Positions 1-64,000 of a stretch of DNA of 64,000 nt are shown piece by piece. The notes under the pieces are model-generated. The model was not told the origin of the DNA. It saw only the letters and a program-made list of their open reading frames with translations, and did not search any database. The translations under genes and the position numbers were made by a program. The stretch lies in assembly GCA_947259495.1 (NCBI GenBank), contig CAMYLV010000020.1:1-64000 (forward strand). The letters are read 5' to 3'. The DNA is from an uncultured Desulfobacterales bacterium. Lineage in GTDB: Bacteria; Desulfobacterota; Desulfobacteria; Desulfobacterales; JAHEIW01. The first letter of the stretch is position 1, and each line of letters opens with the position of its first letter.

Positions 1-373
1 ATTGATATTAATTAATATTTCTTGACATTGCCATTTTTTTTTGATTAATTGGAAAAAATATTACCTCCAGCTAGGCTATTCTTGATCGGAAATTCCATTT
101 CTTTCTTAGCGACATGAATTGCAAAAGGTCTAATTACTGAAATTGGATTTATTCCGGCGCTTCCCTTTCCAATCGAAATCACTCTGTCATCCTGAATCTG
201 TTCGATAATTTCCCATCTGTCTTGGTTCGAAGATCGGTTTGAATCTCGAATACTGCACCGCAATTACTACCTGTATCCGTAATTCATTTGAATACAAAGC
301 TCAATTCGTATGATGAAGATGTATCTTCAATTTTCTTAAAACATCAATTTATTGACAGGAAAGGAGGTACAAA
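1..373. other. Intergenic, no supported gene
   Basis: AT-rich stretch before the first convincing gene. A minus-strand frame of 72 codons (45-263) could start at TTG but has no clear ribosome binding site and I recognise no family, so it is not called. The right end carries a strong Shine-Dalgarno (AAAGGAGGT, about 360-368) that belongs to the next gene. Confidence 0.5.
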
Positions 374-712
374 ATGCAAGCCAAGGTCATTTGTATTCTT
401 TTTTTAGTCAGTTTTATACTCATCATAGGTTATGCGCCATTAGCAGCACAGTCTACTTCAAAAGACCAATTGGTTGAATATTACGAGCTTTGCGTTACAA
501 AAAAAATCATCAACTGTAAGGCAAAAACCGTTCTGCAAACTTCGAGGTCTGTGAATTTGAGGCAAAAAGCCGATTTGTCTAACAGACAGGTGATCTTTTT
601 TACGTCTAATAAAAACATGCTCATCAATGAAATGGTTGAGCAGGGAATTGGTCAAAAACAGTACAAAGTAGATCATTATCTGAACAAACGCTTTTACGAA
701 TTGAATAACTGA
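374..712 (+). CDS. Small secreted protein of unknown function
   Basis: A 112-residue product that I do not recognise. Residues 1-26 form a typical Sec signal peptide: one basic residue, a hydrophobic core (about residues 6-23), and an APLAAQS cleavage region. The mature part, roughly 86 residues, is polar, with two Cys near residues 40 and 48 (ELCVTKKIINC) that could form a disulfide in the periplasm. The start is well fixed by AAAGGAGGT a few bases upstream of the ATG. It stands alone, with AT-rich non-coding DNA on both sides and a lower GC content than the housekeeping genes further right, which fits accessory DNA. No function can be assigned. Confidence 0.65.
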   Translation: MQAKVICILFLVSFILIIGYAPLAAQSTSKDQLVEYYELCVTKKIINCKAKTVLQTSRSVNLRQKADLSNRQVIFFTSNKNMLINEMVEQGIGQKQYKVDHYLNKRFYELNN

Positions 713-841
713 TTGTTATTGCAATATTGGGAACTGTTGTAGCCTCCTACGAATAAGCAAAAGGCAAGACCAGCAATGGCGTTGTCTTTTTATTTTCTGT
801 AATTGTCTGCAAAAAATTACCATCTCAAAGTTGCCGATATC

Positions 842-925
842 TCCAACTAATCGGTACTTTTGGACACCTTAAAAATGTTGTGATATTCGTTTCGTATCTG
901 AAAAATTGGCAATGCTGAAATAATC
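842..925. repeat. Dispersed repeat, family A, copy 1
   Basis: Contains CTCCAACTAATCGGTACTTT, TTGGACACCTTAAAAA and TTGTGATATTCGTTTCGTAT. The same order of words occurs at 2384-2440 and, more closely, at 41769-41826 (ACTTTTGGACCTCATAAAAA then GTTGTGATATTCATTTTATA). All three are intergenic. Nothing else is seen in the 323 bases between the small secreted protein and the caspase gene except the promoter-like site at 957-985. Confidence 0.5.
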
Positions 926-956
926 TCAATGTATCCAAACCTCTTAGATATAAGAT

Positions 957-985
957 TTGACAAAAAATATCCGATAAAATATTGT
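957..985 (+). promoter_or_regulatory. Possible sigma-70 promoter of the caspase-like gene
   Basis: TTGACA at 957-962, a 17-base AT-rich spacer, and TATTGT at 980-985, about 50 bases before the ATG at 1036. The -35 hexamer is perfect and the -10 matches four of six positions. In AT-rich DNA such matches arise by chance, so this is tentative. Confidence 0.35.
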
Positions 986-1035
986 TGTAATCAAAGAACA
1001 CTCCCCTTCATTTTGGTAATAAAAAGGACTTTAGA

Positions 1036-2190
1036 ATGATACTCAGGAAATTCACAGTCCTTATTTCATCCCTGCTTTTTCTTTGCTCATCTGCCGCCCT
1101 GTCAGCCGAGGATCGCGGTATAAAACTACATGCAGAGCGCCTTGCACTGGTTATCGGTAACAGCGCATATCAAACAGCACCGCTTAAAAATTCTTTAAAC
1201 GATGCCGAGGATATGGCAGCAACTCTCAAAAATTTGGGATTTAAGGTGATTCTCAAAAAAAATGCAGATCAAAGGACAATGGAAGACACTATCCGGTATT
1301 TCGGCAAGCAATTGAGAAATGGCGGCATCGGGTTATTTTATTTTGCGGGGCATGGGGTCCAGGTGGGGGGCCGGAATTATCTCATGCCCATTGATGCCAG
1401 AATTGAATCCGAATCCGATGTCAGGTACGAAGCCGTCGATGCCGGTCGGGTGCTGGGAAAAATGGAGGATGCTGAAAACCAGTTAAATATCGTGATACTG
1501 GATGCGTGCCGCAACAACCCTTACGCCAGAGCCTTTCGATCCGATCAAAGTGGCTTAGCTCGTATGGATGCGCCTACTGGTTCTCTTATCGCTTATGCGA
1601 CCGGCCCAGGCGAAGTGGCCGCCGATGGTCCTGAAAGAAACGGCATTTTTACAAAGTACTTAATTCAACATATGATGACGCCGAATCTATCGATCGAGCA
1701 GGCCTTAAAGCGCGTTAGAATCGACGTCGCCAGGCAAACTAGTGGTCGCCAAATCCCCTGGGAATCTTCTTCTTTGATGGGTGATTTTTATTTCAACCCT
1801 GAAAAAAGCACTATTAGCACCGAAAAAGTCGAAAAATTGAAAATTCCTTCAGAAAGTGCATCCGAGACTCAAGTGGCTTCAATTTCCGACGATAATACGC
1901 GTAGCATTGAACCCTGGACAGGGATTTGGAAAGTTGAAGGGAACCGAATATATAATGGAACATGGGTATTGAAACAAAATGGCAACACAGTCGTATCCAC
2001 CAGCGATAGCACTACTTGGTTTGATATTGTGGGAAGAGCAGATGGAAATTCATTCAAGGGAAAAGCAAAGAGTCAATATCACTATCAATTTCAATTAAAA
2101 CTTTCTTCAGATGGTCTGTCATTTGAAGGCACTGCAACAGATTATCTGGGTAGGACCGGCATAGCCTTAAAGGGTAGGAGGAAAGAATAA
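1036..2190 (+). CDS. Secreted caspase-family (metacaspase-like, C14) peptidase
   Basis: A 384-residue protein with a signal peptide (residues 1-23, ending AALSA) and a p20-like caspase fold at about residues 33-255. The catalytic dyad is visible: His106 in YFAGHGVQ and Cys158 in ILDACRNNPY. The first strand ERLALVIGNSAY and the S/T-rich ATGPGEVAADG loop are also family hallmarks. Residues 290-384 form a separate beta-rich C-terminal region (WTGIWKVEGN, WFDIVGRADG) of unknown role, perhaps for ligand or surface binding. Bacterial relatives cleave after basic residues; exact substrates are unknown. It sits alone between repeats, with AAAAGGAC as ribosome binding site. The family call is firm; the biological role is not known. 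Confidence 0.88.
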   Translation: MILRKFTVLISSLLFLCSSAALSAEDRGIKLHAERLALVIGNSAYQTAPLKNSLNDAEDMAATLKNLGFKVILKKNADQRTMEDTIRYFGKQLRNGGIGLFYFAGHGVQVGGRNYLMPIDARIESESDVRYEAVDAGRVLGKMEDAENQLNIVILDACRNNPYARAFRSDQSGLARMDAPTGSLIAYATGPGEVAADGPERNGIFTKYLIQHMMTPNLSIEQALKRVRIDVARQTSGRQIPWESSSLMGDFYFNPEKSTISTEKVEKLKIPSESASETQVASISDDNTRSIEPWTGIWKVEGNRIYNGTWVLKQNGNTVVSTSDSTTWFDIVGRADGNSFKGKAKSQYHYQFQLKLSSDGLSFEGTATDYLGRTGIALKGRRKE

Positions 2191-2277
2191 CTAACATTGC
2201 AATTGAATTTTTGGCAAATCTAGATGACCATTATTTACATCGAACATATCTGGCCTTTTTAAATCCATATATCTCCA

Positions 2278-2385
2278 GAGACTGTCGAAAAACCCGAAAT
2301 CTGTAAATTCGATGCTTGTAAGATATTGATATCATTACATGCGAGATTGCTAAAATCGCCACTTCTGGACTTTTTCAACAGTCTC
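2278..2385. repeat. Inverted-repeat hairpin element
   Basis: Left arm GAGACTGTCGAAAAACCC (from 2278) and right arm GGACTTTTTCAACAGTCTC (2367-2385) are near-perfect inverted repeats enclosing about 70 bases. This looks like a small palindromic intergenic element rather than a terminator, because the loop is long and no T run follows. It directly abuts copy 2 of repeat family A. The interval 2191-2646 otherwise holds only that repeat and the terminator at 2574-2620. Confidence 0.55.
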
Positions 2386-2440
2386 CCAACATATCAAAGG
2401 TTTTGAATTACCAAAATTCTTGTGATATTCATTTTATATC
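2384..2440. repeat. Dispersed repeat, family A, copy 2
   Basis: TCCCAACATATCAAAGG followed by CTTGTGATATTCATTTTATA matches the words of the copies at 842-925 and 41769-41826. The middle part is diverged. It lies against the hairpin element at 2278-2385. Confidence 0.45.
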
Positions 2441-2573
2441 ACAACCAAGGAACGGTGCCGGTATTTTGAGTTGAGATGTGGATAATACTCTATGAAAATT
2501 ACTTCTATTTGGAAAGACTTTAAAAAGTGGCTTGCCGGACGTAGTTAAATAAATCGAATTTTCGCGGTACTCC

Positions 2574-2620
2574 AAACAAAAAAGCCAAGCCACCATTGAA
2601 GGTGACCCGGCTATTTTTTA
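2574..2620 (-). terminator. Rho-independent terminator, probably bidirectional
   Basis: Stem AGCCAAGCCACC (2583-2594) pairs, with two mismatches, with GGTGACCCGGCT (2601-2612) around a six-base loop. A T run follows on each strand (TATTTTTT on plus; TTTTTTG on minus). It lies 27 bases beyond the stop of the minus-strand 57-residue gene, which it would terminate. Confidence 0.6.
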
Positions 2621-2646
2621 AGACGGATTCTGTCTCCCCACGGATG

Positions 2647-2820
2647 CTAAAGTCTTTTTTTGGGGTACAAACGAGCAAGGGCTAGTAGGCCAATCGGCCC
2701 AAAGATAAACCCTGCGGCATACCCCAAGGCAAGATTCTTCCCCCTGCTATCAGTTATCCAAGTGCCAATAACACCAAACATATTGGCAAAAGCCATTGCT
2801 AATATGAGGTACAGCTCCAT
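2647..2820 (-). CDS. 57-residue small membrane protein
   Basis: A short minus-strand gene of 57 codons starting at ATG 2820 with GAGAGGGTG as ribosome binding site about six bases upstream. The product has two hydrophobic segments: residues 3-22 (LYLILAMAFANMFGVIGTW) and 31-50 (ALGYAAGFIFGPIGLLALAR), separated by a polar turn TDSRGKN and ended by YPKKRL. The GPIGLLAL-x-YPKK arrangement is common in tiny predicted membrane proteins of unknown function. A terminator follows directly, which supports a real transcript. No function is proposed. Confidence 0.6.
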   Translation of the reverse strand: MELYLILAMAFANMFGVIGTWITDSRGKNLALGYAAGFIFGPIGLLALARLYPKKRL

Positions 2821-3068
2821 TTATTCACCCTCTCATATATTTGCACAAAAGAATTTTACAGGAAGGGCCAAGAAAAATCAATGGAACATATTCAAATTAT
2901 AATCTTGAGTTGTAGGTTTGTTGTAGGTCAAAAAACTAAGCTTTTTAGCCGCAACATCGCTGGCTATTCTATCTGATTTAAGCCTTTTTCTGTCGAAAAA
3001 TACACGCAGACCATACACGAAAAATAAAAAGGGCAGCGGTAAGAACCGTTAACCCATTGATTTTATTG

Positions 3069-3143
3069 TGGTGATCCCAGGGGGATTCGAACCCCCGTTA
3101 CCGGCGTGAGAGGCCGGCGTCCTAACCACTAGACGATGGGACC
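3069..3143 (-). tRNA. tRNA-Glu (CTC)
   Basis: The reverse strand folds as a tRNA: acceptor GGTCCCA paired with TGGGATC, D arm around TCTAGTGGTTAGGA, anticodon arm CCGGC-CTCTCAC-GCCGG with anticodon CTC, and T arm GGGG-TTCGAAT-CCCC. The discriminator is A and CCA is encoded (3069-3071). The body resembles glutamate tRNAs, and CTC reads the GAG codon. Confidence 0.95.
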
Positions 3144-3305
3144 ATTTAATTGCGATGGCAATTAAATATTCAAATAAATATATTTTTGTCAAACGTTATT
3201 TATAGACTCCTGGTCACTTACAGCTTGCTTCTGACTTTCTAAAACAGACACAACTAGAAACCAGCAGCGAGTAGCCGGAAACCAGAAGCCAAGAGCTTCC
3301 GAAAG

Positions 3306-3518
3306 CTAAATTGTGCCCGTCTGTTTTTTCCCCTTACGGAATCCAAAAAAAAGATAGATGATAAACCCAACAAAGGGCACCGAAGCAATAATCCACCACT
3401 GCGCCTTTTTTCCGGCGGTGCCAAAATCTTTTTGAGCCACATCGATGATGGCCCAAACGGTGGCGATAAAAAACGGAATACACAATGCCAAAAATATGCC
3501 AAGCAGTTTCAAAGTCAT
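3306..3518 (-). CDS. Small membrane protein with PLDc_N-type (cardiolipin synthase N-terminal) domain
   Basis: A 70-residue protein with two membrane helices (about residues 3-26 and 44-60) and the motif WAIIDVAQKDFGTAGKKAQW between them, then a basic tail FRKGKKQ. This two-helix unit is the N-terminal domain of phospholipase-D-like cardiolipin synthases and also occurs alone as a short protein; no catalytic domain follows here. The start ATG at 3518 has AGGGCAAC upstream. It lies between tRNA-Glu and the transglycosylase gene. Its role is unknown; family recognition is good. Confidence 0.75.
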   Translation of the reverse strand: MTLKLLGIFLALCIPFFIATVWAIIDVAQKDFGTAGKKAQWWIIASVPFVGFIIYLFFGFRKGKKQTGTI

Positions 3519-3619
3519 GTTGCCCTAATCTTGCATGAAAATTAATGAGAGGTAAATATTTAATTTAATGAAAGCCTCCGTCTTGTCCGCCTCTGGGGGA
3601 CTCGTGCAAAATCCAGGGA

Positions 3620-4507
3620 TTAACTTTTTAAGCTGCTGGAAATTTTTAATATGATGTCTACGTAATAGCTGCTGTGGTTATAATGATAGATGATTTTTTC
3701 GGCCTTTTTGCGGCTTTGCCCCGGACGCCATCCATGGCTTTTGAGAAAGTTGGCGATACTGGCCATCGAGTCGGCGTGATTGAGCATATCCACCATTCCG
3801 TCGTTGTTCCCGTCTTTGCCGTAAGCCAGAATGCTGGTGGGCATAAATTGGGCAACGCCCACCGCACCGGCAAACGATCCGGGAACCAATGCCGGATCAA
3901 ATCCTTCCCTGCTGGTGTATTCTAAAAAGGCCTTAAGTTCTTTATAAGCCCACTTTGATCGGGAGAAAGCCTTTTTTTCGAATTTTTTTCTGGATATTTT
4001 CTTTGAATCCGGGATTAAATCCCATAGCTTGTTGCGAACAACCGGGTCCTTTAAAGCCGCCATTGTGGAAAGCGTATTTAAGGTTGAGCGCGTTCCCACC
4101 GAGGCCCCCAGCCCGGTTTCGACCAGCAAAATTGCAGTAATGACCTTTTTATCGACACCGTATTCTTTTTCAATGCGCGCTAAATCGGTTTCATTTTTCT
4201 GAAGATACTGCTTGGCTTTGCTTATGGACCACTCATTTGTGAATTGGCCGTAATTCACCTGGGCTTCTTTATAGGTAAAAAGCAGTATGACGCCATCGGC
4301 TTCGAAGGATACTTGCGGCCGGCTGTAAAGCTGCTTTATTTTAACCGGTTCAAAGCCGTCGGCGATCAATTGTTTTTGAACAGACTTAAATGGCTGACTG
4401 TGGGTTTCAACGGTTGCCCCGGTTTCGGTAAAAACGAAAAATCCGGCGACCAACAGGCTGGCTGTGAGGCGTATCCATCTTGTGTCCCGTTTAAAACTAT
4501 TTCGCAT
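3620..4507 (-). CDS. Lytic murein transglycosylase, MltB/SLT_2 type (GH103)
   Basis: A 295-residue periplasmic enzyme that would cleave the MurNAc-GlcNAc bond of peptidoglycan to give 1,6-anhydro ends. A signal peptide or membrane anchor covers about residues 10-31; there is no lipobox Cys, unlike E. coli MltB. The catalytic Glu is Glu130 in AILLVETGLGASVGT, and the family signatures GSFAGAVGVAQFMPTS and DGNNDGMVDMLNHADSMAS follow. The C-terminal half ends in HGWRPG and a YNHSSYYVD motif. It is divergent from radA with a 137-base AT-rich promoter region between. The call is firm; any specialised role is not. Confidence 0.92.
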   Translation of the reverse strand: MRNSFKRDTRWIRLTASLLVAGFFVFTETGATVETHSQPFKSVQKQLIADGFEPVKIKQLYSRPQVSFEADGVILLFTYKEAQVNYGQFTNEWSISKAKQYLQKNETDLARIEKEYGVDKKVITAILLVETGLGASVGTRSTLNTLSTMAALKDPVVRNKLWDLIPDSKKISRKKFEKKAFSRSKWAYKELKAFLEYTSREGFDPALVPGSFAGAVGVAQFMPTSILAYGKDGNNDGMVDMLNHADSMASIANFLKSHGWRPGQSRKKAEKIIYHYNHSSYYVDIILKISSSLKS

Positions 4508-4644
4508 CGTAAATACTCCCGCTGAGATCTTAAGTTACAAAAATTCGCGTTCATTTCAATGGATAGAACCCGCTTGATTGCATTGATATCCCATGTTATT
4601 TAGTTTTTTATTGAATATAACACATTTAGCGGTCTATTTCTATT

Positions 4645-6012
4645 GTGAAAAAAGGCGCCAAAATTATCTATTGCTGCCAGGCCTGCGGTTACCACACCCC
4701 CAGATGGATGGGCAAGTGCCCGGACTGCGGCACCTGGGATTCCATTGTCGAGGAGCGATCGACAGCCATGTCTTTGCGAGATGCCGGCCGCACGCATTTA
4801 AGCCCGCATTCCCCACCCGTGGCCATCGACTCAATTGAGCTGGAAATGGGAAGCCGCCTCTTAACCGATATCCAGGAATTTGACCGGGCGCTCGGTGGCG
4901 GTCTGGTGCCCGGAACCCTGATATTGATCGGCGGAGATCCCGGAATCGGCAAATCAACACTGATGCTGCAGGTGTTATTCGGGCTTGCAAATCAGGGCCA
5001 CAGAGTTCTGTACGTATCCGGTGAAGAATCCCAGCAACAGATTCGATTGCGCAGTCAGCGGTTGGAGACGGTTTCATCCAAATTGATGGTGGTGTCGGAA
5101 GTCGATATGGATGCAATTCTGGCGACCATCCAATCCGAACCGCCCCGGGTTGTGGTCATTGATTCGATTCAAACCATGTACAACGCCGAACTCACTTCAG
5201 CCCCCGGAAGCGTCAGCCAGGTGCGGGAAGCGGCGGTCCGCTTGATGCTGATGGCCAAAAAGACCGGAATACCCACTTTTCTGGTCGGTCATGTGACCAA
5301 AGACGGTGCCATTGCCGGCCCCAAACTCCTGGAACATATGGTCGATACGGTTTTGTATTTTGAGGGAGACCGTAATCACATCTTTCGGATCCTGCGTGCC
5401 GTAAAAAACCGATTTGGCTCCACCAACGAAATCGGGGTTTTCGAAATGAAAGATCAGGGATTGGACGAGGTTGCAAACCCGTCGGCGGTCTTTTTATCCG
5501 AGCGGCCTGCGAATGCGCCCGGATCTGCCGTTACCGCCAGCATGGAAGGCACACGACCGATTCTGGTTGAACTGCAGGCCCTGGCCAGCAGCACCAGCTT
5601 TGGCACGCCCCGGCGGACCATTCTGGGGCTGGACCCCAATCGGGTCGCCCTGCTGGCGGCGGTTATGGAGAAACAGCTCGGCATGCACCTGATGGGATAT
5701 GATATTTTCATGAATGTGGCCGGCGGGGTCAAGGTGGTCGAGCCGGCGGTGGATATGGCGATTGTTGCGGCGATCGCATCCAGTTTTTTGGACAAACCCA
5801 TTGCGCACGCTACCGTGGTTCTGGGAGAGGTGGGTCTCACCGGTGAAGTCAGGGCCATCGGTCAGGTTGATACCCGGGTGGCCGAAGTCAAAAAAATGGG
5901 TTTTAAACATTGTCTGGTGCCGGACGGAAATATTAAGCGCATTCGCAAGGTGGACGGGATCGAAGTGACCGGGATAAAAACCGTTTCCGATGCAGTGGAA
6001 ATGCTTTTTTAA
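4645..6012 (+). CDS. radA: DNA repair protein RadA
   Basis: A 455-residue RecA-like ATPase that aids branch migration during recombination. Domains in order: an N-terminal zinc ribbon (Cys11, Cys14, Cys25, Cys28), a RecA core with Walker A GDPGIGKST at 97-105, the RadA-specific KNRFGSTNEIGVFEM motif near 255, and a C-terminal Lon-protease-like domain (ASSTSFGTPRRTILGLDPNR onward). The start is a GTG; the reading KKGAKIIYCCQACGY places the zinc ribbon at the usual distance from the N terminus. Length is normal for the family. It is not in an obvious operon. Confidence 0.97.
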   Translation: MKKGAKIIYCCQACGYHTPRWMGKCPDCGTWDSIVEERSTAMSLRDAGRTHLSPHSPPVAIDSIELEMGSRLLTDIQEFDRALGGGLVPGTLILIGGDPGIGKSTLMLQVLFGLANQGHRVLYVSGEESQQQIRLRSQRLETVSSKLMVVSEVDMDAILATIQSEPPRVVVIDSIQTMYNAELTSAPGSVSQVREAAVRLMLMAKKTGIPTFLVGHVTKDGAIAGPKLLEHMVDTVLYFEGDRNHIFRILRAVKNRFGSTNEIGVFEMKDQGLDEVANPSAVFLSERPANAPGSAVTASMEGTRPILVELQALASSTSFGTPRRTILGLDPNRVALLAAVMEKQLGMHLMGYDIFMNVAGGVKVVEPAVDMAIVAAIASSFLDKPIAHATVVLGEVGLTGEVRAIGQVDTRVAEVKKMGFKHCLVPDGNIKRIRKVDGIEVTGIKTVSDAVEMLF

Positions 6013-6019
6013 TTTGAGC

Positions 6020-6180
6020 AATTTCACCACAAAGAGCAAGAATAAGCACGAAAATTAAAGTAAAATTTTTTCATTACGTGTCCTTTGTGATCTTCGTGGT
6101 AGATTTTATGAATCTCTTTACTTTTAATTTCTCTAAGCGACTAAAATTGTGGAATCTGCGATAATCTGCGGTATCTGTGG
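6020..6180. repeat. Degenerate dispersed intergenic repeat
   Basis: Contains CACCACAAAGAGCAAGAATA and, inverted, CCTTTGTGATCTTCGTGGTA, then AATCTGCGATAATCTGCGG. Related wording (CGCAGACACACGCAGACC near 10324, GGCCACAGACCCACACAGAC near 7770, ACACGCAGACCATACACG near 3002) appears in other gaps of the window. These look like decayed copies of a common intergenic element. No gene is seen between radA and rlmE. Confidence 0.35.
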
Positions 6181-6225
6181 ATCCTGAACTCAGAACCCGC
6201 GACTTGCAACCCGTAATCCGAAATA

Positions 6226-6852
6226 ATGAAGCGCGTCTCAAAAAAAAATCAGCGCTGGAAGGATCACTATTCTGAGCGGGCCAGGCAGGAACAGTATCCG
6301 GCCAGATCGGTGTACAAGTTAAAAGAGGCCCAAAAAAAATTCCGACTCATCAAAAAAGGCGACCGGGTTCTCGATCTCGGTTGCTCGCCGGGTTCCTGGA
6401 TGCTCTATGTTGCCGAACTGATCGGCAAACAGGGCAGGATACTGGGAATCGATCGCAAAGCGGTTACCCATAAAATGCCACCGCAGGCGGCAACACTTAC
6501 GGCTGATGTCCTGACAATTGATCGGGCCTGGATTGAAAAGCAAGAATTGCTGAACCACTTTGATGTCGTCTTAAGCGACATGGCACCGGCAACCACTGGC
6601 AATAAAATGCTGGATGCGACCCGGTCGTTTCAGTTGTGTCAGGCGGCTCTGAATGTTGCGGAAATGGCCTTGAAACCGGGCGGGTCGTTTATATGCAAGA
6701 TTTTCCAGGGCGAAGAATTTAAAGAATTTTCGGAATCCATTAGAATTCGATTCCGGAACCATCGGATTTTTAAACCCCGGAGCAGCCGCAAGGAAAGCAA
6801 GGAGATTTTCATTGTGGGGATGGGATGCAAGGGACAATACACAAATATTTAA
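6226..6852 (+). CDS. rlmE: 23S rRNA (uridine-2'-O)-methyltransferase RlmE (FtsJ/RrmJ)
   Basis: A 208-residue SAM-dependent methyltransferase expected to methylate the 2'-O of U2552 in the peptidyl-transferase A loop of 23S rRNA. The SAM motif LDLGCSPGSW lies at 49-58 and the catalytic K-D-K-E tetrad is complete: Lys31 (SVYKLKE), Asp118 (LSDMAP), Lys158 (FICKIF) and Glu190 (SRKESKE). Length matches the family. The start MKRVSKKNQRW fits the basic N terminus; a weak purine stretch lies upstream. It is followed at 170 bases by yebC. Confidence 0.95.
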   Translation: MKRVSKKNQRWKDHYSERARQEQYPARSVYKLKEAQKKFRLIKKGDRVLDLGCSPGSWMLYVAELIGKQGRILGIDRKAVTHKMPPQAATLTADVLTIDRAWIEKQELLNHFDVVLSDMAPATTGNKMLDATRSFQLCQAALNVAEMALKPGGSFICKIFQGEEFKEFSESIRIRFRNHRIFKPRSSRKESKEIFIVGMGCKGQYTNI

Positions 6853-7022
6853 TTTTCAACATGATGGGATAATATAGAATATGGCTGATGTTTTGAACAT
6901 TGGTAAATTTGGATTTAGGATTTGTTTCGCATTTCGTGCTTCGGGTTTTGTATTTATCGGGCAAGCCAAAGCGTAAAAACAAAAGACAAACTAGCTTTGG
7001 GTTGTCCAGTTTAGGAGGAACT

Positions 7023-7766
7023 ATGTCGGGTCACAGCAAATGGTCAAGCATCAAACATAAAAAGGCCGCTACAGATGCCAGACGGGGAAAAATTTTTACT
7101 AAACTGATCAAAGAAATTACGGTTGCCGCCCGCATGGGGGGCGGAGACCTGGAGGCCAACGCGCGTCTCAGAACGGCCGTTCAGGCCGCCAAAAGCGAAA
7201 ACATGCCCAAGGACAATATCGAACGCGCTATTAAAAAGGGCACCGGCGAGTTAGAGGGCGTGAACTACGAAGAAAGCATCTATGAGGGTTACGGCCCCGG
7301 GGGAGCGGCCGTTCTGATCGAATCCCTGACCGACAATAAAAACCGAACGGTGGCCGATATTCGGTATATATTCAGCAAGGCCGGCGGCAGTATGGGTGAA
7401 AGCGGTTGCGTGGCCTGGATGTTCGATAAAAAAGGCTACATCGCAGTTGAAAATAAAGCGGTGGATGAAGAAGCCCTGATGGAAGCAGCGCTGGATGCCG
7501 GAGCTGAAGATATTCGCGAGGACGACAGCAATTTTGAAGTCATCACCGCGCTCAAAGATTTTGAGGCTGTTAAAACGGCCATTGACGTCGCCGCCATTCC
7601 CTATATCGTGGCTGAAGTGACCATGCTGCCGCAATCCACCACCTTTTTGAAGGGCACGGAAGCCGAACAGATGGTCAAGCTCATGGAGGCCCTGGAGGAC
7701 TGCGACGATGTCCAGAAGGTTTATACCAACGCGGACATTCCCGAAGAAATCGTCAACAGTATCTGA
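7023..7766 (+). CDS. yebC: YebC/PmpR family transcriptional or translational regulator
   Basis: A 247-residue protein of the widespread YebC/TACO1 family. The start at 7023 is preferred over an in-frame start 123 bases upstream because TTAGGAGGAACT lies directly before the ATG and the product then begins with the family signature [20 protein letters not shown]. Further signatures are [16 protein letters not shown] and [12 protein letters not shown]. Members are reported as DNA-binding regulators and, more recently, as factors that relieve ribosome stalling. Which role applies here cannot be read from the sequence. Confidence 0.95.
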
Positions 7767-7904
7767 TTATTGGCCACAGACCCACACAGACTCACACAAA
7801 CATTCCAAAACAATCAAAACGCTTTGCCCTATGCCCCATGCGCTATACTTTAGATAAGCGGAGAACGCAGCTGATTGGAAAAAGGGCCATTTATAAATGG
7901 AAAC

Positions 7905-8609
7905 CTACTCATCGATCTGCAGTATATCCACACCCTGCGGAATCTCGAAGCTGAACAGCGAATCATTCAGATTGCCACCAAAGACAAAATTAACCAGATC
8001 GATGCGGGTTTCATCGCCATAAAAATTTAGGGTGATGATCTGCAGCACATTAGAGGTTTGTTTGGAAACCATCAGACGGATCTCAGAAATGTCCAGGGTT
8101 TTTTCGCGCGGTTTCAGCACCAGGTGATGAAACAGGTCACTTTCCTCAGGTGGGCCCTGTTCCAGGGAGATATCAAATTTTTGCCGGATCAAGCGGATGT
8201 CAGACAGAAAACTGGCGCCTTTGCCGTCTCGAAAAAAGGTGGGTGCTTTGCCGGTCATAACCTGATTGTCTTCGGGCCGGTAGATCCACAACTTATCCGC
8301 ATCGGTAATAATGATTTGTTGCTCCGGTTTTTCATATTCCCAGCGCATCATGCCGGGATATTTGATATAAACCCTGCCGTTTGCCAGATCCGTGATGTCC
8401 ATTGCTTTGATGGTGGACTTCTGGATAAAATCTGCGCTAAATTTCGAATTTGCGTATTTTTTTTCGACCTGTTCTAGAATCTGTTCCACCGTAAGGTCGC
8501 CACTTTGAGTTTCTGCTTCCAGATTCGTCTGCCCGCCTGAGAGTATCAGCATCAGGACACCGAGCATAACAGTTGTACAGCGCCCATAATTTTTGATGGT
8601 CGATTTCAT
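7905..8609 (-). CDS. lolA: Outer-membrane lipoprotein carrier protein LolA
   Basis: A periplasmic chaperone (about 234 residues) that carries lipoproteins from the LolCDE exporter to the outer membrane. I start at ATG 8609, giving MKSTIKNYG and a signal peptide (hydrophobic core VMLGVLMLILSGG); an in-frame start 42 bases upstream would add a non-signal-like leader. Family features: an early amphipathic helix VEQILEQVEKKYAN, the segment FSADFIQKS, the strand PGMMRWEYEKPE and KLWIYRPEDNQV. A lone lolA indicates a Gram-negative envelope. The unknown 303-residue gene lies just upstream on the same strand and may be co-transcribed. Confidence 0.9.
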   Translation of the reverse strand: MKSTIKNYGRCTTVMLGVLMLILSGGQTNLEAETQSGDLTVEQILEQVEKKYANSKFSADFIQKSTIKAMDITDLANGRVYIKYPGMMRWEYEKPEQQIIITDADKLWIYRPEDNQVMTGKAPTFFRDGKGASFLSDIRLIRQKFDISLEQGPPEESDLFHHLVLKPREKTLDISEIRLMVSKQTSNVLQIITLNFYGDETRIDLVNFVFGGNLNDSLFSFEIPQGVDILQIDE

Positions 8610-8695
8610 AATAGATCCCCTAGTGTCAAGCCTGTGAGTTTCCAAAATCAACTAAACCTGCAAATACTTCGGTTATTCCAATTAGGGCGCAGTGC

Positions 8696-9607
8696 CTAAC
8701 CCAATTCTTTGATCAGTTTGTCAATATCGTCCTTATTTTCCAGGGAAATAGATTGCTCGTCCGCGGGCATCAAATCAAAAAAGTCGGTTTTGCCAAAAAC
8801 GGCCAGACTGATTCGATCAATCATCCAGATCTTTTTATGCGCATCAGCCTTATCCACATAGGCGACCCGGGTCCCGCCGAGCAAAAGGGTTTCCACATTG
8901 TGTTTTGACAGCTGCACATCTAATTTAGCCGCTTTTTGCAGGCCTTGAAAATAGAACTTTTTATAGGTCATCAACTCCTGAAAAATATCCGTTTTACCTT
9001 TGAGCTCACCCAGAAAGTTTAATATAAAATCGAGATATTTAAAAAATTCATCTTCTTCGATTTTCAGATTTTCAAAAAAAGATTGCAAAAATGAAATTTT
9101 ATGGGGTGCGGTGATCGCTTTGGCGTTGCGGAACCTGACATGGCAGCGGGTTTGAAGGGCGCGCCGGACATGCCGGGCGATAGCCTCTCTGATTTTTGGA
9201 TCCAGCGACCGTGATAAGTTCAGGCGGTCAATAAATGAGTTTACACTGGCAGGGCTGACCGCCATTTTCAAGGTGCCTCTGCCGTCAGGAAAGCAAAAAG
9301 GGGTCTGAAGGGATTGGTCGCACACCAGCGCCTGAATGGCCTGTTCGTCCTGTTGCAGCAGCTGAGCATCTTCCAGCAGGTTTTCCAATTGCAGTTGCAC
9401 GGAATCATCCGGGAAAAAGAGCAGCTCCATCAGCGAATCCGTTTCACAGCCGGATTCATTTTGCAGCAGCCCGTCAAGCTCAGCGATGGTCGGGTTCGAA
9501 AAAGTTGAATCGATATAGTGCTGCGTACCCTTGTTAATCGTCAATCCACTCCGCAGAATGTCAATTATCTTGTCTGCAATCTGCTTATTTTTATTTGCCG
9601 AGTTCAT
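8696..9607 (-). CDS. Conserved-looking protein of unknown function, 303 residues
   Basis: I do not recognise this cytoplasmic-looking protein. There is no signal peptide or membrane segment. It is mostly helical by composition, acidic in its N-terminal third (LLQNESGCETDS, ENLLEDAQLLQQDEQ) and basic in the middle (IARHVRRALQTRCHVRFRNAK). The stretch FFENLKIEEDEFFKYLDFILNFLGELKG looks like paired amphipathic helices (quoted residues are discontinuous in meaning only). It ends with an acidic tail ENKDDIDKLIKELG. It lies between the thioredoxin gene and lolA, all on the minus strand with gaps of 32 and 86 bases, suggesting one transcript. No function is proposed. Confidence 0.7.
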   Translation of the reverse strand: MNSANKNKQIADKIIDILRSGLTINKGTQHYIDSTFSNPTIAELDGLLQNESGCETDSLMELLFFPDDSVQLQLENLLEDAQLLQQDEQAIQALVCDQSLQTPFCFPDGRGTLKMAVSPASVNSFIDRLNLSRSLDPKIREAIARHVRRALQTRCHVRFRNAKAITAPHKISFLQSFFENLKIEEDEFFKYLDFILNFLGELKGKTDIFQELMTYKKFYFQGLQKAAKLDVQLSKHNVETLLLGGTRVAYVDKADAHKKIWMIDRISLAVFGKTDFFDLMPADEQSISLENKDDIDKLIKELG

Positions 9608-9639
9608 TATAATTTGTCTTTAGAAGCAATCCAAAACCT

Positions 9640-10227
9640 CTATATGTATTTGGACATTTTTAACATCAACTCATGTTTCTGCAGCCCCCCGGGTATGCTC
9701 TCTTTCATCTGACCATTATCAAAAATAAACAAAAAAGGCACGCTCATGATATTGTACTTATTCGCCAGCATGGGGTTGGCGTCAATGTTTATCTTGCCCA
9801 CCCGAACTTTGCCCTTGGCCTGGGATGCAAATTCATCGATGATGGGCGTGACGGTCCCGCAGGTCGGGCACCAGGGCGCCCAGGCAAACACCAGCACCGG
9901 CAGCGGGGACTTCAACACCTTGACCTCAAAATTGCCGTCGGTGAGCATCACCGGCTGGGGTTCAAATAGTTCCTCGGTTTTTAGGGAAGCGCCGCAATTG
10001 CCGCATTTGGCGCCGGCATCAATTCTATCGGCCGGGATCTTGTTTTTCGTGCCGCATTCCGTGCAGCGCATCTTGACGGCTTCGCCCGGGGCGGCTTTCT
10101 TTTGTTCGGTCGGCAGGAGGGCCTGGCATTTTCCGCATTTGGCGGCCATGCCGGTTTTTTCGGCCGGTATCCGGTTGGCCGCTCCGCATTCAGAACAACG
10201 GACGATATGAAAATTAGTTTGACCCAT
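9640..10227 (-). CDS. Thioredoxin with two N-terminal zinc ribbons
   Basis: A 195-residue protein resembling thioredoxin 2 (TrxC) but with two zinc ribbons instead of one: Cys11/14/31/34 and Cys55/58/75/78, each followed by an N-[RK]-IPA pattern. The thioredoxin domain (about residues 88-195) has the redox site WAPWCPTC with Cys120 and Cys123, CPTC rather than the usual CGPC, and the conserved cis-Pro in IMSVPFLF. I choose ATG 10227 because GTGAGG lies seven bases upstream; an in-frame GTG at 10239 is inside that site. It likely acts in the cytoplasm in disulfide reduction under oxidative or metal stress; this is by analogy with TrxC. Confidence 0.88.
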   Translation of the reverse strand: MGQTNFHIVRCSECGAANRIPAEKTGMAAKCGKCQALLPTEQKKAAPGEAVKMRCTECGTKNKIPADRIDAGAKCGNCGASLKTEELFEPQPVMLTDGNFEVKVLKSPLPVLVFAWAPWCPTCGTVTPIIDEFASQAKGKVRVGKINIDANPMLANKYNIMSVPFLFIFDNGQMKESIPGGLQKHELMLKMSKYI

Positions 10228-10342
10228 CAATTGCCTCACGCTGCGCTGGCTCGAAATTTTTCTTTAACAATAAGGACTCAGTTACGCAAGTAAAGGTCGA
10301 CTTTTTGATTCAATTTTTATTAACCGCAGACACACGCAGACC

Positions 10343-10371
10343 TTTTCCTCTGACGACCCGTCAGAGGAAAA
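10343..10371. other. Perfect 13-bp stem-loop
   Basis: TTTTCCTCTGACG (10343-10355), a three-base loop ACC, and CGTCAGAGGAAAA (10359-10371) form a perfect hairpin in the 307-base gap between the thioredoxin gene and the end of the zraR-like gene. It could end or stabilise the zraSR transcript on the minus strand, although no T run follows on that side. The rest of the gap holds the CGCAGACACACGCAGACC repeat remnant at about 10324-10342 and no gene. Confidence 0.6.
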
Positions 10372-10534
10372 ACTGTCATCGCTACGCGAAAAAAATTCTC
10401 TTAATGAACACCACCATCAAACATGTGCGAAAATGCGAATATCCACGCACAAAGGAAAAACCTTTAGCTAATGACAATCTTGCAGTATCTATTACTCAGC
10501 AACCATTACCCCATACCGAATCCCCAATACCCGT

Positions 10535-11911
10535 CTACGTCATCACGCCATAGGTTTTCAACTTTTTATGCAGGGTCTTGCGGGTGATTCCCAGGCGGCG
10601 TGCCGCCTCACTTTTGTTGCCGGCGGCCGCCTGCAGCGTGGATAAAATGGCAGCCTTTTCGACTTCCTCAAGGGGCATATCCCCTTGCATGGCAGACATA
10701 ACTGAACCGGCCGAGTCCCGCTCATCTTCACGCATCGTTTTTTTCATAAACGGAAAGTCGCTGACATCCAGATAATTCGTTCGTGCCAGAACAACACCGC
10801 GTTCGACCGCGTTCATCAATTCCCGGACATTTCCCGGCCAGCGATAGCGGATCAGATTGTCCATGGCCCCGGGCGTAAACCCTTTAATCTCTTTGCGGTT
10901 TTTAGCGGTAAAAATCTCCAGAAAATGCTGGGCCAGCAGCGGTATATCCTCTTTTCTATCCGGTAATGGCGGCACTTCGAGTTCGACCACATTCAAGCGG
11001 TAGTATAGATCTTCACGAAAGGCGCCCTCATTTATCTGATCCATCAGGTTTTTATTGGTTGCGGCGAGAACGCGCACGTCAACCTTAATGGTGGCCTCAC
11101 CGCCGACGCGGCTAAATTCGCGTTCTTGCAGGGCCCGCAGCAATTTTACCTGCATCATGAGCGACATTTCACTGACTTCATCCAATAGCAGCGTGCCGCC
11201 GTGGGCCTGGGAAAAGCGCCCCTCTTTGCGGCGCTCGGCCCCGGTGAAGGCGCCTTTCTCGTGGCCGAAAAGCTCTGATTCCAGCAGCGTTTCCGTAATG
11301 GCGGCACAATTGATCTTAACAAAAGGGCCGTCTTTTCGCAGACTGTTAAAATGAATGGCGCCGGCGATCAGTTCTTTGCCCGTGCCGGATTCACCCGAAA
11401 TTAAAACGGTGGCTTCAGACGCCGCAACCTGCGCAACGGTTTCTAAAAGCTTTCGCATGGCGGGGCTTTTACCAATAATATTTTGGCTGTCAAATTTTTG
11501 CCCCAGCGTTTCACGCAGCATCCGGTTTTCTTCCTTCAGCCGGGTATGCTCCATGGCCCTGTCGATGGTCAGGCGCAGTTTGTCAAAATCCAGCGGTTTG
11601 GTCAGGTAATCATGGGCTCCCTGTTTCAGAGCGGCCACCGCGGTTTCAACCGTTGAGTAGGCGGTCATGATGATCACCGGTATGGCCGGATTAATCGCCT
11701 TTATGGCTTCAAGGGCTTCCAGACCGGAAACCTTGACCATGCGAACATCCATCAGCACCAGATCAAATGATGCTGCCTTCACTTTATCAATGGCGGTCGA
11801 ACCGTCATCTGCTTCCGCGACGATATAGCCCCAACCGCTGACCAGGGTGTTGAGCATGAGACGGTGGGCGTGGTCGTCATCGACAATCAAAATCGTACAT
11901 TTATCTTTCAT
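10535..11911 (-). CDS. zraR: Sigma-54-dependent response regulator, ZraR/AtoC type
   Basis: A 458-residue NtrC-family activator. Residues 1-120 are a receiver domain with phospho-acceptor Asp55 (LVLMDVRM) and Lys in YLTKPLD. The AAA+ domain follows, with Walker A GESGTGKE, the sigma-54 contact loop GAFTGA, Walker B GTLLLDEV and an arginine-finger region. The C-terminal Fis-type helix-turn-helix is NKSEAARRLGITRKTLHKKL. It lies 47 bases downstream of its cognate kinase gene. Two sigma-54 promoters flank the divergent zraP-like gene and the kinase gene, so these are the probable targets. Orthology to E. coli ZraR is inferred from the synteny with a ZraP-like gene. Confidence 0.9.
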   Translation of the reverse strand: MKDKCTILIVDDDHAHRLMLNTLVSGWGYIVAEADDGSTAIDKVKAASFDLVLMDVRMVKVSGLEALEAIKAINPAIPVIIMTAYSTVETAVAALKQGAHDYLTKPLDFDKLRLTIDRAMEHTRLKEENRMLRETLGQKFDSQNIIGKSPAMRKLLETVAQVAASEATVLISGESGTGKELIAGAIHFNSLRKDGPFVKINCAAITETLLESELFGHEKGAFTGAERRKEGRFSQAHGGTLLLDEVSEMSLMMQVKLLRALQEREFSRVGGEATIKVDVRVLAATNKNLMDQINEGAFREDLYYRLNVVELEVPPLPDRKEDIPLLAQHFLEIFTAKNRKEIKGFTPGAMDNLIRYRWPGNVRELMNAVERGVVLARTNYLDVSDFPFMKKTMREDERDSAGSVMSAMQGDMPLEEVEKAAILSTLQAAAGNKSEAARRLGITRKTLHKKLKTYGVMT

Positions 11912-11958
11912 AAGGATACATTACCCGCAATGTTGGTAAAATTAACGCTTTATAGACT

Positions 11959-13722
11959 TTAAGAAAAGGGGATCATTATGCTGAAAGCAGTTCCCTTTCC
12001 CGGATCGCTTTTCACCTTTATGCTGCCGCCCATGGCCTCTATGATATTATACGCCAGGGCCAATCCCAAACCGGTACCGCTGGATTTTGTCGTAAAGTAA
12101 GGATCAAACACCTTGGACAGATGTTCCGGGCTGATTCCACGTCCGGTGTCTGAAACCGCGATACCGATTTGACCGCTCTGGCCATCTGCTGAAAGCTCCA
12201 CCGTGAGTTTCCCGCCATCCTCCATGGCGTCAATTGCATTCAGATATAAATTTAACAGAATCTGGTTGATGCGATCCGGATCGATTCGCGCTTCATCCAC
12301 CCGGGCATTATTCTGGATCTGGACTGAAATATTTTTCTCGGCGGCCCGGTCTTTAATAAGCGTGAGGGAATCAGCGAGCAACGCCGAGAGCGAAATTTTT
12401 TGCGGTTTTGTTGCGATGGGCCTGGAAAATTCCAGAAGCTGTCCCACGACCCGGTTGAGGCGGTCGACTTCCTGAATCATGATTGCCGCAGTCTGTTGAT
12501 CCTGCGGTTGATCGGGATATCTCTCCTTAAAATAAGTGGCAAATCCTTTAATGGAGCTCAAGGGATTGCGGATTTCATGCGCAATCCCGGCCGCCAGCCT
12601 GCCCACCGAGGCCAGACGCTGGCTTCGGGCGACTTCCCGCCTGAGTGCGCGGACTTCGCTTAAATCTTTTAACAGCAGGACATTGCCCAGAAAAACATCA
12701 TTCTCATCCTTAATGCTGCTGGCCCCGATTTCCAGGGGAACTATTTTTCCATCAGCCGTTGTGCATTCGATTTCCTTTTCACTGACCTCATCCCGGGTTC
12801 GGGAGTTATTGATCTCTTCCATAAGTTCTGTTGGAAGACATTTTTGGGCCGCCTGACCGATGACTTCCGGAGCCGAAAGCTGCAGGATGATCTCCGCACC
12901 TTTATTGAAAGCGGCAATTTTGCCCTGATGGTCCATTGCCAATAAACCGATGGGCACATTCTGCACGACATTATCGGAAAAGGCCTTAATCCTGGAAAGG
13001 GACGCCCGTGTGGTCCGATAACTTTGAACCACAAACAACAGCGTAAATCCGGCAAAGCCCACCAGCAGCAGGATGGCCCCCATAATAACGGCGTGCCGCA
13101 CATCTGCCCTTTGGGCCTCTTCAACGGAACGCATGTCCAGGCCCACGAATATAATCCGGGCCAGATCCGCGATACTTTCATTTTCCTGCTGGCCTGATTG
13201 CGATTGGCGTCCCATTATCTGCATATGGCGTCGCATCATGCCCCTTCCCCGGGGCGGGCCGGAAGGTATGAATTTTCGATACACCTCAAATACGTTTTGA
13301 CCATCGGGCCGGATGATCTGACGCCATTGCAGGCTTTTGGCGCCGGATATTTTTTTAAGGTCCAATTCAGCACCATGGATGCGGCCGATTTGCTCGGGGC
13401 TGTTATGAGCGATGGCTTTCCCGGTCTCATCGGTTACCATGAGATAAATGATATCGGGTTGTTGAGCCGTCTCGGCAAGCAGTTGTTGAAGTTGAAATCC
13501 GCCCCACTGCCGACTCATCATCCCGGTCCGGGTGCCGGCTTCAAAGGATCGGATCAAGGCCGCCCCTTTTTCCAGCAGCAGATGAATGCTTTTTTCTTTC
13601 TGGCGGTTGATGTTTTCAAGCGTTATAAAAACGACGATCGGCAGCAGCACGGCCACAGCCCCGATCAATACCCAGGGCGGGACCCCGATCCAGAATTTTT
13701 TGTATTTAGATTTGGCAAACAT
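11959..13722 (-). CDS. zraS: Sensor histidine kinase, ZraS type
   Basis: A 587-residue membrane kinase. Transmembrane segments lie at about 15-34 and 212-233 and enclose a periplasmic sensor of some 175 residues. A PAS domain follows (about 245-355), then HisKA with His382 in AHEIRNPLSS and an HATPase domain (DTGRGISPEHLSKVFDPYF, SGTGLGLALAYN). The periplasmic part contains a Met/His/Arg-rich patch (RGRGMMRRHMQIMGRQ, about 158-173), a plausible metal-sensing site. It precedes zraR in a two-gene operon and is divergent from the zraP-like gene. No Shine-Dalgarno precedes the ATG; the putative sigma-54 start site would give an almost leaderless mRNA. Confidence 0.9.
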   Translation of the reverse strand: MFAKSKYKKFWIGVPPWVLIGAVAVLLPIVVFITLENINRQKEKSIHLLLEKGAALIRSFEAGTRTGMMSRQWGGFQLQQLLAETAQQPDIIYLMVTDETGKAIAHNSPEQIGRIHGAELDLKKISGAKSLQWRQIIRPDGQNVFEVYRKFIPSGPPRGRGMMRRHMQIMGRQSQSGQQENESIADLARIIFVGLDMRSVEEAQRADVRHAVIMGAILLLVGFAGFTLLFVVQSYRTTRASLSRIKAFSDNVVQNVPIGLLAMDHQGKIAAFNKGAEIILQLSAPEVIGQAAQKCLPTELMEEINNSRTRDEVSEKEIECTTADGKIVPLEIGASSIKDENDVFLGNVLLLKDLSEVRALRREVARSQRLASVGRLAAGIAHEIRNPLSSIKGFATYFKERYPDQPQDQQTAAIMIQEVDRLNRVVGQLLEFSRPIATKPQKISLSALLADSLTLIKDRAAEKNISVQIQNNARVDEARIDPDRINQILLNLYLNAIDAMEDGGKLTVELSADGQSGQIGIAVSDTGRGISPEHLSKVFDPYFTTKSSGTGLGLALAYNIIEAMGGSIKVKSDPGKGTAFSIMIPFS

Positions 13723-13735
13723 AATGGGTTTTTAT

Positions 13736-13751
13736 AGCAAATCAGGTGCCA
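13736..13751 (-). promoter_or_regulatory. Sigma-54 promoter of zraSR
   Basis: Read on the minus strand the sequence is TGGCACCTGATTTGCT, which matches the consensus TGGCAC-N5-TTGCW in every conserved position (GG and GC ten bases apart). Transcription would start near 13725, only a few bases before the kinase ATG at 13722. The pairing with the plus-strand site at 14051 mirrors the known autoregulated zraP/zraSR arrangement. Confidence 0.7.
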
Positions 13752-13752
13752 C

Positions 13753-13858
13753 CTATTTGGTTGCCAGTTGGCCCGTTTGCCCGTTAATTCGATAAGCGCT
13801 TGAAATAAGACAATATTTGATACTGGCCAACCGGCTAACCGGCCAACGGGTAAACCCA
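13753..13858. repeat. GGTTGGCC-type inverted repeat element
   Basis: Made of reiterated short units (TTGGTTGCCAGTTGGCCCG on the left; CTGGCCAACCGGCTAACCGG and CCAACGGGTAAACCC on the right, inverted). A related element occupies 62092-62195 (AAGGTTGGCCGGTGGGCCCG and ACCGGTAAACGGGTAAACC). It lies in the control region between zraS and zraP; the remaining bases to 14050 are AT-rich without a gene and could hold ZraR sites, which I could not delimit. Confidence 0.45.
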
Positions 13859-14050
13859 AAAGCCTTCAGGATTTTGTTGTATGTGTATAAAATACCCAAT
13901 CGATGGATTTAACCTGTATAGATAGTATCCATTATTTTGCTTTATTCAAGCGATAACATTCAAAATCAATCGCCGGCAAATGAGAAACAAATAAAATAAA
14001 ATATTTAATATCAATAGGTTAAATTATTTTTAGTTTTGTACCATCGATTC

Positions 14051-14066
14051 TGGCATGCGACTTGCC
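14051..14066 (+). promoter_or_regulatory. Sigma-54 promoter of the zraP-like gene
   Basis: TGGCATGCGACTTGCC matches TGGCAY-N5-TTGC, with GG and GC ten bases apart. It lies about 155 bases before the zraP-like ATG (14222). An NtrC-type activator gene (zraR) is next door, so activation by ZraR is likely. Confidence 0.75.
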
Positions 14067-14221
14067 TTATAAAATTACAAAAAAATGAATTTCGACTTAA
14101 ATTAAAATTAAGTATAAAAACTTAAAAAAAGAATCTTAGACGCCAATAACCAATAATCGATTAACATTAATCAATAACAATTCAAAATTTCGCATGAAAT
14201 TTTGAAAGATGGAGGTAAAAA

Positions 14222-14758
14222 ATGAACTTTAGCAAAACAGGTAAAATTTTTATGGTAGTGGCCATTGTGGCTGTTTTTGCGATCGCAGCGACAGCGTTTG
14301 CCGGGTGGGGTAGAGGACATGGGGGCTACGGCTATCACATGGGACCCGGATACGGGATGCATCGCGGCTGGGATGACGGTCCCCGGGGCTATGGCGGACA
14401 GGGCTATCAGAGCGATATGAGCGACGAAGACATTGCCAAACTGGACAAGCAACGCCAGGCCTTTTTCGAAGCCACTTCAAATGTCAGAGAAAACCTTTAT
14501 CAAAAAGAACTCGAGCTGCGCAGCGAATTGGCCAAACCGGAGCCGGATGCCAAGAAAGCTGCCGGTTTGCAGAAAGAAATTTCCGGTCTTGAAGGCGAGC
14601 TGGATCAAAAACGCCTTGATCAACGCCTTAAAATGAAAAAAGATTTTCCCCAATTCGGATACGGGGGCCGGGGCTATGGCCGCGGAGAACGGGGAATGGG
14701 CCGTGGAATGTATGGTGGCGGCGGTTATGGCAGAGGTGGCGGAGCCTGCTGGAATTAA
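14222..14758 (+). CDS. zraP: ZraP-like periplasmic metal-responsive protein
   Basis: A 178-residue secreted protein with a signal peptide (about residues 1-27, ending ATAFAG). The mature protein has a Gly/His/Tyr-rich N-terminal stretch (GRGHGGYGYHMGPGYGMHRG), a helical core (about 65-140: DEDIAKLDKQRQAFFEATSN, ENLYQKELELRSELAKPEPD) like the LTXXQ/heavy-metal-resistance fold of ZraP and CpxP, and a Gly/Arg/Tyr-rich tail ending GGGACWN. E. coli ZraP is a zinc-binding periplasmic chaperone that also represses ZraSR. The ATG follows GATGGAGGTAAAA. Regulation by sigma-54 and ZraR is supported by the upstream promoter. A strong terminator follows. Confidence 0.85.
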   Translation: MNFSKTGKIFMVVAIVAVFAIAATAFAGWGRGHGGYGYHMGPGYGMHRGWDDGPRGYGGQGYQSDMSDEDIAKLDKQRQAFFEATSNVRENLYQKELELRSELAKPEPDAKKAAGLQKEISGLEGELDQKRLDQRLKMKKDFPQFGYGGRGYGRGERGMGRGMYGGGGYGRGGGACWN

Positions 14759-14780
14759 TTCCGCAATTTAACCGACAATT

Positions 14781-14819
14781 AAATCAAACGGGGGGGCATT
14801 TTGCCCCCCGTTTGATTTT
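14781..14819 (+). terminator. Rho-independent terminator after zraP
   Basis: AAATCAAACGGGGGG and CCCCCCGTTTGATTT form a stem of about 15 bp with loop CATTTTG, followed by TTTTC. It begins 22 bases after the zraP stop codon. Confidence 0.9.
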
Positions 14820-15277
14820 CTGCGTATTTACTTAGCTTCCAGGTTATTTGTTGTCCTTTTAGTTTTTTCGCTGTCTCAATATTTTTCATCCTTGACTCTA
14901 CTCTGTATTTTCATTACTTGTGTATCTTACCCTTGCATAATAAGCGCGTGGCTCATACAGACAAATCACGGGCTTTGTCCTCGACAAATTTTTTAATTAA
15001 GAATAACCGATTTTTCCATTTTTGAAACCCTCCGTACTGTTTAGCACTAGTTCTATAAACATTTAAATTTTATATTTATTTAGATTTCTAACATACCTGT
15101 AGCGTTCATGTTTCCATATTTAGCCGACGAAAACAAGGAAAGGAGGTGATGGTCAAAAAGAATTGTTTGTAATGTTTGGCGCTTTAGGCCAACTGAGAAA
15201 ATGCGCACAACGAGAGGTGACTGAGGATAAAGACATATTTATACAAATGTGACTTGATCACGAAAAAGGAGGTCAAA
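14820..15277. other. Intergenic leader region before an ABC importer operon
   Basis: 458 bases without a convincing gene. A strong Shine-Dalgarno-like word AAGGAAAGGAGGTGATGG at about 15133-15150 precedes a 7-codon frame (ATG GTC AAA AAG AAT TGT TTG TAA) that overlaps, at TAATG, a second frame of about 26 codons. They may be leader peptides or chance. The spacing between GGAGG and the first ATG is too short for normal initiation. Confidence 0.35.
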
Positions 15278-16579
15278 ATGAGGAAGAAAATCCTGGCGAC
15301 AACAATTTTCACCATTTTTGCAATGGGGCTTCTGCTCCTGCCCATCTTTGCAGAGCAAGTGCAGGGCGCAGACAAAATTGGCTGGGTCGGTCCCGTTTAC
15401 AAGGAATTATCCGCCAGTCTGACCAAAGGTTTCAAGGCCTACTATAAGAAGACCTATGGTAAGGACGTGGACATCACGTTCGTGCGGCCGGGCGGGTGGC
15501 CGGTCTGTCTGGACAAAGTCAGAGCGTGGGGCGGCAAACCGGATGCCGACATTTTCCTGGGTGCCGGTGCTCCGGCGCATGAAGTCTTAAAAAAAGAGGG
15601 GTTGATCGTCCCGTATCGGCCAAAGAATTGGGATAAGGTTCCCGCCGATTGGCACGGCATGAAGGTAAAGGATAAGGGTGATTTGTGGACCTGTTTCGCG
15701 CCCTGGATCGTCACCAATCTATACAACGAAAAGGTTTTGAAAAAGCTGAGACTGCCGCCGCCAAAAACGTGGAACGACCTGCTCAACCCCATCTACCGGG
15801 GCAACATCGTGCATACGCTGCCGTACGCCTCCGGCACCATGCACGAAACCATTGAAATTCTCATGCAGGCCTTTGGCGAAGAGGAAGCCTGGCGCTATCT
15901 CCGATTACTGGCAGCGCAGCTGGCGCGCTTCTCCACCGGCAGCACAGATACGACCCAACTCGTGGCCCGTGGCGAAGTGCCCATCGGGGTTGCCCAGCCG
16001 CAAATGAATGCGATGGCTGCGCGCAAAGACGGCTTTCCGGTGCGGGATCTGCTCCCGGAAAAAACGATCCTGGTTCCCGAGGCCGTGGCATTGCTGAAAG
16101 GCGCGCCCAACGAGGCCACCGGCAAGATTTTTCTGGACTGGCTGTTCAGCGATGACGGACAAAAACACGTGCTGGAGGGCCGCTACTTTGCGGCCAGCAC
16201 GGATGTTAAATTCGATGTGTGGGAAAAAGAAGGTGTCGAAATGGCGACGCACGCTCAAAAGGCCCTGGGCGTTAATTCTTTCTGGGATCTGAAAGTCGAC
16301 TTCATCGAGTATGACCTGGATCTGGCAACCAGGAGATGGGACGAAGTCAACAAGAAATACGAGTACGAGATCTACCGCAAGTGGGGCGAGTTGAAAAGCA
16401 GTCTGTTCCTGATTGAAGAGGTTGAGGGAGAAGTTGATGCGGCCAAAGCCCTAAAAATGGATGTCACCAAAGCGGATGCCAAAATAAAAGAAGCCCGCAA
16501 GCTCTTTGAGATAGAGGGCAACTATGCCGCCGCCCGTCTGGCTGCATCAAAGGCTCGCGCTTTGCTGGTTGCACCGTAA
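15278..16579 (+). CDS. ABC importer substrate-binding protein, iron(III)/family-1 type
   Basis: A 433-residue periplasmic binding protein. I start at ATG 15278, which has AAAGGAGGTCAAA directly upstream and gives a normal signal peptide (MRKKILATT, hydrophobic core to about 25, cleavage near VQGAD). The body resembles FbpA/PotD-like family-1 binding proteins: VRPGGWPVCLDKVRAW, ADIFLGAGAPAHEV, PKTWNDLLNPIYRGNI, IFLDWLFSDDGQKHVL. The last 60 residues (EEVEGEVDAAKALKMDVTKA and on) are an added helical tail not usual in the family. It is first in an operon with a double permease and an ATPase. The substrate (ferric iron, polyamine or phosphonate) cannot be fixed from sequence. Confidence 0.82.
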   Translation: MRKKILATTIFTIFAMGLLLLPIFAEQVQGADKIGWVGPVYKELSASLTKGFKAYYKKTYGKDVDITFVRPGGWPVCLDKVRAWGGKPDADIFLGAGAPAHEVLKKEGLIVPYRPKNWDKVPADWHGMKVKDKGDLWTCFAPWIVTNLYNEKVLKKLRLPPPKTWNDLLNPIYRGNIVHTLPYASGTMHETIEILMQAFGEEEAWRYLRLLAAQLARFSTGSTDTTQLVARGEVPIGVAQPQMNAMAARKDGFPVRDLLPEKTILVPEAVALLKGAPNEATGKIFLDWLFSDDGQKHVLEGRYFAASTDVKFDVWEKEGVEMATHAQKALGVNSFWDLKVDFIEYDLDLATRRWDEVNKKYEYEIYRKWGELKSSLFLIEEVEGEVDAAKALKMDVTKADAKIKEARKLFEIEGNYAAARLAASKARALLVAP

Positions 16580-16749
16580 CGGCAACATAACGCCGGATGA
16601 ATATCCTGAGTTAATATACGGGCGGGCCGCCGGGTCCGCTCGTATATTATGTATTAAGCAGCCGCTTGCTTGAAAAATCAACCTGTTGTCACTCCCGCGC
16701 AGGCGGGAGTCCAGATTCAGCAGCCTGACAGTATAGTAAAGGATCTGAT

Positions 16750-18426
16750 ATGTCGCGCGGCAATATCTCTCTGGCAGCACTCCTGTGGTTTGTGATTGCC
16801 TTTCTTGTGCTTTATCCACTGTCAATTCTGGTGGTGGAAAGCTTCAAAATCGCCGAAACGGGCGGCTGGGGCATCGGCAATTACCTGGAATTTTTCCAGG
16901 ATACATATTATCTGAAATGCTTTTGGAATACTCTGCTTCTGAGTACGATGGTGCTCGTGACAACCACCGTGTTCGGGGTGCCCCTAGCATACATTCTGGC
17001 AAGATACCGGCACCGGGGCAAGACTGTTTTCACAGCCCTGATCCTTTTGCCGATTGTTTTGCCCGCTTTCGCCGGCGTATTTGCTTTCATCATTTTTTTC
17101 GGAAAGTATGGAACTGCAAATCTGCTCCTGATGGACACAGGGCTGTTCGAGAAGCCCATCAATTTCATCTACGGGTTACATGGGCTGGTATTCATTCAAT
17201 CCTTGCACATGCTCCCTTTTATCGTTCTGGGTCTTTCGGCCGGTTTCACCAACATCGACCCCTCCTTTGAGGAAGCCGCCGAGGTCGAGGGAGCCAGCGG
17301 CTTTAGGAGATTTTTCACCGTCACCTTACCACTTTGCACGCCAAGCTATCTGGCGGGTGCCGTTCTCGTATTCCTGTGGCCCTTTACCGATTGGCTGACG
17401 CCGCTGATTTTGGGACAGGTGGACTTTCTGCCATCGGTTTCGTACATCAACATCTCCTATCACTTTACCGATATGCACCGCAAGTACATGGGCATCGTGG
17501 CGGTGGTCGTTTCTTCCATCGTTTGTATTTCCCTCTTTTTGTTCGCCAGGTGGTGGGTCGAGAAGAAAAAGTATACCGGTCTCTCAAAAGGGACAACCTC
17601 TGAAGGCAGAGTGATCGAGCCAAGCGTTTGGGTTAAATCGGGAGCGTATATGTACATGATTTTTATCGCCATCCTTGTCCTGCTGATTCCGATCGTGCTG
17701 GGGTTATCTGCTTTTTCCAGGAGATGGGTCTTTGAGGCGTTTCCAACGTACTGGACGCTAGAAAATTTTAGACTCATCCTTCTGGAAAGCCCGGGTCTGA
17801 TAAAGAACTCCTTCCTTTTCAGCGGAATCGCCCTGGTTTTCGGGATTGTCTTTGGGCTTCCGGTCGCCTATCTCATCGTCCGCACCCGTGTGCCGGGCAA
17901 AGATGCGCTCGACTTCGTCATCACGCTGATGCTGGCGTTCCCGGGTATTGCCATCGGTGTAAGTTATCTCCTGGCATTTTGGAAAGGCATACCCTTAGCC
18001 CATTATTGGATCATTATGCCGCTGGCCCTGTTTGCCAGGCGGCTGCCGTATTTTTTACGCATGGCGCATTCCTCCTACTTGCAGCTGGATCCTTCGCTCG
18101 AGGAAGCATCCGAGGTATCGGGCGCAGGTAAAATTAGAACTTTTTTTCTTATATCTTTGCCGTTGCTGCTCAAAGGGGTGCTGGTGGGCGTAGTGATGTT
18201 TTTCATCATGGCGTTCCAGGAGATTTCTACTGCGGTATTCCTCTATAAAGGAGGATGGGAAACCCTGCCCATTGGAATCTATTTGAACTGGCACCGCGGC
18301 ATGGAGTTCGGCATTGCCGCTGCCATGGCTTTTCTGATGATTGTGATCACCTTTATCCTGCTGCTGATCATATCGAGAATCGGCGGCGGTGTCCTCAAGG
18401 CCGCCTGGGGGGCGGGGGAACAGTAA
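16750..18426 (+). CDS. ABC importer permease with two fused transport domains (FbpB-like)
   Basis: A 558-residue inner-membrane protein with about twelve helices made of two BPD_transp_1 domains in one chain. Each half carries an EAA loop for contact with the ATPase: EEAAEVEGASGFRRFFTVTL in the first and EEASEVSGAGKIRTFFLISL in the second. This fused layout is typical of iron(III) and thiamine importers (FbpB, ThiP). It is 170 bases downstream of the binding-protein gene and 94 bases upstream of the ATPase gene; the second gap holds a hairpin repeat. Confidence 0.9.
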   Translation: MSRGNISLAALLWFVIAFLVLYPLSILVVESFKIAETGGWGIGNYLEFFQDTYYLKCFWNTLLLSTMVLVTTTVFGVPLAYILARYRHRGKTVFTALILLPIVLPAFAGVFAFIIFFGKYGTANLLLMDTGLFEKPINFIYGLHGLVFIQSLHMLPFIVLGLSAGFTNIDPSFEEAAEVEGASGFRRFFTVTLPLCTPSYLAGAVLVFLWPFTDWLTPLILGQVDFLPSVSYINISYHFTDMHRKYMGIVAVVVSSIVCISLFLFARWWVEKKKYTGLSKGTTSEGRVIEPSVWVKSGAYMYMIFIAILVLLIPIVLGLSAFSRRWVFEAFPTYWTLENFRLILLESPGLIKNSFLFSGIALVFGIVFGLPVAYLIVRTRVPGKDALDFVITLMLAFPGIAIGVSYLLAFWKGIPLAHYWIIMPLALFARRLPYFLRMAHSSYLQLDPSLEEASEVSGAGKIRTFFLISLPLLLKGVLVGVVMFFIMAFQEISTAVFLYKGGWETLPIGIYLNWHRGMEFGIAAAMAFLMIVITFILLLIISRIGGGVLKAAWGAGEQ

Positions 18427-18497
18427 GGTCTAAAGGTTAAGGGTTCAGAGCTCAGAGGTTCGAAGTTAACCCTGAACGGTGAACCCAGAACGCGGGA
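18427..18497. repeat. GGTTCA/TGAACC hairpin repeat, copy 1
   Basis: TTAAGGGTTCAGAGCTCAG and, inverted, GTTAACCCTGAACGG then TGAACCCAGAACG. The same words form the element at 36919-36993, and a partial copy (CCTGAACTCAGAACCC) lies at about 6183. It sits between the permease and ATPase genes. Confidence 0.5.
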
Positions 18498-18520
18498 CCT
18501 ATTCTTAGGAGAATAGTTGA

Positions 18521-19603
18521 ATGGCATTTATCGAGATTCAAAACCTGTTCAAGCGTTTTAAGAACGTCGTGGCCATTAATCGAATCCAGCTTGAAATAAA
18601 CAAGGGAGAAATGCTGACGCTGCTGGGGCCCAGCGGATGCGGCAAAACAACCACCTTGCGATGCATCGCCGGATTGGAAAAACCAGAAGAAGGCGACATC
18701 ATTATTGACGGCCAGCCGATGCTTTCGCAAGGATTTGTCCAGCCGTCAAAAAGGGGAATCGGTATGGTGTTCCAAAACTATGCCGTCTGGCCGCATATGA
18801 AGGTATTCAATAACATTGTTTACGGTTTGAAACTTCAGAAGATACCCAGGCCTAAAATTCGGGAGCGGGCCCAGCAGGTCCTGGAACTGGTAGGTTTGGC
18901 CGGCCTGGAAGACAGATACCCGTCCCAATTGAGCGGCGGCCAGCAGCAACGGGTGGCGCTCGCGCGGGCGCTGGTGACCAATCCCAAGGTGTTGCTCCTG
19001 GATGAGCCCCTGAGTAATCTGGACGCCAAGCTCAGAGAAGAATTGAGGTTTGAAATCAAAAGCCTGGTCAGACGCATGGGCATTACAGCGGTTTACGTCA
19101 CCCACGACCAGGCCGAAGCCATGGTGATATCGGATCGTATTGCCGTCATGGAGTCAGGCAACGTGGTGCAAATCGGCAACCCGCAGGACATCTATAAAAA
19201 ACCCGCCAATCGCTTTGTGGCCGATTTTATCGGCACCATGAATTTTATGTCCGGCGAAGTCGTCGCAGTTTTGGCGGACCGGAAGGCGGTTTCGGTCAGG
19301 ACCGCATTCAGCGACAGGATGGTTTGCATGACGCCGGACAGCGCGGCCGCAGCATCCGGCACAGAAGTGTACGCTTCCATACGGCCCGAGGATGTGGAAG
19401 TATTTGCCGAACCGCCGCAGGCCACGGAAAACGTGTTCAAGGGCAAGATTATCCACAAGGCCTATCTGGGCAACTTTTTATTCTTTTTTGTCAGCGTAAA
19501 TGACACCATGATCCGGGTGCAGGTTCCGCATCACCTGCCGCAGGAAGAGGGACAGGAGATCTACCTGTTTCTAAATCCGCAGAAATGCATGATTTTGACC
19601 TGA
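18521..19603 (+). CDS. ABC importer ATP-binding protein (FbpC/PotA-like)
   Basis: A 360-residue ATPase that powers the importer encoded just upstream. Walker A is GPSGCGKTT, the signature is LSGGQQQRVALARAL, Walker B VLLLDEPLSNLDAKLREEL, and the switch His lies in VYVTHDQAEAM. The C-terminal regulatory TOBE region (about 235-360) contains YASIRPEDVEVF. Length fits the MalK/FbpC group. Shine-Dalgarno TTAGGAGAATAGTTG precedes the ATG. It converges with the glycerophosphodiesterase gene, 13 bases away. Confidence 0.92.
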   Translation: MAFIEIQNLFKRFKNVVAINRIQLEINKGEMLTLLGPSGCGKTTTLRCIAGLEKPEEGDIIIDGQPMLSQGFVQPSKRGIGMVFQNYAVWPHMKVFNNIVYGLKLQKIPRPKIRERAQQVLELVGLAGLEDRYPSQLSGGQQQRVALARALVTNPKVLLLDEPLSNLDAKLREELRFEIKSLVRRMGITAVYVTHDQAEAMVISDRIAVMESGNVVQIGNPQDIYKKPANRFVADFIGTMNFMSGEVVAVLADRKAVSVRTAFSDRMVCMTPDSAAAASGTEVYASIRPEDVEVFAEPPQATENVFKGKIIHKAYLGNFLFFFVSVNDTMIRVQVPHHLPQEEGQEIYLFLNPQKCMILT

Positions 19604-19616
19604 CCTTTGTTTATGA

Positions 19617-20684
19617 TCAATTCGGGTAAAGCTCATCCAGAACAGACCTTAACCGGTCGGGCCGATTGGTAATGATGCCGTCCACGCCCATTTCGATGAG
19701 GCGCTTTATGGCGACTTGAGAGTCGGGTGTCCACACAAACACCAGGATGCCCAGCTGATGCGCCGTTTGGATATTGCCGGTCGTCACATGTTTGTAATAT
19801 GGGGCCCAATAGCGCCCGCCGGCTGCCTGAATCGCACGCGGAATGGATCCGGAAAAGTCATCGATATCCAGCCCAGCCATCCAGGGGGACGCCCCGGGCT
19901 GGCCGGGCTTGATATTGTTCAAGCGCACCCCTTTAAGGGAAAGATAAACGGTTGGAATATCGGGGGCGATTTTCTGCACATGCACCAGATTGCGCCAGTC
20001 AAAGGAAAGGATACGGGCGCGATCTGAAACCTTTTCGGCGCGCAATATCCTGACGACCATCTCGCTAACTGCTTCCGGCGGAGGGGTCAGAACCGGCTGT
20101 TCAGGCGTCGTTTTAATTTCAATCCAGAGTTGTGTTGTCAGGTCACATTGTTTTTTGTGCAATCGAATGACCTCGCGTAATGTCGGTATGCGCTCACCAT
20201 CAACAGCTTGCTGCTCCGGATAGCGCCGGGAATAACGCGTATCGGGTTTCAGACGGCCGACATCATAGATTTTTAATTCAGACAATTTCAAATCTTTGAT
20301 GGCAGGCGGCGAGGTGGAGGTCAGCCAGTTACCATCAGGTGTACGCGTGAGTTCCGGCGTTAGGCGAAAATCATGATGCACGACGGCTTTGCGATCGGCT
20401 GTCAGCAGAACGTCCAATTCAATCGCATCGACACCCATACTGCATGCCCGCGCAAAAGCTGCCAATGTATTCTCAGGCGCCAGACCTGCCGCTCCCCGGT
20501 GGCCGATCGTATAAATTTTCTTTGCTGCTGCTTCCTGTTGAGCGGGTGAGACGCTTCTCTGCGCTTTCCGGCAGGAGGAGATGAAAAACAGGACCGCGCT
20601 TGCAAAAATTGCAATCGACAGTGCGCGGCAGAATGAAAATAGCCATTTTTTCATTGATTTCTTAACCATGGTTCGAATGATCAA
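19617..20684 (-). CDS. Glycerophosphodiester phosphodiesterase (GDPD family)
   Basis: Expected to hydrolyse glycerophosphodiesters (for example glycerophosphocholine) to sn-glycerol-3-phosphate and an alcohol. The N terminus has a basic start and a hydrophobic segment ending FFISSC, so it may be a lipoprotein or membrane-anchored periplasmic enzyme; the exact start among three nearby Met codons is uncertain. GDPD hallmarks: IGHRGAAGLAPENTLAAF with catalytic His-Arg, the metal ligands in GVDAIELDVLLTADRKAV and VVHHDF, and the TIM-barrel end VWTPDSQVAIKRLIEMGVDG. Its neighbour on the other side is the Ugp glycerol-3-phosphate importer, a natural partner in scavenging. Confidence 0.92.
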   Translation of the reverse strand: MIIRTMVKKSMKKWLFSFCRALSIAIFASAVLFFISSCRKAQRSVSPAQQEAAAKKIYTIGHRGAAGLAPENTLAAFARACSMGVDAIELDVLLTADRKAVVHHDFRLTPELTRTPDGNWLTSTSPPAIKDLKLSELKIYDVGRLKPDTRYSRRYPEQQAVDGERIPTLREVIRLHKKQCDLTTQLWIEIKTTPEQPVLTPPPEAVSEMVVRILRAEKVSDRARILSFDWRNLVHVQKIAPDIPTVYLSLKGVRLNNIKPGQPGASPWMAGLDIDDFSGSIPRAIQAAGGRYWAPYYKHVTTGNIQTAHQLGILVFVWTPDSQVAIKRLIEMGVDGIITNRPDRLRSVLDELYPN

Positions 20685-21041
20685 CTTATCCGTAATTAAA
20701 AATTCCTCAATCGTTAATGAAACGAGAGCTATTGCTTCATATCAGAGCACGATAAAATAATCAAAACTACAATATCAGCGAACACTGCTGGCCGAGATTA
20801 TTTTATTAAGGATTTTCTTGACTATGGGGCGCATAATCTGCTTATTATAAACTGCTCAAACGCATCTGATAATATCCAAATAGCCACCCTTTTGATTGCC
20901 TTTGCGAGAAACTTTTGATTTTCGAAAATTTGCGAAAATACGGTCGTAATTTTTCTAAAATCAAGGTTGCATCAAAATAAAACAGAACTGTTGCGACCGA
21001 TAACTGCTTGGATATGCTAATTACTTTTATTTTTCTGTCAA

Positions 21042-21057
21042 TGGCATATTTCATGCA
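21042..21057 (+). promoter_or_regulatory. Possible sigma-54 promoter of the ugp operon
   Basis: TGGCATATTTCATGCA has GG and GC ten bases apart, with TGGCA intact and ATGC in place of TTGC. It lies about 119 bases before the ugpB ATG. The rest of the 491-base gap 20685-21175 is AT-rich and shows no gene; a 71-codon minus-strand frame in it lacks family features. Confidence 0.35.
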
Positions 21058-21175
21058 CAATTAAAGACAATCACCCAAATCATTCAGCATTTGTGTCTCA
21101 TTTCTGTGGGGGATTAATATCAATTTCTGTGCGGAGCTAGCGCAGGATAACCTTTACTAACGAAAGGAGGACGCA

Positions 21176-22498
21176 ATGATTAATTTGCGCAAATTGTTTT
21201 TTATCGGCGCCATGATAACGCTGGTGGTGTTTCCGGCAACAGTGCTGGCAGAACCGGTTACGATCAACTGGTGGTTTGCCCATGGGGGTCGGCTGGGGGA
21301 AAAGGTCCAGGAAATCGTGGCCAATTTTAATGCCAGCCAGAGCCAGTATATGGTGGTGGCAACCTATAAGGGAAACTATACCGACACCATGAACGCAGGG
21401 ATTGCCGCCTTCCGTTCGAAAAACCCGCCCCACATTTTGCAGGTTTATGAAGTCGGCACAGCGAGCATGATGGCTGCCAAAGGCGCTGTTAAACCGGTTT
21501 ACGAAGTCATGGCGGAATCGGGGCTTGCCTTTGACCCAAAGGCCTATTTGTCGACGGTGACCGGTTATTACACCGCTCCGGACGGCAAAATGCTGTCCAT
21601 GCCTTTTAACAGCTCGACCCCGGTTCTCTATTACAATCTGGAAGCATTTCAAAAAGCAGGCCTGGATCCGGACAAACCACCTAAAACATGGCCCGAGGTT
21701 GCTGCATATGCCAAGAAGCTGGTGGCAGCAGGCTATCCCGGTGGATTCTCAACCGCCTGGATCTCCTGGATCCATCTCGAAAACTTCAGTGCCTGGCACA
21801 ACGTACCCATCGGAACCAAGGAAAACGGCTTTGCCGGACTGGATACTAAGTTCGTATTCAACAGCCCGCTGCATGTCAAACATATTCAGCAGCTGGCTGA
21901 CTGGCAGAAAGAAAAAATTTTTGTCTACGGTGGACGGCGCAATAAAGGCAACGCCTTATTTTCCTCCGGGCAGGTGGCCATGTACACGGAGTCATCGGCC
22001 GGATACGCCGGGTTTAAAAAGACATGCAAATTCCCCTTTCGCACCAGCATGCTCCCTTACTGGCCGGATGCAGCCGGCGCTCCGCAGAACACCATCATCG
22101 GCGGCGCCAGTCTCTGGGTTATGCAGGGGCATTCTGCTGCCGAATACAAAGGCGTGGCGACATTCTTTAATTACATCTCCAAACCGGAGGTTCAGGCGGA
22201 TTGGCATCAGTTTACAGGGTACCTGCCGATTACGCTGGCGGCTTACGACCTGACCAAGCAACAGGGATTTTACCAGAAGAACCCCGGCACGGAAACCGCT
22301 TTGATACAGATGACCCTGCACAATCCAACCGCCAACTCCAAGGGTTTGCGTTTCGGTAATTTTGTGCAGATGCGTGCCATTATGTATGACACCCTGGAGG
22401 CGGTTTTTGCCGAAAAGGAAACCGCTCAGCAGGGCCTGGACGCCGCCGCTGCTAAAGGGAATAAATTATTACGCAAATTCGAAAAGGCCAACAAGTAG
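21176..22498 (+). CDS. ugpB: sn-glycerol-3-phosphate-binding protein UgpB
   Basis: A 440-residue periplasmic binding protein for sn-glycerol-3-phosphate or glycerophosphodiesters. Signal peptide about residues 1-24 (cleavage at VLAEP). UgpB features: INWWFAHGGRLGEKVQEIV, NPPHILQVYEVGTASMMAAK, MPFNSSTPVLYYNLEAF, and GGASLWVMQGHSAAEYKGVA. The start has CGAAAGGAGGACGCA. It heads ugpB-A-E-C; the 325-base gap before ugpA is filled by a MITE-like repeat, which may set the higher expression usual for binding proteins. Confidence 0.94.
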   Translation: MINLRKLFFIGAMITLVVFPATVLAEPVTINWWFAHGGRLGEKVQEIVANFNASQSQYMVVATYKGNYTDTMNAGIAAFRSKNPPHILQVYEVGTASMMAAKGAVKPVYEVMAESGLAFDPKAYLSTVTGYYTAPDGKMLSMPFNSSTPVLYYNLEAFQKAGLDPDKPPKTWPEVAAYAKKLVAAGYPGGFSTAWISWIHLENFSAWHNVPIGTKENGFAGLDTKFVFNSPLHVKHIQQLADWQKEKIFVYGGRRNKGNALFSSGQVAMYTESSAGYAGFKKTCKFPFRTSMLPYWPDAAGAPQNTIIGGASLWVMQGHSAAEYKGVATFFNYISKPEVQADWHQFTGYLPITLAAYDLTKQQGFYQKNPGTETALIQMTLHNPTANSKGLRFGNFVQMRAIMYDTLEAVFAEKETAQQGLDAAAAKGNKLLRKFEKANK

Positions 22499-22559
22499 CA
22501 AAACCTGAGCCAAAAGCACACAGCTGCTTTCGCCCTTGCGGCCTGAAAATAATCCATCC

Positions 22560-22808
22560 GGCAGGACCCATTTTATACCGTTTTCCATAATAATGTTCCG
22601 GAATACGGAAGTGCGGCATAAGGGGTTGTAGAATAAAACGTTTGAATACCGGAACGTTTTTTTGACAACCCCTATAAACCCAAATGGGTCCTGCCCAATT
22701 TATACCGCTTTCCATAATAATGCTCCTAATTAAAGAATTGGGGTATAAGTGGTTGTAGAAAAAAACGTTTGAATACCGGAACGTTTTTTTGACAACCACT
22801 ATATACAC
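22560..22808. repeat. MITE-like repeat with terminal inverted repeats plus a second half-copy
   Basis: GGCAGGACCCATTT (22560-22573) and AAATGGGTCCTGCC (22682-22695) are perfect 14-bp inverted ends of a 136-base unit. Inside is a hairpin GGGGTTGTAGAATAAAACG / AACGTTTTTTTGACAACCCC. Bases 22690-22808 repeat the same order (TTTATACCGCTTTCCATAAT, then GGTTGTAGAAAAAAACGTTT, GAATACCGGAACGTTTTTTT, GACAACC) with small changes, so the segment is a tandem duplication. There is no coding capacity. It fills the ugpB-ugpA gap. Confidence 0.8.
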
Positions 22809-22823
22809 CGGGCAAAGGTTTTC

Positions 22824-23705
22824 ATGGAAAAACGGGTTATCTTTAAAAACAAAGTCCTGCCCTATCTTCTGGTTGCTCCGCAAATCATCATTACCCTGGT
22901 TTTTTTCATATGGCCCGCCTTTATGGCCCTTTATCAATCCGTCCAGCAGGAAGACCCCTTCGGGCTCAAAACGGTCTTTGTCGGCCTGGACAACTTCAAA
23001 TATATCTTCACCGATTCCATCTATCTCAATTCGATTAAAGTCACCATGATCTTCAGTTTTTCAGTGGCGGCCATCTCCATGTCGATAGCGCTTTTTCTGG
23101 CTGTAATGGCCGATCGCGCCATTCGGGGTGCCACCGCCTACAAAACATTTATCATCTGGCCGTATGCGGTTGCACCGGTGGCCGCAGCGGTCTTGTGGTA
23201 CTTTCTGTTCAATCCCACCGTCGGCATGATTTCTTTTTTCCTAAAAGCTATCGGGATTGACTGGAATTTCACTTTAAACGGCGGGCAGGCGATGATACTT
23301 GTCATCATCGCTGCGGCCTGGCGCGAAATTGCCTATAATTTTCTTTTTTTCCTGGCCGGACTCCAGACCATCCCCAAGTCATTTATCGAAGCCGCCGCCA
23401 TTGACGGGGCTTCTCCGGCTAAGCGGTTCTGGACGATTGCTTTACCGTTGTTGTCGCCGACGGTCTTTTTTTTACTTGTCATGAATATGGTCTATGCCTT
23501 TTGCGATACCTTTGGGGTTATTCACGCCATTACCGAAGGCGGCCCCAACGAGGCCACCAATATTATGGTCTTCAAGATTTATCACGACAGTTTTGAAAGT
23601 TTAGATCTGGGCGGTTCCGCCGCCCAGTCGGTCATTCTGATGTTCATTGTCATTGCACTGACGGTGATCCAGTTCCGCTATATCGAAAGAAAAGTCCACT
23701 ATTAA
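22824..23705 (+). CDS. ugpA: sn-glycerol-3-phosphate ABC importer permease UgpA
   Basis: A 293-residue inner-membrane permease with six helices. The EAA loop is [20 protein letters not shown]. Characteristic beginning [18 protein letters not shown] and [10 protein letters not shown]. It pairs with UgpE, 11 bases downstream. The ATG is preceded by GGCAAAGG. Transcription from the ugpB side must pass through the hairpin-rich repeat just upstream. Confidence 0.93.
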
Positions 23706-23716
23706 AGGAGTAGAAC

Positions 23717-24559
23717 ATGGTCGAGCATCGACCCTGGCTCACTTTTTTGACCCATGCAATCCTGCTGCTGGGCTGCCTGATTATTGCGTTTCCGATCTAC
23801 ACGACGTTTGTCGCCTCCACCCACAGCCTGGAAGCGATCACCTCATTTTTTCCATTTTTACCGGGCCGTCACCTGATCGAAAATTATCACCAGGCCCTAA
23901 CGGTCGGCAGTGGCGAAGTCGGTGCCACCGTCGGCACCATGATGCTGAACAGCCTGATCATGGCTCTCGGCATTGCCTTCGGCAAGATATCCATTTCCCT
24001 GCTGTCCGCCTTTGCCATCGTCTACTTCAGATTCCGCTTCCGCATGTTTTTTTTCTGGATGATTTTTATCACCTTGATGCTGCCGGTGGAAGTTCGCATT
24101 CTGCCGACCCATAAGGTGGTGGCGGATTTGAATATGCTGGACTCTTACTCCGGTCTGATATTTCCGTTAATCGCATCGGCGACCGCTACGTTCCTGTTTC
24201 GCCAGTTTTTCATGACGGTGCCCGATGAGCTGTGCGAGGCCGTCCGAATTGACGGGGGCGGGCCCCTCCGATTTTTCTTTGATATTCTGTTGCCCATGTC
24301 GCGCACTTCCATTGCAGCCATGTTTGTGATTCTTTTCATCTACGGCTGGAATCAGTATCTCTGGCCGTTGTTGATTACCGGAGATGAGAGCTACTACACG
24401 CTTTTGATTGGAATCAAAAGAATGCTGGATGTGGGCGAGGGTCAGGCCGATTGGCAAATCATCATGGCGTCTACCATGCTGGCCATGATCCCGCCGGTGC
24501 TGGTGGTGGTCTTCATGCAGAAACAGTTTGTGCGGGGTATGACCGAAACGGAAAAATAA
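23717..24559 (+). CDS. ugpE: sn-glycerol-3-phosphate ABC importer permease UgpE
   Basis: A 280-residue permease, partner of UgpA. Six membrane helices; EAA loop CEAVRIDGGGPLRFFFDILL, followed by the family words IYGWNQYLWPLLIT. The start MVEHRPWLTFLTH resembles UgpE starts, with AAAGGAGTAGAAC upstream. Length is normal. It is followed by ugpC after 71 bases. Confidence 0.94.
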   Translation: MVEHRPWLTFLTHAILLLGCLIIAFPIYTTFVASTHSLEAITSFFPFLPGRHLIENYHQALTVGSGEVGATVGTMMLNSLIMALGIAFGKISISLLSAFAIVYFRFRFRMFFFWMIFITLMLPVEVRILPTHKVVADLNMLDSYSGLIFPLIASATATFLFRQFFMTVPDELCEAVRIDGGGPLRFFFDILLPMSRTSIAAMFVILFIYGWNQYLWPLLITGDESYYTLLIGIKRMLDVGEGQADWQIIMASTMLAMIPPVLVVVFMQKQFVRGMTETEK

Positions 24560-24630
24560 CGCTTCCATGACAAGGATTTTGACTTTAAGGTGCTTTGAAA
24601 TAGGATCAGACAATATATCAGGGGGTTTAT

Positions 24631-25713
24631 ATGGCGGATGTCAGCCTGAGGGATATTTATAAATCATTTGGCCAAAATGAGGTCATTCACGGCATCAGCT
24701 GCGATATTCACGACGGTGAGTTTATCGTTATTTTAGGCCCTTCCGGATGTGGCAAGTCCACCGTGCTGCGCATGATCGCCGGATTGGAAGTGATCAGCAA
24801 AGGCGATATTGCGATTGATGGCAGGGTGGTGAATCAACTCGAGCCCGCCGACCGCGACATTGCCATGGTCTTTCAAAATTATGCCCTCTATCCGCATATG
24901 ACGGTTTTTAAAAATATGGCTTACGGCCTCAAGATTCGGCGGATGCCCAAAGCGGAAATTGAAAAAAGGGTTCAACGGGCTGCGGAGATTCTCGAACTGA
25001 CTGAATTTCTGGACCGCAAGCCCCGGCAACTATCCGGTGGACAGCGCCAGCGGGTTGCCATGGGCCGTTGCATCGTGCGTGAGCCCAAGGTGTTTTTGTT
25101 TGACGAACCGTTGAGCAACCTGGATGCCAAACTGCGCGTTCAGATGCGTCTGGAGCTGAGAAATCTTCATGAAACCCTGGGCATCACCAGTGTTTATGTT
25201 ACCCATGACCAGGTCGAGGCTATGACCCTGGGCGACCGTTTGATTATCATGGAAAATGGCTATGTCGAGCAAATCGGGTCTCCGCTGGAGGTATATGAAG
25301 AGCCGGCCACCCTTTTTGTCGCGGGTTTTATCGGTTCACCCGCCATGAATTTTTTCGAGGCCCGGACAAGCCGTGACGGACAGTCTATCAAACTTTCCGG
25401 TACCGAATCTTTGCCGATTCACCCGCAATTAGAGCAAGGCTTTTGCGACAAAGCGGTCGTTTTAGGCATCCGGCCCGAGCATTTCAATTTAGCCCAAGAA
25501 GACGGCGGCGCGCTGCAGATGCAGGTAGACCATCTGGAAACCCTGGGCGCCGATACGCTGGTTCACGGCAAATTAGGAGAAGATAATACCCTTTTTACCC
25601 TGCGCCTGCCGGATATACAGCGTTACCCGAAGGGCAGCTCCCTGTCTTTAAGTGTTTCCCCGGAAAGATTACACCTGTTCAATAAAGAGAGCGAAAAAAG
25701 AATCGGAGCTTAA
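24631..25713 (+). CDS. ugpC: sn-glycerol-3-phosphate ABC importer ATPase UgpC
   Basis: A 360-residue MalK-type ATPase. Walker A GPSGCGKST, signature LSGGQRQRVAMGR, Walker B VFLFDEPLSNLDAKLR and switch His in VYVTHDQVEAM. The C-terminal TOBE region has the words GFIGSPAMNFFE and LGIRPEHFNL, as expected for sugar/glycerol-phosphate ATPases. It ends the Ugp transporter set and is followed after 19 bases by a DHH phosphoesterase gene on the same strand. Confidence 0.94.
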   Translation: MADVSLRDIYKSFGQNEVIHGISCDIHDGEFIVILGPSGCGKSTVLRMIAGLEVISKGDIAIDGRVVNQLEPADRDIAMVFQNYALYPHMTVFKNMAYGLKIRRMPKAEIEKRVQRAAEILELTEFLDRKPRQLSGGQRQRVAMGRCIVREPKVFLFDEPLSNLDAKLRVQMRLELRNLHETLGITSVYVTHDQVEAMTLGDRLIIMENGYVEQIGSPLEVYEEPATLFVAGFIGSPAMNFFEARTSRDGQSIKLSGTESLPIHPQLEQGFCDKAVVLGIRPEHFNLAQEDGGALQMQVDHLETLGADTLVHGKLGEDNTLFTLRLPDIQRYPKGSSLSLSVSPERLHLFNKESEKRIGA

Positions 25714-25732
25714 CAACGGCAATTCAAACTTC

Positions 25733-26956
25733 ATGACACAGCAACTCATTGAGGCCATGACGGTCGCCAGCGAGGCCGTGCGAAAATGGCCGGCCAAAAA
25801 AGTTCATATTTTCCACCATAATGACGCTGATGGACTCAGTTCAGGCGCCATACTGACCCGGGCTTTTGAACGCCAGGAGTTTGAGATCAAACGTCTCTGC
25901 CTGGAAAAACCCTATCCCCAGCTTCTGAAAAAGGTTTTCGAGGACAAAGGCGCTTTAATTGTTTTTACCGATATGGCCGGTCGCATCGCACCGCTGATTT
26001 CCGATCTGAACAGGGGCCGGAATTTAACGCTGATCCTCGATCATCATGTGGCCCATCCCGCCACCGATCCACTGGTTTACAACCTCGATCCCGATTTATT
26101 CGGTCTAAAGGGGGACCGGGATATCAGCGCTTCAACCACCTGTTATCTGTTTGCGCGGACCATGGATCCGGCAAACTGTGACTTGGCGCATATCGCCGCC
26201 ATCGGGGCGGTGGGAGACGGTTTTTTTGTAGATGGGCGGTTGGTTAGTGAGAATCGAGAAGCTGCTTTTGAAGCCACTCGCCAGGGGAAGCTGAAAATAA
26301 CAGCGGATGCAACCGGCGAGCAATATTACCTGAAGTCTTCAAATCAGCCTATCCTGTTGGAGGCGCTGGCCCGTGAGCTTGATATTTTGGGGGCGGCCGG
26401 CTATCTCGAGGGCGGTCCGGAAGTCGGGATTCGGGTATGCCTTGAAGGAAAATCTGTAAATTCGGATCGAATGGCGGCCCGATTAAAGGAGATTAAAGAA
26501 AAGGCTTTTAATGCTGAAATTTTACGGATCAAGCAGGGCGGGTTACAGAAGACATCCCATATCCAGTGGTTTCACGTGCGTGATCGGTTTGCCCCCATGG
26601 GCGTGAAAATGATCGGGGTTTTTTGTGAAGCCAACAAAAATGCCGGTTTTTTTGATTCGGATAAGTACATCGCCGGATTTCAAATGATCCCCGATAAAAT
26701 TCCGCGATATGGTCACCTGACGCTGCAGGCGGTCAATATTTCCATGCGGGCACCGGCCCCTCTGGAAGACAAAATCAAAAAGGGAATTGCCAGAGCGCTC
26801 AACACCTTTCTGCCGGAAGCAACCGATCGTATGGGCGGATTTTCAGATGCCTGTCACCGACTGGCGGCAGCCACCATGATTGCGATCGGAAAGGAAGAAG
26901 ATCTCATTCGGAAAATGAATGAGATGCTATTTGAGCAAGAAACTGCTTCGGAGTGA
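25733..26956 (+). CDS. DHH-family phosphoesterase (RecJ-like)
   Basis: A 407-residue cytoplasmic protein. The N-terminal DHH domain has the metal-binding motifs HHNDADGLSSG (motif I), FTDMAG (motif II) and LILDHHVAHP (motif III), and AIGAVGDGFF. A C-terminal DHHA1-like part contains FQMIPDKIPRYGHLTLQAVN and MGGFSDACHRLAAA, close to the GG(G)H-type substrate motif of that domain. Family members cut single-stranded DNA, nanoRNA or cyclic dinucleotides; this one's substrate is unknown. The ATG at 25733 gives a sensible N terminus; an in-frame start inside ugpC is less likely. It is probably co-transcribed with ugpC (19-base gap). Confidence 0.85.
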   Translation: MTQQLIEAMTVASEAVRKWPAKKVHIFHHNDADGLSSGAILTRAFERQEFEIKRLCLEKPYPQLLKKVFEDKGALIVFTDMAGRIAPLISDLNRGRNLTLILDHHVAHPATDPLVYNLDPDLFGLKGDRDISASTTCYLFARTMDPANCDLAHIAAIGAVGDGFFVDGRLVSENREAAFEATRQGKLKITADATGEQYYLKSSNQPILLEALARELDILGAAGYLEGGPEVGIRVCLEGKSVNSDRMAARLKEIKEKAFNAEILRIKQGGLQKTSHIQWFHVRDRFAPMGVKMIGVFCEANKNAGFFDSDKYIAGFQMIPDKIPRYGHLTLQAVNISMRAPAPLEDKIKKGIARALNTFLPEATDRMGGFSDACHRLAAATMIAIGKEEDLIRKMNEMLFEQETASE

Positions 26957-27040
26957 ATCAATAGTGACGAAACTTGATAAGCAAGTGGCGCCGCAGTGTA
27001 TTGAAGATTCCCGCGGTTTGTGAAAAAATTGGTGGCTCCT

Positions 27041-27111
27041 TTGAATTGAATATTTAAGATTGAAAATTGAATATTTATGGAATTATATCGATTTTAATTT
27101 TTTGGGCCCGC
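27041..27111. repeat. AT-rich repeat, possible remnant of a four-helix-bundle gene end
   Basis: TTGAATTGAATATTTAAGAT, TGAAAATTGAATATTTATGG and AATTATATCGATTTTAATTT. The reverse strand of the last part would read Lys-Ile-Lys-Ile-Asp-Ile-Ile-Pro-stop, very like the end of the four-helix-bundle protein at 43595 (Asn-Ile-Lys-Met-Asp-Arg-Ile-Pro-stop), and the AT-rich sequence beyond the stop matches too. Similar copies lie at 31005-31110 and 43561-43620. It abuts the end of glpK. Confidence 0.55.
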
Positions 27112-27119
27112 AAGTTTGT

Positions 27120-28631
27120 TTAATCCAGCCAGTCGAAGGTCCGATCGACGGCTTTTTTCCATTCATGATAGTAATTTTCTCTGACTTCCGATGCCATAGC
27201 AGGCTGCCAGGTTCGATCGACGGCCCAGTTTTGCCGCAGTTCGTCCAGCCCCTCCCAGAACCCCACCGCCAGACCGGCGGCATATGCGGCACCCAGGGCC
27301 GTGGTTTCCGAAACCCTGGGCCGTATGACCGGTACATTCAGGATATCGGCTTGAAATTGCATCAGCAGTTCGTTGGCCACCATGCCCCCGTCAACTTTAA
27401 GCTTGCTGAGTTCCACGCCGGAATCCTTGTTCATGGCTTCCACGATATCCCGTGTTTGATAAGCGCTGGCCTCCAGAACCGCCCGCGCGATGTGTCCCTT
27501 GTTAACAAAGCGCGTCAAACCCGCAACCACGCCGCGGGCATCCGAGCGCCAATAAGGAGCAAATAGACCGGAGAAAGCTGGCACAAAATAAGCACCGCCA
27601 TTGTCTTCGACGGTCCTGGCCAGATCCTCGATTTCCGGCGCACTGGAAATTAGCCCCAGATTATCCCGCACCCACTGAACCAGGGCCCCGGTAATAGCGA
27701 TGGAGCCCTCCAGGCAATAAACCGGTGCCTGGTCATTGATTTGATACCCCAGAGTGGTGAGCAGCCCATGGCGGGAGACAGTTGGGGTCGTGCCGGTATT
27801 CAATAGGAGAAAACATCCGGTGCCGTAAGTATTTTTGGCTTCACCCATATCAAAGCAGGTTTGCCCGACCAGGGCCGCCTGCTGATCCCCCAGCGCCCCG
27901 CAAACCGGTATCTCCGCCTCAAACGGGCCGTCCAACAGGGTCGTGCCCCAGGTGTTCATGTCGCAGGACGGCACAATGCGGGGTAGAATCCGGGAAGGGA
28001 TGTTCATGGTTTTCAGGATCTGTTCGTCCCATTTAAGCGTCTGTAGATCCATCAGCAGGGTGCGGCTGGCATTGGTCACATCGGTGACATGCGACCCGCC
28101 AACGGGTCCGCCGGTGAGCCACCAGATGATCCAGGTTTCCATGGTGCCGAACAGGGCCTCACCTTTAGCGGCCGCTTTGCGGGCCGCAGCGACATTGTCC
28201 AGAATCCATTTGATTTTGGGGCCCGCAAAATAGGTCGCAATGGGCAGACCGGTTTTATCGCGAAAACGGTTTTGTCCGTGATCCCGCATCAATTCCTTAC
28301 AAATTTCATTGGTACGCGTGCACTGCCAGACAACGGCATTGTGGAAGGGCGCGCCCGTATTTTTGTCCCAGATAACCGTTGTCTCCCGTTGATTGGTAAT
28401 ACCGATGGCTGCCAGATCAGATCCGGTCAGTCCGGATTTGACCAAGGCACCCCGGATGACGTCCCGGGTGTGTTGCCAGATCTCAGCAGGATTGTGTTCT
28501 ACCCATCCAGGTTGTGGAAAAATCTGCTCATGCTCTTTCTGGTCGACGGCGACGATCTGCCCGCTATGGTCAAAAATGATAAACCGGTTGCTGGTTGTGC
28601 CCTGATCCAGGGCGCCCACATAGTTGGCCAT
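27120..28631 (-). CDS. glpK: Glycerol kinase GlpK
   Basis: A 503-residue FGGY-family kinase that converts glycerol and ATP to sn-glycerol-3-phosphate. The N terminus [20 protein letters not shown] carries the first phosphate loop; [14 protein letters not shown] follows with glycerol-contacting Arg-Glu, then [13 protein letters not shown] and [15 protein letters not shown], and the FGGY signature region [20 protein letters not shown] near residues 405-425. Length is exactly that of the family. ATG with TATGGAGAACGAAAC upstream. It is last in the minus-strand glycerol operon, after the six glycerol ABC genes, and hands its product to GlpA/GlpB. Confidence 0.97.
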
Positions 28632-28654
28632 GTTTCGTTCTCCATAGCAATCAA

Positions 28655-28680
28655 GGGGCTAAAGCATCAACTTTAGCCCC
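28655..28680 (-). other. Stem-loop between glpV and glpK
   Basis: GGGGCTAAAG (28655-28664), loop CATCAA, CTTTAGCCCC (28671-28680): a perfect 10-bp hairpin 23 bases upstream of the glpK start on the minus strand. It could attenuate glpK transcription or protect the 3' end of the glpV mRNA. The T-rich tail on the minus strand is short (CTTGATTG), so it is not a classic terminator. Confidence 0.7.
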
Positions 28681-28811
28681 TCGAAGATTCAGCTGTCATT
28701 TGTGCGCGCGGAGCAGAAAGGCTTTGCGTTATGCCAAGTTTGCCGGAGCCTGCTGACCGGCGCGCACGATCGTTTTATCACTGTCAAACAAATCGGTTAA
28801 CAGTGATGTAG

Positions 28812-30554
28812 CTATTTCACGCGCCCCTCACGCCAGGCCTTGAGAAGTCCGTCGTAGTCGACCGTCTCGCCTTGCGGCTTCTCATTGACCTTGGCTTTTG
28901 GTGAGCCGGTCATGTTCAGCCATTTGGCCTCGTCGGTTTTGGGGTTCAGCTTCGGTCCGCATTCGCCCTGAGTACCCGAGCGCTCGATGCGCTGCAGCAC
29001 GCGGTCTTGTTCGCGGGCCAAATTATCCATGGCGCGGTCCACGGTGACTTCACCGGAAACCGCCTCACCGACATTTTGCCACCACAGCTGGGCCAGCTTC
29101 GGGTAATCGGGCACGTTGGTCCCGGTAGGCGTCCAGGCGACGCGCGCCGGGCTGCGGTAAAATTCCACCAGCCCTCCGAGCTTGGGAGCCCGCTCGGTGA
29201 ATGACTTGTGCCGGATATCGCTGTCGCGGATGGGCGTCAGGCCCACGTGGGTCTTCTTCAGCGATGTGGTCTTGGCCACACAGAACTGTGCGTAGAGCCA
29301 GGCGGCCTTACGGCGCTCGAGCGGCGTGCTTTTCATCAGCGTCCAGGAGCCGCAATCCTGATAGCCCAGCTTCATCCCGTCTTCCCAGTAGGGTCCGTGC
29401 GGCGAGGGCGCCATGCGCCATTTCGGGGTTCCGTCCGCATTGACCGTCGGACCCGGCGCGACCATGGTCGGAACGAAGGCCGTATACCAGAAAATTTGCT
29501 GGGCGACATTGCCCTTGGCCAGGACCGGCAGGTAGGTGTAGAAATCCATTCCCAGCGCACCCGGCGGAGCATATTTACGGAGCCATTCCATGTACTTTCT
29601 GAGCGCGTATTTGGCGGCCGGGCCGTTGGCGGCACCGCCGCGCGCCACGCTCGCCCCTACCGGGCGGCAGCCCTCAACGCGGATGCCCCATTCATCAACC
29701 GGTTTGCCGTTGGGAATCCCCTTGTCACCGGCACCGGCCATGGACAGCCAGGCATCGGTGAAACGCCAGCCCAGGTCCGGGGCCCGTTTGCCGTAGTCGT
29801 TGTGGCCGTAAATGGCTTTGCCGTCGATTTCTCTGATATGCTCGCTGAAAAACTCGGCAATATCCTCATAGGCCGACCAGTTAACCGGCACGCCCAGCTC
29901 GTAGCCGTAGATTTCTTTGAACTTCTTTTTGAAATCCGCACGGTTAAACCAGTCGTAGCGGAACCAGTAAAGGTTGGCGAACTGCTGATCCGGAAGCTGA
30001 TAGAGCTTGCCGTCAGGGCCGGTGGTGAAGGATTTGCCCATGAAATCGTCCACGTCGAGCGTGGGCAGGGTCACATCTTTGCCCTCACCCTTCATAAAGT
30101 CGTCCAGGGGGACCACAAACCCGTAACGCATGTGGGTGCCGATCAGGTCGGAGTCGTTGATATAGGCATCATAAACGTTTTTGCCGGAGGCCCACTGGGT
30201 TTGGAGCTTTTCGATGACATCACCTTCCTGAATCAAGTCATGGGAAACTTTAATTCCCGTAATTTCTTCAAACGCCTTGGTCAGCGTTTGTGACTCATAT
30301 TCGTGGGTCGGGATGGTCTCGGAGACGACCTTGATTTGCATACCCTTGAAGGGCTTGGCCGCATTGATGAACCACTCCATCTCTTTCATCTGTTGCTCTT
30401 TTGTCAACGTCGACGGTTGAAATTCTTTGTCGACCCATTTTTTGGCGGCGGCCATGTTCGCACTCGCAGAACCTGCCAGGAACGCGAACAATACTGCCAC
30501 AACGCCAACCAGGAGCAATATCCTATTTCTCCTTTTCAACATCATTTCTATCAT
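28812..30554 (-). CDS. glpV: Glycerol ABC importer substrate-binding protein GlpV
   Basis: A 580-residue periplasmic binding protein. I start at the second Met codon (30554), six bases after AGGAGGT; the first Met codon at 30560 touches that site. The signal peptide has a core ILLLVGVVAVLFAFLAG and cleavage near SASANM. The protein is much longer than usual sugar-binding proteins, which fits the glycerol-binding GlpV group (about 570-580 residues), with words such as WFINAAKPFKGMQIKVVSET and ITGIKVSHDLIQEGDVIEK. It is sixth in the run S-T-P-Q-U-V, the gene order reported for the Rhizobium glycerol importer. Glycerol is the likely ligand. Confidence 0.9.
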   Translation of the reverse strand: MIEMMLKRRNRILLLVGVVAVLFAFLAGSASANMAAAKKWVDKEFQPSTLTKEQQMKEMEWFINAAKPFKGMQIKVVSETIPTHEYESQTLTKAFEEITGIKVSHDLIQEGDVIEKLQTQWASGKNVYDAYINDSDLIGTHMRYGFVVPLDDFMKGEGKDVTLPTLDVDDFMGKSFTTGPDGKLYQLPDQQFANLYWFRYDWFNRADFKKKFKEIYGYELGVPVNWSAYEDIAEFFSEHIREIDGKAIYGHNDYGKRAPDLGWRFTDAWLSMAGAGDKGIPNGKPVDEWGIRVEGCRPVGASVARGGAANGPAAKYALRKYMEWLRKYAPPGALGMDFYTYLPVLAKGNVAQQIFWYTAFVPTMVAPGPTVNADGTPKWRMAPSPHGPYWEDGMKLGYQDCGSWTLMKSTPLERRKAAWLYAQFCVAKTTSLKKTHVGLTPIRDSDIRHKSFTERAPKLGGLVEFYRSPARVAWTPTGTNVPDYPKLAQLWWQNVGEAVSGEVTVDRAMDNLAREQDRVLQRIERSGTQGECGPKLNPKTDEAKWLNMTGSPKAKVNEKPQGETVDYDGLLKAWREGRVK

Positions 30555-30709
30555 GTGCATACCTCCTGTTGGCCTTCATTTGTTGTCTGTTACTTTCCGG
30601 TCTGTATCGCCGGCGTGAAGGCCGTAAACACCGAGCGAAACTGGACCTGTCTTATCTGCAACGAATAAACCCCTATAAATCCTGACCGGTACAAGCAGGT
30701 TGCAGCGAA

Positions 30710-30994
30710 TCACCCCCAACGCATTACGACAATCATCCAGACTACGGCAATGCCAAGCATGATCCAAAGCGTAAAATCGGTCAATGCCAGCCATGCGAGA
30801 AAGAGGTAAGCACTGCCTAACAACCCGATAAAGAGCCGGTCGCCGGGTGTGGTCGGAATCGGCAGGAAACCGCGGCGTTCGATGGAGGGCGCTACGGTTT
30901 GCCATATGGTCATGGCAACCAGAATCAGGAAAATGGTGCTGAAGAAAATAGCTGTCGGAAGTGTCCACTCCATCCATTCCAGCGTCAGCGTCAT
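30710..30994 (-). CDS. glpU: DUF2160-type small membrane protein of the glycerol importer (GlpU-like)
   Basis: A 94-residue protein with three predicted membrane helices: about residues 12-31, 48-68 and 73-92. DUF2160 words are MEWTLPTAIFFSTIFLI, IERRGFLPIPTTPGDRLFIG and a closing WMIVVMRWG. The family is found almost only next to glycerol-type ABC transporters and is the fifth gene (U) in this order. Its role is unknown; it may be an accessory membrane subunit. Weak ribosome binding site GGGGCAACT. It lies 155 bases before glpV and 204 bases after glpQ, the latter gap holding AT-rich repeats. Confidence 0.88.
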   Translation of the reverse strand: MTLTLEWMEWTLPTAIFFSTIFLILVAMTIWQTVAPSIERRGFLPIPTTPGDRLFIGLLGSAYLFLAWLALTDFTLWIMLGIAVVWMIVVMRWG

Positions 30995-31004
30995 AGTTGC
31001 CCCA

Positions 31005-31110
31005 TTTAATTGAATATTTATGGAATTCTGGCGATTTTAATTTTTTATGCTTGCCGTCTTCCTGTTTGAATTGAATATTTAAGATTGAAAATTGAATATT
31101 TACGGGCCCA
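31005..31110. repeat. Two AT-rich repeat copies between glpQ and glpU
   Basis: First part (31005-31048): TTAATTGAATATTTATGG then AATTCTGGCGATTTTAATTT; its reverse strand reads Lys-Ile-Lys-Ile-Ala-Arg-Ile-Pro-stop. Second part (31066-31110): TTGAATTGAATATTTAAGAT, TGAAAATTGAATATTTACGG. Both match the repeat at 27041-27111 and the flank of the four-helix-bundle gene at 43561-43620. They lie inside the glycerol transporter operon. Confidence 0.55.
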
Positions 31111-31198
31111 ATATTATGGTACTTCGTATGGACAACCTACAAATAACATGAAAAAATTCATTAAATCTTCATTCTTCAATTTTCATTCCTCAATATCT

Positions 31199-32002
31199 TT
31201 ACACCCTTCCTAAAGCAAAGCCTTTGGCCATATGATTGCGCGTGAACCAGATCACCAGCATACCCGGTACAATCGTGAGCATGCCGGCTGCGGCCAGCAG
31301 GCCGTAGTCAAGTCCTGTGGCGCTGATTGTGCGCGTCATAATTGCCGCGATGGGCTTCGCATTCGTTACCGTCAGGGTGCGGGCAATCAGCAGCTCGACC
31401 CAGCTGAACATAAAACAGAAAAAGGCCGTCACACCGACCCCGGCCCGAATCAACGGAATAAAGATGGTGATAAAAAAGCGCGGGAAACTGTATCCATCGA
31501 TAAAGGCGGTCTCATCGATTTCCTTGGGAATCCCGGACATAAAGCCTTCCAATATCCACACCGCCAGGGGCACATTGAACAGACAATGCGCAAGCGCTAC
31601 CGCTATGTGCGTATCCATCAGGCCGACTGAGGAATACAGCTGGAAAAAGGGAAGCGCGAAAACAGCGGCCGGCGCCATGCGGTTGGTGAGCAACCAGAAA
31701 AACATGTGCTTGTCTCCGAGGAACCGATAGCGTGAAAAGGCGTAGGCCGCAGGCAGTGCCGTTACCAGCGAGATAATCGTGTTGATGCTGACATAGATAA
31801 TGGAATTGATATAACCGGAATACCAGGATGAATCCGTTAAGATTTTGATGTAGTTTGTAAATGTCGCATCGGTCGGGAAAAGAACGAAGGACCCGAGGAT
31901 AGAGGCGTTGGTCCGCAGGGACATGTTGAGCATCCAGTAGATCGGCATCAACAGCAGACCGAAGTATATGACCAGGCCGATCGTTTTTTTCTTTACCTTC
32001 AT
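31199..32002 (-). CDS. glpQ: Glycerol ABC importer permease GlpQ
   Basis: A 267-residue permease with six helices. EAA loop DETAFIDGYSFPRFFITIFI. N terminus KKKTIGLVIYFGLLLMPIYW. The start overlaps the glpP stop by four bases (ATGA) and has AAAAGGAGAGAAGGT, so the two permeases are translationally coupled. The symbol follows the rhizobial glycerol importer and is not the glycerophosphodiesterase also called GlpQ in E. coli. Confidence 0.9.
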   Translation of the reverse strand: MKVKKKTIGLVIYFGLLLMPIYWMLNMSLRTNASILGSFVLFPTDATFTNYIKILTDSSWYSGYINSIIYVSINTIISLVTALPAAYAFSRYRFLGDKHMFFWLLTNRMAPAAVFALPFFQLYSSVGLMDTHIAVALAHCLFNVPLAVWILEGFMSGIPKEIDETAFIDGYSFPRFFITIFIPLIRAGVGVTAFFCFMFSWVELLIARTLTVTNAKPIAAIMTRTISATGLDYGLLAAAGMLTIVPGMLVIWFTRNHMAKGFALGRV

Positions 32003-32868
32003 ACCTTCTCTCCTTTTCCGACCCTCTGAAGTGCCTGGTAAAACATATAGCTGAACAGCAGGACGATGACAAAATAGATCAGCGAGAAGGCACCGCCCGG
32101 TCCCAGGTCGAATTGTAACAGAGCTATTTTGACCAGATAAATGGAAAGGAATGTGGTCGAATTGCCGGGACCGCCGCCGGTCAGCACGAAGGGCTCGGCG
32201 TAGATCAGAAAACTGTCCATAAAGCGCAGCAAAAAGGCGATGGTGAGCACGCCGCGCATCTTCGGTAGCTGGATGTACCAGAATGTCGACCAGGTCGACG
32301 CCCCGTCAATCTTGGCTGCCTGGTAATAGGCCTCGGGGATCGCCCGCAGCCCCGCATAGGCCAGCAGGGTAACCAGCGGGGTCCAGTGCCAGACCTCCAT
32401 CAACATCAGGGTGATCCAGGCATCGAGGGGTCGTGCGGTGTGATCGAATTCTACCAATTGGTTGACGGCCGCACCGAATAGACCGATATCCGGCCGCGTA
32501 AAGATGATCCAAATTGTCCCGATCGTATTCCAGGGAATGAGCAGGGGCAGCGACATGGTAACCAGACTGGCGGAGACGCCCCAACCGCGTTTCGGCATCG
32601 CCAGAGCCAGGAGTATGCCCAGCGGCATCTCGATCAAAAGCACCAGCCCGGAGAACAGAAATTGACGCCACAGGGCGTCGTGCAGGCGATGGTCGGCCAA
32701 CATCTCCTCGTACCACTCGGTGCCGACGAAGATGCTCTGGCCCGGCCCCCAGATATCCTGGATCGAATAATTCACCACCGTCATGATCGGCAGGATGGAA
32801 CTGAAGGCGACGATGATAAATACCGGCAGAACCAGAAACCAGGCTTTGTTGTTTTCCCACTTTTCCAC
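31999..32868 (-). CDS. glpP: Glycerol ABC importer permease GlpP
   Basis: A 289-residue permease, partner of GlpQ. It starts with GTG at 32868 behind TAGGAGTCATTCA. Six membrane helices, first at about 10-32; EAA loop YQAAKIDGASTWSTFWYIQL. The segment PLLIPWNTIGTIWIIFTRPD and FVLTGGGPGNSTTFLSIYLV are typical of sugar-type permeases. Fourth-from-last in the minus-strand operon. Confidence 0.9.
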   Translation of the reverse strand: MEKWENNKAWFLVLPVFIIVAFSSILPIMTVVNYSIQDIWGPGQSIFVGTEWYEEMLADHRLHDALWRQFLFSGLVLLIEMPLGILLALAMPKRGWGVSASLVTMSLPLLIPWNTIGTIWIIFTRPDIGLFGAAVNQLVEFDHTARPLDAWITLMLMEVWHWTPLVTLLAYAGLRAIPEAYYQAAKIDGASTWSTFWYIQLPKMRGVLTIAFLLRFMDSFLIYAEPFVLTGGGPGNSTTFLSIYLVKIALLQFDLGPGGAFSLIYFVIVLLFSYMFYQALQRVGKGEKV

Positions 32869-32911
32869 TGAATGACTCCTACCCGCATGGGATTCAATCT
32901 TAAATTTTATA

Positions 32912-34000
32912 TTACTTGCTCACCAGGCGGCCACCGGCAAACAGTTTGGTCCACCGGGTTGGAAATCGAAGCCATGCTTCATTTTGCGGCACGGCCTGGC
33001 CTTCGGTCAGCCTGGCGCGTAAAGTATGGCCGGCCAGGTCTATGGTAAGGATCTTGAAACTGCCCTGATCCGCCACGGCTTTAACCCTCGCCGGTATACT
33101 GCCTTCAACGGATTGTGCGTGCACCTCCAGGAACATCGGGCGAATGCCAAGCTCCAGTTTTCCCTGCGCTTTTTGTCCCAAAGCCGCCACTTCGTCATCC
33201 AGCATGATGCCGGCACCATCAACCCGTGCGGTATTGCCCTCAAGCGTGCATGTTAAAAAATTCATCCCGGGACTGCCGATGAAGAAGCCGACAAATTTAT
33301 GCTGGGGGCTTTCATAAAGCTCCTGGGGCGTTCCGCTCTGAACCAGTTCACCTTCGTACATGACCATGACCTGATCGGCAAACGTCAGGGCCTCCACCTG
33401 ATCGTGGGTCACGTAAATCAGGGTCAATTTTAACTGGTCGTGGACTTCCTTGAGTTTACGTCTGAGGTGCCATTTCAGATGCGGATCGATCACCGTTAGC
33501 GGCTCGTCAAATAGAATGGCGGCCACGTCGCTTCTGACCAAACCCCTTCCCAACGATATTTTCTGTTTGGCATCGGCCGTCAGTCCGGCGGCTCTCTTTT
33601 TAAGAAAAGGTGTCAGTTCGAGGATTTCTGCGACTTCCAGGACGCGTTTTTTAACTTCGCTTTCTTGAATGCCTCGATTGCGCAACGGAAATGCCAGGTT
33701 ATTGAAAACCGACATCGTGTCGTACAATACGGGAAACTGAAATACCTGGGCAATATTGCGCTTTTCCGGGGGCAGACCGGTGACATCATTCCCGTCATAA
33801 AAAACCCGGCCTTGGCTGGGTGTCAACAAACCGGAAATAACATTGAGCAGGGTGGTTTTGCCACATCCGGAAGGACCGAGTAATGCATATGCGCCGCCGT
33901 CTTCCCATTCGCTGTGAATGCGTTTGAGCGCATAATCGGATTCATCTTTTGGGTTGGCAATATAGCTGTGGGCAATTTCTTTTAACGCGATCTGCGCCAT
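32912..34000 (-). CDS. glpT: Glycerol ABC importer ATPase GlpT
   Basis: A 362-residue ATPase. I choose ATG 34000 because GGAGACG lies just upstream and the product then begins MAQIALKEIAHSY; the longer frame would run into glpS. Walker A GPSGCGKTT. The signature is unusual: AAGLTADAKQKISLGRGLV stands in place of LSGGQ, yet Walker B (AAILFDEPLTVIDPHLKW) and the switch His (YVTHDQVEA) are intact. A C-terminal TOBE part follows. Glycerol importers are known to use two different ATPases, GlpS and GlpT; the degenerate signature here suggests one ATP site is modified. The name is not the E. coli G3P antiporter GlpT. Confidence 0.88.
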   Translation of the reverse strand: MAQIALKEIAHSYIANPKDESDYALKRIHSEWEDGGAYALLGPSGCGKTTLLNVISGLLTPSQGRVFYDGNDVTGLPPEKRNIAQVFQFPVLYDTMSVFNNLAFPLRNRGIQESEVKKRVLEVAEILELTPFLKKRAAGLTADAKQKISLGRGLVRSDVAAILFDEPLTVIDPHLKWHLRRKLKEVHDQLKLTLIYVTHDQVEALTFADQVMVMYEGELVQSGTPQELYESPQHKFVGFFIGSPGMNFLTCTLEGNTARVDGAGIMLDDEVAALGQKAQGKLELGIRPMFLEVHAQSVEGSIPARVKAVADQGSFKILTIDLAGHTLRARLTEGQAVPQNEAWLRFPTRWTKLFAGGRLVSK

Positions 34001-34013
34001 TGACGTCTCCTGC

Positions 34014-35120
34014 TTAAGCCGGTTTAAGCCGGCCTTCGATGGTGCTTCGTGAGGGTGATGCCACCAGAGTCCCCGCTTCATCGTAGACAAAAAAACAACA
34101 CGGATTGACGTAAATCAATACTTCCGAACCGATTCGCCGTGAGTGAATACCTTCTTCAAGAACGACCAGCTTAGTGGTGTCGTGTTTGATATGAATTAAG
34201 GTCTCAGATCCGTTAATCTCTGCCAATTCTACGGACGCCCGAAACTCAGCATCGTCTTCGTTGTGACTCGTTAAGAACAGATGATTGGAGCGCACCCCGA
34301 ATATGTATTTTCCGGGAGACAGCGCGTTCATGTGCCACTTTAAGGGGATCACAATATCGCGTCCCAATATGGCCGTACCATCTTGAACGATTCCCTCGAG
34401 ATAGTTAATCGGCGGGTCACTGAATACCTCAGCCACCCGTATGGTTTTAGGATTATGGTAAACCTCGGGGGTGAGGCCGGTTTGTAATACCCGGCCTTCG
34501 TCAATGACCACAACTTTGCCACCCAACATCAATGCTTCGGCCGGTTCGGTTGTTGTATAAATAACGATAGCTTTGCGCCGCTGGAATATTTCTTGAAGTT
34601 CTGAGCGCAATTCTTCGCGCAGCTTGTAATCCAGATTGACAAGGGGCTCATCGAGCAGGAGCAATTGCGCGTCTTTTACCAGGGCGCGCGCGATGGCGAT
34701 ACGCTGCTGCTGGCCTCCGCTGAGCTCGGCCGGCAGACGATCGAGCAAGTCTTCAATGTGCAGCATTTCTGCAGTTTCGCGAACACGCCGGTCGATTTCG
34801 GCTTTAGGCGCACCGCTGACTTTAAGCGGGGAGGCGATGTTTTTATAAACGGTCAGAGAGGGATAATTGATGAATTGTTGATAGACCATGGCCACACTGC
34901 GTTTGCGCACCGATACACCGGTGACATCTTGACCATCGATCAGAATTTTTCCATGAGTGGGACGATCGATGCCGGCCATAATCCGCAGCAGGGATGTTTT
35001 ACCGGCCAGGGTGTGGCCCAAAAGGACATTGCGGGAGCCCGGCTCAAACTCGAGGTTGATATCTTTGAGATGGATCTCGCGGCCCACGAGCTTGTCAACG
35101 TTCTGCAGTGTTAGCCCCAA
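34014..35120 (-). CDS. glpS: Glycerol ABC importer ATPase GlpS
   Basis: A 368-residue ATPase and first gene of the operon. It appears to start at TTG (35120) with AAAAAGGAGATG upstream. Walker A is altered: GHTLAGKTS rather than GPSGCGKT/S, but keeps the GKT/S core. Signature LSGGQQQRIAIARAL and Walker B LLLLDEPLVNLDYKLREEL are normal, whereas the switch His is replaced: VIYTTTEPAEALML has no His where YVTHDQ is usual. GlpS and GlpT thus look complementary: GlpT has the intact switch His but a poor signature, GlpS the reverse. That suggests a heterodimer with asymmetric ATP sites. Confidence 0.88.
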   Translation of the reverse strand: MGLTLQNVDKLVGREIHLKDINLEFEPGSRNVLLGHTLAGKTSLLRIMAGIDRPTHGKILIDGQDVTGVSVRKRSVAMVYQQFINYPSLTVYKNIASPLKVSGAPKAEIDRRVRETAEMLHIEDLLDRLPAELSGGQQQRIAIARALVKDAQLLLLDEPLVNLDYKLREELRSELQEIFQRRKAIVIYTTTEPAEALMLGGKVVVIDEGRVLQTGLTPEVYHNPKTIRVAEVFSDPPINYLEGIVQDGTAILGRDIVIPLKWHMNALSPGKYIFGVRSNHLFLTSHNEDDAEFRASVELAEINGSETLIHIKHDTTKLVVLEEGIHSRRIGSEVLIYVNPCCFFVYDEAGTLVASPSRSTIEGRLKPA

Positions 35121-35373
35121 AAAACATCTCCTTTTTGAAACGATTCAGCCCGGATTCGATATTCAGTTGCAACGGTTGAAAAAACCCATATCGAGATTAA
35201 TTTAGCTAGCACCGTTTAGAAATTTTTTCAAGTCAAATTTTAGTCGAGATAGATCAATATGCTGGAGTCTAAAATATTTGTGTGGAAAAATGCCACTTGA
35301 TTGTGTTAAGCATCACCTTTTAAACTTAATTTGACGTAGGTTTCAACTGAATATTTCATCAAGGAGCCCAGAA

Positions 35374-36915
35374 CTGAAAACACAAGTGCTCATTATTGGC
35401 GGCGGGGCCACTGGCACAGGCATCGCCCGGGATTTAGCGTTGCGGGGTGTCCGATGCATCCTTGTGGAACAGGGTGACATTAATGCCGGGACGTCCGGTG
35501 CCAATCATGGCCTGCTGCACAGCGGTGCTCGTTATGTCTCATCTGATCAGGGCAGCGCCATAGAATGCCGCGAGGAAGGAGCGCTTTTAAAACAGATGGC
35601 GCCGCAGTGTATTGACGACGCCGGTGGTTTGTTCGTAGCGGTGGAAGGCGATGATGAAAAGTATGTAGCTGAGTTTCCGCATTTGTGTTCCGAATGCGGC
35701 ATTCCCGTGAAAGAATTGGATCTCAAGGAGGCCCGCGAACTCGAGCCGGTCCTTTCCGATAAATTAATTGCAGCTTATGCAGTGAACGATGCCTCGATTG
35801 ATCCGTTTAAACTATCCCTGGAAAATATCGCCCAGGCGCAAGAACTGGGCTGCACCCTGCTGCGATTTACGAAAGTTATCGGGTTTGAGAAAAAAAACAA
35901 CAAAATCCAGGCCACGCATCTGCAGGACACTGTCACCGGTGAAAAAATCATTATCGATGCAAATCAGGTGGTTAACGCCAGCGGTGCCTGGGCCGGTGAA
36001 GTTGCCGCCCTGGCCGGCGTGAAGATTGACATTATCTGTTCGAAAGGCAGTCTTTTGGTCACCCACAACAGGATCACGGATCGGGTGGTGAACCGCCTGC
36101 GCGCTTCAGCCAATGCGGACATCCTGGTGCCCGGCGGCACGGTGTCCATTCTCGGGACTACGTCCATTCGCATCGAAAATTTGAACCAGGTTTATCCCAC
36201 CGTTGAAGAGGTGGACGCCATGGTGGGTGAAGCTGTCAAAATGATCCCGGCCCTGGAAAACGCCCGATTCATTCGCGCCTACGCCGGCGTGAGACCGCTG
36301 GTCGGATCGCGCACCGCCTCCGACGACCGTAATGTCAGCCGCAGCTTTGCCCTGATCGATCATACGGACGACGGCCTTGAGAACTTTGTCAGCATTTCCG
36401 GTGGCAAGCTGACCACTTACCGCCTAATGGCGGAAAAAACAGCCGATCTGGTATGTGGCCACCTGGGTGTTTCCAAACCCTGTCTTACGAGAACAGAACC
36501 GCTGCCGGAAACGCAGCCCGGTAAATGGACCCAACCCGGATTGGCACCCAAATTGTGGATGCAAAAACATGAGCCGGAAGACATTTTGCTTTGCGAATGC
36601 GAAATGGTGCCAAAAAGCGTAGTGGATTCCATTGTTGACGCTATTCGCAAGCAGGACGGTCAACCGGATCTTAAGGCGATCTCCCTGCGCAGCCGAATCG
36701 GTAAAGGTGCCTGCCAGGGTACATTTTGCGGTGTGCGCGTGACCGCCTATTTGTTTGATCAGGGTGAGCTGACGTTCGATCAGTGTCTGGCAGGCCTCAG
36801 GGAATTCCTCGGCAAACGCTGGCATGGGCAATACCCGACACTGTGGGATAAACAGCTGGTGCAATCAGAACTCCTGGAAGCCCTGTATTGCGGGTTGTTT
36901 GGGCTCGAGTTGTAG
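35374..36915 (+). CDS. glpA: Anaerobic glycerol-3-phosphate dehydrogenase subunit A (GlpA)
   Basis: An FAD enzyme of about 513 residues that oxidises sn-glycerol-3-phosphate to dihydroxyacetone phosphate. The FAD motif IIGGGATGTGIARDLALRG is at the N terminus, and the GlpA-specific C-terminal BFD-like [2Fe-2S] domain is present (LCECEM and GKGACQGTFC). The only well-placed ribosome binding site, AAGGAG at 35361-35366, is seven bases before CTG 35374, which gives Met-Lys-Thr-Gln-Val-Leu-Ile; the next start codon, GTG 35386, is 19 bases away. I therefore favour a CTG start. It is divergent from the glycerol importer operon and followed by glpB after 119 bases. Confidence 0.9.
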   Translation: MKTQVLIIGGGATGTGIARDLALRGVRCILVEQGDINAGTSGANHGLLHSGARYVSSDQGSAIECREEGALLKQMAPQCIDDAGGLFVAVEGDDEKYVAEFPHLCSECGIPVKELDLKEARELEPVLSDKLIAAYAVNDASIDPFKLSLENIAQAQELGCTLLRFTKVIGFEKKNNKIQATHLQDTVTGEKIIIDANQVVNASGAWAGEVAALAGVKIDIICSKGSLLVTHNRITDRVVNRLRASANADILVPGGTVSILGTTSIRIENLNQVYPTVEEVDAMVGEAVKMIPALENARFIRAYAGVRPLVGSRTASDDRNVSRSFALIDHTDDGLENFVSISGGKLTTYRLMAEKTADLVCGHLGVSKPCLTRTEPLPETQPGKWTQPGLAPKLWMQKHEPEDILLCECEMVPKSVVDSIVDAIRKQDGQPDLKAISLRSRIGKGACQGTFCGVRVTAYLFDQGELTFDQCLAGLREFLGKRWHGQYPTLWDKQLVQSELLEALYCGLFGLEL

Positions 36916-36918
36916 CGA

Positions 36919-36993
36919 AGCTACAGGTTCAAAGGTTCAGCGTCCAAGGTTGACCTAACCCTGAACTTCTGAACCCAGAACCCTGAACTTTTA
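36919..36993. repeat. GGTTCA/TGAACC hairpin repeat, copy 2
   Basis: CAGGTTCAAAGGTTCAGCG on the left and AACCCTGAACTTCTGAACCC on the right, inverted, with CCAAGGTTGACC between. Same family as 18427-18497. It lies between glpA and glpB. Confidence 0.5.
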
Positions 36994-37034
36994 GCTCGTA
37001 CCAGCAAATTGTTACCGAAAGATTGAGTATCTAA

Positions 37035-38264
37035 ATGAGCGACCTGAAGTCTATCGAATGCGATTTGTGTATAATCGGCAGCGGCCTAGCCGGAATGGCT
37101 GCCGCCCTTTTTGCTGCCGCCAGAGGCCTGTCTGTCGTGCAGATGGGGCATACCGGAGAAATTATTTTTGCCAGCGGTTTGCTGGACCTGCTCGGCGTGC
37201 ACCCGGTCAGTGAAAAGCGGCTCTGGAGCGATCCCTGGGCCGCGATAGATGCCCTGGTACGGGACATACCCCATCACCCCTATGCGCGGTTAAAAAAAGA
37301 GGACATCAAAGCTGCTTTTGATGAAATCCTGGCTTTTTTAGAGGAAACCGGTCTTACCTATCACCGAAACATCGATCGTAATACCGGCGTACTGACTTCG
37401 CTGGGTACGGTAAAAACCACATATGCTGTCCCGCATACCATGTGGAAGGGGGTCAGGGCGCTGAAAGAAAAATCGGACTGTCTGATTGTTGATATCCGGG
37501 GCTTAAAGGGATTCAGCGGCCGCCAAATTGTGGCCGCCTTTGAAAATGAATGGTCACATTTACGTTCGGCCCGGATCTCATTTCCGGATAGCGATCATTT
37601 GAATGAAATGTACACGGAACATATGGCCAATGCATTGCTTCTGCCATACAATCGGGAGAAGCTGGCAGGGGTCGTGCAGCCCCTTGTAAAAGAATCCAGC
37701 ATCGTAGGGCTGCCGGCTATTTTGGGGCTGTATCAAACCCATGAGGTCATCTCCCATCTTGAGGAGTTGGTTGGTATCCCGATCTTTGAAATCCCCACTA
37801 TTCCCCCCTCGGTTCCCGGATTGCGCCTTAAGGAAGCGTTTGAACGGGGGCTGCGCTTAAAAGGTGTTCAATACTTTTCTTTAACCCGGGCTTTACAGGT
37901 GCGACAAACGGCAGCTGGCCATTTTGAAACCCAAATCGGCCGGGATGTTGTCGAGCACATCGTTGACTCCCGGGGTGTTATACTGGCCAGCGGTCGCTTT
38001 ATCGGAGGCGGTTTGCATGCCGACCGGACCCATATTCGCGAAACCATTTTAGACTCCCGGGGACATTTAATCAATCAGGCCGGCCTGGCAATTGATGATG
38101 CGTTTCGTCCCCTGGCTGATTCGGGTGGCCCGGCCTTTGAATCGCTTTTTGCCGCCGGCTCCATCCTGGCCCACAATGACTGGAAACGTGTGAAATGCGG
38201 TGCCGGCCTTGCCATCGCCACTGCCTTCGGAGCGGTTAATGCCTTTGTCCGGCTATGTCGGTGA
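37035..38264 (+). CDS. glpB: Anaerobic glycerol-3-phosphate dehydrogenase subunit B (GlpB)
   Basis: A 409-residue flavoprotein subunit that joins GlpA in the anaerobic dehydrogenase. N-terminal dinucleotide motif DLCIIGSGLAGMAAALFAAA; the GlpB words ASGLLDLLGVHPV, GTVKTTYAVPHTMWKG, LVKESSIVGLPAILGL and ILASGRFIGGGLHAD follow, ending in the FAD-closing SILAHNDWKRVKCGAGLAIA. The usual third subunit GlpC (iron-sulfur, membrane anchor) is not encoded next to it; the nearest protein with CCG domains is the HdrD-like gene at 41943. Electron transfer to menaquinone or to another carrier is therefore open. Confidence 0.94.
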   Translation: MSDLKSIECDLCIIGSGLAGMAAALFAAARGLSVVQMGHTGEIIFASGLLDLLGVHPVSEKRLWSDPWAAIDALVRDIPHHPYARLKKEDIKAAFDEILAFLEETGLTYHRNIDRNTGVLTSLGTVKTTYAVPHTMWKGVRALKEKSDCLIVDIRGLKGFSGRQIVAAFENEWSHLRSARISFPDSDHLNEMYTEHMANALLLPYNREKLAGVVQPLVKESSIVGLPAILGLYQTHEVISHLEELVGIPIFEIPTIPPSVPGLRLKEAFERGLRLKGVQYFSLTRALQVRQTAAGHFETQIGRDVVEHIVDSRGVILASGRFIGGGLHADRTHIRETILDSRGHLINQAGLAIDDAFRPLADSGGPAFESLFAAGSILAHNDWKRVKCGAGLAIATAFGAVNAFVRLCR

Positions 38265-38933
38265 TTTGCATTAATACGTCCGTAATCACATAATTGTTGC
38301 AAATGGTGATAGTGCTAAAGCACAGGTCCTGGAAATCACCGATTGTCTCACCGCGAAGATACAAATCTGCAATACTCCAAAATTTCATATTTCATCCGGG
38401 TATCCAATAAATTTATATGATCATCACGAAGTCCACAAGAAATTATAGCTCAAAAAAGTGTGGATTTGCCCTGGCTAATCTGCAAACTCATTAGCACGAT
38501 TGAAGCTCGGTATTTTTCCCCGTATAGGGCCATACCTTAACATTGTTTAAAAGCGCTTTTGATATCACTTTGAAACATGTACTTTTAACCAAGTTGAAGT
38601 TATGGCGCAAAACGCGGCTGACAAAGTTCACCAAATTTAATTCTGTCTCAGATGATCAACAATGGCCGAACCTTTGTTATTCTCAATAAATCACCACCTG
38701 AAAGAATCCATAATTTTGATTGAAAAAGCCCATCGATTTGGGTATAGATGCATATAAATCATTTTTGAACTTCCCATTCCACCTGACCAGAAGCGGTTTT
38801 CCATTTCCAGGATCACATCCGATTTATCGCTTGATTTTCACGCTCCTTTGAATAATCAATATGCTGAGTTTGTATGTCTTAGATTTTAAAAACTGGGTGC
38901 CATTAAAAACCATCTAAAAGAAAGGAGGACCAT
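38265..38933. other. 669-base gap without a gene; one stem-loop
   Basis: AT-rich DNA. A compound stem-loop lies 41 bases after glpB: GGTGAT (38305-38310) pairs with ATCACC (38335-38340) and encloses GTGCTAAAGCAC (38312-38323). It may end the glpAB transcript, though no T run follows. A remnant CACCGCGAAGATACAAATCTGC near 38350 resembles the other dispersed repeats. No open frame with family features was found. Confidence 0.5.
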
Positions 38934-39116
38934 ATGCTTTGGGCTACTTACGGGAAAATATCGCAAGAGGGCATTAAAGGGCTTATCGCAGAGCCTCAAA
39001 ACCGGGCCGAACCTGTAGGGAAATTAATAGAGGCACTTGGTGGTAAGCTGGTTAGCTATCACTTGTTGCTGAATGCAGAGATTGATTTCTTCATTATTTC
39101 GGATGTATTTCATTAA
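38934..39116 (+). pseudogene. Truncated GYD-domain protein
   Basis: Sixty codons that match the first two thirds of the GYD domain (ATYGKISQEGIKGLIAEPQN, KLIEALGGKLVSYHLLL) but stop right after NAEIDFFIISDVFH, where complete members (about 95 residues) go on with a further helix and strand. The family normally has a Gly-x-Tyr-Asp at this point (hence GYD); here it reads NAEID. The ribosome binding site AAAGGAGGACC is intact, so it may still be translated. No continuation was found in the other frames downstream. GYD proteins are small and of uncertain function. Confidence 0.55.
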
Positions 39117-39304
39117 TTATGTCAAGAAAGGCAACCCAAACCTGTAATCTTCAGGCAATTAATCCCCACATAGCTAAAAAAATTGGCATTCAACAAAAAA
39201 AGGAATATTGACCTCATAAGATGTAATTATTAGTTCCAATAGAAACGTCTGGTGGAAATGTAAAAAGAAAGGACATTCGTACAATATAACGAAAGGAGGT
39301 CAAA

Positions 39305-39601
39305 ATGGTAAAGGTTCTGATTAAGAGACATATAAAAGAGGGTAAGGCGAAAGACGTTTTTGCCCTGCTCAACAAGCATCGTGCCAATGCTACGAGTCAG
39401 AGGGGCTATATCAAAGGGGAAACTTTGATGAGCTATCAAAATCCCCACGGTCTACTCGTGATCTCCACGTGGCAGAGCATGGAAAATTGGCTAGCCTGGA
39501 AAGAAAATAAAGAGAGAAGAGCGAATGAGGCGCAGTTGGAACAGTTCTTGGAATCTCCGACCGAATACGATGAATACATTTTCGGGACTTACCCTATCTA
39601 A
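39305..39601 (+). CDS. Antibiotic biosynthesis monooxygenase (ABM) domain protein
   Basis: A 98-residue dimeric alpha-beta-barrel-type protein. ABM features: VKVLIKRHIKEGKAKDVFAL, GYIKGETLMSYQNPHGLLVI, STWQSMENWLAWKENKERR and the end EYIFGTYPI. Such proteins include quinol monooxygenases, haem-degrading enzymes and proteins without known activity; no haem-binding His or Asn can be assigned with confidence. CGAAAGGAGGTCAAA gives strong initiation. It stands alone after the truncated GYD gene, a family with a similar fold. Confidence 0.8.
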   Translation: MVKVLIKRHIKEGKAKDVFALLNKHRANATSQRGYIKGETLMSYQNPHGLLVISTWQSMENWLAWKENKERRANEAQLEQFLESPTEYDEYIFGTYPI

Positions 39602-39810
39602 AAAATAAAATTTAATGGCCTTAAAAACCTGTGATAGGTAAATGTATCCCAGGTTTAGCCGATTTTGCAGTATTCTCAATATATTTTTATTCTCTAAACC
39701 AAAAATAAAATCACAACATGTTGTGCCTATCTAATTTTTTCTGACTGATAACTCTCTGAAAAATTCGTTATATTTAATGTGAAAGAAGCGATTGAATCAG
39801 GTCATAGGAA

Positions 39811-41640
39811 ATGCTGTATCACAAAATAAAAAATACTAAAAACTTTTGGAATTCTCATTTAAGTTTTATTTTATTGATTCTACTTTTGACGAATTGCACA
39901 AGAGGCATATTGGTCGAAGAGGCGTCAGAGTACAGGGATGAATTAACCTTTGCGGAACTGATGGACCCTAACTACACAAACAGTAAGCATGTTCACAATA
40001 GCTACTTTATGCCCATGGGCAATGCAACTCATGCCTTGCATGATTTAGAGGGAACTTTGACAGTTCCACAAGTTGAAATGAAAATAAAATCATTAAAATA
40101 TAAAGGTGATTGGTATCAATCTTATTTCTTTCACTACTTTCCTGGATTCTCTGTTAGTTTTTTTTCTTATAAAGATTACTTGATTCCAGTGAACCAGGGG
40201 TTACTCGAAGCCAAGGGCCCGCATAAGGCCTGGGACATTATCTTTTCTCCTGGCAGGGTATGGTCAGAGCCTGGAGACAGTGGCATGTCGCGAGCTTCCT
40301 TTCCGTTTGTCATAACCCCGAGAATACCTATGGGAGCTTTTAATGGCATAGCTACCTTTCTTTACGACAATAAACGTGTTTCCGCTTTTCGGTTTCAAAT
40401 TGTTCAGCAAAGTGGAGGTAACGACGAGTTCTATCCTTACGGTCAGATTCCACTTCAGTTCATTCCCAGCCCCATAGAAAACCTTGATGAATTGGAAAAT
40501 CAATTTGCTGAGAAACTGAATCGACAAACGCCCATCCACCCTTGGACCGAATTGGAGAAAATGTCCGATTCGCAAGTCCTGAAAAAATTTTCGGGTGGAT
40601 TAGCATCGCAACAAATAAGCGCTACCGGAGTAATCATGGATGGTGCAATTTATCTTCAACCCTGCATGACGCCCTTCGGTCAGTTCCCATACCCCCGAGA
40701 AATGCGACACAATGTCAAATCGGTAAGCAAATCCATGGGTGCGGCGTTAGCAATGCTGGCCTTAGCTCAAAAGTATGGCGATGAATTATTCGATCTTAAA
40801 ATTGCAGATTATGTAAAAGTAACCGCTGAACACGATGGGTGGGATGAAGTGACCTTTGGGAATGCTCTAAACATGGCGACGGGAATCGGCGATGAAGCGC
40901 CCTACCGAAAACCCCTGGTAACAAGTGCTGACGAGAACAAACCCAAACTATATAAATTCATAGACAAGGAACCAAATACAGCACAGCAGTGGCTTAACTT
41001 TAGTTTTTCCTACGGTAATTATCCCTGGCGGCCTGGAGAGATTCTTCGTTACAACTCAATCAACACCTTTGTATTGGGAGCTGTGATGGACAGTTTCCTT
41101 AAAAGCAAAGAGGGACTAAATGTCAATCTTTGGGAAATGGTGACCAAAGATGTATTGAAGCCGATAGGTATCCATCAACTGCCATTGATGCATACGCGCG
41201 AAAATGATGGGAGCATCGGGTTACCCCATTTTGCTTTCGGCCTTTACCCAAACGTGGATGACACCGCCAAAATTGCCACGCTTTTGCAAAATGGAGGACA
41301 GCATGAAGGGGTACAACTGTTAAGCGAAATAAAACTGTCTGAAGCCCTATGCCGAAAAGGTATTGTTGGTCTGCTCTCCGAATATAGCGGCAGATATGGT
41401 GATGTAGGTTACCATATGTCATTCTGGTCTGTGCCGATAAAATCCGAAGCTGGGAGGTATTTTCAAATACCTTTCATGTCAGGGATGGGCGGGAACAGAG
41501 TTGTTTTAGCACCAAATGGCGTTTCAAGCTTTATTTTTACAGGGGCGGGAGAAAAGAACTTTTTTTCGTTTGTACAGGCAACTGCTACCATTAAATCAAT
41601 ACCATACGAAGGGATGACAAAACCAATCAAATTGAAGTGA
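39811..41640 (+). CDS. Lipoprotein serine hydrolase, class C beta-lactamase-related
   Basis: A 609-residue predicted lipoprotein (hydrophobic core LSFILLILLL and lipobox Cys29 in LLLTNC). Residues 40-240 form an N-terminal beta-rich part without a family I recognise. The C-terminal half resembles penicillin-binding-protein-like serine hydrolases: the nucleophile motif S-x-x-K is Ser304-Val-Ser-Lys307 in NVKSVSKSMGAALAM, and LRYNSINTFVLGAVM supplies the Tyr-x-Asn-like element. Substrates of such proteins range from peptides to esters. The gene is lower in GC than the glycerol island and stands alone, flanked by AT-rich gaps. Family call good, role unknown. Confidence 0.8.
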   Translation: MLYHKIKNTKNFWNSHLSFILLILLLTNCTRGILVEEASEYRDELTFAELMDPNYTNSKHVHNSYFMPMGNATHALHDLEGTLTVPQVEMKIKSLKYKGDWYQSYFFHYFPGFSVSFFSYKDYLIPVNQGLLEAKGPHKAWDIIFSPGRVWSEPGDSGMSRASFPFVITPRIPMGAFNGIATFLYDNKRVSAFRFQIVQQSGGNDEFYPYGQIPLQFIPSPIENLDELENQFAEKLNRQTPIHPWTELEKMSDSQVLKKFSGGLASQQISATGVIMDGAIYLQPCMTPFGQFPYPREMRHNVKSVSKSMGAALAMLALAQKYGDELFDLKIADYVKVTAEHDGWDEVTFGNALNMATGIGDEAPYRKPLVTSADENKPKLYKFIDKEPNTAQQWLNFSFSYGNYPWRPGEILRYNSINTFVLGAVMDSFLKSKEGLNVNLWEMVTKDVLKPIGIHQLPLMHTRENDGSIGLPHFAFGLYPNVDDTAKIATLLQNGGQHEGVQLLSEIKLSEALCRKGIVGLLSEYSGRYGDVGYHMSFWSVPIKSEAGRYFQIPFMSGMGGNRVVLAPNGVSSFIFTGAGEKNFFSFVQATATIKSIPYEGMTKPIKLK

Positions 41641-41768
41641 GAGCCATATTTTGGGTTATTAAATACCATTTTTCTCATAGTTTACTTTGGCCTTGTGAAA
41701 CCTTTGTATGGTTTCTTGATTACACCTTATATTGTGGTATTGAGATTTGGTGAGAAATCTTCGATTTT

Positions 41769-41826
41769 TCCAACATATCAATACTTTTGGACCTCATAAA
41801 AAGTTGTGATATTCATTTTATATTTC
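41769..41826. repeat. Dispersed repeat, family A, copy 3
   Basis: TCCAACATATCAATACTTTT, GGACCTCATAAAAAGTTGTG and ATATTCATTTTATATTTC repeat the words seen at 842-925 and 2384-2440. It occupies the 302-base gap between the serine hydrolase and the end of the hdr operon; no terminator hairpin with a T run was recognised there. Confidence 0.5.
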
Positions 41827-41942
41827 AGGTGTAAAATTTGGCCATTTTCGTTACTACCTGTGGTTGCATATTAGGCTACGCAACCCACAATTTGGCTAAA
41901 TTGTGAATTATGTCTATCTATAGATCATTATCAATTTTTTCA

Positions 41943-43094
41943 TCACCCACCATTTGCCCCGCTATCGCTTAACCTTTGCCTCAGATATGTGTAAAGATCG
42001 ATTACCTTAAGGTCTGAATCGGCGCCGCCCTGGGCACATGCAAGATGAATCTGGCATTTGGGACAGGCGGTGATCAGAGTTTGCGCTCCGGTTTGGACGG
42101 CTTCCTGCATGCGCTCCATTTGAATGGCTTTTGAATAGCTTGAGCACTCCATCCAGGCGCTGGTCCCGCAGCAAAGCGCATTTTGACGGTTGCGCTCCAT
42201 CTCCACCAGATCCGTATTCGGGAGTGATTTAAGCAGCTGGCGGGGTGCCTCATATATGCCTGCCAAGCGACCCAAACGACATGGGTCATGGTATGTGATC
42301 GGGGCGGTAGAAGACGGCTGAAACGATAAGCCGGCAGCTGAGAGTTCGTGCGCCAGAAATTCCGTCAGATGCAGGACCTCAAAAGGCAGCTTGCCAAAAT
42401 ATTTGGGATAATATTTTTTAAAGGTGACATACCCCTCCGGGCAGCTGAAAAGTACGGTTTTAGCACAGGAGGATTTGATCACTTCAAGATTCCATTCGGC
42501 CAACTTGTGGAAAGTGGCATGGTCGCCACACCACAATGCATCGTGTCCGCAACAGCGCTCGTGATTGCTGATAACGGGTTCGATCCCCATTTTGTTTAGC
42601 AACGTGAGCACGCTGCGCGCGCTCTCAAGAGGGGACAGATCCATATATCGGAAGGTCACGTCAAAGAACGGCAGGCACCCCACAAAATAAAAATATTCCC
42701 CGGTATCACCAAAAACTCCTGCTTCACGGGCCCACTGTGTGCGCTGCTGTTTTAAATCGCGGGTTTGCAGACCGGCGACGGCCTGCAGGATGCCGTGGTG
42801 ACTTTCTTGCGGAAAATTACCGGCTTTGCGGGCTTCCTGTCTATGGGTGCTGATGAATTCAGGGAAATCAATCTCTGCCGGACAGCGTTCGCTGCAGGCT
42901 GCGCAGCTCAAGCAGGCCCAGATTTCGCGGCTCTTTTCCAGACCACCGTCCGGATCCAGCACGACCTGTTTGATCATTTGGCGGGGTGAAAATTTAGACA
43001 GTTCACGGCTGATGGGGCAGCTTCCGGTACACAGGCCGCATTCCATACAGTAGTCGATTTGTTTTTGGGAAAGATGCTTTGGCTTATCCATCAT
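41943..43094 (-). CDS. HdrD-like iron-sulfur protein with two CCG domains
   Basis: A 383-residue cytoplasmic protein that combines HdrC- and HdrB-like parts, as in HdrD and GlpC. Two [4Fe-4S] sites are at Cys16/19/22/26 (CMECGLCTGSC) and Cys61/64/67/71 (CLSCAACSERC). Two CCG domains follow, with HERCCGHDALW, LFSCPEGY, HDPCRLGR, ALCCGTSAWMEC and ITACPKCQIHL. Its ATG overlaps the mvhD stop by four bases, so translation is coupled to mvhD. It ends the hdrC-B-A-mvhD operon and could be a second disulfide-reducing or electron-accepting arm of the complex. Confidence 0.88.
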   Translation of the reverse strand: MMDKPKHLSQKQIDYCMECGLCTGSCPISRELSKFSPRQMIKQVVLDPDGGLEKSREIWACLSCAACSERCPAEIDFPEFISTHRQEARKAGNFPQESHHGILQAVAGLQTRDLKQQRTQWAREAGVFGDTGEYFYFVGCLPFFDVTFRYMDLSPLESARSVLTLLNKMGIEPVISNHERCCGHDALWCGDHATFHKLAEWNLEVIKSSCAKTVLFSCPEGYVTFKKYYPKYFGKLPFEVLHLTEFLAHELSAAGLSFQPSSTAPITYHDPCRLGRLAGIYEAPRQLLKSLPNTDLVEMERNRQNALCCGTSAWMECSSYSKAIQMERMQEAVQTGAQTLITACPKCQIHLACAQGGADSDLKVIDLYTYLRQRLSDSGANGG

Positions 43095-43546
43095 GAACCC
43101 ATCATTGTGTGAAGATCGATAGGTGGAACTCCATTAGCTTTAAGGGGATTTTCCTCGAGCGATTTGAGTATTTGAACAAAATTATGAATTTCCTCGGCAA
43201 AGGCAGCCCCTTCGGAAGCTGAAATCCATTTTAACCGCAGGCGGCGCTCATCAATACCCAGCAACCTGAGGATTTCCCAGGTTTCTTCAATTACCTTCTG
43301 ACATTTCACATTACCTTCCAGGTAATGGCAATCGCCGATGTGTCAGCCGGATACCAGTAACCCGTCTGCCCCCCTAAGAAAAGCCTTTAGCAAAAATCCA
43401 TGGTTGACCCTGCCGGTGCACATTACGCGGATCAAGCGCACATTGCCCGGGTACTGGATGCGTGATACGCCCGCCAGATCGGCGCCGGCATAGGCGCACC
43501 AGTTGCAAACAAAGGCCAGTATTTTAGGCTGTTCAGTTGGATTCAT
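43091..43546 (-). CDS. mvhD: MvhD/FlpD-like iron-sulfur subunit, selenoprotein with in-frame UGA
   Basis: A 151-residue subunit that passes electrons to HdrA in Hdr complexes. The frame has TGA at 43343-43345 (residue 68). Before it: the [2Fe-2S] Cys14 and Cys17 ([18 protein letters not shown]), Cys43 (RVMCTG) and GADGLLVSG; directly after it [15 protein letters not shown] with Cys73 and Cys82. Family members read Gly-Cys-His-x-Gly-Asp-Cys-His-Tyr here, so the TGA replaces a conserved Cys. The downstream frame stays open for 83 codons and ends in an ATGA overlap with the next gene. A hairpin suitable as SECIS lies 15 bases after the UGA. Sec-containing relatives (VhuD) are known in methanogens. 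Confidence 0.88.
43309..43327 (-). promoter_or_regulatory. Putative SECIS hairpin of mvhD
   Basis: On the minus strand, 15 bases after the UGA, CATTACC (43327-43321) and GGTAATG (43315-43309) form a perfect 7-bp stem with loop TGGAA. Outside it, GACA next to the UGA and TGTC downstream can pair. Bacterial SECIS elements are small stem-loops within about 40 bases 3' of the UGA with a G in the apical loop; this one fits in position and form. Confidence 0.6.
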
Positions 43547-43560
43547 AGGTATACTTTATA

Positions 43561-43620
43561 AATAATTTAATATTTAATATTGAAAATTGAATATTTAAGG
43601 AATTCTGTCCATTTTAATAT
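43561..43620. repeat. AT-rich flank of the four-helix-bundle insertion, downstream side
   Basis: AATAATTTAATATTTAATAT, TGAAAATTGAATATTTAAGG and AATTCTGTCCATTTTAATAT. The last part overlaps the end of the four-helix-bundle gene on the minus strand. The words recur at 27041-27111 and 31005-31110. On the other side of the gene, ATTATTCAATATTCAATCTT (about 43987-44006) mirrors it and runs into the last codons of hdrA. Confidence 0.6.
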
Positions 43621-43966
43621 TTGTGGATGCGGTTTTTCTGGAAGCAGCGAAAATTGCAGTTAACTCCTGTGCTTCCTGCAGCAACGGCTCAACTAGTTCC
43701 TTTTTCAACAGCTTTTCACTGATGATAAATTCCAACCAGAATGCAGTCTCATCTGTTTCTTCAAAAACAATACTGATCTTCGCGGAAAAGCTAGCTTTTG
43801 ATTGTGAAAGGCAAGCTGCTCGATAGTTAGCAGCAACAGATGTTGAACACCTGATAAGCTGTCCGCGGATATGCTTTCCTAAGGTGGTTTCCGGCAAAGC
43901 CGTCGCCAGTCTAACACAGCGATGTGCAAACGCTTTGGTTCTTTTTATCAACTCCTCACTTTCCAT
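43595..43966 (-). CDS. Four-helix-bundle protein (23S rRNA intervening-sequence type, S23)
   Basis: A 123-residue protein of the family first found within intervening sequences of 23S rRNA. Features: ELIKRTKAFAHRCVRLATAL, then the typical IRGQLIRCSTSVAANYRAAC, LSQSKASFSAKISIVFEETD, ETAFWLEFI and a last helix LLQEAQELTAIFAASRKT. The family forms pentameric four-helix bundles of unclear function. Here it lies between hdrA (33 bases) and mvhD (48 bases), on the same strand, and is flanked by AT-rich repeats. It has no metabolic link to Hdr, so I read it as an insertion that left the operon functional. Confidence 0.9.
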   Translation of the reverse strand: MESEELIKRTKAFAHRCVRLATALPETTLGKHIRGQLIRCSTSVAANYRAACLSQSKASFSAKISIVFEETDETAFWLEFIISEKLLKKELVEPLLQEAQELTAIFAASRKTASTNIKMDRIP

Positions 43967-43999
43967 CTTCGCAACGATCAGAAATTAATTATTCAATAT

Positions 44000-46900
44000 T
44001 CAATCTTCACTATTCAATTGAGAATGATTTTCAATCATTCGATTGATTTGCTCATCTTTGAAATGCGCCAAGGATGCCGCTCCGGTTGGGCAGGCCACAT
44101 TGCAGACGCCGCAGCCGGTACATAACGCCTCTGTCACGATAGCCTGTTTGCGGCCTGCGGCGCCTTGCTTGACATTGATGGCCTCAAAACAACAGGCCTT
44201 TTCGCATTCACCGCACGCCCGGCAAAGCTCGGCATCCACACGACTGACCATGCCTTCCGCGACGATTTCTTTTTGGGAAAGCACGGTGACCGCCCGGGAG
44301 ACCGCACCGCCAGCCTGCGCAATGCTTTCGCTGGCAAATTTAGGACCCTGGGCCAGACCGCACAGATAATAGCCGGGTGCCGCAAAATCAAGGGGCCTGA
44401 GCTTTGGATGGGCTTCCATAAAGAATCCATCTTCATCCAGCGGCAACCGTACGGCTTCGGCCAGCTCCCGGCTTTCGGGTCGGGGACGAATGGCGGCGCT
44501 CAAAACCACCAGATCAGCCTGTAATTGAACCGTGGCCTGTAAGTGGGCATCAAAAACGGAAACGCCCAGCTCACCGTCTTGATGCGTTACATGGGGCTTT
44601 TGTTCAAGGGCATATCGATAAAAACGGACCCCCTGCCGGCGGGCTTCTGAATAATGGCTTTCCCTGAAACCAAAGGTTCGAATATCCCGGTAAAGGACCG
44701 ATATCTGCGCATCGGGTTGAATGGTTTTTAACTTCAGGCTGTTCTTTACAGCAGCCGTACAGCAGACCCGGCTGCAATACAGGTTTTCCGGTTCGCGGGA
44801 GCCGACACATTGAATCATCGCAATCCGTTTCAGTTGCCGGGCTTTGTCAGGGGCTGAAACCAGCAGCTTTTCAAATTCCTTCTGAGTGATGATCCCTGGA
44901 TGCTGCCCATAAAGATATTCCACGGGCATATGCTCCTGGCCGCCGGTGGCAACAACGACAACGCCGTGAGAAATCGTTTGGGATTGGCCCTTTTGCGAAA
45001 GGGTTGCTGTAAAATCTCCGCAACTACCGGTGATGGATACCACCTGGGTTTCTCTGCAAACCGTGATCAGGGGCTGATTTTCAACTTTTTGGATCAGATC
45101 TTGAAGATACCGGGCCGGCTGGGCGCCGTCTTCGGTGTAATAAAGCGTGCGGGCATTGCCGCCGAGTTCTGCGGTTCGTTCTACGAGCGTGGCCTTGTAA
45201 CCCTGTTCGGCAAAGGCATGGGCGGCGCTCAGACCGGCCAGACCCCCTCCGATGACCAGGGCCTCCGGCACGACGGTATAAGACGTTTCGAACAGCGGTT
45301 CTAAAAGACGGGCGCGCGAAACAGACATTCGCACTAGCTCTTTGGCCTTGTGCGTTGCGATCTGTGGCTCTGCCTGATGCACCCAGGCATCCTGTTCACG
45401 GATATTGGCCAGTTCAAACAAATAAGGATTGAGACCGGCCTCACGCAAGGTGTTGCGAAAAAGCGGCTCATGCGTGCGCGGAGTGCAAGAGGCCACGACC
45501 ACGCGATTAAGGGCATGATCTTTGATGGCCTGCTTAATTTCTTGGAGTTGATCGGTGGCGCAGGCAAACATGCAGTCGGTGGCATATTTGACATCCGGCA
45601 GATTGCCGGCATACCCGGCAACCGCCTCGACGTCAACGACGCCGGCAATGTTGATGCCACAATGACACACAAAAACCCCGATGCTGGGCTCCTCTCCCCT
45701 AATGTTGCGTTCCTCATGGATAGTCGGGGCTGTTACATTTGAGCCTCTCACATCAGCCAGCAGAGCGGTTGCCTGGGCGGCGGCGCTGCTGCCCTGCTGG
45801 ACCGCATCGGGAATATCTTTGGGACTCTGGGCGGCACCGCAGACATAGATGCCGGGTTTTGCGGTTGCGACGATGTCCAACGGATCGGATTCGCAAAAAC
45901 CATACTCATTCAAGGACACGCCAAGGCGCTCAGCCAATTTAACACTAGAAGTATTTGCGCAAAGACCAACAGAAAGAACAACCAAATCAACTGTTTCTTC
46001 CTGCGGATCATGACCCGGCGCCACGTAGGAAATGCTCAAGGTATCGTCTTCGGGGTTGGGTATCACTCTGGAGATCAACGACCGCACGTAGCGCACACCA
46101 TTTTCTGATTTGGACCGCTCATAAAACCGATCGAACCCTTTACCATGGGCCCGCATATCGATGAAAAAAATGCTGGTGTCGATCTCACCGTCATGTTCTT
46201 TGGTGATCATAGCCTGCTTGGTGGCGGACATGCAGCAAACGGCCGAACAATAATCGTTTCCGATTTGGCTGTCACGTGATCCCACACACTGGACCCAGGC
46301 AATCCGGCGCGGAATTTGACCGTCGGAAAGGCGCTGGATATGCCCCTGGTAGGGGCCGGCGGCTGAAAGCATGCGCTCGTATTCCAGGCTGGTAATGACA
46401 TTGGGCCACTGCCCGTAGCCATATTCAGCTTTCAGGCGCGCATCAAAAGGTTCAAATCCACCGGCTAAAATCAGCGCCCCGGTGTCCAGGGTAATGATTT
46501 CATCTTCCTGGTCAAAAATAACGGCCTTATTTTTACACACTTTTTCGCAGACGCGGCACTTTCCTTTCGTAAAATAAGTGCAGTGCTCTTTATCAATCGT
46601 GTAAACCAGCGGAACAGCCTGGGGATAGGGGATATAAATGGCTTTGCGTTGATTTAGATTTAGGTTGAAGGGGTCGGATACTCTTTGAGGACACTTCTCA
46701 GCGCAGATGTTGCAGGCCACGCACCTTTTTGGATCTACGGCGCGAGCTTTCTTTTTAACGGTTAATTGAAATCGACCCGGCTCGCCTTCTAAGCCGAGGA
46801 CATCGGTATACGCCAAAATATCGATGTTGGGATGATTAGCCAATTTCGCCAGCTTGGGGCCCAGCATACAAGAAGAGCAATCATTGGTGGGAAAGGTTTT

Positions 46901-47068
46901 ATCCAGCTGGGCCATGACCCCTCCCACATTGGCTTTTTCGTCTATCAGATCAACATGAAAACCCGAATTGGCAATATCCAGAGCGGTCTGGATACCGGCG
47001 ATGCCGCTGCCGATAATGGTGATGGATCCGGTTTTTTCGCTCTGTGGCGTTGAATGCGTTTGGGTCAT
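44000..47068 (-). CDS. hdrA: HdrA-type flavin iron-sulfur subunit, double-length
   Basis: A 1022-residue protein made of an HdrA-like first half and a fuller HdrA second half. The first half has the FAD motif TIIGSGIAGIQTALDIAN, PTNDCSSCMLGPKLAKLA and ferredoxin-type Cys clusters (CVACNICAEKCP; CRVCEKVCKNK). The second has IGVFVCHCGINIAGVVDVEA, CTPRTHEPLFRNTLREAGLN, a second FAD motif VIGGGLAGLSAAHAFAE, and two C-terminal [4Fe-4S] sites (CRACGECEKAC; CTGCGVCNVACP). HdrA carries the FAD used for flavin-based electron bifurcation in methanogens. Its ATG overlaps the hdrB stop (ATGA). Its last residues (about QLNSED) lie in the AT-rich repeat flanking the inserted four-helix-bundle gene, so the C terminus may be altered. 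Confidence 0.92.
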   Translation of the reverse strand: MTQTHSTPQSEKTGSITIIGSGIAGIQTALDIANSGFHVDLIDEKANVGGVMAQLDKTFPTNDCSSCMLGPKLAKLANHPNIDILAYTDVLGLEGEPGRFQLTVKKKARAVDPKRCVACNICAEKCPQRVSDPFNLNLNQRKAIYIPYPQAVPLVYTIDKEHCTYFTKGKCRVCEKVCKNKAVIFDQEDEIITLDTGALILAGGFEPFDARLKAEYGYGQWPNVITSLEYERMLSAAGPYQGHIQRLSDGQIPRRIAWVQCVGSRDSQIGNDYCSAVCCMSATKQAMITKEHDGEIDTSIFFIDMRAHGKGFDRFYERSKSENGVRYVRSLISRVIPNPEDDTLSISYVAPGHDPQEETVDLVVLSVGLCANTSSVKLAERLGVSLNEYGFCESDPLDIVATAKPGIYVCGAAQSPKDIPDAVQQGSSAAAQATALLADVRGSNVTAPTIHEERNIRGEEPSIGVFVCHCGINIAGVVDVEAVAGYAGNLPDVKYATDCMFACATDQLQEIKQAIKDHALNRVVVASCTPRTHEPLFRNTLREAGLNPYLFELANIREQDAWVHQAEPQIATHKAKELVRMSVSRARLLEPLFETSYTVVPEALVIGGGLAGLSAAHAFAEQGYKATLVERTAELGGNARTLYYTEDGAQPARYLQDLIQKVENQPLITVCRETQVVSITGSCGDFTATLSQKGQSQTISHGVVVVATGGQEHMPVEYLYGQHPGIITQKEFEKLLVSAPDKARQLKRIAMIQCVGSREPENLYCSRVCCTAAVKNSLKLKTIQPDAQISVLYRDIRTFGFRESHYSEARRQGVRFYRYALEQKPHVTHQDGELGVSVFDAHLQATVQLQADLVVLSAAIRPRPESRELAEAVRLPLDEDGFFMEAHPKLRPLDFAAPGYYLCGLAQGPKFASESIAQAGGAVSRAVTVLSQKEIVAEGMVSRVDAELCRACGECEKACCFEAINVKQGAAGRKQAIVTEALCTGCGVCNVACPTGAASLAHFKDEQINRMIENHSQLNSED

Positions 47069-47931
47069 GGGTTATTCCAGAGATTGAGCTGCTTGAGAAG
47101 CGTAAAGGGATCGGTGATATGGCGCCGGAGCCACCGTTCGACGCCGGTAACATTATGCGCCAGTCCGATCAACTCGCTAAAATAATAAACCGGCAAAGAA
47201 AAATTTCTTTTCCAATCCGCCCCGATCTTTTCCTGGTGCATATCCAGGTTGGCCTGACACATCTGGCAGGAAACGACAATCGCCTGGGCGCCGACCCGCT
47301 GGGCCATGTCGTAGAGCTTGCCGACCAGCCGGGAAACGATGTCCGGGCGCGAAAGCACCTGACTGGCGCCACAGCAATCGGTCTTGTAGGGCCAGGGGAT
47401 TGCAGTTGCCCCCAGGCTCTCCATGATACGGTCCAGCGCCTGGGGATTTTCAAAATCGGTTGCCTCTGTAATCTCCGGTGGTCGGTTGGCCATGCAGCCG
47501 TAATAACAAACAACCTTCAGACCCTCCAGAGGCTTCTTTATGTGCTTTGCTGTGCTTTGCAACATTTCCTCTGTAGCAAAGAAATTCGCCAGATCCCAAA
47601 TCCTGGGCAGAGCGCCTTGCAGGTTAATAGCGTAGCGGTTAGCAAAATCCTGATTGAGTGCCCAGGCGGCTGTTTTTAACCGATTGAAACACATGGGGCA
47701 CGGAACAAGCATGTCTGAATTCGGCAGCTTGGTGGCCAGATTCAACGTGCGCCCGGCCAGCTCGATGCTTGCCCGGTGGTCGATGCTATGGGCGGCGGTT
47801 GCTCCGCAACAATTCCAATCGGGAATTTCTTCCAATTGAATATCCAGGGAAGCACATATACCCAATATAGATTCAGCATAATCTCTTGCTGTTCCTTCCA
47901 ATGAACAGCCGGGATAATAGGATACCTTCAT
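47065..47931 (-). CDS. hdrB: Heterodisulfide reductase subunit B (HdrB)
   Basis: A 288-residue protein with two CCG domains that bind the noncubane [4Fe-4S] pair used to cleave disulfides. The Cys pattern is complete: Cys9 (YYPGCSLEG), Cys41-Cys42 (NCCGATAAH) and Cys78/Cys81 (VPCPMCFNR), that is C-X31-CC-X35-CxxC; the second domain has CYYGCMANRPPEI, TDCCGASQ and VSCQMCQANLD. Its natural substrate in a non-methanogen is unknown. It lies between hdrC (33 bases) and hdrA (4-base overlap). Confidence 0.95.
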   Translation of the reverse strand: MKVSYYPGCSLEGTARDYAESILGICASLDIQLEEIPDWNCCGATAAHSIDHRASIELAGRTLNLATKLPNSDMLVPCPMCFNRLKTAAWALNQDFANRYAINLQGALPRIWDLANFFATEEMLQSTAKHIKKPLEGLKVVCYYGCMANRPPEITEATDFENPQALDRIMESLGATAIPWPYKTDCCGASQVLSRPDIVSRLVGKLYDMAQRVGAQAIVVSCQMCQANLDMHQEKIGADWKRNFSLPVYYFSELIGLAHNVTGVERWLRRHITDPFTLLKQLNLWNNP

Positions 47932-47964
47932 GGCGTAATTTGCGCCTCGGAAATTCTAAAACTA

Positions 47965-48540
47965 TTATTTTTGTTTGCGACGTGCGAGTATTTTACGAAC
48001 TTCATTTTTCCCTTTGATGGTTTTCGGAAACATCGGGAATCTTTTTTTGCGCGTCATCTGCCAGCTCAGCCTCATTTCAGCCCGCCAGGTGCCGGTCTGC
48101 CATTTACGCAGGAGCTCGCCGCTTCGAAGGAAATATTCCGGAAGGAAGATTGTCTCAAATACCCGGCCCCAGCGCTTCACATTTTTCAAAAAAGAGGCAT
48201 GCAGGGCTAGAATCTGAGGCTGGGGTGAAGGGACGCCTGCTTGAACCGCCATTTCTTTTAGACAATCCATGAGTTCGGCAATTTTCACGTTATTCGGGCA
48301 GCGCGTGCTGCATGTCTCACATGCCGCACATACCCAGATCGTCTCACAACCCAATACCGCTTGCCGCTGCCCGAGAATCACCAGGCGTATCACCGCGTCC
48401 GGATAAATATCCATGGCAAAGGTGACCGGACAGCCGTTGGTGCACTTGCGGCATTGATAGCATGCGCTTGCCTGGAAGGGCCCGGTAGTTTCAACTTGTT
48501 CTAGAAAGTGATAATCCGGAGTTAGTGTATTCTGAGGCAT
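47965..48540 (-). CDS. hdrC: Heterodisulfide reductase subunit C (HdrC)
   Basis: A 191-residue iron-sulfur protein with two [4Fe-4S] sites: Cys27/30/33/37 (CYQCRKCTNGC) and Cys71/74/77/81 (CAACETCSTRC). It carries electrons between HdrA and HdrB. I start at ATG 48540 (MPQNTLTPDYHF) instead of an in-frame TTG 54 bases upstream, which has no binding site. First gene of the minus-strand operon. The C-terminal tail is basic (KGKNEVRKILARRKQK). The gap of 270 bases to the next, divergent gene holds no other gene. Confidence 0.93.
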   Translation of the reverse strand: MPQNTLTPDYHFLEQVETTGPFQASACYQCRKCTNGCPVTFAMDIYPDAVIRLVILGQRQAVLGCETIWVCAACETCSTRCPNNVKIAELMDCLKEMAVQAGVPSPQPQILALHASFLKNVKRWGRVFETIFLPEYFLRSGELLRKWQTGTWRAEMRLSWQMTRKKRFPMFPKTIKGKNEVRKILARRKQK

Positions 48541-48810
48541 AGATTTAAAGCCACTTCCCCCAGCGCTTGTGGAACCAAATTTAGGATTACCCAAAATGGC
48601 TATCTGAGAGGCCTTTTAAAGCAGCGTAGGGTTGAAATGAACTTAACATTAAAATTGAAGCGGCTCCCGTTGTCAAGGGAAAAACCCGGCCAGCCCTATA
48701 AAAATAGGGGATTTAATCCGCAAATGATACAACACGACATCTTTTTGTTTGGCTAGCGTTTGCTATCTGTGATAAAAAAATTTAAGCTTTATTAAATTTG
48801 GCCTAAGAAC

Positions 48811-50181
48811 ATGCGATTAGCTGCTACGAAATATTGGTATGCCGTCCTCTGTCTGATGTTATTGCTCTCAGTGCGTGTCACCTGGGCTGATGAGTTACCA
48901 TCCTATTGTACAGAAGATCCTGCTCTGGCCCGGGAGTTGTCCCGAATGGGGCCTGTTATGGGGCTCGGGGCCTCAGTTTCCCATGGCCTTCTGGCCCGCT
49001 CGGCTTCTGAGATTGTGGCCGATCAGCTGTGCCTGGGCAGTGACGGGCATGTGTTTCCCTGGTACTTTCCGGCTTCTTACCAGAGGGCCGCGAAATATTA
49101 TTACAAGCACAGGCGCCCCGGACTGGTATTAGCGATGGATGTCACCTACCACGACATGAAAGTTCTGGAATATACCAGCGACAAAGCCAAAGTGCTTGAT
49201 GAACTGGTGGCGGGACTGGCGCTGGATTGTGAGAGTGATCTTTATGACTGCTCTGACAAGGGAAATGAATCTTATATCAAGAAAGAAAATTACAGACCGA
49301 CTGTCCTGCTGGGGGATCTTTTTTTTGAAAATTTAATTGATTGCACCCGGGGCAAACCGCCGCAGGGATACCGTATCGAAAATAGTAAACCCAGGCCCAA
49401 AAAACTGTGTTATGAGGAATACGAACAACTCAACCGCCACTTGAGGGCGCTGGCGGCCCAATATCCCAATGTTCATATATTCTCTGCAAACCGTCTGTTT
49501 ACGGCGCTTGTAAAATATCCCCACAGCGTCTTCTATGATCAAGGCACCCGTCAAACATTTTTTACCAGAAATGAGCTCACCTGGGATGGCTGGCATCCGT
49601 ATACCGACCCGGGCAGTTATGTCTTTGCCAACCTGACCATTATGCAGATCAATCGTTTGGTTCGGGAGGGTAAAATCAAAGGTCGACCGATACCGCTAAG
49701 AACGCTTTCCGATAAATATTTCGGACAGCCTTCCGGTCTGATTATTTTGGTCCCTGACGGGTTTCCGCCGGTCTCCAGGCCGCGCATTGTGGGGCCTGCC
49801 GGGGAAAAAATCGCATTGCGCTTTGCGCTCTCGAAACAATGGGCCGAGCGCCACGGTGTCTTCAGCCTCGGGAAATCGTATTTTCGAGATCGGGCATTGT
49901 CCTGGGAGCGCCTGGGTCCGAAACCGCTGATCATCCGCGCCCGATCTTTCAGGGGAACCACCCTTGTCCTTTCAAAAAAAGATCAGGATATTTTAGTTGC
50001 TCATTATCAAAAGGGAACCGCACTAAAAGGAGGGCTGCTCCTCTGGGGCCAAAACCTGAATGAAGAAATTATCTCGCGCGAAGATACATTTTTTCTCAAT
50101 CAAGTTGAAAAAGACCCCGCTATTTTGAAAACCCGCTTCCCACCGCCACCAACAGGTGATACCCCTTACTGGGACTACTAA
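48811..50181 (+). CDS. Secreted SGNH/GDSL-like hydrolase candidate
   Basis: A 456-residue exported protein (signal peptide about 1-26, ending VTWADE) that I cannot place in a named family with certainty. It has two marks of SGNH hydrolases: an early Ser block GLGASVSHG (Ser55 or Ser57) and a late D-x-x-H block TWDGWHPY with Asp259 and His262, followed by a helix. Candidates for the Gly and Asn blocks are VLAMDVTYHD and LLGDLFFENL. Several Cys (33, 74, 140, 147, 178, 200) could form disulfides. Residues 300-456 form a C-terminal beta-rich extension ending PPPPTGDTPYWDY. The gene is monocistronic and convergent with menA. Confidence 0.6.
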   Translation: MRLAATKYWYAVLCLMLLLSVRVTWADELPSYCTEDPALARELSRMGPVMGLGASVSHGLLARSASEIVADQLCLGSDGHVFPWYFPASYQRAAKYYYKHRRPGLVLAMDVTYHDMKVLEYTSDKAKVLDELVAGLALDCESDLYDCSDKGNESYIKKENYRPTVLLGDLFFENLIDCTRGKPPQGYRIENSKPRPKKLCYEEYEQLNRHLRALAAQYPNVHIFSANRLFTALVKYPHSVFYDQGTRQTFFTRNELTWDGWHPYTDPGSYVFANLTIMQINRLVREGKIKGRPIPLRTLSDKYFGQPSGLIILVPDGFPPVSRPRIVGPAGEKIALRFALSKQWAERHGVFSLGKSYFRDRALSWERLGPKPLIIRARSFRGTTLVLSKKDQDILVAHYQKGTALKGGLLLWGQNLNEEIISREDTFFLNQVEKDPAILKTRFPPPPTGDTPYWDY

Positions 50182-50191
50182 GAAGCCCATT

Positions 50192-51109
50192 TTACTTGAA
50201 AGAGAGGATCAGGCCGATGGATAGGAGCAAACTATAGATCAGTGCCAATTTAGCCGTGCTGGCCAGCGCCTCATTGAGCACCGGACCGCCTGCGCTTTTC
50301 CAGATAAGGCGCGTTAAAGAAATCGCCAGGGGCAGGGAAAAAACCGGCAGGATCACCCAGACCGAGCTTCGACCACCGAGCCAGAGGATGAATGGAATGG
50401 CGTATGCCGTGCTGAGCAACAGCAGGTATTCAATCCTGGATCCGCGCTCACCGATCATGACCGCCAGGGTGCGCTTGCCACTGCGGCGATCGGTTTGAAT
50501 ATCTCTCAGGTTATTGACAACTAAAATGGCGGTGATCAGCAGTCCTTGAATGGCCCCCATCAGCCAGACCAGCGGGGTTAAATGCAGCGCCTGGACATAA
50601 TAGGTGCCGCAAACCGCCACCAGCCCGAAAAAAATGAAGACGAAAAGGTCACCGAGTCCATGGGACGCCAGCGGAAAAGGTCCACCGCTATAGGCCAGCG
50701 CTGCACCGAAACTGAATAACCCGATCAAGATAACCGGCCAGCCACCAACGCTTGCCAGGTAGAGGCCCGGGATGACACTCAGAATGATTGCAACCAGGAT
50801 GCCGGCCTTTACCTGTTTGGCCGGAATCAGTCCGCTCTGGGTCACCCGGGGCGGACCCAGGCGGTTTCGGGTATCGATGCCTTTCACATAATCAAAATAA
50901 TCATTTGCCAGATTAACACCAATTTGCAGCAGCAGGGCAACCATCAAAGCCGCCGCCGCCGGCAGCCATACGAAATTTTTATCGGCGATGGCCATTGCTG
51001 TGCCAACCAGCACCGGCGCGACGGCCGCCGGAAGTGTCCGGGGCCGGGTCGCGAGCATCCAGGCCCTCGTCGTCGAAAGGTTGTGCGGTCTATTTTTGAT
51101 CATATTCAT
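50192..51109 (-). CDS. menA: 1,4-dihydroxy-2-naphthoate polyprenyltransferase MenA
   Basis: A 305-residue UbiA-family membrane enzyme that joins dihydroxynaphthoate to a polyprenyl chain in menaquinone synthesis. The prenyl-diphosphate (Mg) motif is NLANDYFDYVKGIDT, followed by RLGPPRVTQSGLI, and the second Asp motif is NNLRDIQTDRRSGKRTLAV. Eight or nine hydrophobic helices. N terminus ARTRAWML-like: TRAWMLATRPRTLPAAVAPV. The rest of the men genes are not in the window. Menaquinone fits an anaerobic respiratory organism and the glpAB system. Confidence 0.93.
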   Translation of the reverse strand: MNMIKNRPHNLSTTRAWMLATRPRTLPAAVAPVLVGTAMAIADKNFVWLPAAAALMVALLLQIGVNLANDYFDYVKGIDTRNRLGPPRVTQSGLIPAKQVKAGILVAIILSVIPGLYLASVGGWPVILIGLFSFGAALAYSGGPFPLASHGLGDLFVFIFFGLVAVCGTYYVQALHLTPLVWLMGAIQGLLITAILVVNNLRDIQTDRRSGKRTLAVMIGERGSRIEYLLLLSTAYAIPFILWLGGRSSVWVILPVFSLPLAISLTRLIWKSAGGPVLNEALASTAKLALIYSLLLSIGLILSFK

Positions 51110-51130
51110 AAAGCATAGACTATCGAGTTT

Positions 51131-51220
51131 CGAACAAGGAATATCGAACCGCAGAGGTTTTTGAATCCTGAGGCCATATTTTTTACTTCGATACTCTGCG
51201 GTTCCTTGTTCTGCGGTTCA
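51131..51220. repeat. AACCGCAGAG palindromic repeat
   Basis: CGAACAAGGAATATCGAACC then GCAGAG on the left (51131-51156) and CTCTGCGGTTCCTTGTTCTG then CGGTTCA on the right (51194-51220) are long inverted arms around TTTTTGAATCCTGAGGCC. It occupies most of the gap between menA and the ABC importer and lacks coding capacity. In outline it looks like the other palindromic elements in the window, but the sequence is distinct. Confidence 0.65.
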
Positions 51221-51267
51221 AGTTTGAGACTGTTTTTGTACCAATATAAAGCCTCTCAAGCTAGTGT

Positions 51268-52026
51268 TTAATTTTGTTCTTCCGCCCGATAGCGGTTTAC
51301 TTTCAATTCCAGATTGTAAATAACAAAATACAGGGCCAGACCCAGCAGGCTCATAGCCAGGATACCGGCATACATTTGCGGGTATCGCAGCACCTGATAT
51401 GTTTCGATTACGATATAGTACCCCAATCCGTAGGTCGTCAAAGACTGCTCGGCAATAAACAAAACGGCAATTGCCGTCCCAACGGATACGCGCAGCGCGG
51501 TCAGCACTGCCGGTAAAGATGCCGGAAAGTAAACATACCGGAATAGTGCCCGCCGGCCGGCACCCAGCGATCGCACGGACAGAATCAATTCCGGATGCAG
51601 ATTGGCGGCTTCATCCCTGACGACAACCAGTATTTGGAAAAAAATAATCAGAGCGATCAGAAATATTTTCGATATGTCCGTGATGCCCATCAAAACATAG
51701 ATGACCGGCAAGAACACAATTTTAGGGATCGGATAGACAATGGCAATCAGCGGCGCAAAGATGCGATTTGCCCGGGGAATCTGCCCCAGGCCTAACCCGA
51801 TGGGCACAGCGGTGACGACTGCCAGCGCGATGGCAGCCAGAACGCGGCCGGCGCTTGCCAAAAAGTGTACCCCCAGTTCACCGAACAAAGAACCGGCAAA
51901 TATCGGCAACACCTGAAATGGAGAGGGCATGATGGGTTGATGGATCAACCAGGCCAGCGTCTGCCAGATTGCAAAAAACATCAACAGCCCGATGAGGGCG
52001 GCGCGCATATTTAACCGGTTGCTCAT
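51268..52026 (-). CDS. ABC importer permease, sulfonate/nitrate/thiamine-precursor type
   Basis: A 252-residue permease of the SsuC/TauC/ThiX group with about six helices and the EAA-like loop ELILSVRSLGAGRRALFRYV. Words FAPLIAIVYPIPKIVFLPVI and GLGYYIVIETYQVLRYPQMY are typical. Its start overlaps the ATPase stop by four bases, giving the order binding protein - ATPase - permease on the minus strand. The ligand cannot be deduced. Confidence 0.88.
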   Translation of the reverse strand: MSNRLNMRAALIGLLMFFAIWQTLAWLIHQPIMPSPFQVLPIFAGSLFGELGVHFLASAGRVLAAIALAVVTAVPIGLGLGQIPRANRIFAPLIAIVYPIPKIVFLPVIYVLMGITDISKIFLIALIIFFQILVVVRDEAANLHPELILSVRSLGAGRRALFRYVYFPASLPAVLTALRVSVGTAIAVLFIAEQSLTTYGLGYYIVIETYQVLRYPQMYAGILAMSLLGLALYFVIYNLELKVNRYRAEEQN

Positions 52027-52802
52027 GTCAGCGATCCCAGTAACTGACGAACATCTTCGCAGGTCTTCTGAAATTCATTCTGCCTGCGTCCGGCGGCAAA
52101 CCCGGCGCAGGCATTATCTATCATCCGGGCTTTTTGATGACAGCCTTTTTCCAACACCAAAATTTTTTTGCCCATAACCACTGCGACTTCGATATCGTGG
52201 GTAACGATAACATATGTTAAATCCGATGAATCGTGTAAATCGATGATGAACTTCTGCAGCTCTTCCCGGGTCGGGGCATCCAGGGCTGAAAAAGGTTCAT
52301 CCATCAGCAGTAAGTCCGGTTGCATGGCCAGGGTGCGCGCGATGGCCGTGCGTTGACGCTGGCCACGGGAGAGCTGCAGTGGATATTGATCACGCAGGCT
52401 TTCAATTCCCAATTTTGCGAGCCAGGCGTCCACCCGCTGATCGGCTTCATGAAAACTGATTTTTTCGTCGACCGGAGCGTGGCGGCCGTCAGAGCCGTAG
52501 AATCCCCAGATGGTCAGGCCCAGGCGGGCATTTTCTCTGACCGTTTGCCACGGCAACAAGCCGTGATCCTGCAGCACCAGTCCACTGCGTGGTCGGGGGC
52601 GGCTTACCGGTTTTTGATCGACGATAATGCTGCCGGACTGCGGGCGGCGCAAGCCGGCCAGTAGATACAAAAGGGTTGTTTTGCCGCAACCTGAAGGACC
52701 GATGATAGAAAGCGCTTCACCGCGGCCGATCTCAAGGCGATAGCCCTGAAAAATGGGTGGCTGCCCGCTGTAGGCAAAGGTTAGATCTTTAATGATTATC
52801 AT
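52023..52802 (-). CDS. ABC importer ATPase, sulfonate/nitrate type
   Basis: A 259-residue ATPase. Walker A GPSGCGKTT, Walker B LLLMDEPFSALDAPTREEL, switch His in YVIVTHDIEVA. The signature is LSRGQRQRTAIARTL rather than LSGGQ, a mild change. A 20-residue insertion (WGFYGSDGRHAPVDEKISFH) lies between the Q loop and the signature. It is preceded by the binding-protein gene (65 bases) and overlaps the permease gene. Confidence 0.88.
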   Translation of the reverse strand: MIIIKDLTFAYSGQPPIFQGYRLEIGRGEALSIIGPSGCGKTTLLYLLAGLRRPQSGSIIVDQKPVSRPRPRSGLVLQDHGLLPWQTVRENARLGLTIWGFYGSDGRHAPVDEKISFHEADQRVDAWLAKLGIESLRDQYPLQLSRGQRQRTAIARTLAMQPDLLLMDEPFSALDAPTREELQKFIIDLHDSSDLTYVIVTHDIEVAVVMGKKILVLEKGCHQKARMIDNACAGFAAGRRQNEFQKTCEDVRQLLGSLT

Positions 52803-52867
52803 GAGACTGTATTTATTATTTCCAAATTTTGCACGAGCTGGAGGCTTCCATAATTTTCATGCAAAAT

Positions 52868-53845
52868 TCAGGGCAGGTAATCGCTCGTGACGGAGTCCTT
52901 ATAGGGAATGGGTGCTTTTAAAAGCCCCTTGGACACCATCCAATTCATGACATCTGCCCATTGTTCGGCACTGGGAACCTCCCGCAGCGGGAAGGGCGGA
53001 ATGCGATAAGTTTGCTGAATGTTTTTCGGAACCCGGATCTTTTGAAGCAAAAGGCCCCGGTAGGGCTCCGGGTTCGTGTTGATATCCTGCGCGGCGTGAT
53101 TCCAGGCCTTTAAAAATTGACGCACAGCGTCGGCTTTGGTTTCTATGGCATCGAGATGGAAGCTCAACACACTGACACTGTACTGCGGGTGGGCGGAATC
53201 ATCGATCACCGAGCCGGCGCCGGCTTCAAGCGCGCTTTTGGCCAGCGGATCCGGCAGCGTGGCCGCCTTCAGCTGATGCTGTAACAGTAATTGATAACGT
53301 TCCGGTATAACCGGTACGGATTTTTTCGAAATTTGATCCGGGGTCAGGCCACCGGCAGCCAGCAAACGATCGGTCACGTATTCGATGATGGTGTTCTTAG
53401 AAATACCGATGGGGATGCCTTTCAGGTCGGCCGGGGCTGCCAGGTTGCTGCCGGGCGCTGCCAATATACGAAACAGAGGATAATGCGGATAGGCTTTGCG
53501 GGCCGATGAAATAATCTTTACCTGGATGCGCTCACGATTGAAATTGGCGGTGGAGGCCATTTCGTTGAGCATGCCGTCAATGACACTGGACTGCATGAGT
53601 TGATCTCTTTGCAGCCCGCTGCCCACCGGCACGGCTGTAGCCGTAACACCATAGCGATCAAAATAGCCCTGAGCTTCGGCCACGTAATAGGGAAATGTAT
53701 CTAAAATGGGCAAAAGGGCAATTTTGAGTGAATTCTTCGATCGGGCTTCTTGAGCGAACAGACCTATCGGAAAGCCTGCCATTATCATCAAAACCATCAG
53801 CAGGCCGCTGACAACTGCTATTTTAAATGGTGATTTTCGTTTCAT
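52868..53845 (-). CDS. ABC importer substrate-binding protein, NMT1/SsuA-like
   Basis: A periplasmic binding protein of about 325 residues. I start at Met 53845 (MKRKSPFKIAVVSG), which gives a normal signal peptide (cleavage near LFAQEA); an in-frame codon 51 bases upstream would add a non-signal leader. No clear Shine-Dalgarno precedes either. NMT1-type features: KIALLPILDTFPYYVAEAQG, LKGIPIGISKNTIIEYVTDR and a C-terminal domain ending SDYLP. The nearest relatives by eye are sulfonate, taurine and thiamine-precursor binders. First gene of its operon. Confidence 0.83.
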   Translation of the reverse strand: MKRKSPFKIAVVSGLLMVLMIMAGFPIGLFAQEARSKNSLKIALLPILDTFPYYVAEAQGYFDRYGVTATAVPVGSGLQRDQLMQSSVIDGMLNEMASTANFNRERIQVKIISSARKAYPHYPLFRILAAPGSNLAAPADLKGIPIGISKNTIIEYVTDRLLAAGGLTPDQISKKSVPVIPERYQLLLQHQLKAATLPDPLAKSALEAGAGSVIDDSAHPQYSVSVLSFHLDAIETKADAVRQFLKAWNHAAQDINTNPEPYRGLLLQKIRVPKNIQQTYRIPPFPLREVPSAEQWADVMNWMVSKGLLKAPIPYKDSVTSDYLP

Positions 53846-53974
53846 GATTATGTAGTTGAATAGCTTATAGATTTGCGGTTTGGCTTTAAATAGCAAATAA
53901 GAGGATAAGGTGTAAAGAAATTATAGGGTGGAACGATTTTCCGGTAAGCATTAAAAATTATTAAAAATAAAACA

Positions 53975-54050
53975 AAACTGGGTTTAAAACCACAGATTTT
54001 GTTCGACAACACAGTTGTCGGGCAAAATATGAAAGTTATAAACCCAGTTT
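53975..54050. repeat. Nested palindrome just after metF
   Basis: Outer arms AAACTGGGTTTA (53975-53986) and TAAACCCAGTTT (54039-54050) are perfect inverted repeats. Inside, ATTTTG (53996-54001) pairs with CAAAAT (54023-54028), and CGACAAC (54004-54010) with GTTGTCG (54014-54020). It ends two bases from the metF stop on the minus strand, so it may end or protect the metF operon transcript, or be a mobile palindrome. Confidence 0.7.
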
Positions 54051-54052
54051 AA

Positions 54053-54940
54053 TTATATAAGACCGGCAGCCTCCATGATATCCGGCACCTTTTCTTCCTT
54101 GCCGATGGCCATGATGTGCACACCGTCACACATCTTTTCTTCATGAATGCGTTTAATCATGCGGCCCGTAATTTCAATGCCTTTGGCCAGAGCCTGGCCT
54201 TTGGGTGCCGATGCCATCTCATCGATCAGATCCTGCGGGACGAAAACCCCGGCGATATTCTTGTTCATAAAACGGGCCATGGGAGCAGAGGTCAGCAAAA
54301 TGATGCCGGCCAGGATTTTTACATGGAACTGTCTGGCGTAATCCATGAATTCTTTGAACTTGTCCAGATCATAGACTGCCTGGGTCTGAATAAACTCCGC
54401 ACCGGCCTCGAGCTTTTTTTCAAATTTGATCAGTTGCGGTTCAAGCGGATCCGCCTCGGGCGTCACGATGGCACCGGCACAGAATGAAACCCCGCCATCC
54501 AGCTCGTTGCCGCCGAGATCTTTGCCCGTCTCCATTGTGCGAACCGTTTTCAACAGCTGGCTTGAGTCCATATCAAATACGCTTTTGGCCTCTTTGTGAT
54601 CCCCTAACATGACCGAATCACCAGTGAGGCAGAGAACATTTTGGATACCGCGCGAAGAGGCAAACAGAAGATCCGCCTGCAATGCCAGCCGGTTGCGATC
54701 CCGGCAGGTCATCTGCAGGATGACTTCCCCGCCCATTTCTTTGACCATCATCGCCCCGCCCAGCGACGGATAGCGCATCACCGAGCTTTGATGATCGGTG
54801 ACATTCATGGCATCGACTTTGTCTTTTAATAACTCAATATGGTGCTTGAATTTTTCAAGGTTCGTCCCTTTGGGAGGGGCGACCTCGCTGGTCACCACAA
54901 ATTTGCCGGATTCAAGGGCCTCTTTGAATTTCGTTGGCAT
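54053..54940 (-). CDS. metF: Methylenetetrahydrofolate reductase MetF
   Basis: A 295-residue FAD enzyme that reduces methylene-tetrahydrofolate to methyl-tetrahydrofolate in the Wood-Ljungdahl route and methionine synthesis. Key residues by analogy with E. coli MetF: Glu19 (VTSEVAPPKG), Asp108 (LCLTGDSV) and Gln187 (FIQTQAVYD). It is the short bacterial form without a regulatory domain. ATG with GAAGGGAAG upstream. Last gene of the operon; MetV lies 96 bases before it, and MetF-MetV pairs form the reductase core in acetogens. Confidence 0.94.
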   Translation of the reverse strand: MPTKFKEALESGKFVVTSEVAPPKGTNLEKFKHHIELLKDKVDAMNVTDHQSSVMRYPSLGGAMMVKEMGGEVILQMTCRDRNRLALQADLLFASSRGIQNVLCLTGDSVMLGDHKEAKSVFDMDSSQLLKTVRTMETGKDLGGNELDGGVSFCAGAIVTPEADPLEPQLIKFEKKLEAGAEFIQTQAVYDLDKFKEFMDYARQFHVKILAGIILLTSAPMARFMNKNIAGVFVPQDLIDEMASAPKGQALAKGIEITGRMIKRIHEEKMCDGVHIMAIGKEEKVPDIMEAAGLI

Positions 54941-55036
54941 CTCAAACTTCCCTTCTTTTATAGATCTTCAAAAATCCACGAAAACTTATTTGTATTTCTT
55001 ACCAATTAACGAATAACCCATAACCGGTAACTAAAT

Positions 55037-55690
55037 TCAAGCTTCGGGAAGCTTAAATTTACCGGGTTTGGGCTCACCCAGATGATTACGCGGTTTTTGA
55101 TATTTCCGCATGGAATCAATCCGTCCCAGCTCCATTAGGCGATTATAAATCAAGGTCCAGACACAGTCCTTGTTCACATCGATTTCGCATTTACCGTGAT
55201 TGGTGCCGCCGCAGGGTCCGTTGACCAGGCCTTTGTGACAGTTGGTCACCGGGCAGATGCCGCCGGTTTCCCCGATGATGCAGGTGCCACACTGGGTGCA
55301 GATCTCATCGAACAGTCCCACCGCTGTTTCTTTGCCGATAAACAGGGTATCCAGAGCAGGAATCACCATCCTGCTTAACTGCCGGGCAATGCTTTGAACG
55401 CCAAAGGCGCAGGTCATGATCAGCAGCGCATCGGCCTGATTGATCTGTTCGCCGAAATCACCCAGAAATTCGCGGGTTAAATTATCGCAGGCAACCGGAA
55501 CCACCGTTTGACCGGTGACCATCTTACCCTTCGTGGACAACTCTTCTTTCATCGCGCGTACTTCCGGATCACCACCGGTACGAGTGAGCGTCACACAGGT
55601 TCCGCAGCCAATGATGAAAATCCGGTTGAGCCCCTTCAAAAGGCGCTCGATTTCTTTTTCCGGTTTTTTTTGCGTTATGGATCGAATCAT
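55037..55690 (-). CDS. metV: MetV-type zinc/iron-sulfur partner of methylenetetrahydrofolate reductase
   Basis: A 217-residue protein of the MTHFR C-terminal-domain family (MetV). It has a Rossmann-like N-terminal part (RIFIIGCGTCVTLTRTGGDP) and a Cys-rich C-terminal part: CTQCGTCIIGETGGICPVTNC, then GLVNGPCGGTNHGKCEI (only partly quoted here; cysteines at spacing for one [4Fe-4S] and a zinc site). In acetogens MetV brings electrons to MetF from a larger complex. Its start overlaps the NuoF-like gene by four bases (ATGA), so the two products should be made together. Confidence 0.93.
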   Translation of the reverse strand: MIRSITQKKPEKEIERLLKGLNRIFIIGCGTCVTLTRTGGDPEVRAMKEELSTKGKMVTGQTVVPVACDNLTREFLGDFGEQINQADALLIMTCAFGVQSIARQLSRMVIPALDTLFIGKETAVGLFDEICTQCGTCIIGETGGICPVTNCHKGLVNGPCGGTNHGKCEIDVNKDCVWTLIYNRLMELGRIDSMRKYQKPRNHLGEPKPGKFKLPEA

Positions 55691-58600
55691 ATCGCATTCT
55701 CCTCTTTTTCAAGATCGCATCGGAGGCAGCGGATGGCTTCGCGGTAAGCCTCCTCTTCGCTAAATCCTTTTTCGACTTCTCTGAAATCCTTTATCCGGTC
55801 CCGGGCATCCTCAATCCCGACGCCCACCCTGGGTTTGTCTTCCATACTTTCTTCTTCCAGCGCCAGTTTTGTACCCGTATGCCTGGGGGATTTTTCATCC
55901 GGGATATACACGCGGCTTTTGTCACCGCCTAAGAATTTGTCGATGGCGATGGCTGCGCGTCTGCCGGATGAAATGGCGCGAATCACAAAAGTCGGGCCGG
56001 TGGTAAAGTCGCCACCGGCAAAAACACCCGGGATATTGGTGGCCAGCGTATTGGTGTCCACCACCAGTGCGCCCCAGAGTTCGCGCTCCAGCTGGCTGTC
56101 GGCCGATAGAAAAGACATGTCGGCGGCCTGGCCGATGGACACAATCACATTGTCGGCATCCACAAAGCGCGTATCTTCGAGATCACAGGTCGGATTGAAG
56201 CAGCCCTCGTCATCAAACACACAGACGCAGCGGGTGAACTCCACTCCGGTCACGTGCCCCTTTTCGTGGGTGATTTTGCTGGGCGACTGGTCGGCGTTAA
56301 TAATGATGCCCTCATCGATGGCCTCTTCAACATCCTGTTCCCAGGCCGGCATCTCGTCGCGGGGTTCCAGACAGAATATTTGCGCTTCCTGTGCACCGGC
56401 TCTTAAGGCGGTGCGGGCGACATCCACGGCCACATTGCCGCCGCCGATGATCACCGTTTTGCCGCTTAAAGGCACCTTTTTGCCCATGCGGACCTGGGTT
56501 AAAAAATCGAGACCGTAGTAAAGGCCCTCAAGGCCTTCTTCTTCACCGGGGATGCCGATTTGCTTGCTGGCCTGGGCCCCGGCGGCAATGAAGACGGCGC
56601 TAAAGCCCTCATCGAGCAGGTCGCTAAAGGTGTGTTTGGCGTCAATAGGTGAATTATAGCGGATATCTACCCCGCAGTTTTGGATATACTGGATCTCTTC
56701 TTCGATCACCTTGTGCGGCAGCCTGAACTCGGGAACCGCAATGCCGAGCATGCCGCCCGCCACGGGCTGGGCTTCGAAAACCGTGGTCTGATATCCCATT
56801 TTGGCCAGAAAATAGGCGCAGGTTAAGCCGGCCGGACCGGCGCCGACCACGGCGACTTTCTGGGGACGGGTTACTTCAAACGGCTCTCTTTGCGGGCCGA
56901 TGTTTTCAAAATACCAGTCTGAAGCGACGCGCTTAAGGGCCCGAATCGCAACCGGCTGGTCGAGCTCACCCCGGCGGCATTTAAATTCGCAGGGATGGAT
57001 ACAGATACGCCCGCAGACCGCCGGAAATGGATTGCGCTCCCGGATGATTTCAACGGACTTGGCGTAATCTCCTTCGGCGATGGCGGCCACATAGTTAGGC
57101 ACATCGATGCCTGCCGGGCAGGCATGCTGGCAGGCGGAGATGACCATCGAATCGCAAACCGCACCGGCACAGCGGTGTTCTTTGATGTGGTCTTCGAATT
57201 CTTTGAGAAAATATTTCAGGGTGGAAAGGGCCGGTTTGGAGCAGGCCTGTCCCAGGCCGCACAGGGAGGCCTCGGTCAGGGTCTCTCCCAGCTGGCGGAT
57301 GGTGTCGATATCTTCCATGCGGCCCTGGCCGCGGGTGATGCGCGTGAGAATTTCCAGCAACTGGGTGGTGCCCAGACGGCAGGGTGCGCATTTGCCGCAG
57401 GACTCTGACTGGGTGAAGCTCAAGAAAAAGCGGGCGATTTCAACCATGCAGTTGTTTTCGTCCATGACCACCATGCCGCCAGATCCCATGATGGCCCCGA
57501 TGCGCTGGACCGTATCGTAATCGATAGGCAGACTTAAAAACTGTGGGGGCACACAGCCGCCGGCGGGACCACCCATCTGAACCGCCTTAAACGCCCGGCC
57601 CTTGGGAATACCGCCGCCGATATCATAAATCACCTCTTTGACGGTGGAACCGATGGGCACTTCCACCAGTCCGGTGTTGTTGACCTTGCCGGCCAGAGAA
57701 AAGATTTTGGTGCCCTTGCTCTCGTCAGTACCCACCTGGCCGTACCATTCTGCTCCGTTTTTAATGATCAGCGCTACATTGGCCCAGGTTTCAACGTTAT
57801 TGATATTGGTGGGTTTGGCGTCGATACCCGCTTGAGCCGGAAACGGCGGTCTGGCACGGGGCATACCGCGCTTGCCCTCAATGGAGGCCATCAGGGCGGT
57901 TTCTTCACCGCACACAAACGCGCCGGCGCCCAGTCGCAGCGAGAGATCGAAGTTAAAGCCGGTGCCCAGGATATTTTCGCCCAGAAGTCCCAGTTCATTG
58001 GCCTGCTCGATTGCGATGTTTAGATGATCGATCGCTATCGGATACTCTTCACGCACATAAATGTAGCCGTACTCGCTGCCCATGGCATAGGCACCGATGA
58101 GCATACCTTCCACCACGGCGTGGGGGTCCCCTTCTAAAATGGCGCGATCCATGAATGCGCCGGGGTCGCCTTCGTCCGCGTTGCACACCGTATATTTGGG
58201 CCGGCCTTCAGCCTGGCGCGCGAATTTCCATTTGAGGCCGGTGGGAAATCCCGCGCCGCCGCGGCCTCTCAGCTTTGCCGTCTGAACCTCATCGATCACC
58301 TTTTCGGGTGACATTTTCGATAGCGCCTTGACCAGAGCCTGATAGCCGCCGGCGGCAATGTAATGTTCGATGCGGGTCGGATCGATGCGGCCGCAGTTGG
58401 CCAGAACCCGGCGTTCCTGCTTGGCGTAAAAAGGGATCTGGTTGCGGTAAAATACCGGTTGAAACGTTTTGGGCTCGTGATAGGCCAGACGGTCGATGAG
58501 CTGGCTGCGTTTCAAGGTCCGAGCGACGATTTCGACGGCATCATCCGGCTCCACTTCCTGGTATTGAACCCCCATGGGCTCAATGGCAATCACCGGCGCC

Positions 58601-58818
58601 TTGGCACAAAAGCCGTGACAGCCGGTTGCACGGATTTCCACCTGGCGCTCAAGCCTCTGGTTTGTGATCTCATCTTTTAAGGACTCCAGCACACCGGCGG
58701 CACCGTATGCCCGGCAGCCGGTCATACACACATGCACTTCGATGGTCCCTTCTTTTTTGCGGGACAATATCTTGCTGCGGAGCCACTCCAGCTTTCCAAT
58801 GGATGAAAGCTTCTCCAT
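55687..58818 (-). CDS. NuoF-GltD fusion: NADH-binding flavin iron-sulfur subunit joined to a second NAD(P)H:FAD module
   Basis: A 1043-residue multi-domain protein. Order: a thioredoxin-like [2Fe-2S] domain (Cys31, 35, 67, 71), a NuoF/HydB FMN- and NADH-binding core (RGRGGAGFPTGLKWKF at 184-199; GAGAFVCGEETALMAS near 297-312), a C-terminal [4Fe-4S] site (Cys474/477/480/520), then from about 560 a GltD-like part with Cys563/567 and Cys602/606/610/614 for two clusters and an FAD motif VVGAGPAGLTCAYF near 657, a second Rossmann fold (VIIGGGNVAVDVARTALRAG) and a closing CLRC. It could exchange electrons between NAD(H), NADP(H) and clusters. It lies between nuoE and metV. Confidence 0.92.
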   Translation of the reverse strand: MEKLSSIGKLEWLRSKILSRKKEGTIEVHVCMTGCRAYGAAGVLESLKDEITNQRLERQVEIRATGCHGFCAKAPVIAIEPMGVQYQEVEPDDAVEIVARTLKRSQLIDRLAYHEPKTFQPVFYRNQIPFYAKQERRVLANCGRIDPTRIEHYIAAGGYQALVKALSKMSPEKVIDEVQTAKLRGRGGAGFPTGLKWKFARQAEGRPKYTVCNADEGDPGAFMDRAILEGDPHAVVEGMLIGAYAMGSEYGYIYVREEYPIAIDHLNIAIEQANELGLLGENILGTGFNFDLSLRLGAGAFVCGEETALMASIEGKRGMPRARPPFPAQAGIDAKPTNINNVETWANVALIIKNGAEWYGQVGTDESKGTKIFSLAGKVNNTGLVEVPIGSTVKEVIYDIGGGIPKGRAFKAVQMGGPAGGCVPPQFLSLPIDYDTVQRIGAIMGSGGMVVMDENNCMVEIARFFLSFTQSESCGKCAPCRLGTTQLLEILTRITRGQGRMEDIDTIRQLGETLTEASLCGLGQACSKPALSTLKYFLKEFEDHIKEHRCAGAVCDSMVISACQHACPAGIDVPNYVAAIAEGDYAKSVEIIRERNPFPAVCGRICIHPCEFKCRRGELDQPVAIRALKRVASDWYFENIGPQREPFEVTRPQKVAVVGAGPAGLTCAYFLAKMGYQTTVFEAQPVAGGMLGIAVPEFRLPHKVIEEEIQYIQNCGVDIRYNSPIDAKHTFSDLLDEGFSAVFIAAGAQASKQIGIPGEEEGLEGLYYGLDFLTQVRMGKKVPLSGKTVIIGGGNVAVDVARTALRAGAQEAQIFCLEPRDEMPAWEQDVEEAIDEGIIINADQSPSKITHEKGHVTGVEFTRCVCVFDDEGCFNPTCDLEDTRFVDADNVIVSIGQAADMSFLSADSQLERELWGALVVDTNTLATNIPGVFAGGDFTTGPTFVIRAISSGRRAAIAIDKFLGGDKSRVYIPDEKSPRHTGTKLALEEESMEDKPRVGVGIEDARDRIKDFREVEKGFSEEEAYREAIRCLRCDLEKEENAI

Positions 58819-58833
58819 ATAGTACTTTCTCCC

Positions 58834-59313
58834 TTATTTTTTTTGATACTCTCCCAGAACGCTGCTGACTTTGGTCGGGGAAAGCTTGCCGAAATAATCC
58901 CGATTGATCATCATGGTGGGTGCCAGAAAACAGGCCCCGAGACAGGCAACCGTTTCGAGGGTAAATTGATAGTCGGAACTGGTTTCACCCTCTTTTAAAT
59001 TCAGTTCTTTTTGCATCAAGCGCAGAACGCTGCGGCCGCCCTTGACGTGGCAGGCCGTACCGCGGCAGACCCTCAGAACATATTTGCCTTTGGGCTTCAG
59101 GGCAAACCCGGCATAAAACGTAATAACACCTTGAACCTCTGAGGGGTACAAATTCATGGCCTCGGCAATCAGCTCAATCGATTCGGGCGGAATATATCCG
59201 GTATGTTCCTGCACTTCCTGCAACAGGGGGATGAGCCCCCATTTGACGCCTTTATGCTTTTCTATAATTTCGTGAATCCGGTCCCAATCAATCTCTGGTG
59301 GTTTCATATTCAT
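58834..59313 (-). CDS. nuoE: NuoE-like [2Fe-2S] subunit
   Basis: A 159-residue thioredoxin-fold subunit with Cys83, Cys88, Cys124 and Cys128 (VCRGTAC and CLGAC) binding one [2Fe-2S]. Typical words YPSEVQGVITFYAGF and PTMMINRDYFGKLSP. It usually sits beside NuoF in NADH-linked hydrogenases, formate dehydrogenases and complex I. It ends 15 bases before the NuoF-GltD gene and follows the molybdopterin subunit gene after 95 bases. Confidence 0.94.
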   Translation of the reverse strand: MNMKPPEIDWDRIHEIIEKHKGVKWGLIPLLQEVQEHTGYIPPESIELIAEAMNLYPSEVQGVITFYAGFALKPKGKYVLRVCRGTACHVKGGRSVLRLMQKELNLKEGETSSDYQFTLETVACLGACFLAPTMMINRDYFGKLSPTKVSSVLGEYQKK

Positions 59314-59408
59314 TGCCCCGGTGTTTTGTATTTGGTTTTTAGTATTTGGTGTTTATTGGATTGTGGCGGCTTACCAAACACCAAACACGAATTAACAAAA
59401 TACATATT

Positions 59409-62072
59409 TTAAACTTTTGTTATTTTGGCCGCACATGTTTTCCAGCCGGTCGTGTTGGGATCTGCCAGGTCGTTTAAGTCAATTAGATTCATGGCATCGT
59501 TGGCGTTGACCGCCAGCGGCACAAACAGCTGGCCGGGTTCGATACGATTGCTGCGTCCAATTTTCCGTTTGATCTCTCCCCAGCGGGTTTCTATTCGTAC
59601 GGCATCGCCATCTTTTAATTTCAGTTTGTCTGCATCCGCGACGCTGATGTCAACCTCTCCTCCGTAATCAAATTCTCGAATGCGGTCAGAGGCGCTCGTT
59701 CGAGTGCCGCTGCCTAAATGGTAACGCAAAGAGCCCAATATGGCCGTAAACGGGTAGTCGCTATCAGCAGGTTCGTCAGCGGTTGAAACCACCGGTGAAA
59801 AGGATATCTTTTCCCGGGCGCCGGCGGCACCAAAGACAGCCATCGGGCTGGATGTTTTCACCCAGCCGGGCCCACGACCATTCATGTCAGCGTAGGCGGG
59901 CACCAGATGTCGAATCTCTTCTCGGATTTTTTCCACCGTTCCGTAAGCCTCAGCAGCCCCCAGCCGTTTGGCCAGCAGATCTAAAATCTCCCAGTCGGGT
60001 TTTGCCTTACCGGGCGGGGACACCACCGGTGAAAAGCCCTGGATTCGGCCTTCCAGATTTGTAAAGGAGCCGCTTTTTTCGCTCGCAGCGGCACCCGGTA
60101 AAACCACATCTGCGAGCTTGACGATCTCACTGTCCAGAATATCCTGTACGACGAAGAAATCCAGATTTGCCAGCGCAGCTTTCACGCGTTGCGGTTGCGG
60201 TAAAGAGCGCAACGGATTTTCACCCATGATATACAGGGCCTTGATCTGGCCACTTTCGGCCGCCTTGATAACGCGGCCCAGATTGAGACCCGGATCCGGG
60301 GAAATTTTTACCCCCCAGTTCTTTTCCCATGTTTTTCTGGCGCTATCTTCAGCCAGTGGCATTCGTCCGGGGAGCAGGTTCGGCACCGTGCCCATATCCA
60401 TGGCGCCGCTCTGGTTGTTTTCTCTGGCAAGAATATAAATACCGGCGCCTTCTGCGCCCAGGCTTCCGGTCATCAAAGACAGATTGAGAATCGCTCCCAG
60501 GGTATGCGTGCCGTAGCGCTGCTGTAAAATGCCATGACCGATGACAAAGGCGAGCCGTTTTTCTTCTAAAAGCGCGGTCGTCGCATTCAGATCTTTCATC
60601 TCCAGCCCGGTCATGCGGCAGACCTTATCCACATCGAGCGAAGACAAAGCGTAGGTAAAGAGACTGAATCCTTCAGCGTAGTGATCGATAAATTCAGAGT
60701 CGTAGGCATTTGTTTCGTGCAGCAAAGCGGCCAGGGCATTGATCAGTTCCAGATCCGTCTGGGGTTTGACCGGAAGCCACAGCGATGCAAAACTGACCAG
60801 TTCCGTCTTGCGCGGATCGACCACAATCAGCGGCACGCCATTTTTAGCAATGCGCTTCAAGTAGTAGCTGACTACCGGAAGAGAATGGTTGGGATCGGCC
60901 CCCAGGACCACAATCACATCTGCCTTTTCCAGATCGCTGACTGGACTTGGACGACATCCGCCGCCGGTTTTTTGATCTAATATGGTCGACAGGAATTGTC
61001 CGGAAACGTATCCGCCATTATCGACGTTGTTTGTGCCGATCAGCACCCGGGCAATTTTTTGAAACAGATAATTTTCTTCATTGCTGCACTTTGAAGAACC
61101 CACAAAGGCGATACTCTGCGGGCCGCTTTCATCCCTAATATGACGCAACCGTTCGGCCACCTGGTCCAGGGCCTCGTCCCATGCAACCGGCGTCATCTGG
61201 AGGGTTTCACCTTCTCCCTTTTTGGGCATCATCGGCGCGATGATGCGCCGGCGCGAATTCAGAAAATCATGGGCAAAATGGCCGCGTACGCACAGGGTGG
61301 CTTTGTTGACGCTTTCGGTCAAATGCGCCGGATTAACGTCGATGACCTTGTTGGCCGATTGCCCCATGGCCAGGCTGCAGCCGACACCGCAAAACCCGCA
61401 GATCGAAAATGATTCTTCCGCCGGACTGCCGACGTATCGGCTGTTTTTTGCAGACAGCGCGCCGGTCGGACACAAGGAAACGCAGGTACCGCAAAAAGTG
61501 CAATTTGATTGCTCAAGTCCCTGTTCGTGAACCGTTGCCGGCCGGGACGCAAAGCCTCTCGAATTATAATCGATCGCACCGACGGCAACCAGTTCATGAT
61601 CTGCCCGGATGCATTTGCCGCACAGGATGCATTTACTCAGATCTCGAATTATAAACGGGTTGGCCTGTTCCAGCGGTTTATAATTGGGCATTGCATACAG
61701 ATTCGTCTCACCAATGCCCATTTGTGCCGCGACCCAGCGCAGCTGACAGCGGTTGCCTTTACTGCAAACAATGCAGGATTCCGGATGTTCGGCGATCATC
61801 AAACGGACGATATTGCGGCGATGGCTGATGATGCGCGGCGTGTCGGTCTGAATAGTCATATCCGGCGCAACCGGGGTGACACATGAAGCCATCAGACGGC
61901 CACTTTGTTCATCTTCCACCAGGCAAAGCCGACAGGCGCCAAAGGGTTTCAGGTCCGGATGGTAGCACAGGTGCGGAATTTTTATGTCATTTTGGGTCGC
62001 AGCTTGCAGTATCGAAGTCCCGGGGGGACAGCTAATCCTTTTGTTGTCGATGGTTAAGACAATTTTGTCCAA
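59409..62072 (-). CDS. NuoG/FdhA-like molybdopterin oxidoreductase lacking the formate-dehydrogenase Cys/Sec
   Basis: An 887-residue protein. N-terminal [2Fe-2S] (Cys36, 47, 50, 64), a His-Cys [4Fe-4S] (His96, Cys100, 103, 109), two ferredoxin-type sites (CILCGKC from 148; CTFCGTC from 191) and a Mo/W domain with its own [4Fe-4S] (CGFCGVGC from 225; Cys261). Formate dehydrogenases have Asn-Asn-Val-Asp, then about five residues later Cys or Sec followed by His; here NNVDNGGYVSGQF puts Ser357-Gly358 at that place. Residue identity is by eye. The [4Fe-4S] chain and the pterin-domain words (NNQSGAMDMGTVPNLLPG) are intact. Starts at TTG behind AAAAGGAG. It heads the FDH-like/NuoE/NuoF/MetV/MetF run. 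Confidence 0.85.
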   Translation of the reverse strand: MDKIVLTIDNKRISCPPGTSILQAATQNDIKIPHLCYHPDLKPFGACRLCLVEDEQSGRLMASCVTPVAPDMTIQTDTPRIISHRRNIVRLMIAEHPESCIVCSKGNRCQLRWVAAQMGIGETNLYAMPNYKPLEQANPFIIRDLSKCILCGKCIRADHELVAVGAIDYNSRGFASRPATVHEQGLEQSNCTFCGTCVSLCPTGALSAKNSRYVGSPAEESFSICGFCGVGCSLAMGQSANKVIDVNPAHLTESVNKATLCVRGHFAHDFLNSRRRIIAPMMPKKGEGETLQMTPVAWDEALDQVAERLRHIRDESGPQSIAFVGSSKCSNEENYLFQKIARVLIGTNNVDNGGYVSGQFLSTILDQKTGGGCRPSPVSDLEKADVIVVLGADPNHSLPVVSYYLKRIAKNGVPLIVVDPRKTELVSFASLWLPVKPQTDLELINALAALLHETNAYDSEFIDHYAEGFSLFTYALSSLDVDKVCRMTGLEMKDLNATTALLEEKRLAFVIGHGILQQRYGTHTLGAILNLSLMTGSLGAEGAGIYILARENNQSGAMDMGTVPNLLPGRMPLAEDSARKTWEKNWGVKISPDPGLNLGRVIKAAESGQIKALYIMGENPLRSLPQPQRVKAALANLDFFVVQDILDSEIVKLADVVLPGAAASEKSGSFTNLEGRIQGFSPVVSPPGKAKPDWEILDLLAKRLGAAEAYGTVEKIREEIRHLVPAYADMNGRGPGWVKTSSPMAVFGAAGAREKISFSPVVSTADEPADSDYPFTAILGSLRYHLGSGTRTSASDRIREFDYGGEVDISVADADKLKLKDGDAVRIETRWGEIKRKIGRSNRIEPGQLFVPLAVNANDAMNLIDLNDLADPNTTGWKTCAAKITKV

Positions 62073-62091
62073 GCGGCTGACTCCTTTTTTG

Positions 62092-62195
62092 GGAAGGTTG
62101 GCCGGTGGGCCCGCTAACCCGTTTGCCGGTTGGCCGGCAAAAGAAATGAAATCGCGGACAACGGGCTCAACGGGACAACCGGTAAACGGGTAAAC
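62092..62195. repeat. GGTTGGCC-type inverted repeat element, second copy
   Basis: AAGGTTGGCCGGTGGGCCCG, TTTGCCGGTTGGCCGGC on the left and ACAACGGGCTCAACGGGACA, ACCGGTAAACGGGTAAACC on the right: reiterated short units in opposite directions. Same style as 13753-13858. It separates the metF paralogue from the molybdopterin subunit gene. Confidence 0.5.
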
Positions 62196-63071
62196 CTATT
62201 TTAATTTAGCGGCATCCAGATAATTTTTTAGCTTTTCTTCACCACCGATTGTAATAATGTGGACTCCCTGACAGAGATCTTTCAGGCCGGTGACAATATC
62301 AGCAAATATTTCAGTGCTGGCTTTTAGTTTATCCGGTGCCCGGGCCAATTTTTGGATGATCCATTCCGGCACCAGGCCGGATTTTAAATGCCGGTTGAGA
62401 AAGCGGCCCATGCCGGCTGTTCGCAGGATCATGACCTCGGCGATGACCGGTATGTTAAATGTATCTACCCGATGTAAAAATTTGGCGAATTGATCTACGT
62501 CAAAAACCGGCGTTGTCAGAAAATATCCGGTGCCGAGTTTGGTCATTTCCTCCATTTCCTTCATTTCCAGATCGGGCACATTTTTGCCCCAGGCCGACTC
62601 CACGCCCGAGCCCACCAGAAAATCAGCTTTGGATTTGAGGGTATCGCCTTCGACGGTTTGCCCTTCTTTAATATGCTGCAGCACCGATTGCAGTTTGCCG
62701 GCATCAACATGAAAAAACATCATTTCCTGCAAACTGTCGCCGGTAATGCGGTAATCTTCGGTAAACACCAGCAGGTTGTCAATCCCGGCCTCATGGGCTT
62801 CAATCAAATCCTTTTGCAGCTGGATTCGATTTTTATCCCGTGTGGTGGTTTGATAAATCGGTTCGAATTGATTCTGATCTAAAAGTTGGCAGGTATTGAT
62901 GGTATCTCCGACGACACCCTCAAATTCGACTTCGGACAATGAAACGCCATCAACCCGCCCGCGCACTTTGGAAAGGCTGCGAACCAGATCTTCCGGCTCC
63001 TGATCAATGGGCGCCTGGATTTCCGAGGTCACAACAAACTGTTTTTTTTTCAAGGCTTCCTTTAGTTTCAT
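62196..63071 (-). CDS. Divergent MetF paralogue
   Basis: A 291-residue protein with the methylenetetrahydrofolate reductase fold and weak but clear likeness to the MetF at 54053. Glu17 (VTSEIQAPIDQE) and an Asp (LVFTEDYRITGD) are kept, but the conserved Gln near 187 of MetF is Thr (YFLTTPVFDVDQF against FIQTQAVYDLDKF), and VTDHQSSVMR of MetF is LSEVEFEGVV here. It may bind FAD and a different partner or folate derivative, or be a structural or regulatory subunit. GGAGGCACC precedes the ATG. It lies upstream of the molybdopterin gene on the same strand, 123 bases apart across a repeat, so it may share the operon. Confidence 0.85.
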   Translation of the reverse strand: MKLKEALKKKQFVVTSEIQAPIDQEPEDLVRSLSKVRGRVDGVSLSEVEFEGVVGDTINTCQLLDQNQFEPIYQTTTRDKNRIQLQKDLIEAHEAGIDNLLVFTEDYRITGDSLQEMMFFHVDAGKLQSVLQHIKEGQTVEGDTLKSKADFLVGSGVESAWGKNVPDLEMKEMEEMTKLGTGYFLTTPVFDVDQFAKFLHRVDTFNIPVIAEVMILRTAGMGRFLNRHLKSGLVPEWIIQKLARAPDKLKASTEIFADIVTGLKDLCQGVHIITIGGEEKLKNYLDAAKLK

Positions 63072-63120
63072 GGTGCCTCCTTGGCTGGCTGTGCGAATCG
63101 TCGCCGATGCGTTTGTCTGG

Positions 63121-63693
63121 TTAACGCAGCTCTAACAAACGGGCCACTTCTTCTTTTAGCTGGGGCAGCGGAAACGGTTTGGAGAAACAGGCATCCGCAC
63201 CGTACTGCTTCATTTTTTTAAACTTGCCTTCGTCCAGATAAGCGGACAGTACGATTATCTTTGTGTTGGCCGTATCCGGATTTTTCTTAATTTTTTTGCA
63301 GACTTCATAGCCTTTGATATCCGGCATCATGATGTCCAGAATCAGAAGATGGGGGGCAAAATGATTGATTTGCAGCCCGGCTTCAAATCCGTCTGAAGCT
63401 GAAATGACCTCATAATCAAATTCATCCTCTTCCAGTGCCTGTACGATGGTTTCAACGATAATGGGATCATCGTCGACCACCAGGATTTTTCTTTTGAGGC
63501 TGTCCGCTTCCTGTGCCGGAATCGGAATGCCCTGCTTTTTCATGAAAAATTCCAGATCCGAGCGGTTGATACGGCGGTGTCCGCCCACGGTTTTATATGC
63601 TTTGATATGACCGGACTCGATCCAGTTGATAATGGTCTTGGCCGACACACTGCAAAGTTGACTGGCCTTGAAAACGGTCAATACGTCTTCCAT
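63121..63693 (-). CDS. Response regulator with N-terminal excisionase/MerR-type DNA-binding domain
   Basis: A 190-residue protein with reversed order compared with most response regulators. Residues 1-55 are an excisionase-like winged helix (TVFKASQLCSVSAKTIINWI, GHIKAYKTVGGHRRINRSDL) and residues 68-190 a receiver domain with acidic pocket VVDDDP, phospho-acceptor Asp in LLILDIMMPD, Ser/Thr in IIVLSAY and Lys in CFSKPFP. Start ATG with GAAAGGAGCG. It lies 49 bases upstream of the metF paralogue on the same strand and after a partial histidine kinase gene, so it may regulate the C1/redox operon. DNA targets are unknown. Confidence 0.9.
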   Translation of the reverse strand: MEDVLTVFKASQLCSVSAKTIINWIESGHIKAYKTVGGHRRINRSDLEFFMKKQGIPIPAQEADSLKRKILVVDDDPIIVETIVQALEEDEFDYEVISASDGFEAGLQINHFAPHLLILDIMMPDIKGYEVCKKIKKNPDTANTKIIVLSAYLDEGKFKKMKQYGADACFSKPFPLPQLKEEVARLLELR

Positions 63694-63901
63694 CGGAACG
63701 CTCCTTTCATTTATTTCAGTTATTATAGTTTTTTCTATAAATAAAGTTTTTACGCTCTGTCAAGCATTTTTTTTAATTTATCTTTATTTTTGATAAATAA
63801 TCGAAAAAATTGGTATAACAAATTGAATAAAGTTCGATTGAAATTTTAGTTATTACAGAATTTATAGAATTATAAGACGATACAAGAATTAATAGGCGAG
63901 A

Positions 63902-64000
63902 TTATGAGGAATGGATTTCCTGTTTTCCAGCGGTTTCCTGCAGGATTGGAAAGGTGATCGCAAAGGTGGTTCCTGCGCCCACCCGGCTCTGGACCTGAAT
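63902..64000 (-). CDS. Histidine kinase, C-terminal end only (cut by window edge)
   Basis: The last 32 codons of a minus-strand gene that enters from the right edge. The reading IQVQSRVGAGTTFAITFPIL is the G2 end of an HATPase_c domain, followed by a short tail and TAA (63902-63904). It lies 208 bases before the response regulator on the same strand and is probably its kinase. Confidence 0.75.
   Translation of the reverse strand: MQVQSRVGAGTTFAITFPILQETAGKQEIHSS

Follow-up and report, generated by a model that had tools for sequence, protein, structure and literature searches.

A formate dehydrogenase-like subunit with a lost catalytic site in a conserved MetVF operon of Desulfobacterota

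Many sulfate-reducing bacteria carry, within a conserved operon, a formate dehydrogenase (FDH)-like protein with Fe-S clusters and a dead active site. In the 64,000-nt stretch of an uncultured Desulfobacterales genome analysed here (the window), this protein, FdhL, is an 887-aa FDH/NuoG-like subunit encoded on the minus strand at 59409..62072, next to genes for NuoE, a NuoF-GltD fusion, MetV and MetF. The operon probably specifies a multi-subunit, NAD(P)H-linked methylene-tetrahydrofolate reductase (MTHFR) of the MetVF kind—the ‘X type’—in which dead-site FdhL serves as Fe-S wire and scaffold. Most likely, FdhL passes electrons between NAD(P)H and the folate enzyme by which the methyl group of CO2 or acetate metabolism is either formed or oxidised. 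How much energy the Wood-Ljungdahl pathway yields hinges on the electron donor or acceptor of MTHFR, which, to our knowledge, is not yet settled in many anaerobes, including sulfate reducers that oxidise acetate. The operon turns up repeatedly in Desulfobacterota, and annotation pipelines might be misled by its FDH subunit into predicting formate metabolism that does not exist.

The FdhL reading frame opens with TTG, preceded by AAGGAG, and the family models it matches best are those of FDH alpha and NuoG, with QrcB also listed. An AlphaFold model built from a 40-row alignment (pLDDT 86) adopts the NAD-FDH fold and is closest to NAD-FDHs, with Z-scores of 49.4 to 8j83, 46.9 to 9ktl and 44.7 to 6tg9. 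Residues were mapped by phmmer alignment to Rhodobacter capsulatus FdsA (6tg9_A), in which Cys386 is the Mo ligand and His387 and Arg587 are active-site residues (PMC7171172). FdsA Cys386-His387 (TDTCARVCHSP) aligns with FdhL Ser357-Gly358 (VDNGGYVSGQF; 60999..61004, minus strand), and the formate-binding Arg587 (LRGQNN) with Ala549 (LARENN; 60426..60428, minus strand). The alignment thus bears out the first-pass annotation, which had placed Ser357-Gly358 where FDHs have Cys/Sec-His, and shows the substrate Arg to be gone as well. The same annotation had all N-terminal clusters kept; this holds for every other Fe-S cysteine, but Asp158 (61599..61601, minus strand) replaces the fourth Cys of the first 4Fe-4S motif in the ferredoxin-like pair.

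Orthologues were sought in 58 relatives, in named genome contigs and in 395 genomes across the phylum. This yielded 59 MetVF-type orthologues—49 core (42-85% identity) and 10 divergent (38-40%) sequences, many from metagenome bins—and a comparison set of the 48 nearest relatives without neighbouring MetVF, TGA being taken as Sec. The named MAGs with orthologues are all Desulfobacterota or still labelled deltaproteobacteria or proteobacteria. At the catalytic places, where ForCE-type FDHs have Gln instead of His, Cys/Sec, His/Gln and Arg each occur in 0/59 MetVF-operon orthologues, whereas all three are present in 48/48 of the comparison FDHs; rows are sequences rather than independent events, some being near copies and some lying on contigs that stop before MetV. 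So stark a difference excludes chance, and the dead site is not a local mutation of the window’s FdhL. Formate chemistry is therefore not expected of FdhL, as had been considered possible from the window, and the pterin site is vestigial, which had been one of two options proposed for it. The other, action on a different substrate, fits poorly, the ligand position and its surroundings not being conserved.

The ligand column reads S in 29 core rows, F in 7, Y in 4, T in 3, A in 2 and G in 2, among others, and H, Y, N, T or R in divergent rows, giving the states S, F, Y, T, A, G, L, H, N and R over the whole clade. Serine was considered as a maintained substitute ligand and ruled out, because the position drifts freely across the clade. 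Nor is Cys373, put forward earlier as a possible rescuing metal ligand, a credible one, since no more than 15 of 49 close orthologues have Cys there and FDHs have Ala or Gly. By contrast with this drift of the pterin site, the cluster cysteines 36, 47, 50, 64, 100, 103, 109, 148, 151, 154, 191, 194, 197, 201, 225, 228, 232 and 261 are present in 59/59 orthologues. The Asp158 column holds D in 57/59 orthologues versus C in 47/48 FDHs; Asp in place of a 4Fe-4S ligand Cys may tune or open the cluster. The Lys that is invariant between [4Fe-4S] and pterin in FDHs corresponds to Arg263 in FdhL, a column with R in 48/49 core rows (Arg or Leu in the core) and K in 8/10 divergent ones; in FdhF, K44R retains 7% activity (PMC12176258).

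An FdhL tree built without the active-site columns united core, divergent and one Bacillota sequence (locus L076) in a single clade (SH-aLRT 100) beside active FDHs. Since the dead-site proteins form one clade next to true FDHs, one loss of the active site is, on this tree, enough to explain the data. The L076 gene (3548-6238, from a Bacillota bin, UBA8154) encodes a related dead-site FdhL (NNIDNSANLYNA) and adjoins NuoE/NuoF; its contig stops before any MetVF, and Cys is kept at the place of the clade’s Asp158.

FdhL remains under purifying selection. Its dN/dS is 0.09-0.11, as compared to 0.03-0.10 for the other operon genes, and a value of 0.10-0.14 for the pterin part argues that the gene is no pseudogene. 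Constraint is inverted relative to FDHs: mean identity in the Fe-S part is 71% in the clade versus 40% in FDHs, in the pterin part 49% versus 55%, and in the active-site loop 44% versus 83%. Of 108 pterin-domain columns invariant in FDHs, 59 are kept, 21 partially kept and 28—catalytic ones among them—lost in the clade; FDH-invariant polar residues are also gone at columns 398, 781, 787 and 861. FdhL is the fastest-evolving subunit, with a mean identity to the window of 58% versus 72-85% for the others. Taken together, the NAD-FDH-like model, the column losses and the inverted constraint indicate that the fold persists and the formate chemistry is gone.

With respect to the remainder of the operon, all genes lie on the minus strand in the order regulator, MetF paralogue, FdhL, NuoE, NuoF-GltD, MetV, MetF. 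The neighbours named in the first-pass annotation could all be identified: a NuoE-like [2Fe-2S] subunit homologous to BfuC/StnA with four conserved Cys (58834..59313, 159 aa), the NuoF-GltD fusion (55687..58818, 1043 aa; family matches and alignment), MetV (55037..55690, 217 aa; PF12225 and an NGPCGG motif) and the methylene-tetrahydrofolate reductase MetF (54053..54940, 295 aa; family matches). Absent from its list was a second, diverged MetF paralogue at 62196..63071 (291 aa; family matches). A PDB sequence search returned no relative of MetV. Among the 25 loci that extend 6.5 kb or more downstream, 24 have exactly the order FdhL-NuoE-NuoF/GltD-MetV-MetF, and the exception meets an assembly gap. 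From this synteny we infer that the operon proteins would form a physical complex.

The MetF paralogue lies upstream in 33/36 core loci with room for it and in 2/10 divergent ones; it is 70-96% conserved in core loci and missing in L045, L070 and most divergent loci. It retains the Glu, and the Gln of FIQTQ, which we take from E. coli MetF to be the folate site, reads Thr (YFLTT), so that the paralogue may be non-catalytic. Upstream of it, a 190-aa protein with HTH_17 and response-regulator receiver domain matches (63121..63693) is conserved in 35/36 core loci with room and 3/10 divergent ones; this orphan likely regulates the operon. The intergenic region before fdhL (62073-62195) is rich in CCGGTT/AACGGG palindromes, weak copies of which occur on another contig of the same genome (G000:C13). 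Scans for promoters and terminators gave nothing of note above shuffled sequences.

The electron module resembles that of bifurcating enzymes. NuoF-GltD comprises a thioredoxin-like [2Fe-2S] domain, an FMN/NADH domain, a 4Fe-4S domain, a hinge and a GltD-like FAD/NAD(P) domain, and its NuoF part aligns over the full length with HydB of the bifurcating NiFe-Bfu enzyme (7t2r_B, E 1e-220). The hinge His544..Cys550..Cys555 (H-x5-C-x4-C; 57154..57189), common to HydB and StnB, is invariant, as are C457 and T495 and the cluster cysteines in the orthologues covering them; C457, T495, H544, C550 and C555 belong to B1, B5 and B2/hinge, ligand roles assigned in the Bfu survey (PMC9304861). In the Stn structure, Zn sits at the hinge linker (PMC10482914). 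The core of a Bfu-family BfuB is thus present, but the ferredoxin-type 2[4Fe-4S] domain (B3/B4, IPR017896) of the BfuB end is absent, GltD/Fer4_20 following directly after the hinge. At the FAD-proximal site of GltD, K629 corresponds to StnC K170 and not to the Glu of NfnB; by homology, the GltD flavin would therefore be electron-transferring rather than bifurcating. Three FDHs with an intact site (L077, L081 and L082) carry the same fusion, their GltD parts being distant (39-42%), and the fusion may hence predate the link to MetVF.

An NADH- or NADPH-linked electron hub for methylene-THF reduction, possibly bifurcating, had been suggested from the window alone; the conserved operon and the invariant hinge and cluster ligands speak for such a MetVF system, one built on an FMN core of the bifurcation type. 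We envisage an FdhL ancestor that served an NAD(P)-linked FDH as catalytic subunit, this enzyme probably already comprising NuoE and a NuoF-GltD fusion. Its pterin site would have died once, FdhL being retained as Fe-S wire and scaffold that links the NuoEF/GltD module to MetV-MetF. Electrons would then pass, reversibly, from NAD(H)-FMN and nucleotide-FAD to the FdhL clusters, MetV, the MetF flavin and methylene-THF. In a sulfate reducer, we infer, the direction may be methyl-THF oxidation. Bifurcation (confurcation of NAD(H), the GltD nucleotide and methyl-THF) is plausible given the conserved FMN core, and its partner may be a nucleotide because the usual ferredoxin arm is missing. Possible, if doubtful in its entirety, is a ferredoxin-free three-way bifurcating MTHFR in which the dead FDH wire couples three partners: NAD(H) at the FMN, another nucleotide at GltD, and methylene/methyl-THF.

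FdhL could be a scaffold only, its pterin domain and proximal cluster holding the assembly together while MetV-MetF are fed directly by NuoEF/GltD or ferredoxin. This reading, which we consider unlikely, draws on Stn, where the FDH branch in StnC lies off the electron path: the FdhF-like domain is inactive, two clusters are off path, and their mutation blocks assembly (PMC10482914). Against it, none of the FdhL clusters varies among the 59 orthologues, in contrast to the drifting pterin part; moreover, in Stn electrons enter the chain through a GltD domain that is part of StnC itself, and FdhL lacks any further redox domain. These points do not decisively separate wire from scaffold, yet with all cluster ligands but one kept against a drifting pterin part, sequence conservation favours FdhL as a wire.

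Two further explanations would leave FdhL an enzyme. It might bind bis-MGD with Mo/W—held by Ser or by no protein ligand, as happens in other enzymes of the DMSO reductase family—and act on a substrate other than formate. Ser is the metal ligand in DMSO reductases, the fold is fully retained (Z 44-49 to FDHs), and some cofactor may still bind, given that roughly 55% of the pterin-domain positions invariant in FDHs (59/108) are retained. With ten states at the ligand position, a loop only 44% identical, Arg or Leu in the core for the cluster-pterin Lys, and columns 398, 781, 787 and 861 lost, we regard this as very improbable, and bis-MGD is presumably not bound. Barely credible is an FdhL that is still an FDH with displaced residues such as Cys373, MetVF being a mere neighbour. 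Its nearest family models, FDH alpha and NuoG, would agree with it, as would the existence of FDHs with the NuoF-GltD fusion (L077, L081 and L082), but Cys373 is confined to 15/49 sequences, His and Arg are lost too, the genome carries a Sec-type FDH at another locus, and no MetVF-operon orthologue retains the site.

Retention of a molybdopterin-oxidoreductase fold as an Fe-S or structural subunit without a working site is familiar from NuoG of complex I and from QrcB; FdhL lost its site independently, within a MetVF system that is soluble. FdsABG of R. capsulatus (6tg9) and the Bfu-type FDHs share its fold, NuoE/NuoF partners and—D158 excepted—N-terminal cluster set, and differ in the Cys/Sec, His and Arg that FdhL has lost and in the MetVF of its operon. 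StnABC of Sporomusa ovata (8oh5) offers a precedent for an inactive FdhF-like domain in a NuoG part, there needed for assembly (PMC10482914), and likewise has NuoE, a NuoF-type bifurcation core and a GltD-type FAD domain with the Lys ligand. In Stn, however, GltD is fused to the NuoG-like StnC and NuoF has a ferredoxin domain, while in the window GltD is fused to NuoF; the window’s partner is MetVF, unlike that of Stn, an Nfn-Bfu transhydrogenase. MetV-MetF with a pyridine-nucleotide module also make up the type III (MetVF-RnfC2, A. woodii) and type IV/6S (MetVF-HdrCBA-MvhD, M. thermoacetica) MTHFRs, but here that module is NuoEF-GltD-FdhL, and neither RnfC2 nor HdrCBA-MvhD is among the identified operon genes.

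The gene set itself, which the first-pass annotation did not recognise as known, has a name: in the accessible part of their paper, Yi et al. 2021 (PMC8515935) note that in Dethiosulfatarculus sandiegensis metFV is preceded by genes for NuoEFG homologues; they call this arrangement the ‘X type’, describe it as widespread among Desulfobacterales and Chloroflexi and as unstudied, and guess that it bifurcates. The window matches, with NuoEFG homologues directly upstream of metV-metF and a MetV bearing NGPCGG and PF12225. That part of their text mentions neither the dead FDH site and NuoF-GltD in place of the ferredoxin arm nor the MetF paralogue and nucleotide switch. The X-type operon is not described in the accessible portions of the paper on MTHFR types I-IV (PMC8760232) or of the Bfu survey (PMC9304861), in whose text MetF was not found. 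In the open literature consulted, we did not find the dead site, the GltD replacement or the nucleotide switch. The one-line X-type guess can now be turned into predictions: Mo/W and formate activity should be absent, a ferredoxin domain should not be needed, and nucleotide preference should be determined by YRR or CLE.

These last motifs occupy the GltD nucleotide-binding loop, which alignment and tree place at CLE816-818 in the window (56365..56373, minus strand) and which reads YRR in NADPH-type relatives. Orthologues have strictly YRR or CLE, never a mixture. In the NuoF-GltD tree, YRR occurs in 23 sequences (two of them FDH-type) and CLE in 19, with two independent changes. The exchange of RR for E suggests a change in preference from NADP to NAD, and the YRR/CLE changes are likely a convergent shift. 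Two loci of one genus, L041 and L042, share 83% identity in FdhL and 94% in the MetF paralogue, with only 72% in NuoF and 68% in NuoE; L041 NuoF is 81% identical to that of L044, from another family, and L042 NuoF 79% identical to the window’s. The NuoE/NuoF-GltD tree and identities for these three loci thus conflict with FdhL and the MetF paralogue, and the cassette seems to have been exchanged within the operon. Were the three-way bifurcating MTHFR correct, such a swap, bringing YRR or CLE, would retune the nucleotide used.

At the genome level, acetyl-CoA synthase is present in 29/31 operon carriers versus 240/364 other genomes (Fisher p = 0.001, which ignores phylogeny). The window’s own genome encodes DsrA and AcsB and, apart from the operon, a Sec-type FDH. 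It also holds a second MetV-MetF pair on contig G000:C38 (L179, 4793-11028), beside a 1308-aa GltD-HdrA-like protein, and a lone MetV-like gene at G000:C16:79031. Operon-bearing genomes make Moco; MoaC is missing from G438, G090 and G218, MoeA matches occur in each of them, those in G218 being weak, and the MoaC-less G438 and G090 both encode a Sec-type FDH.
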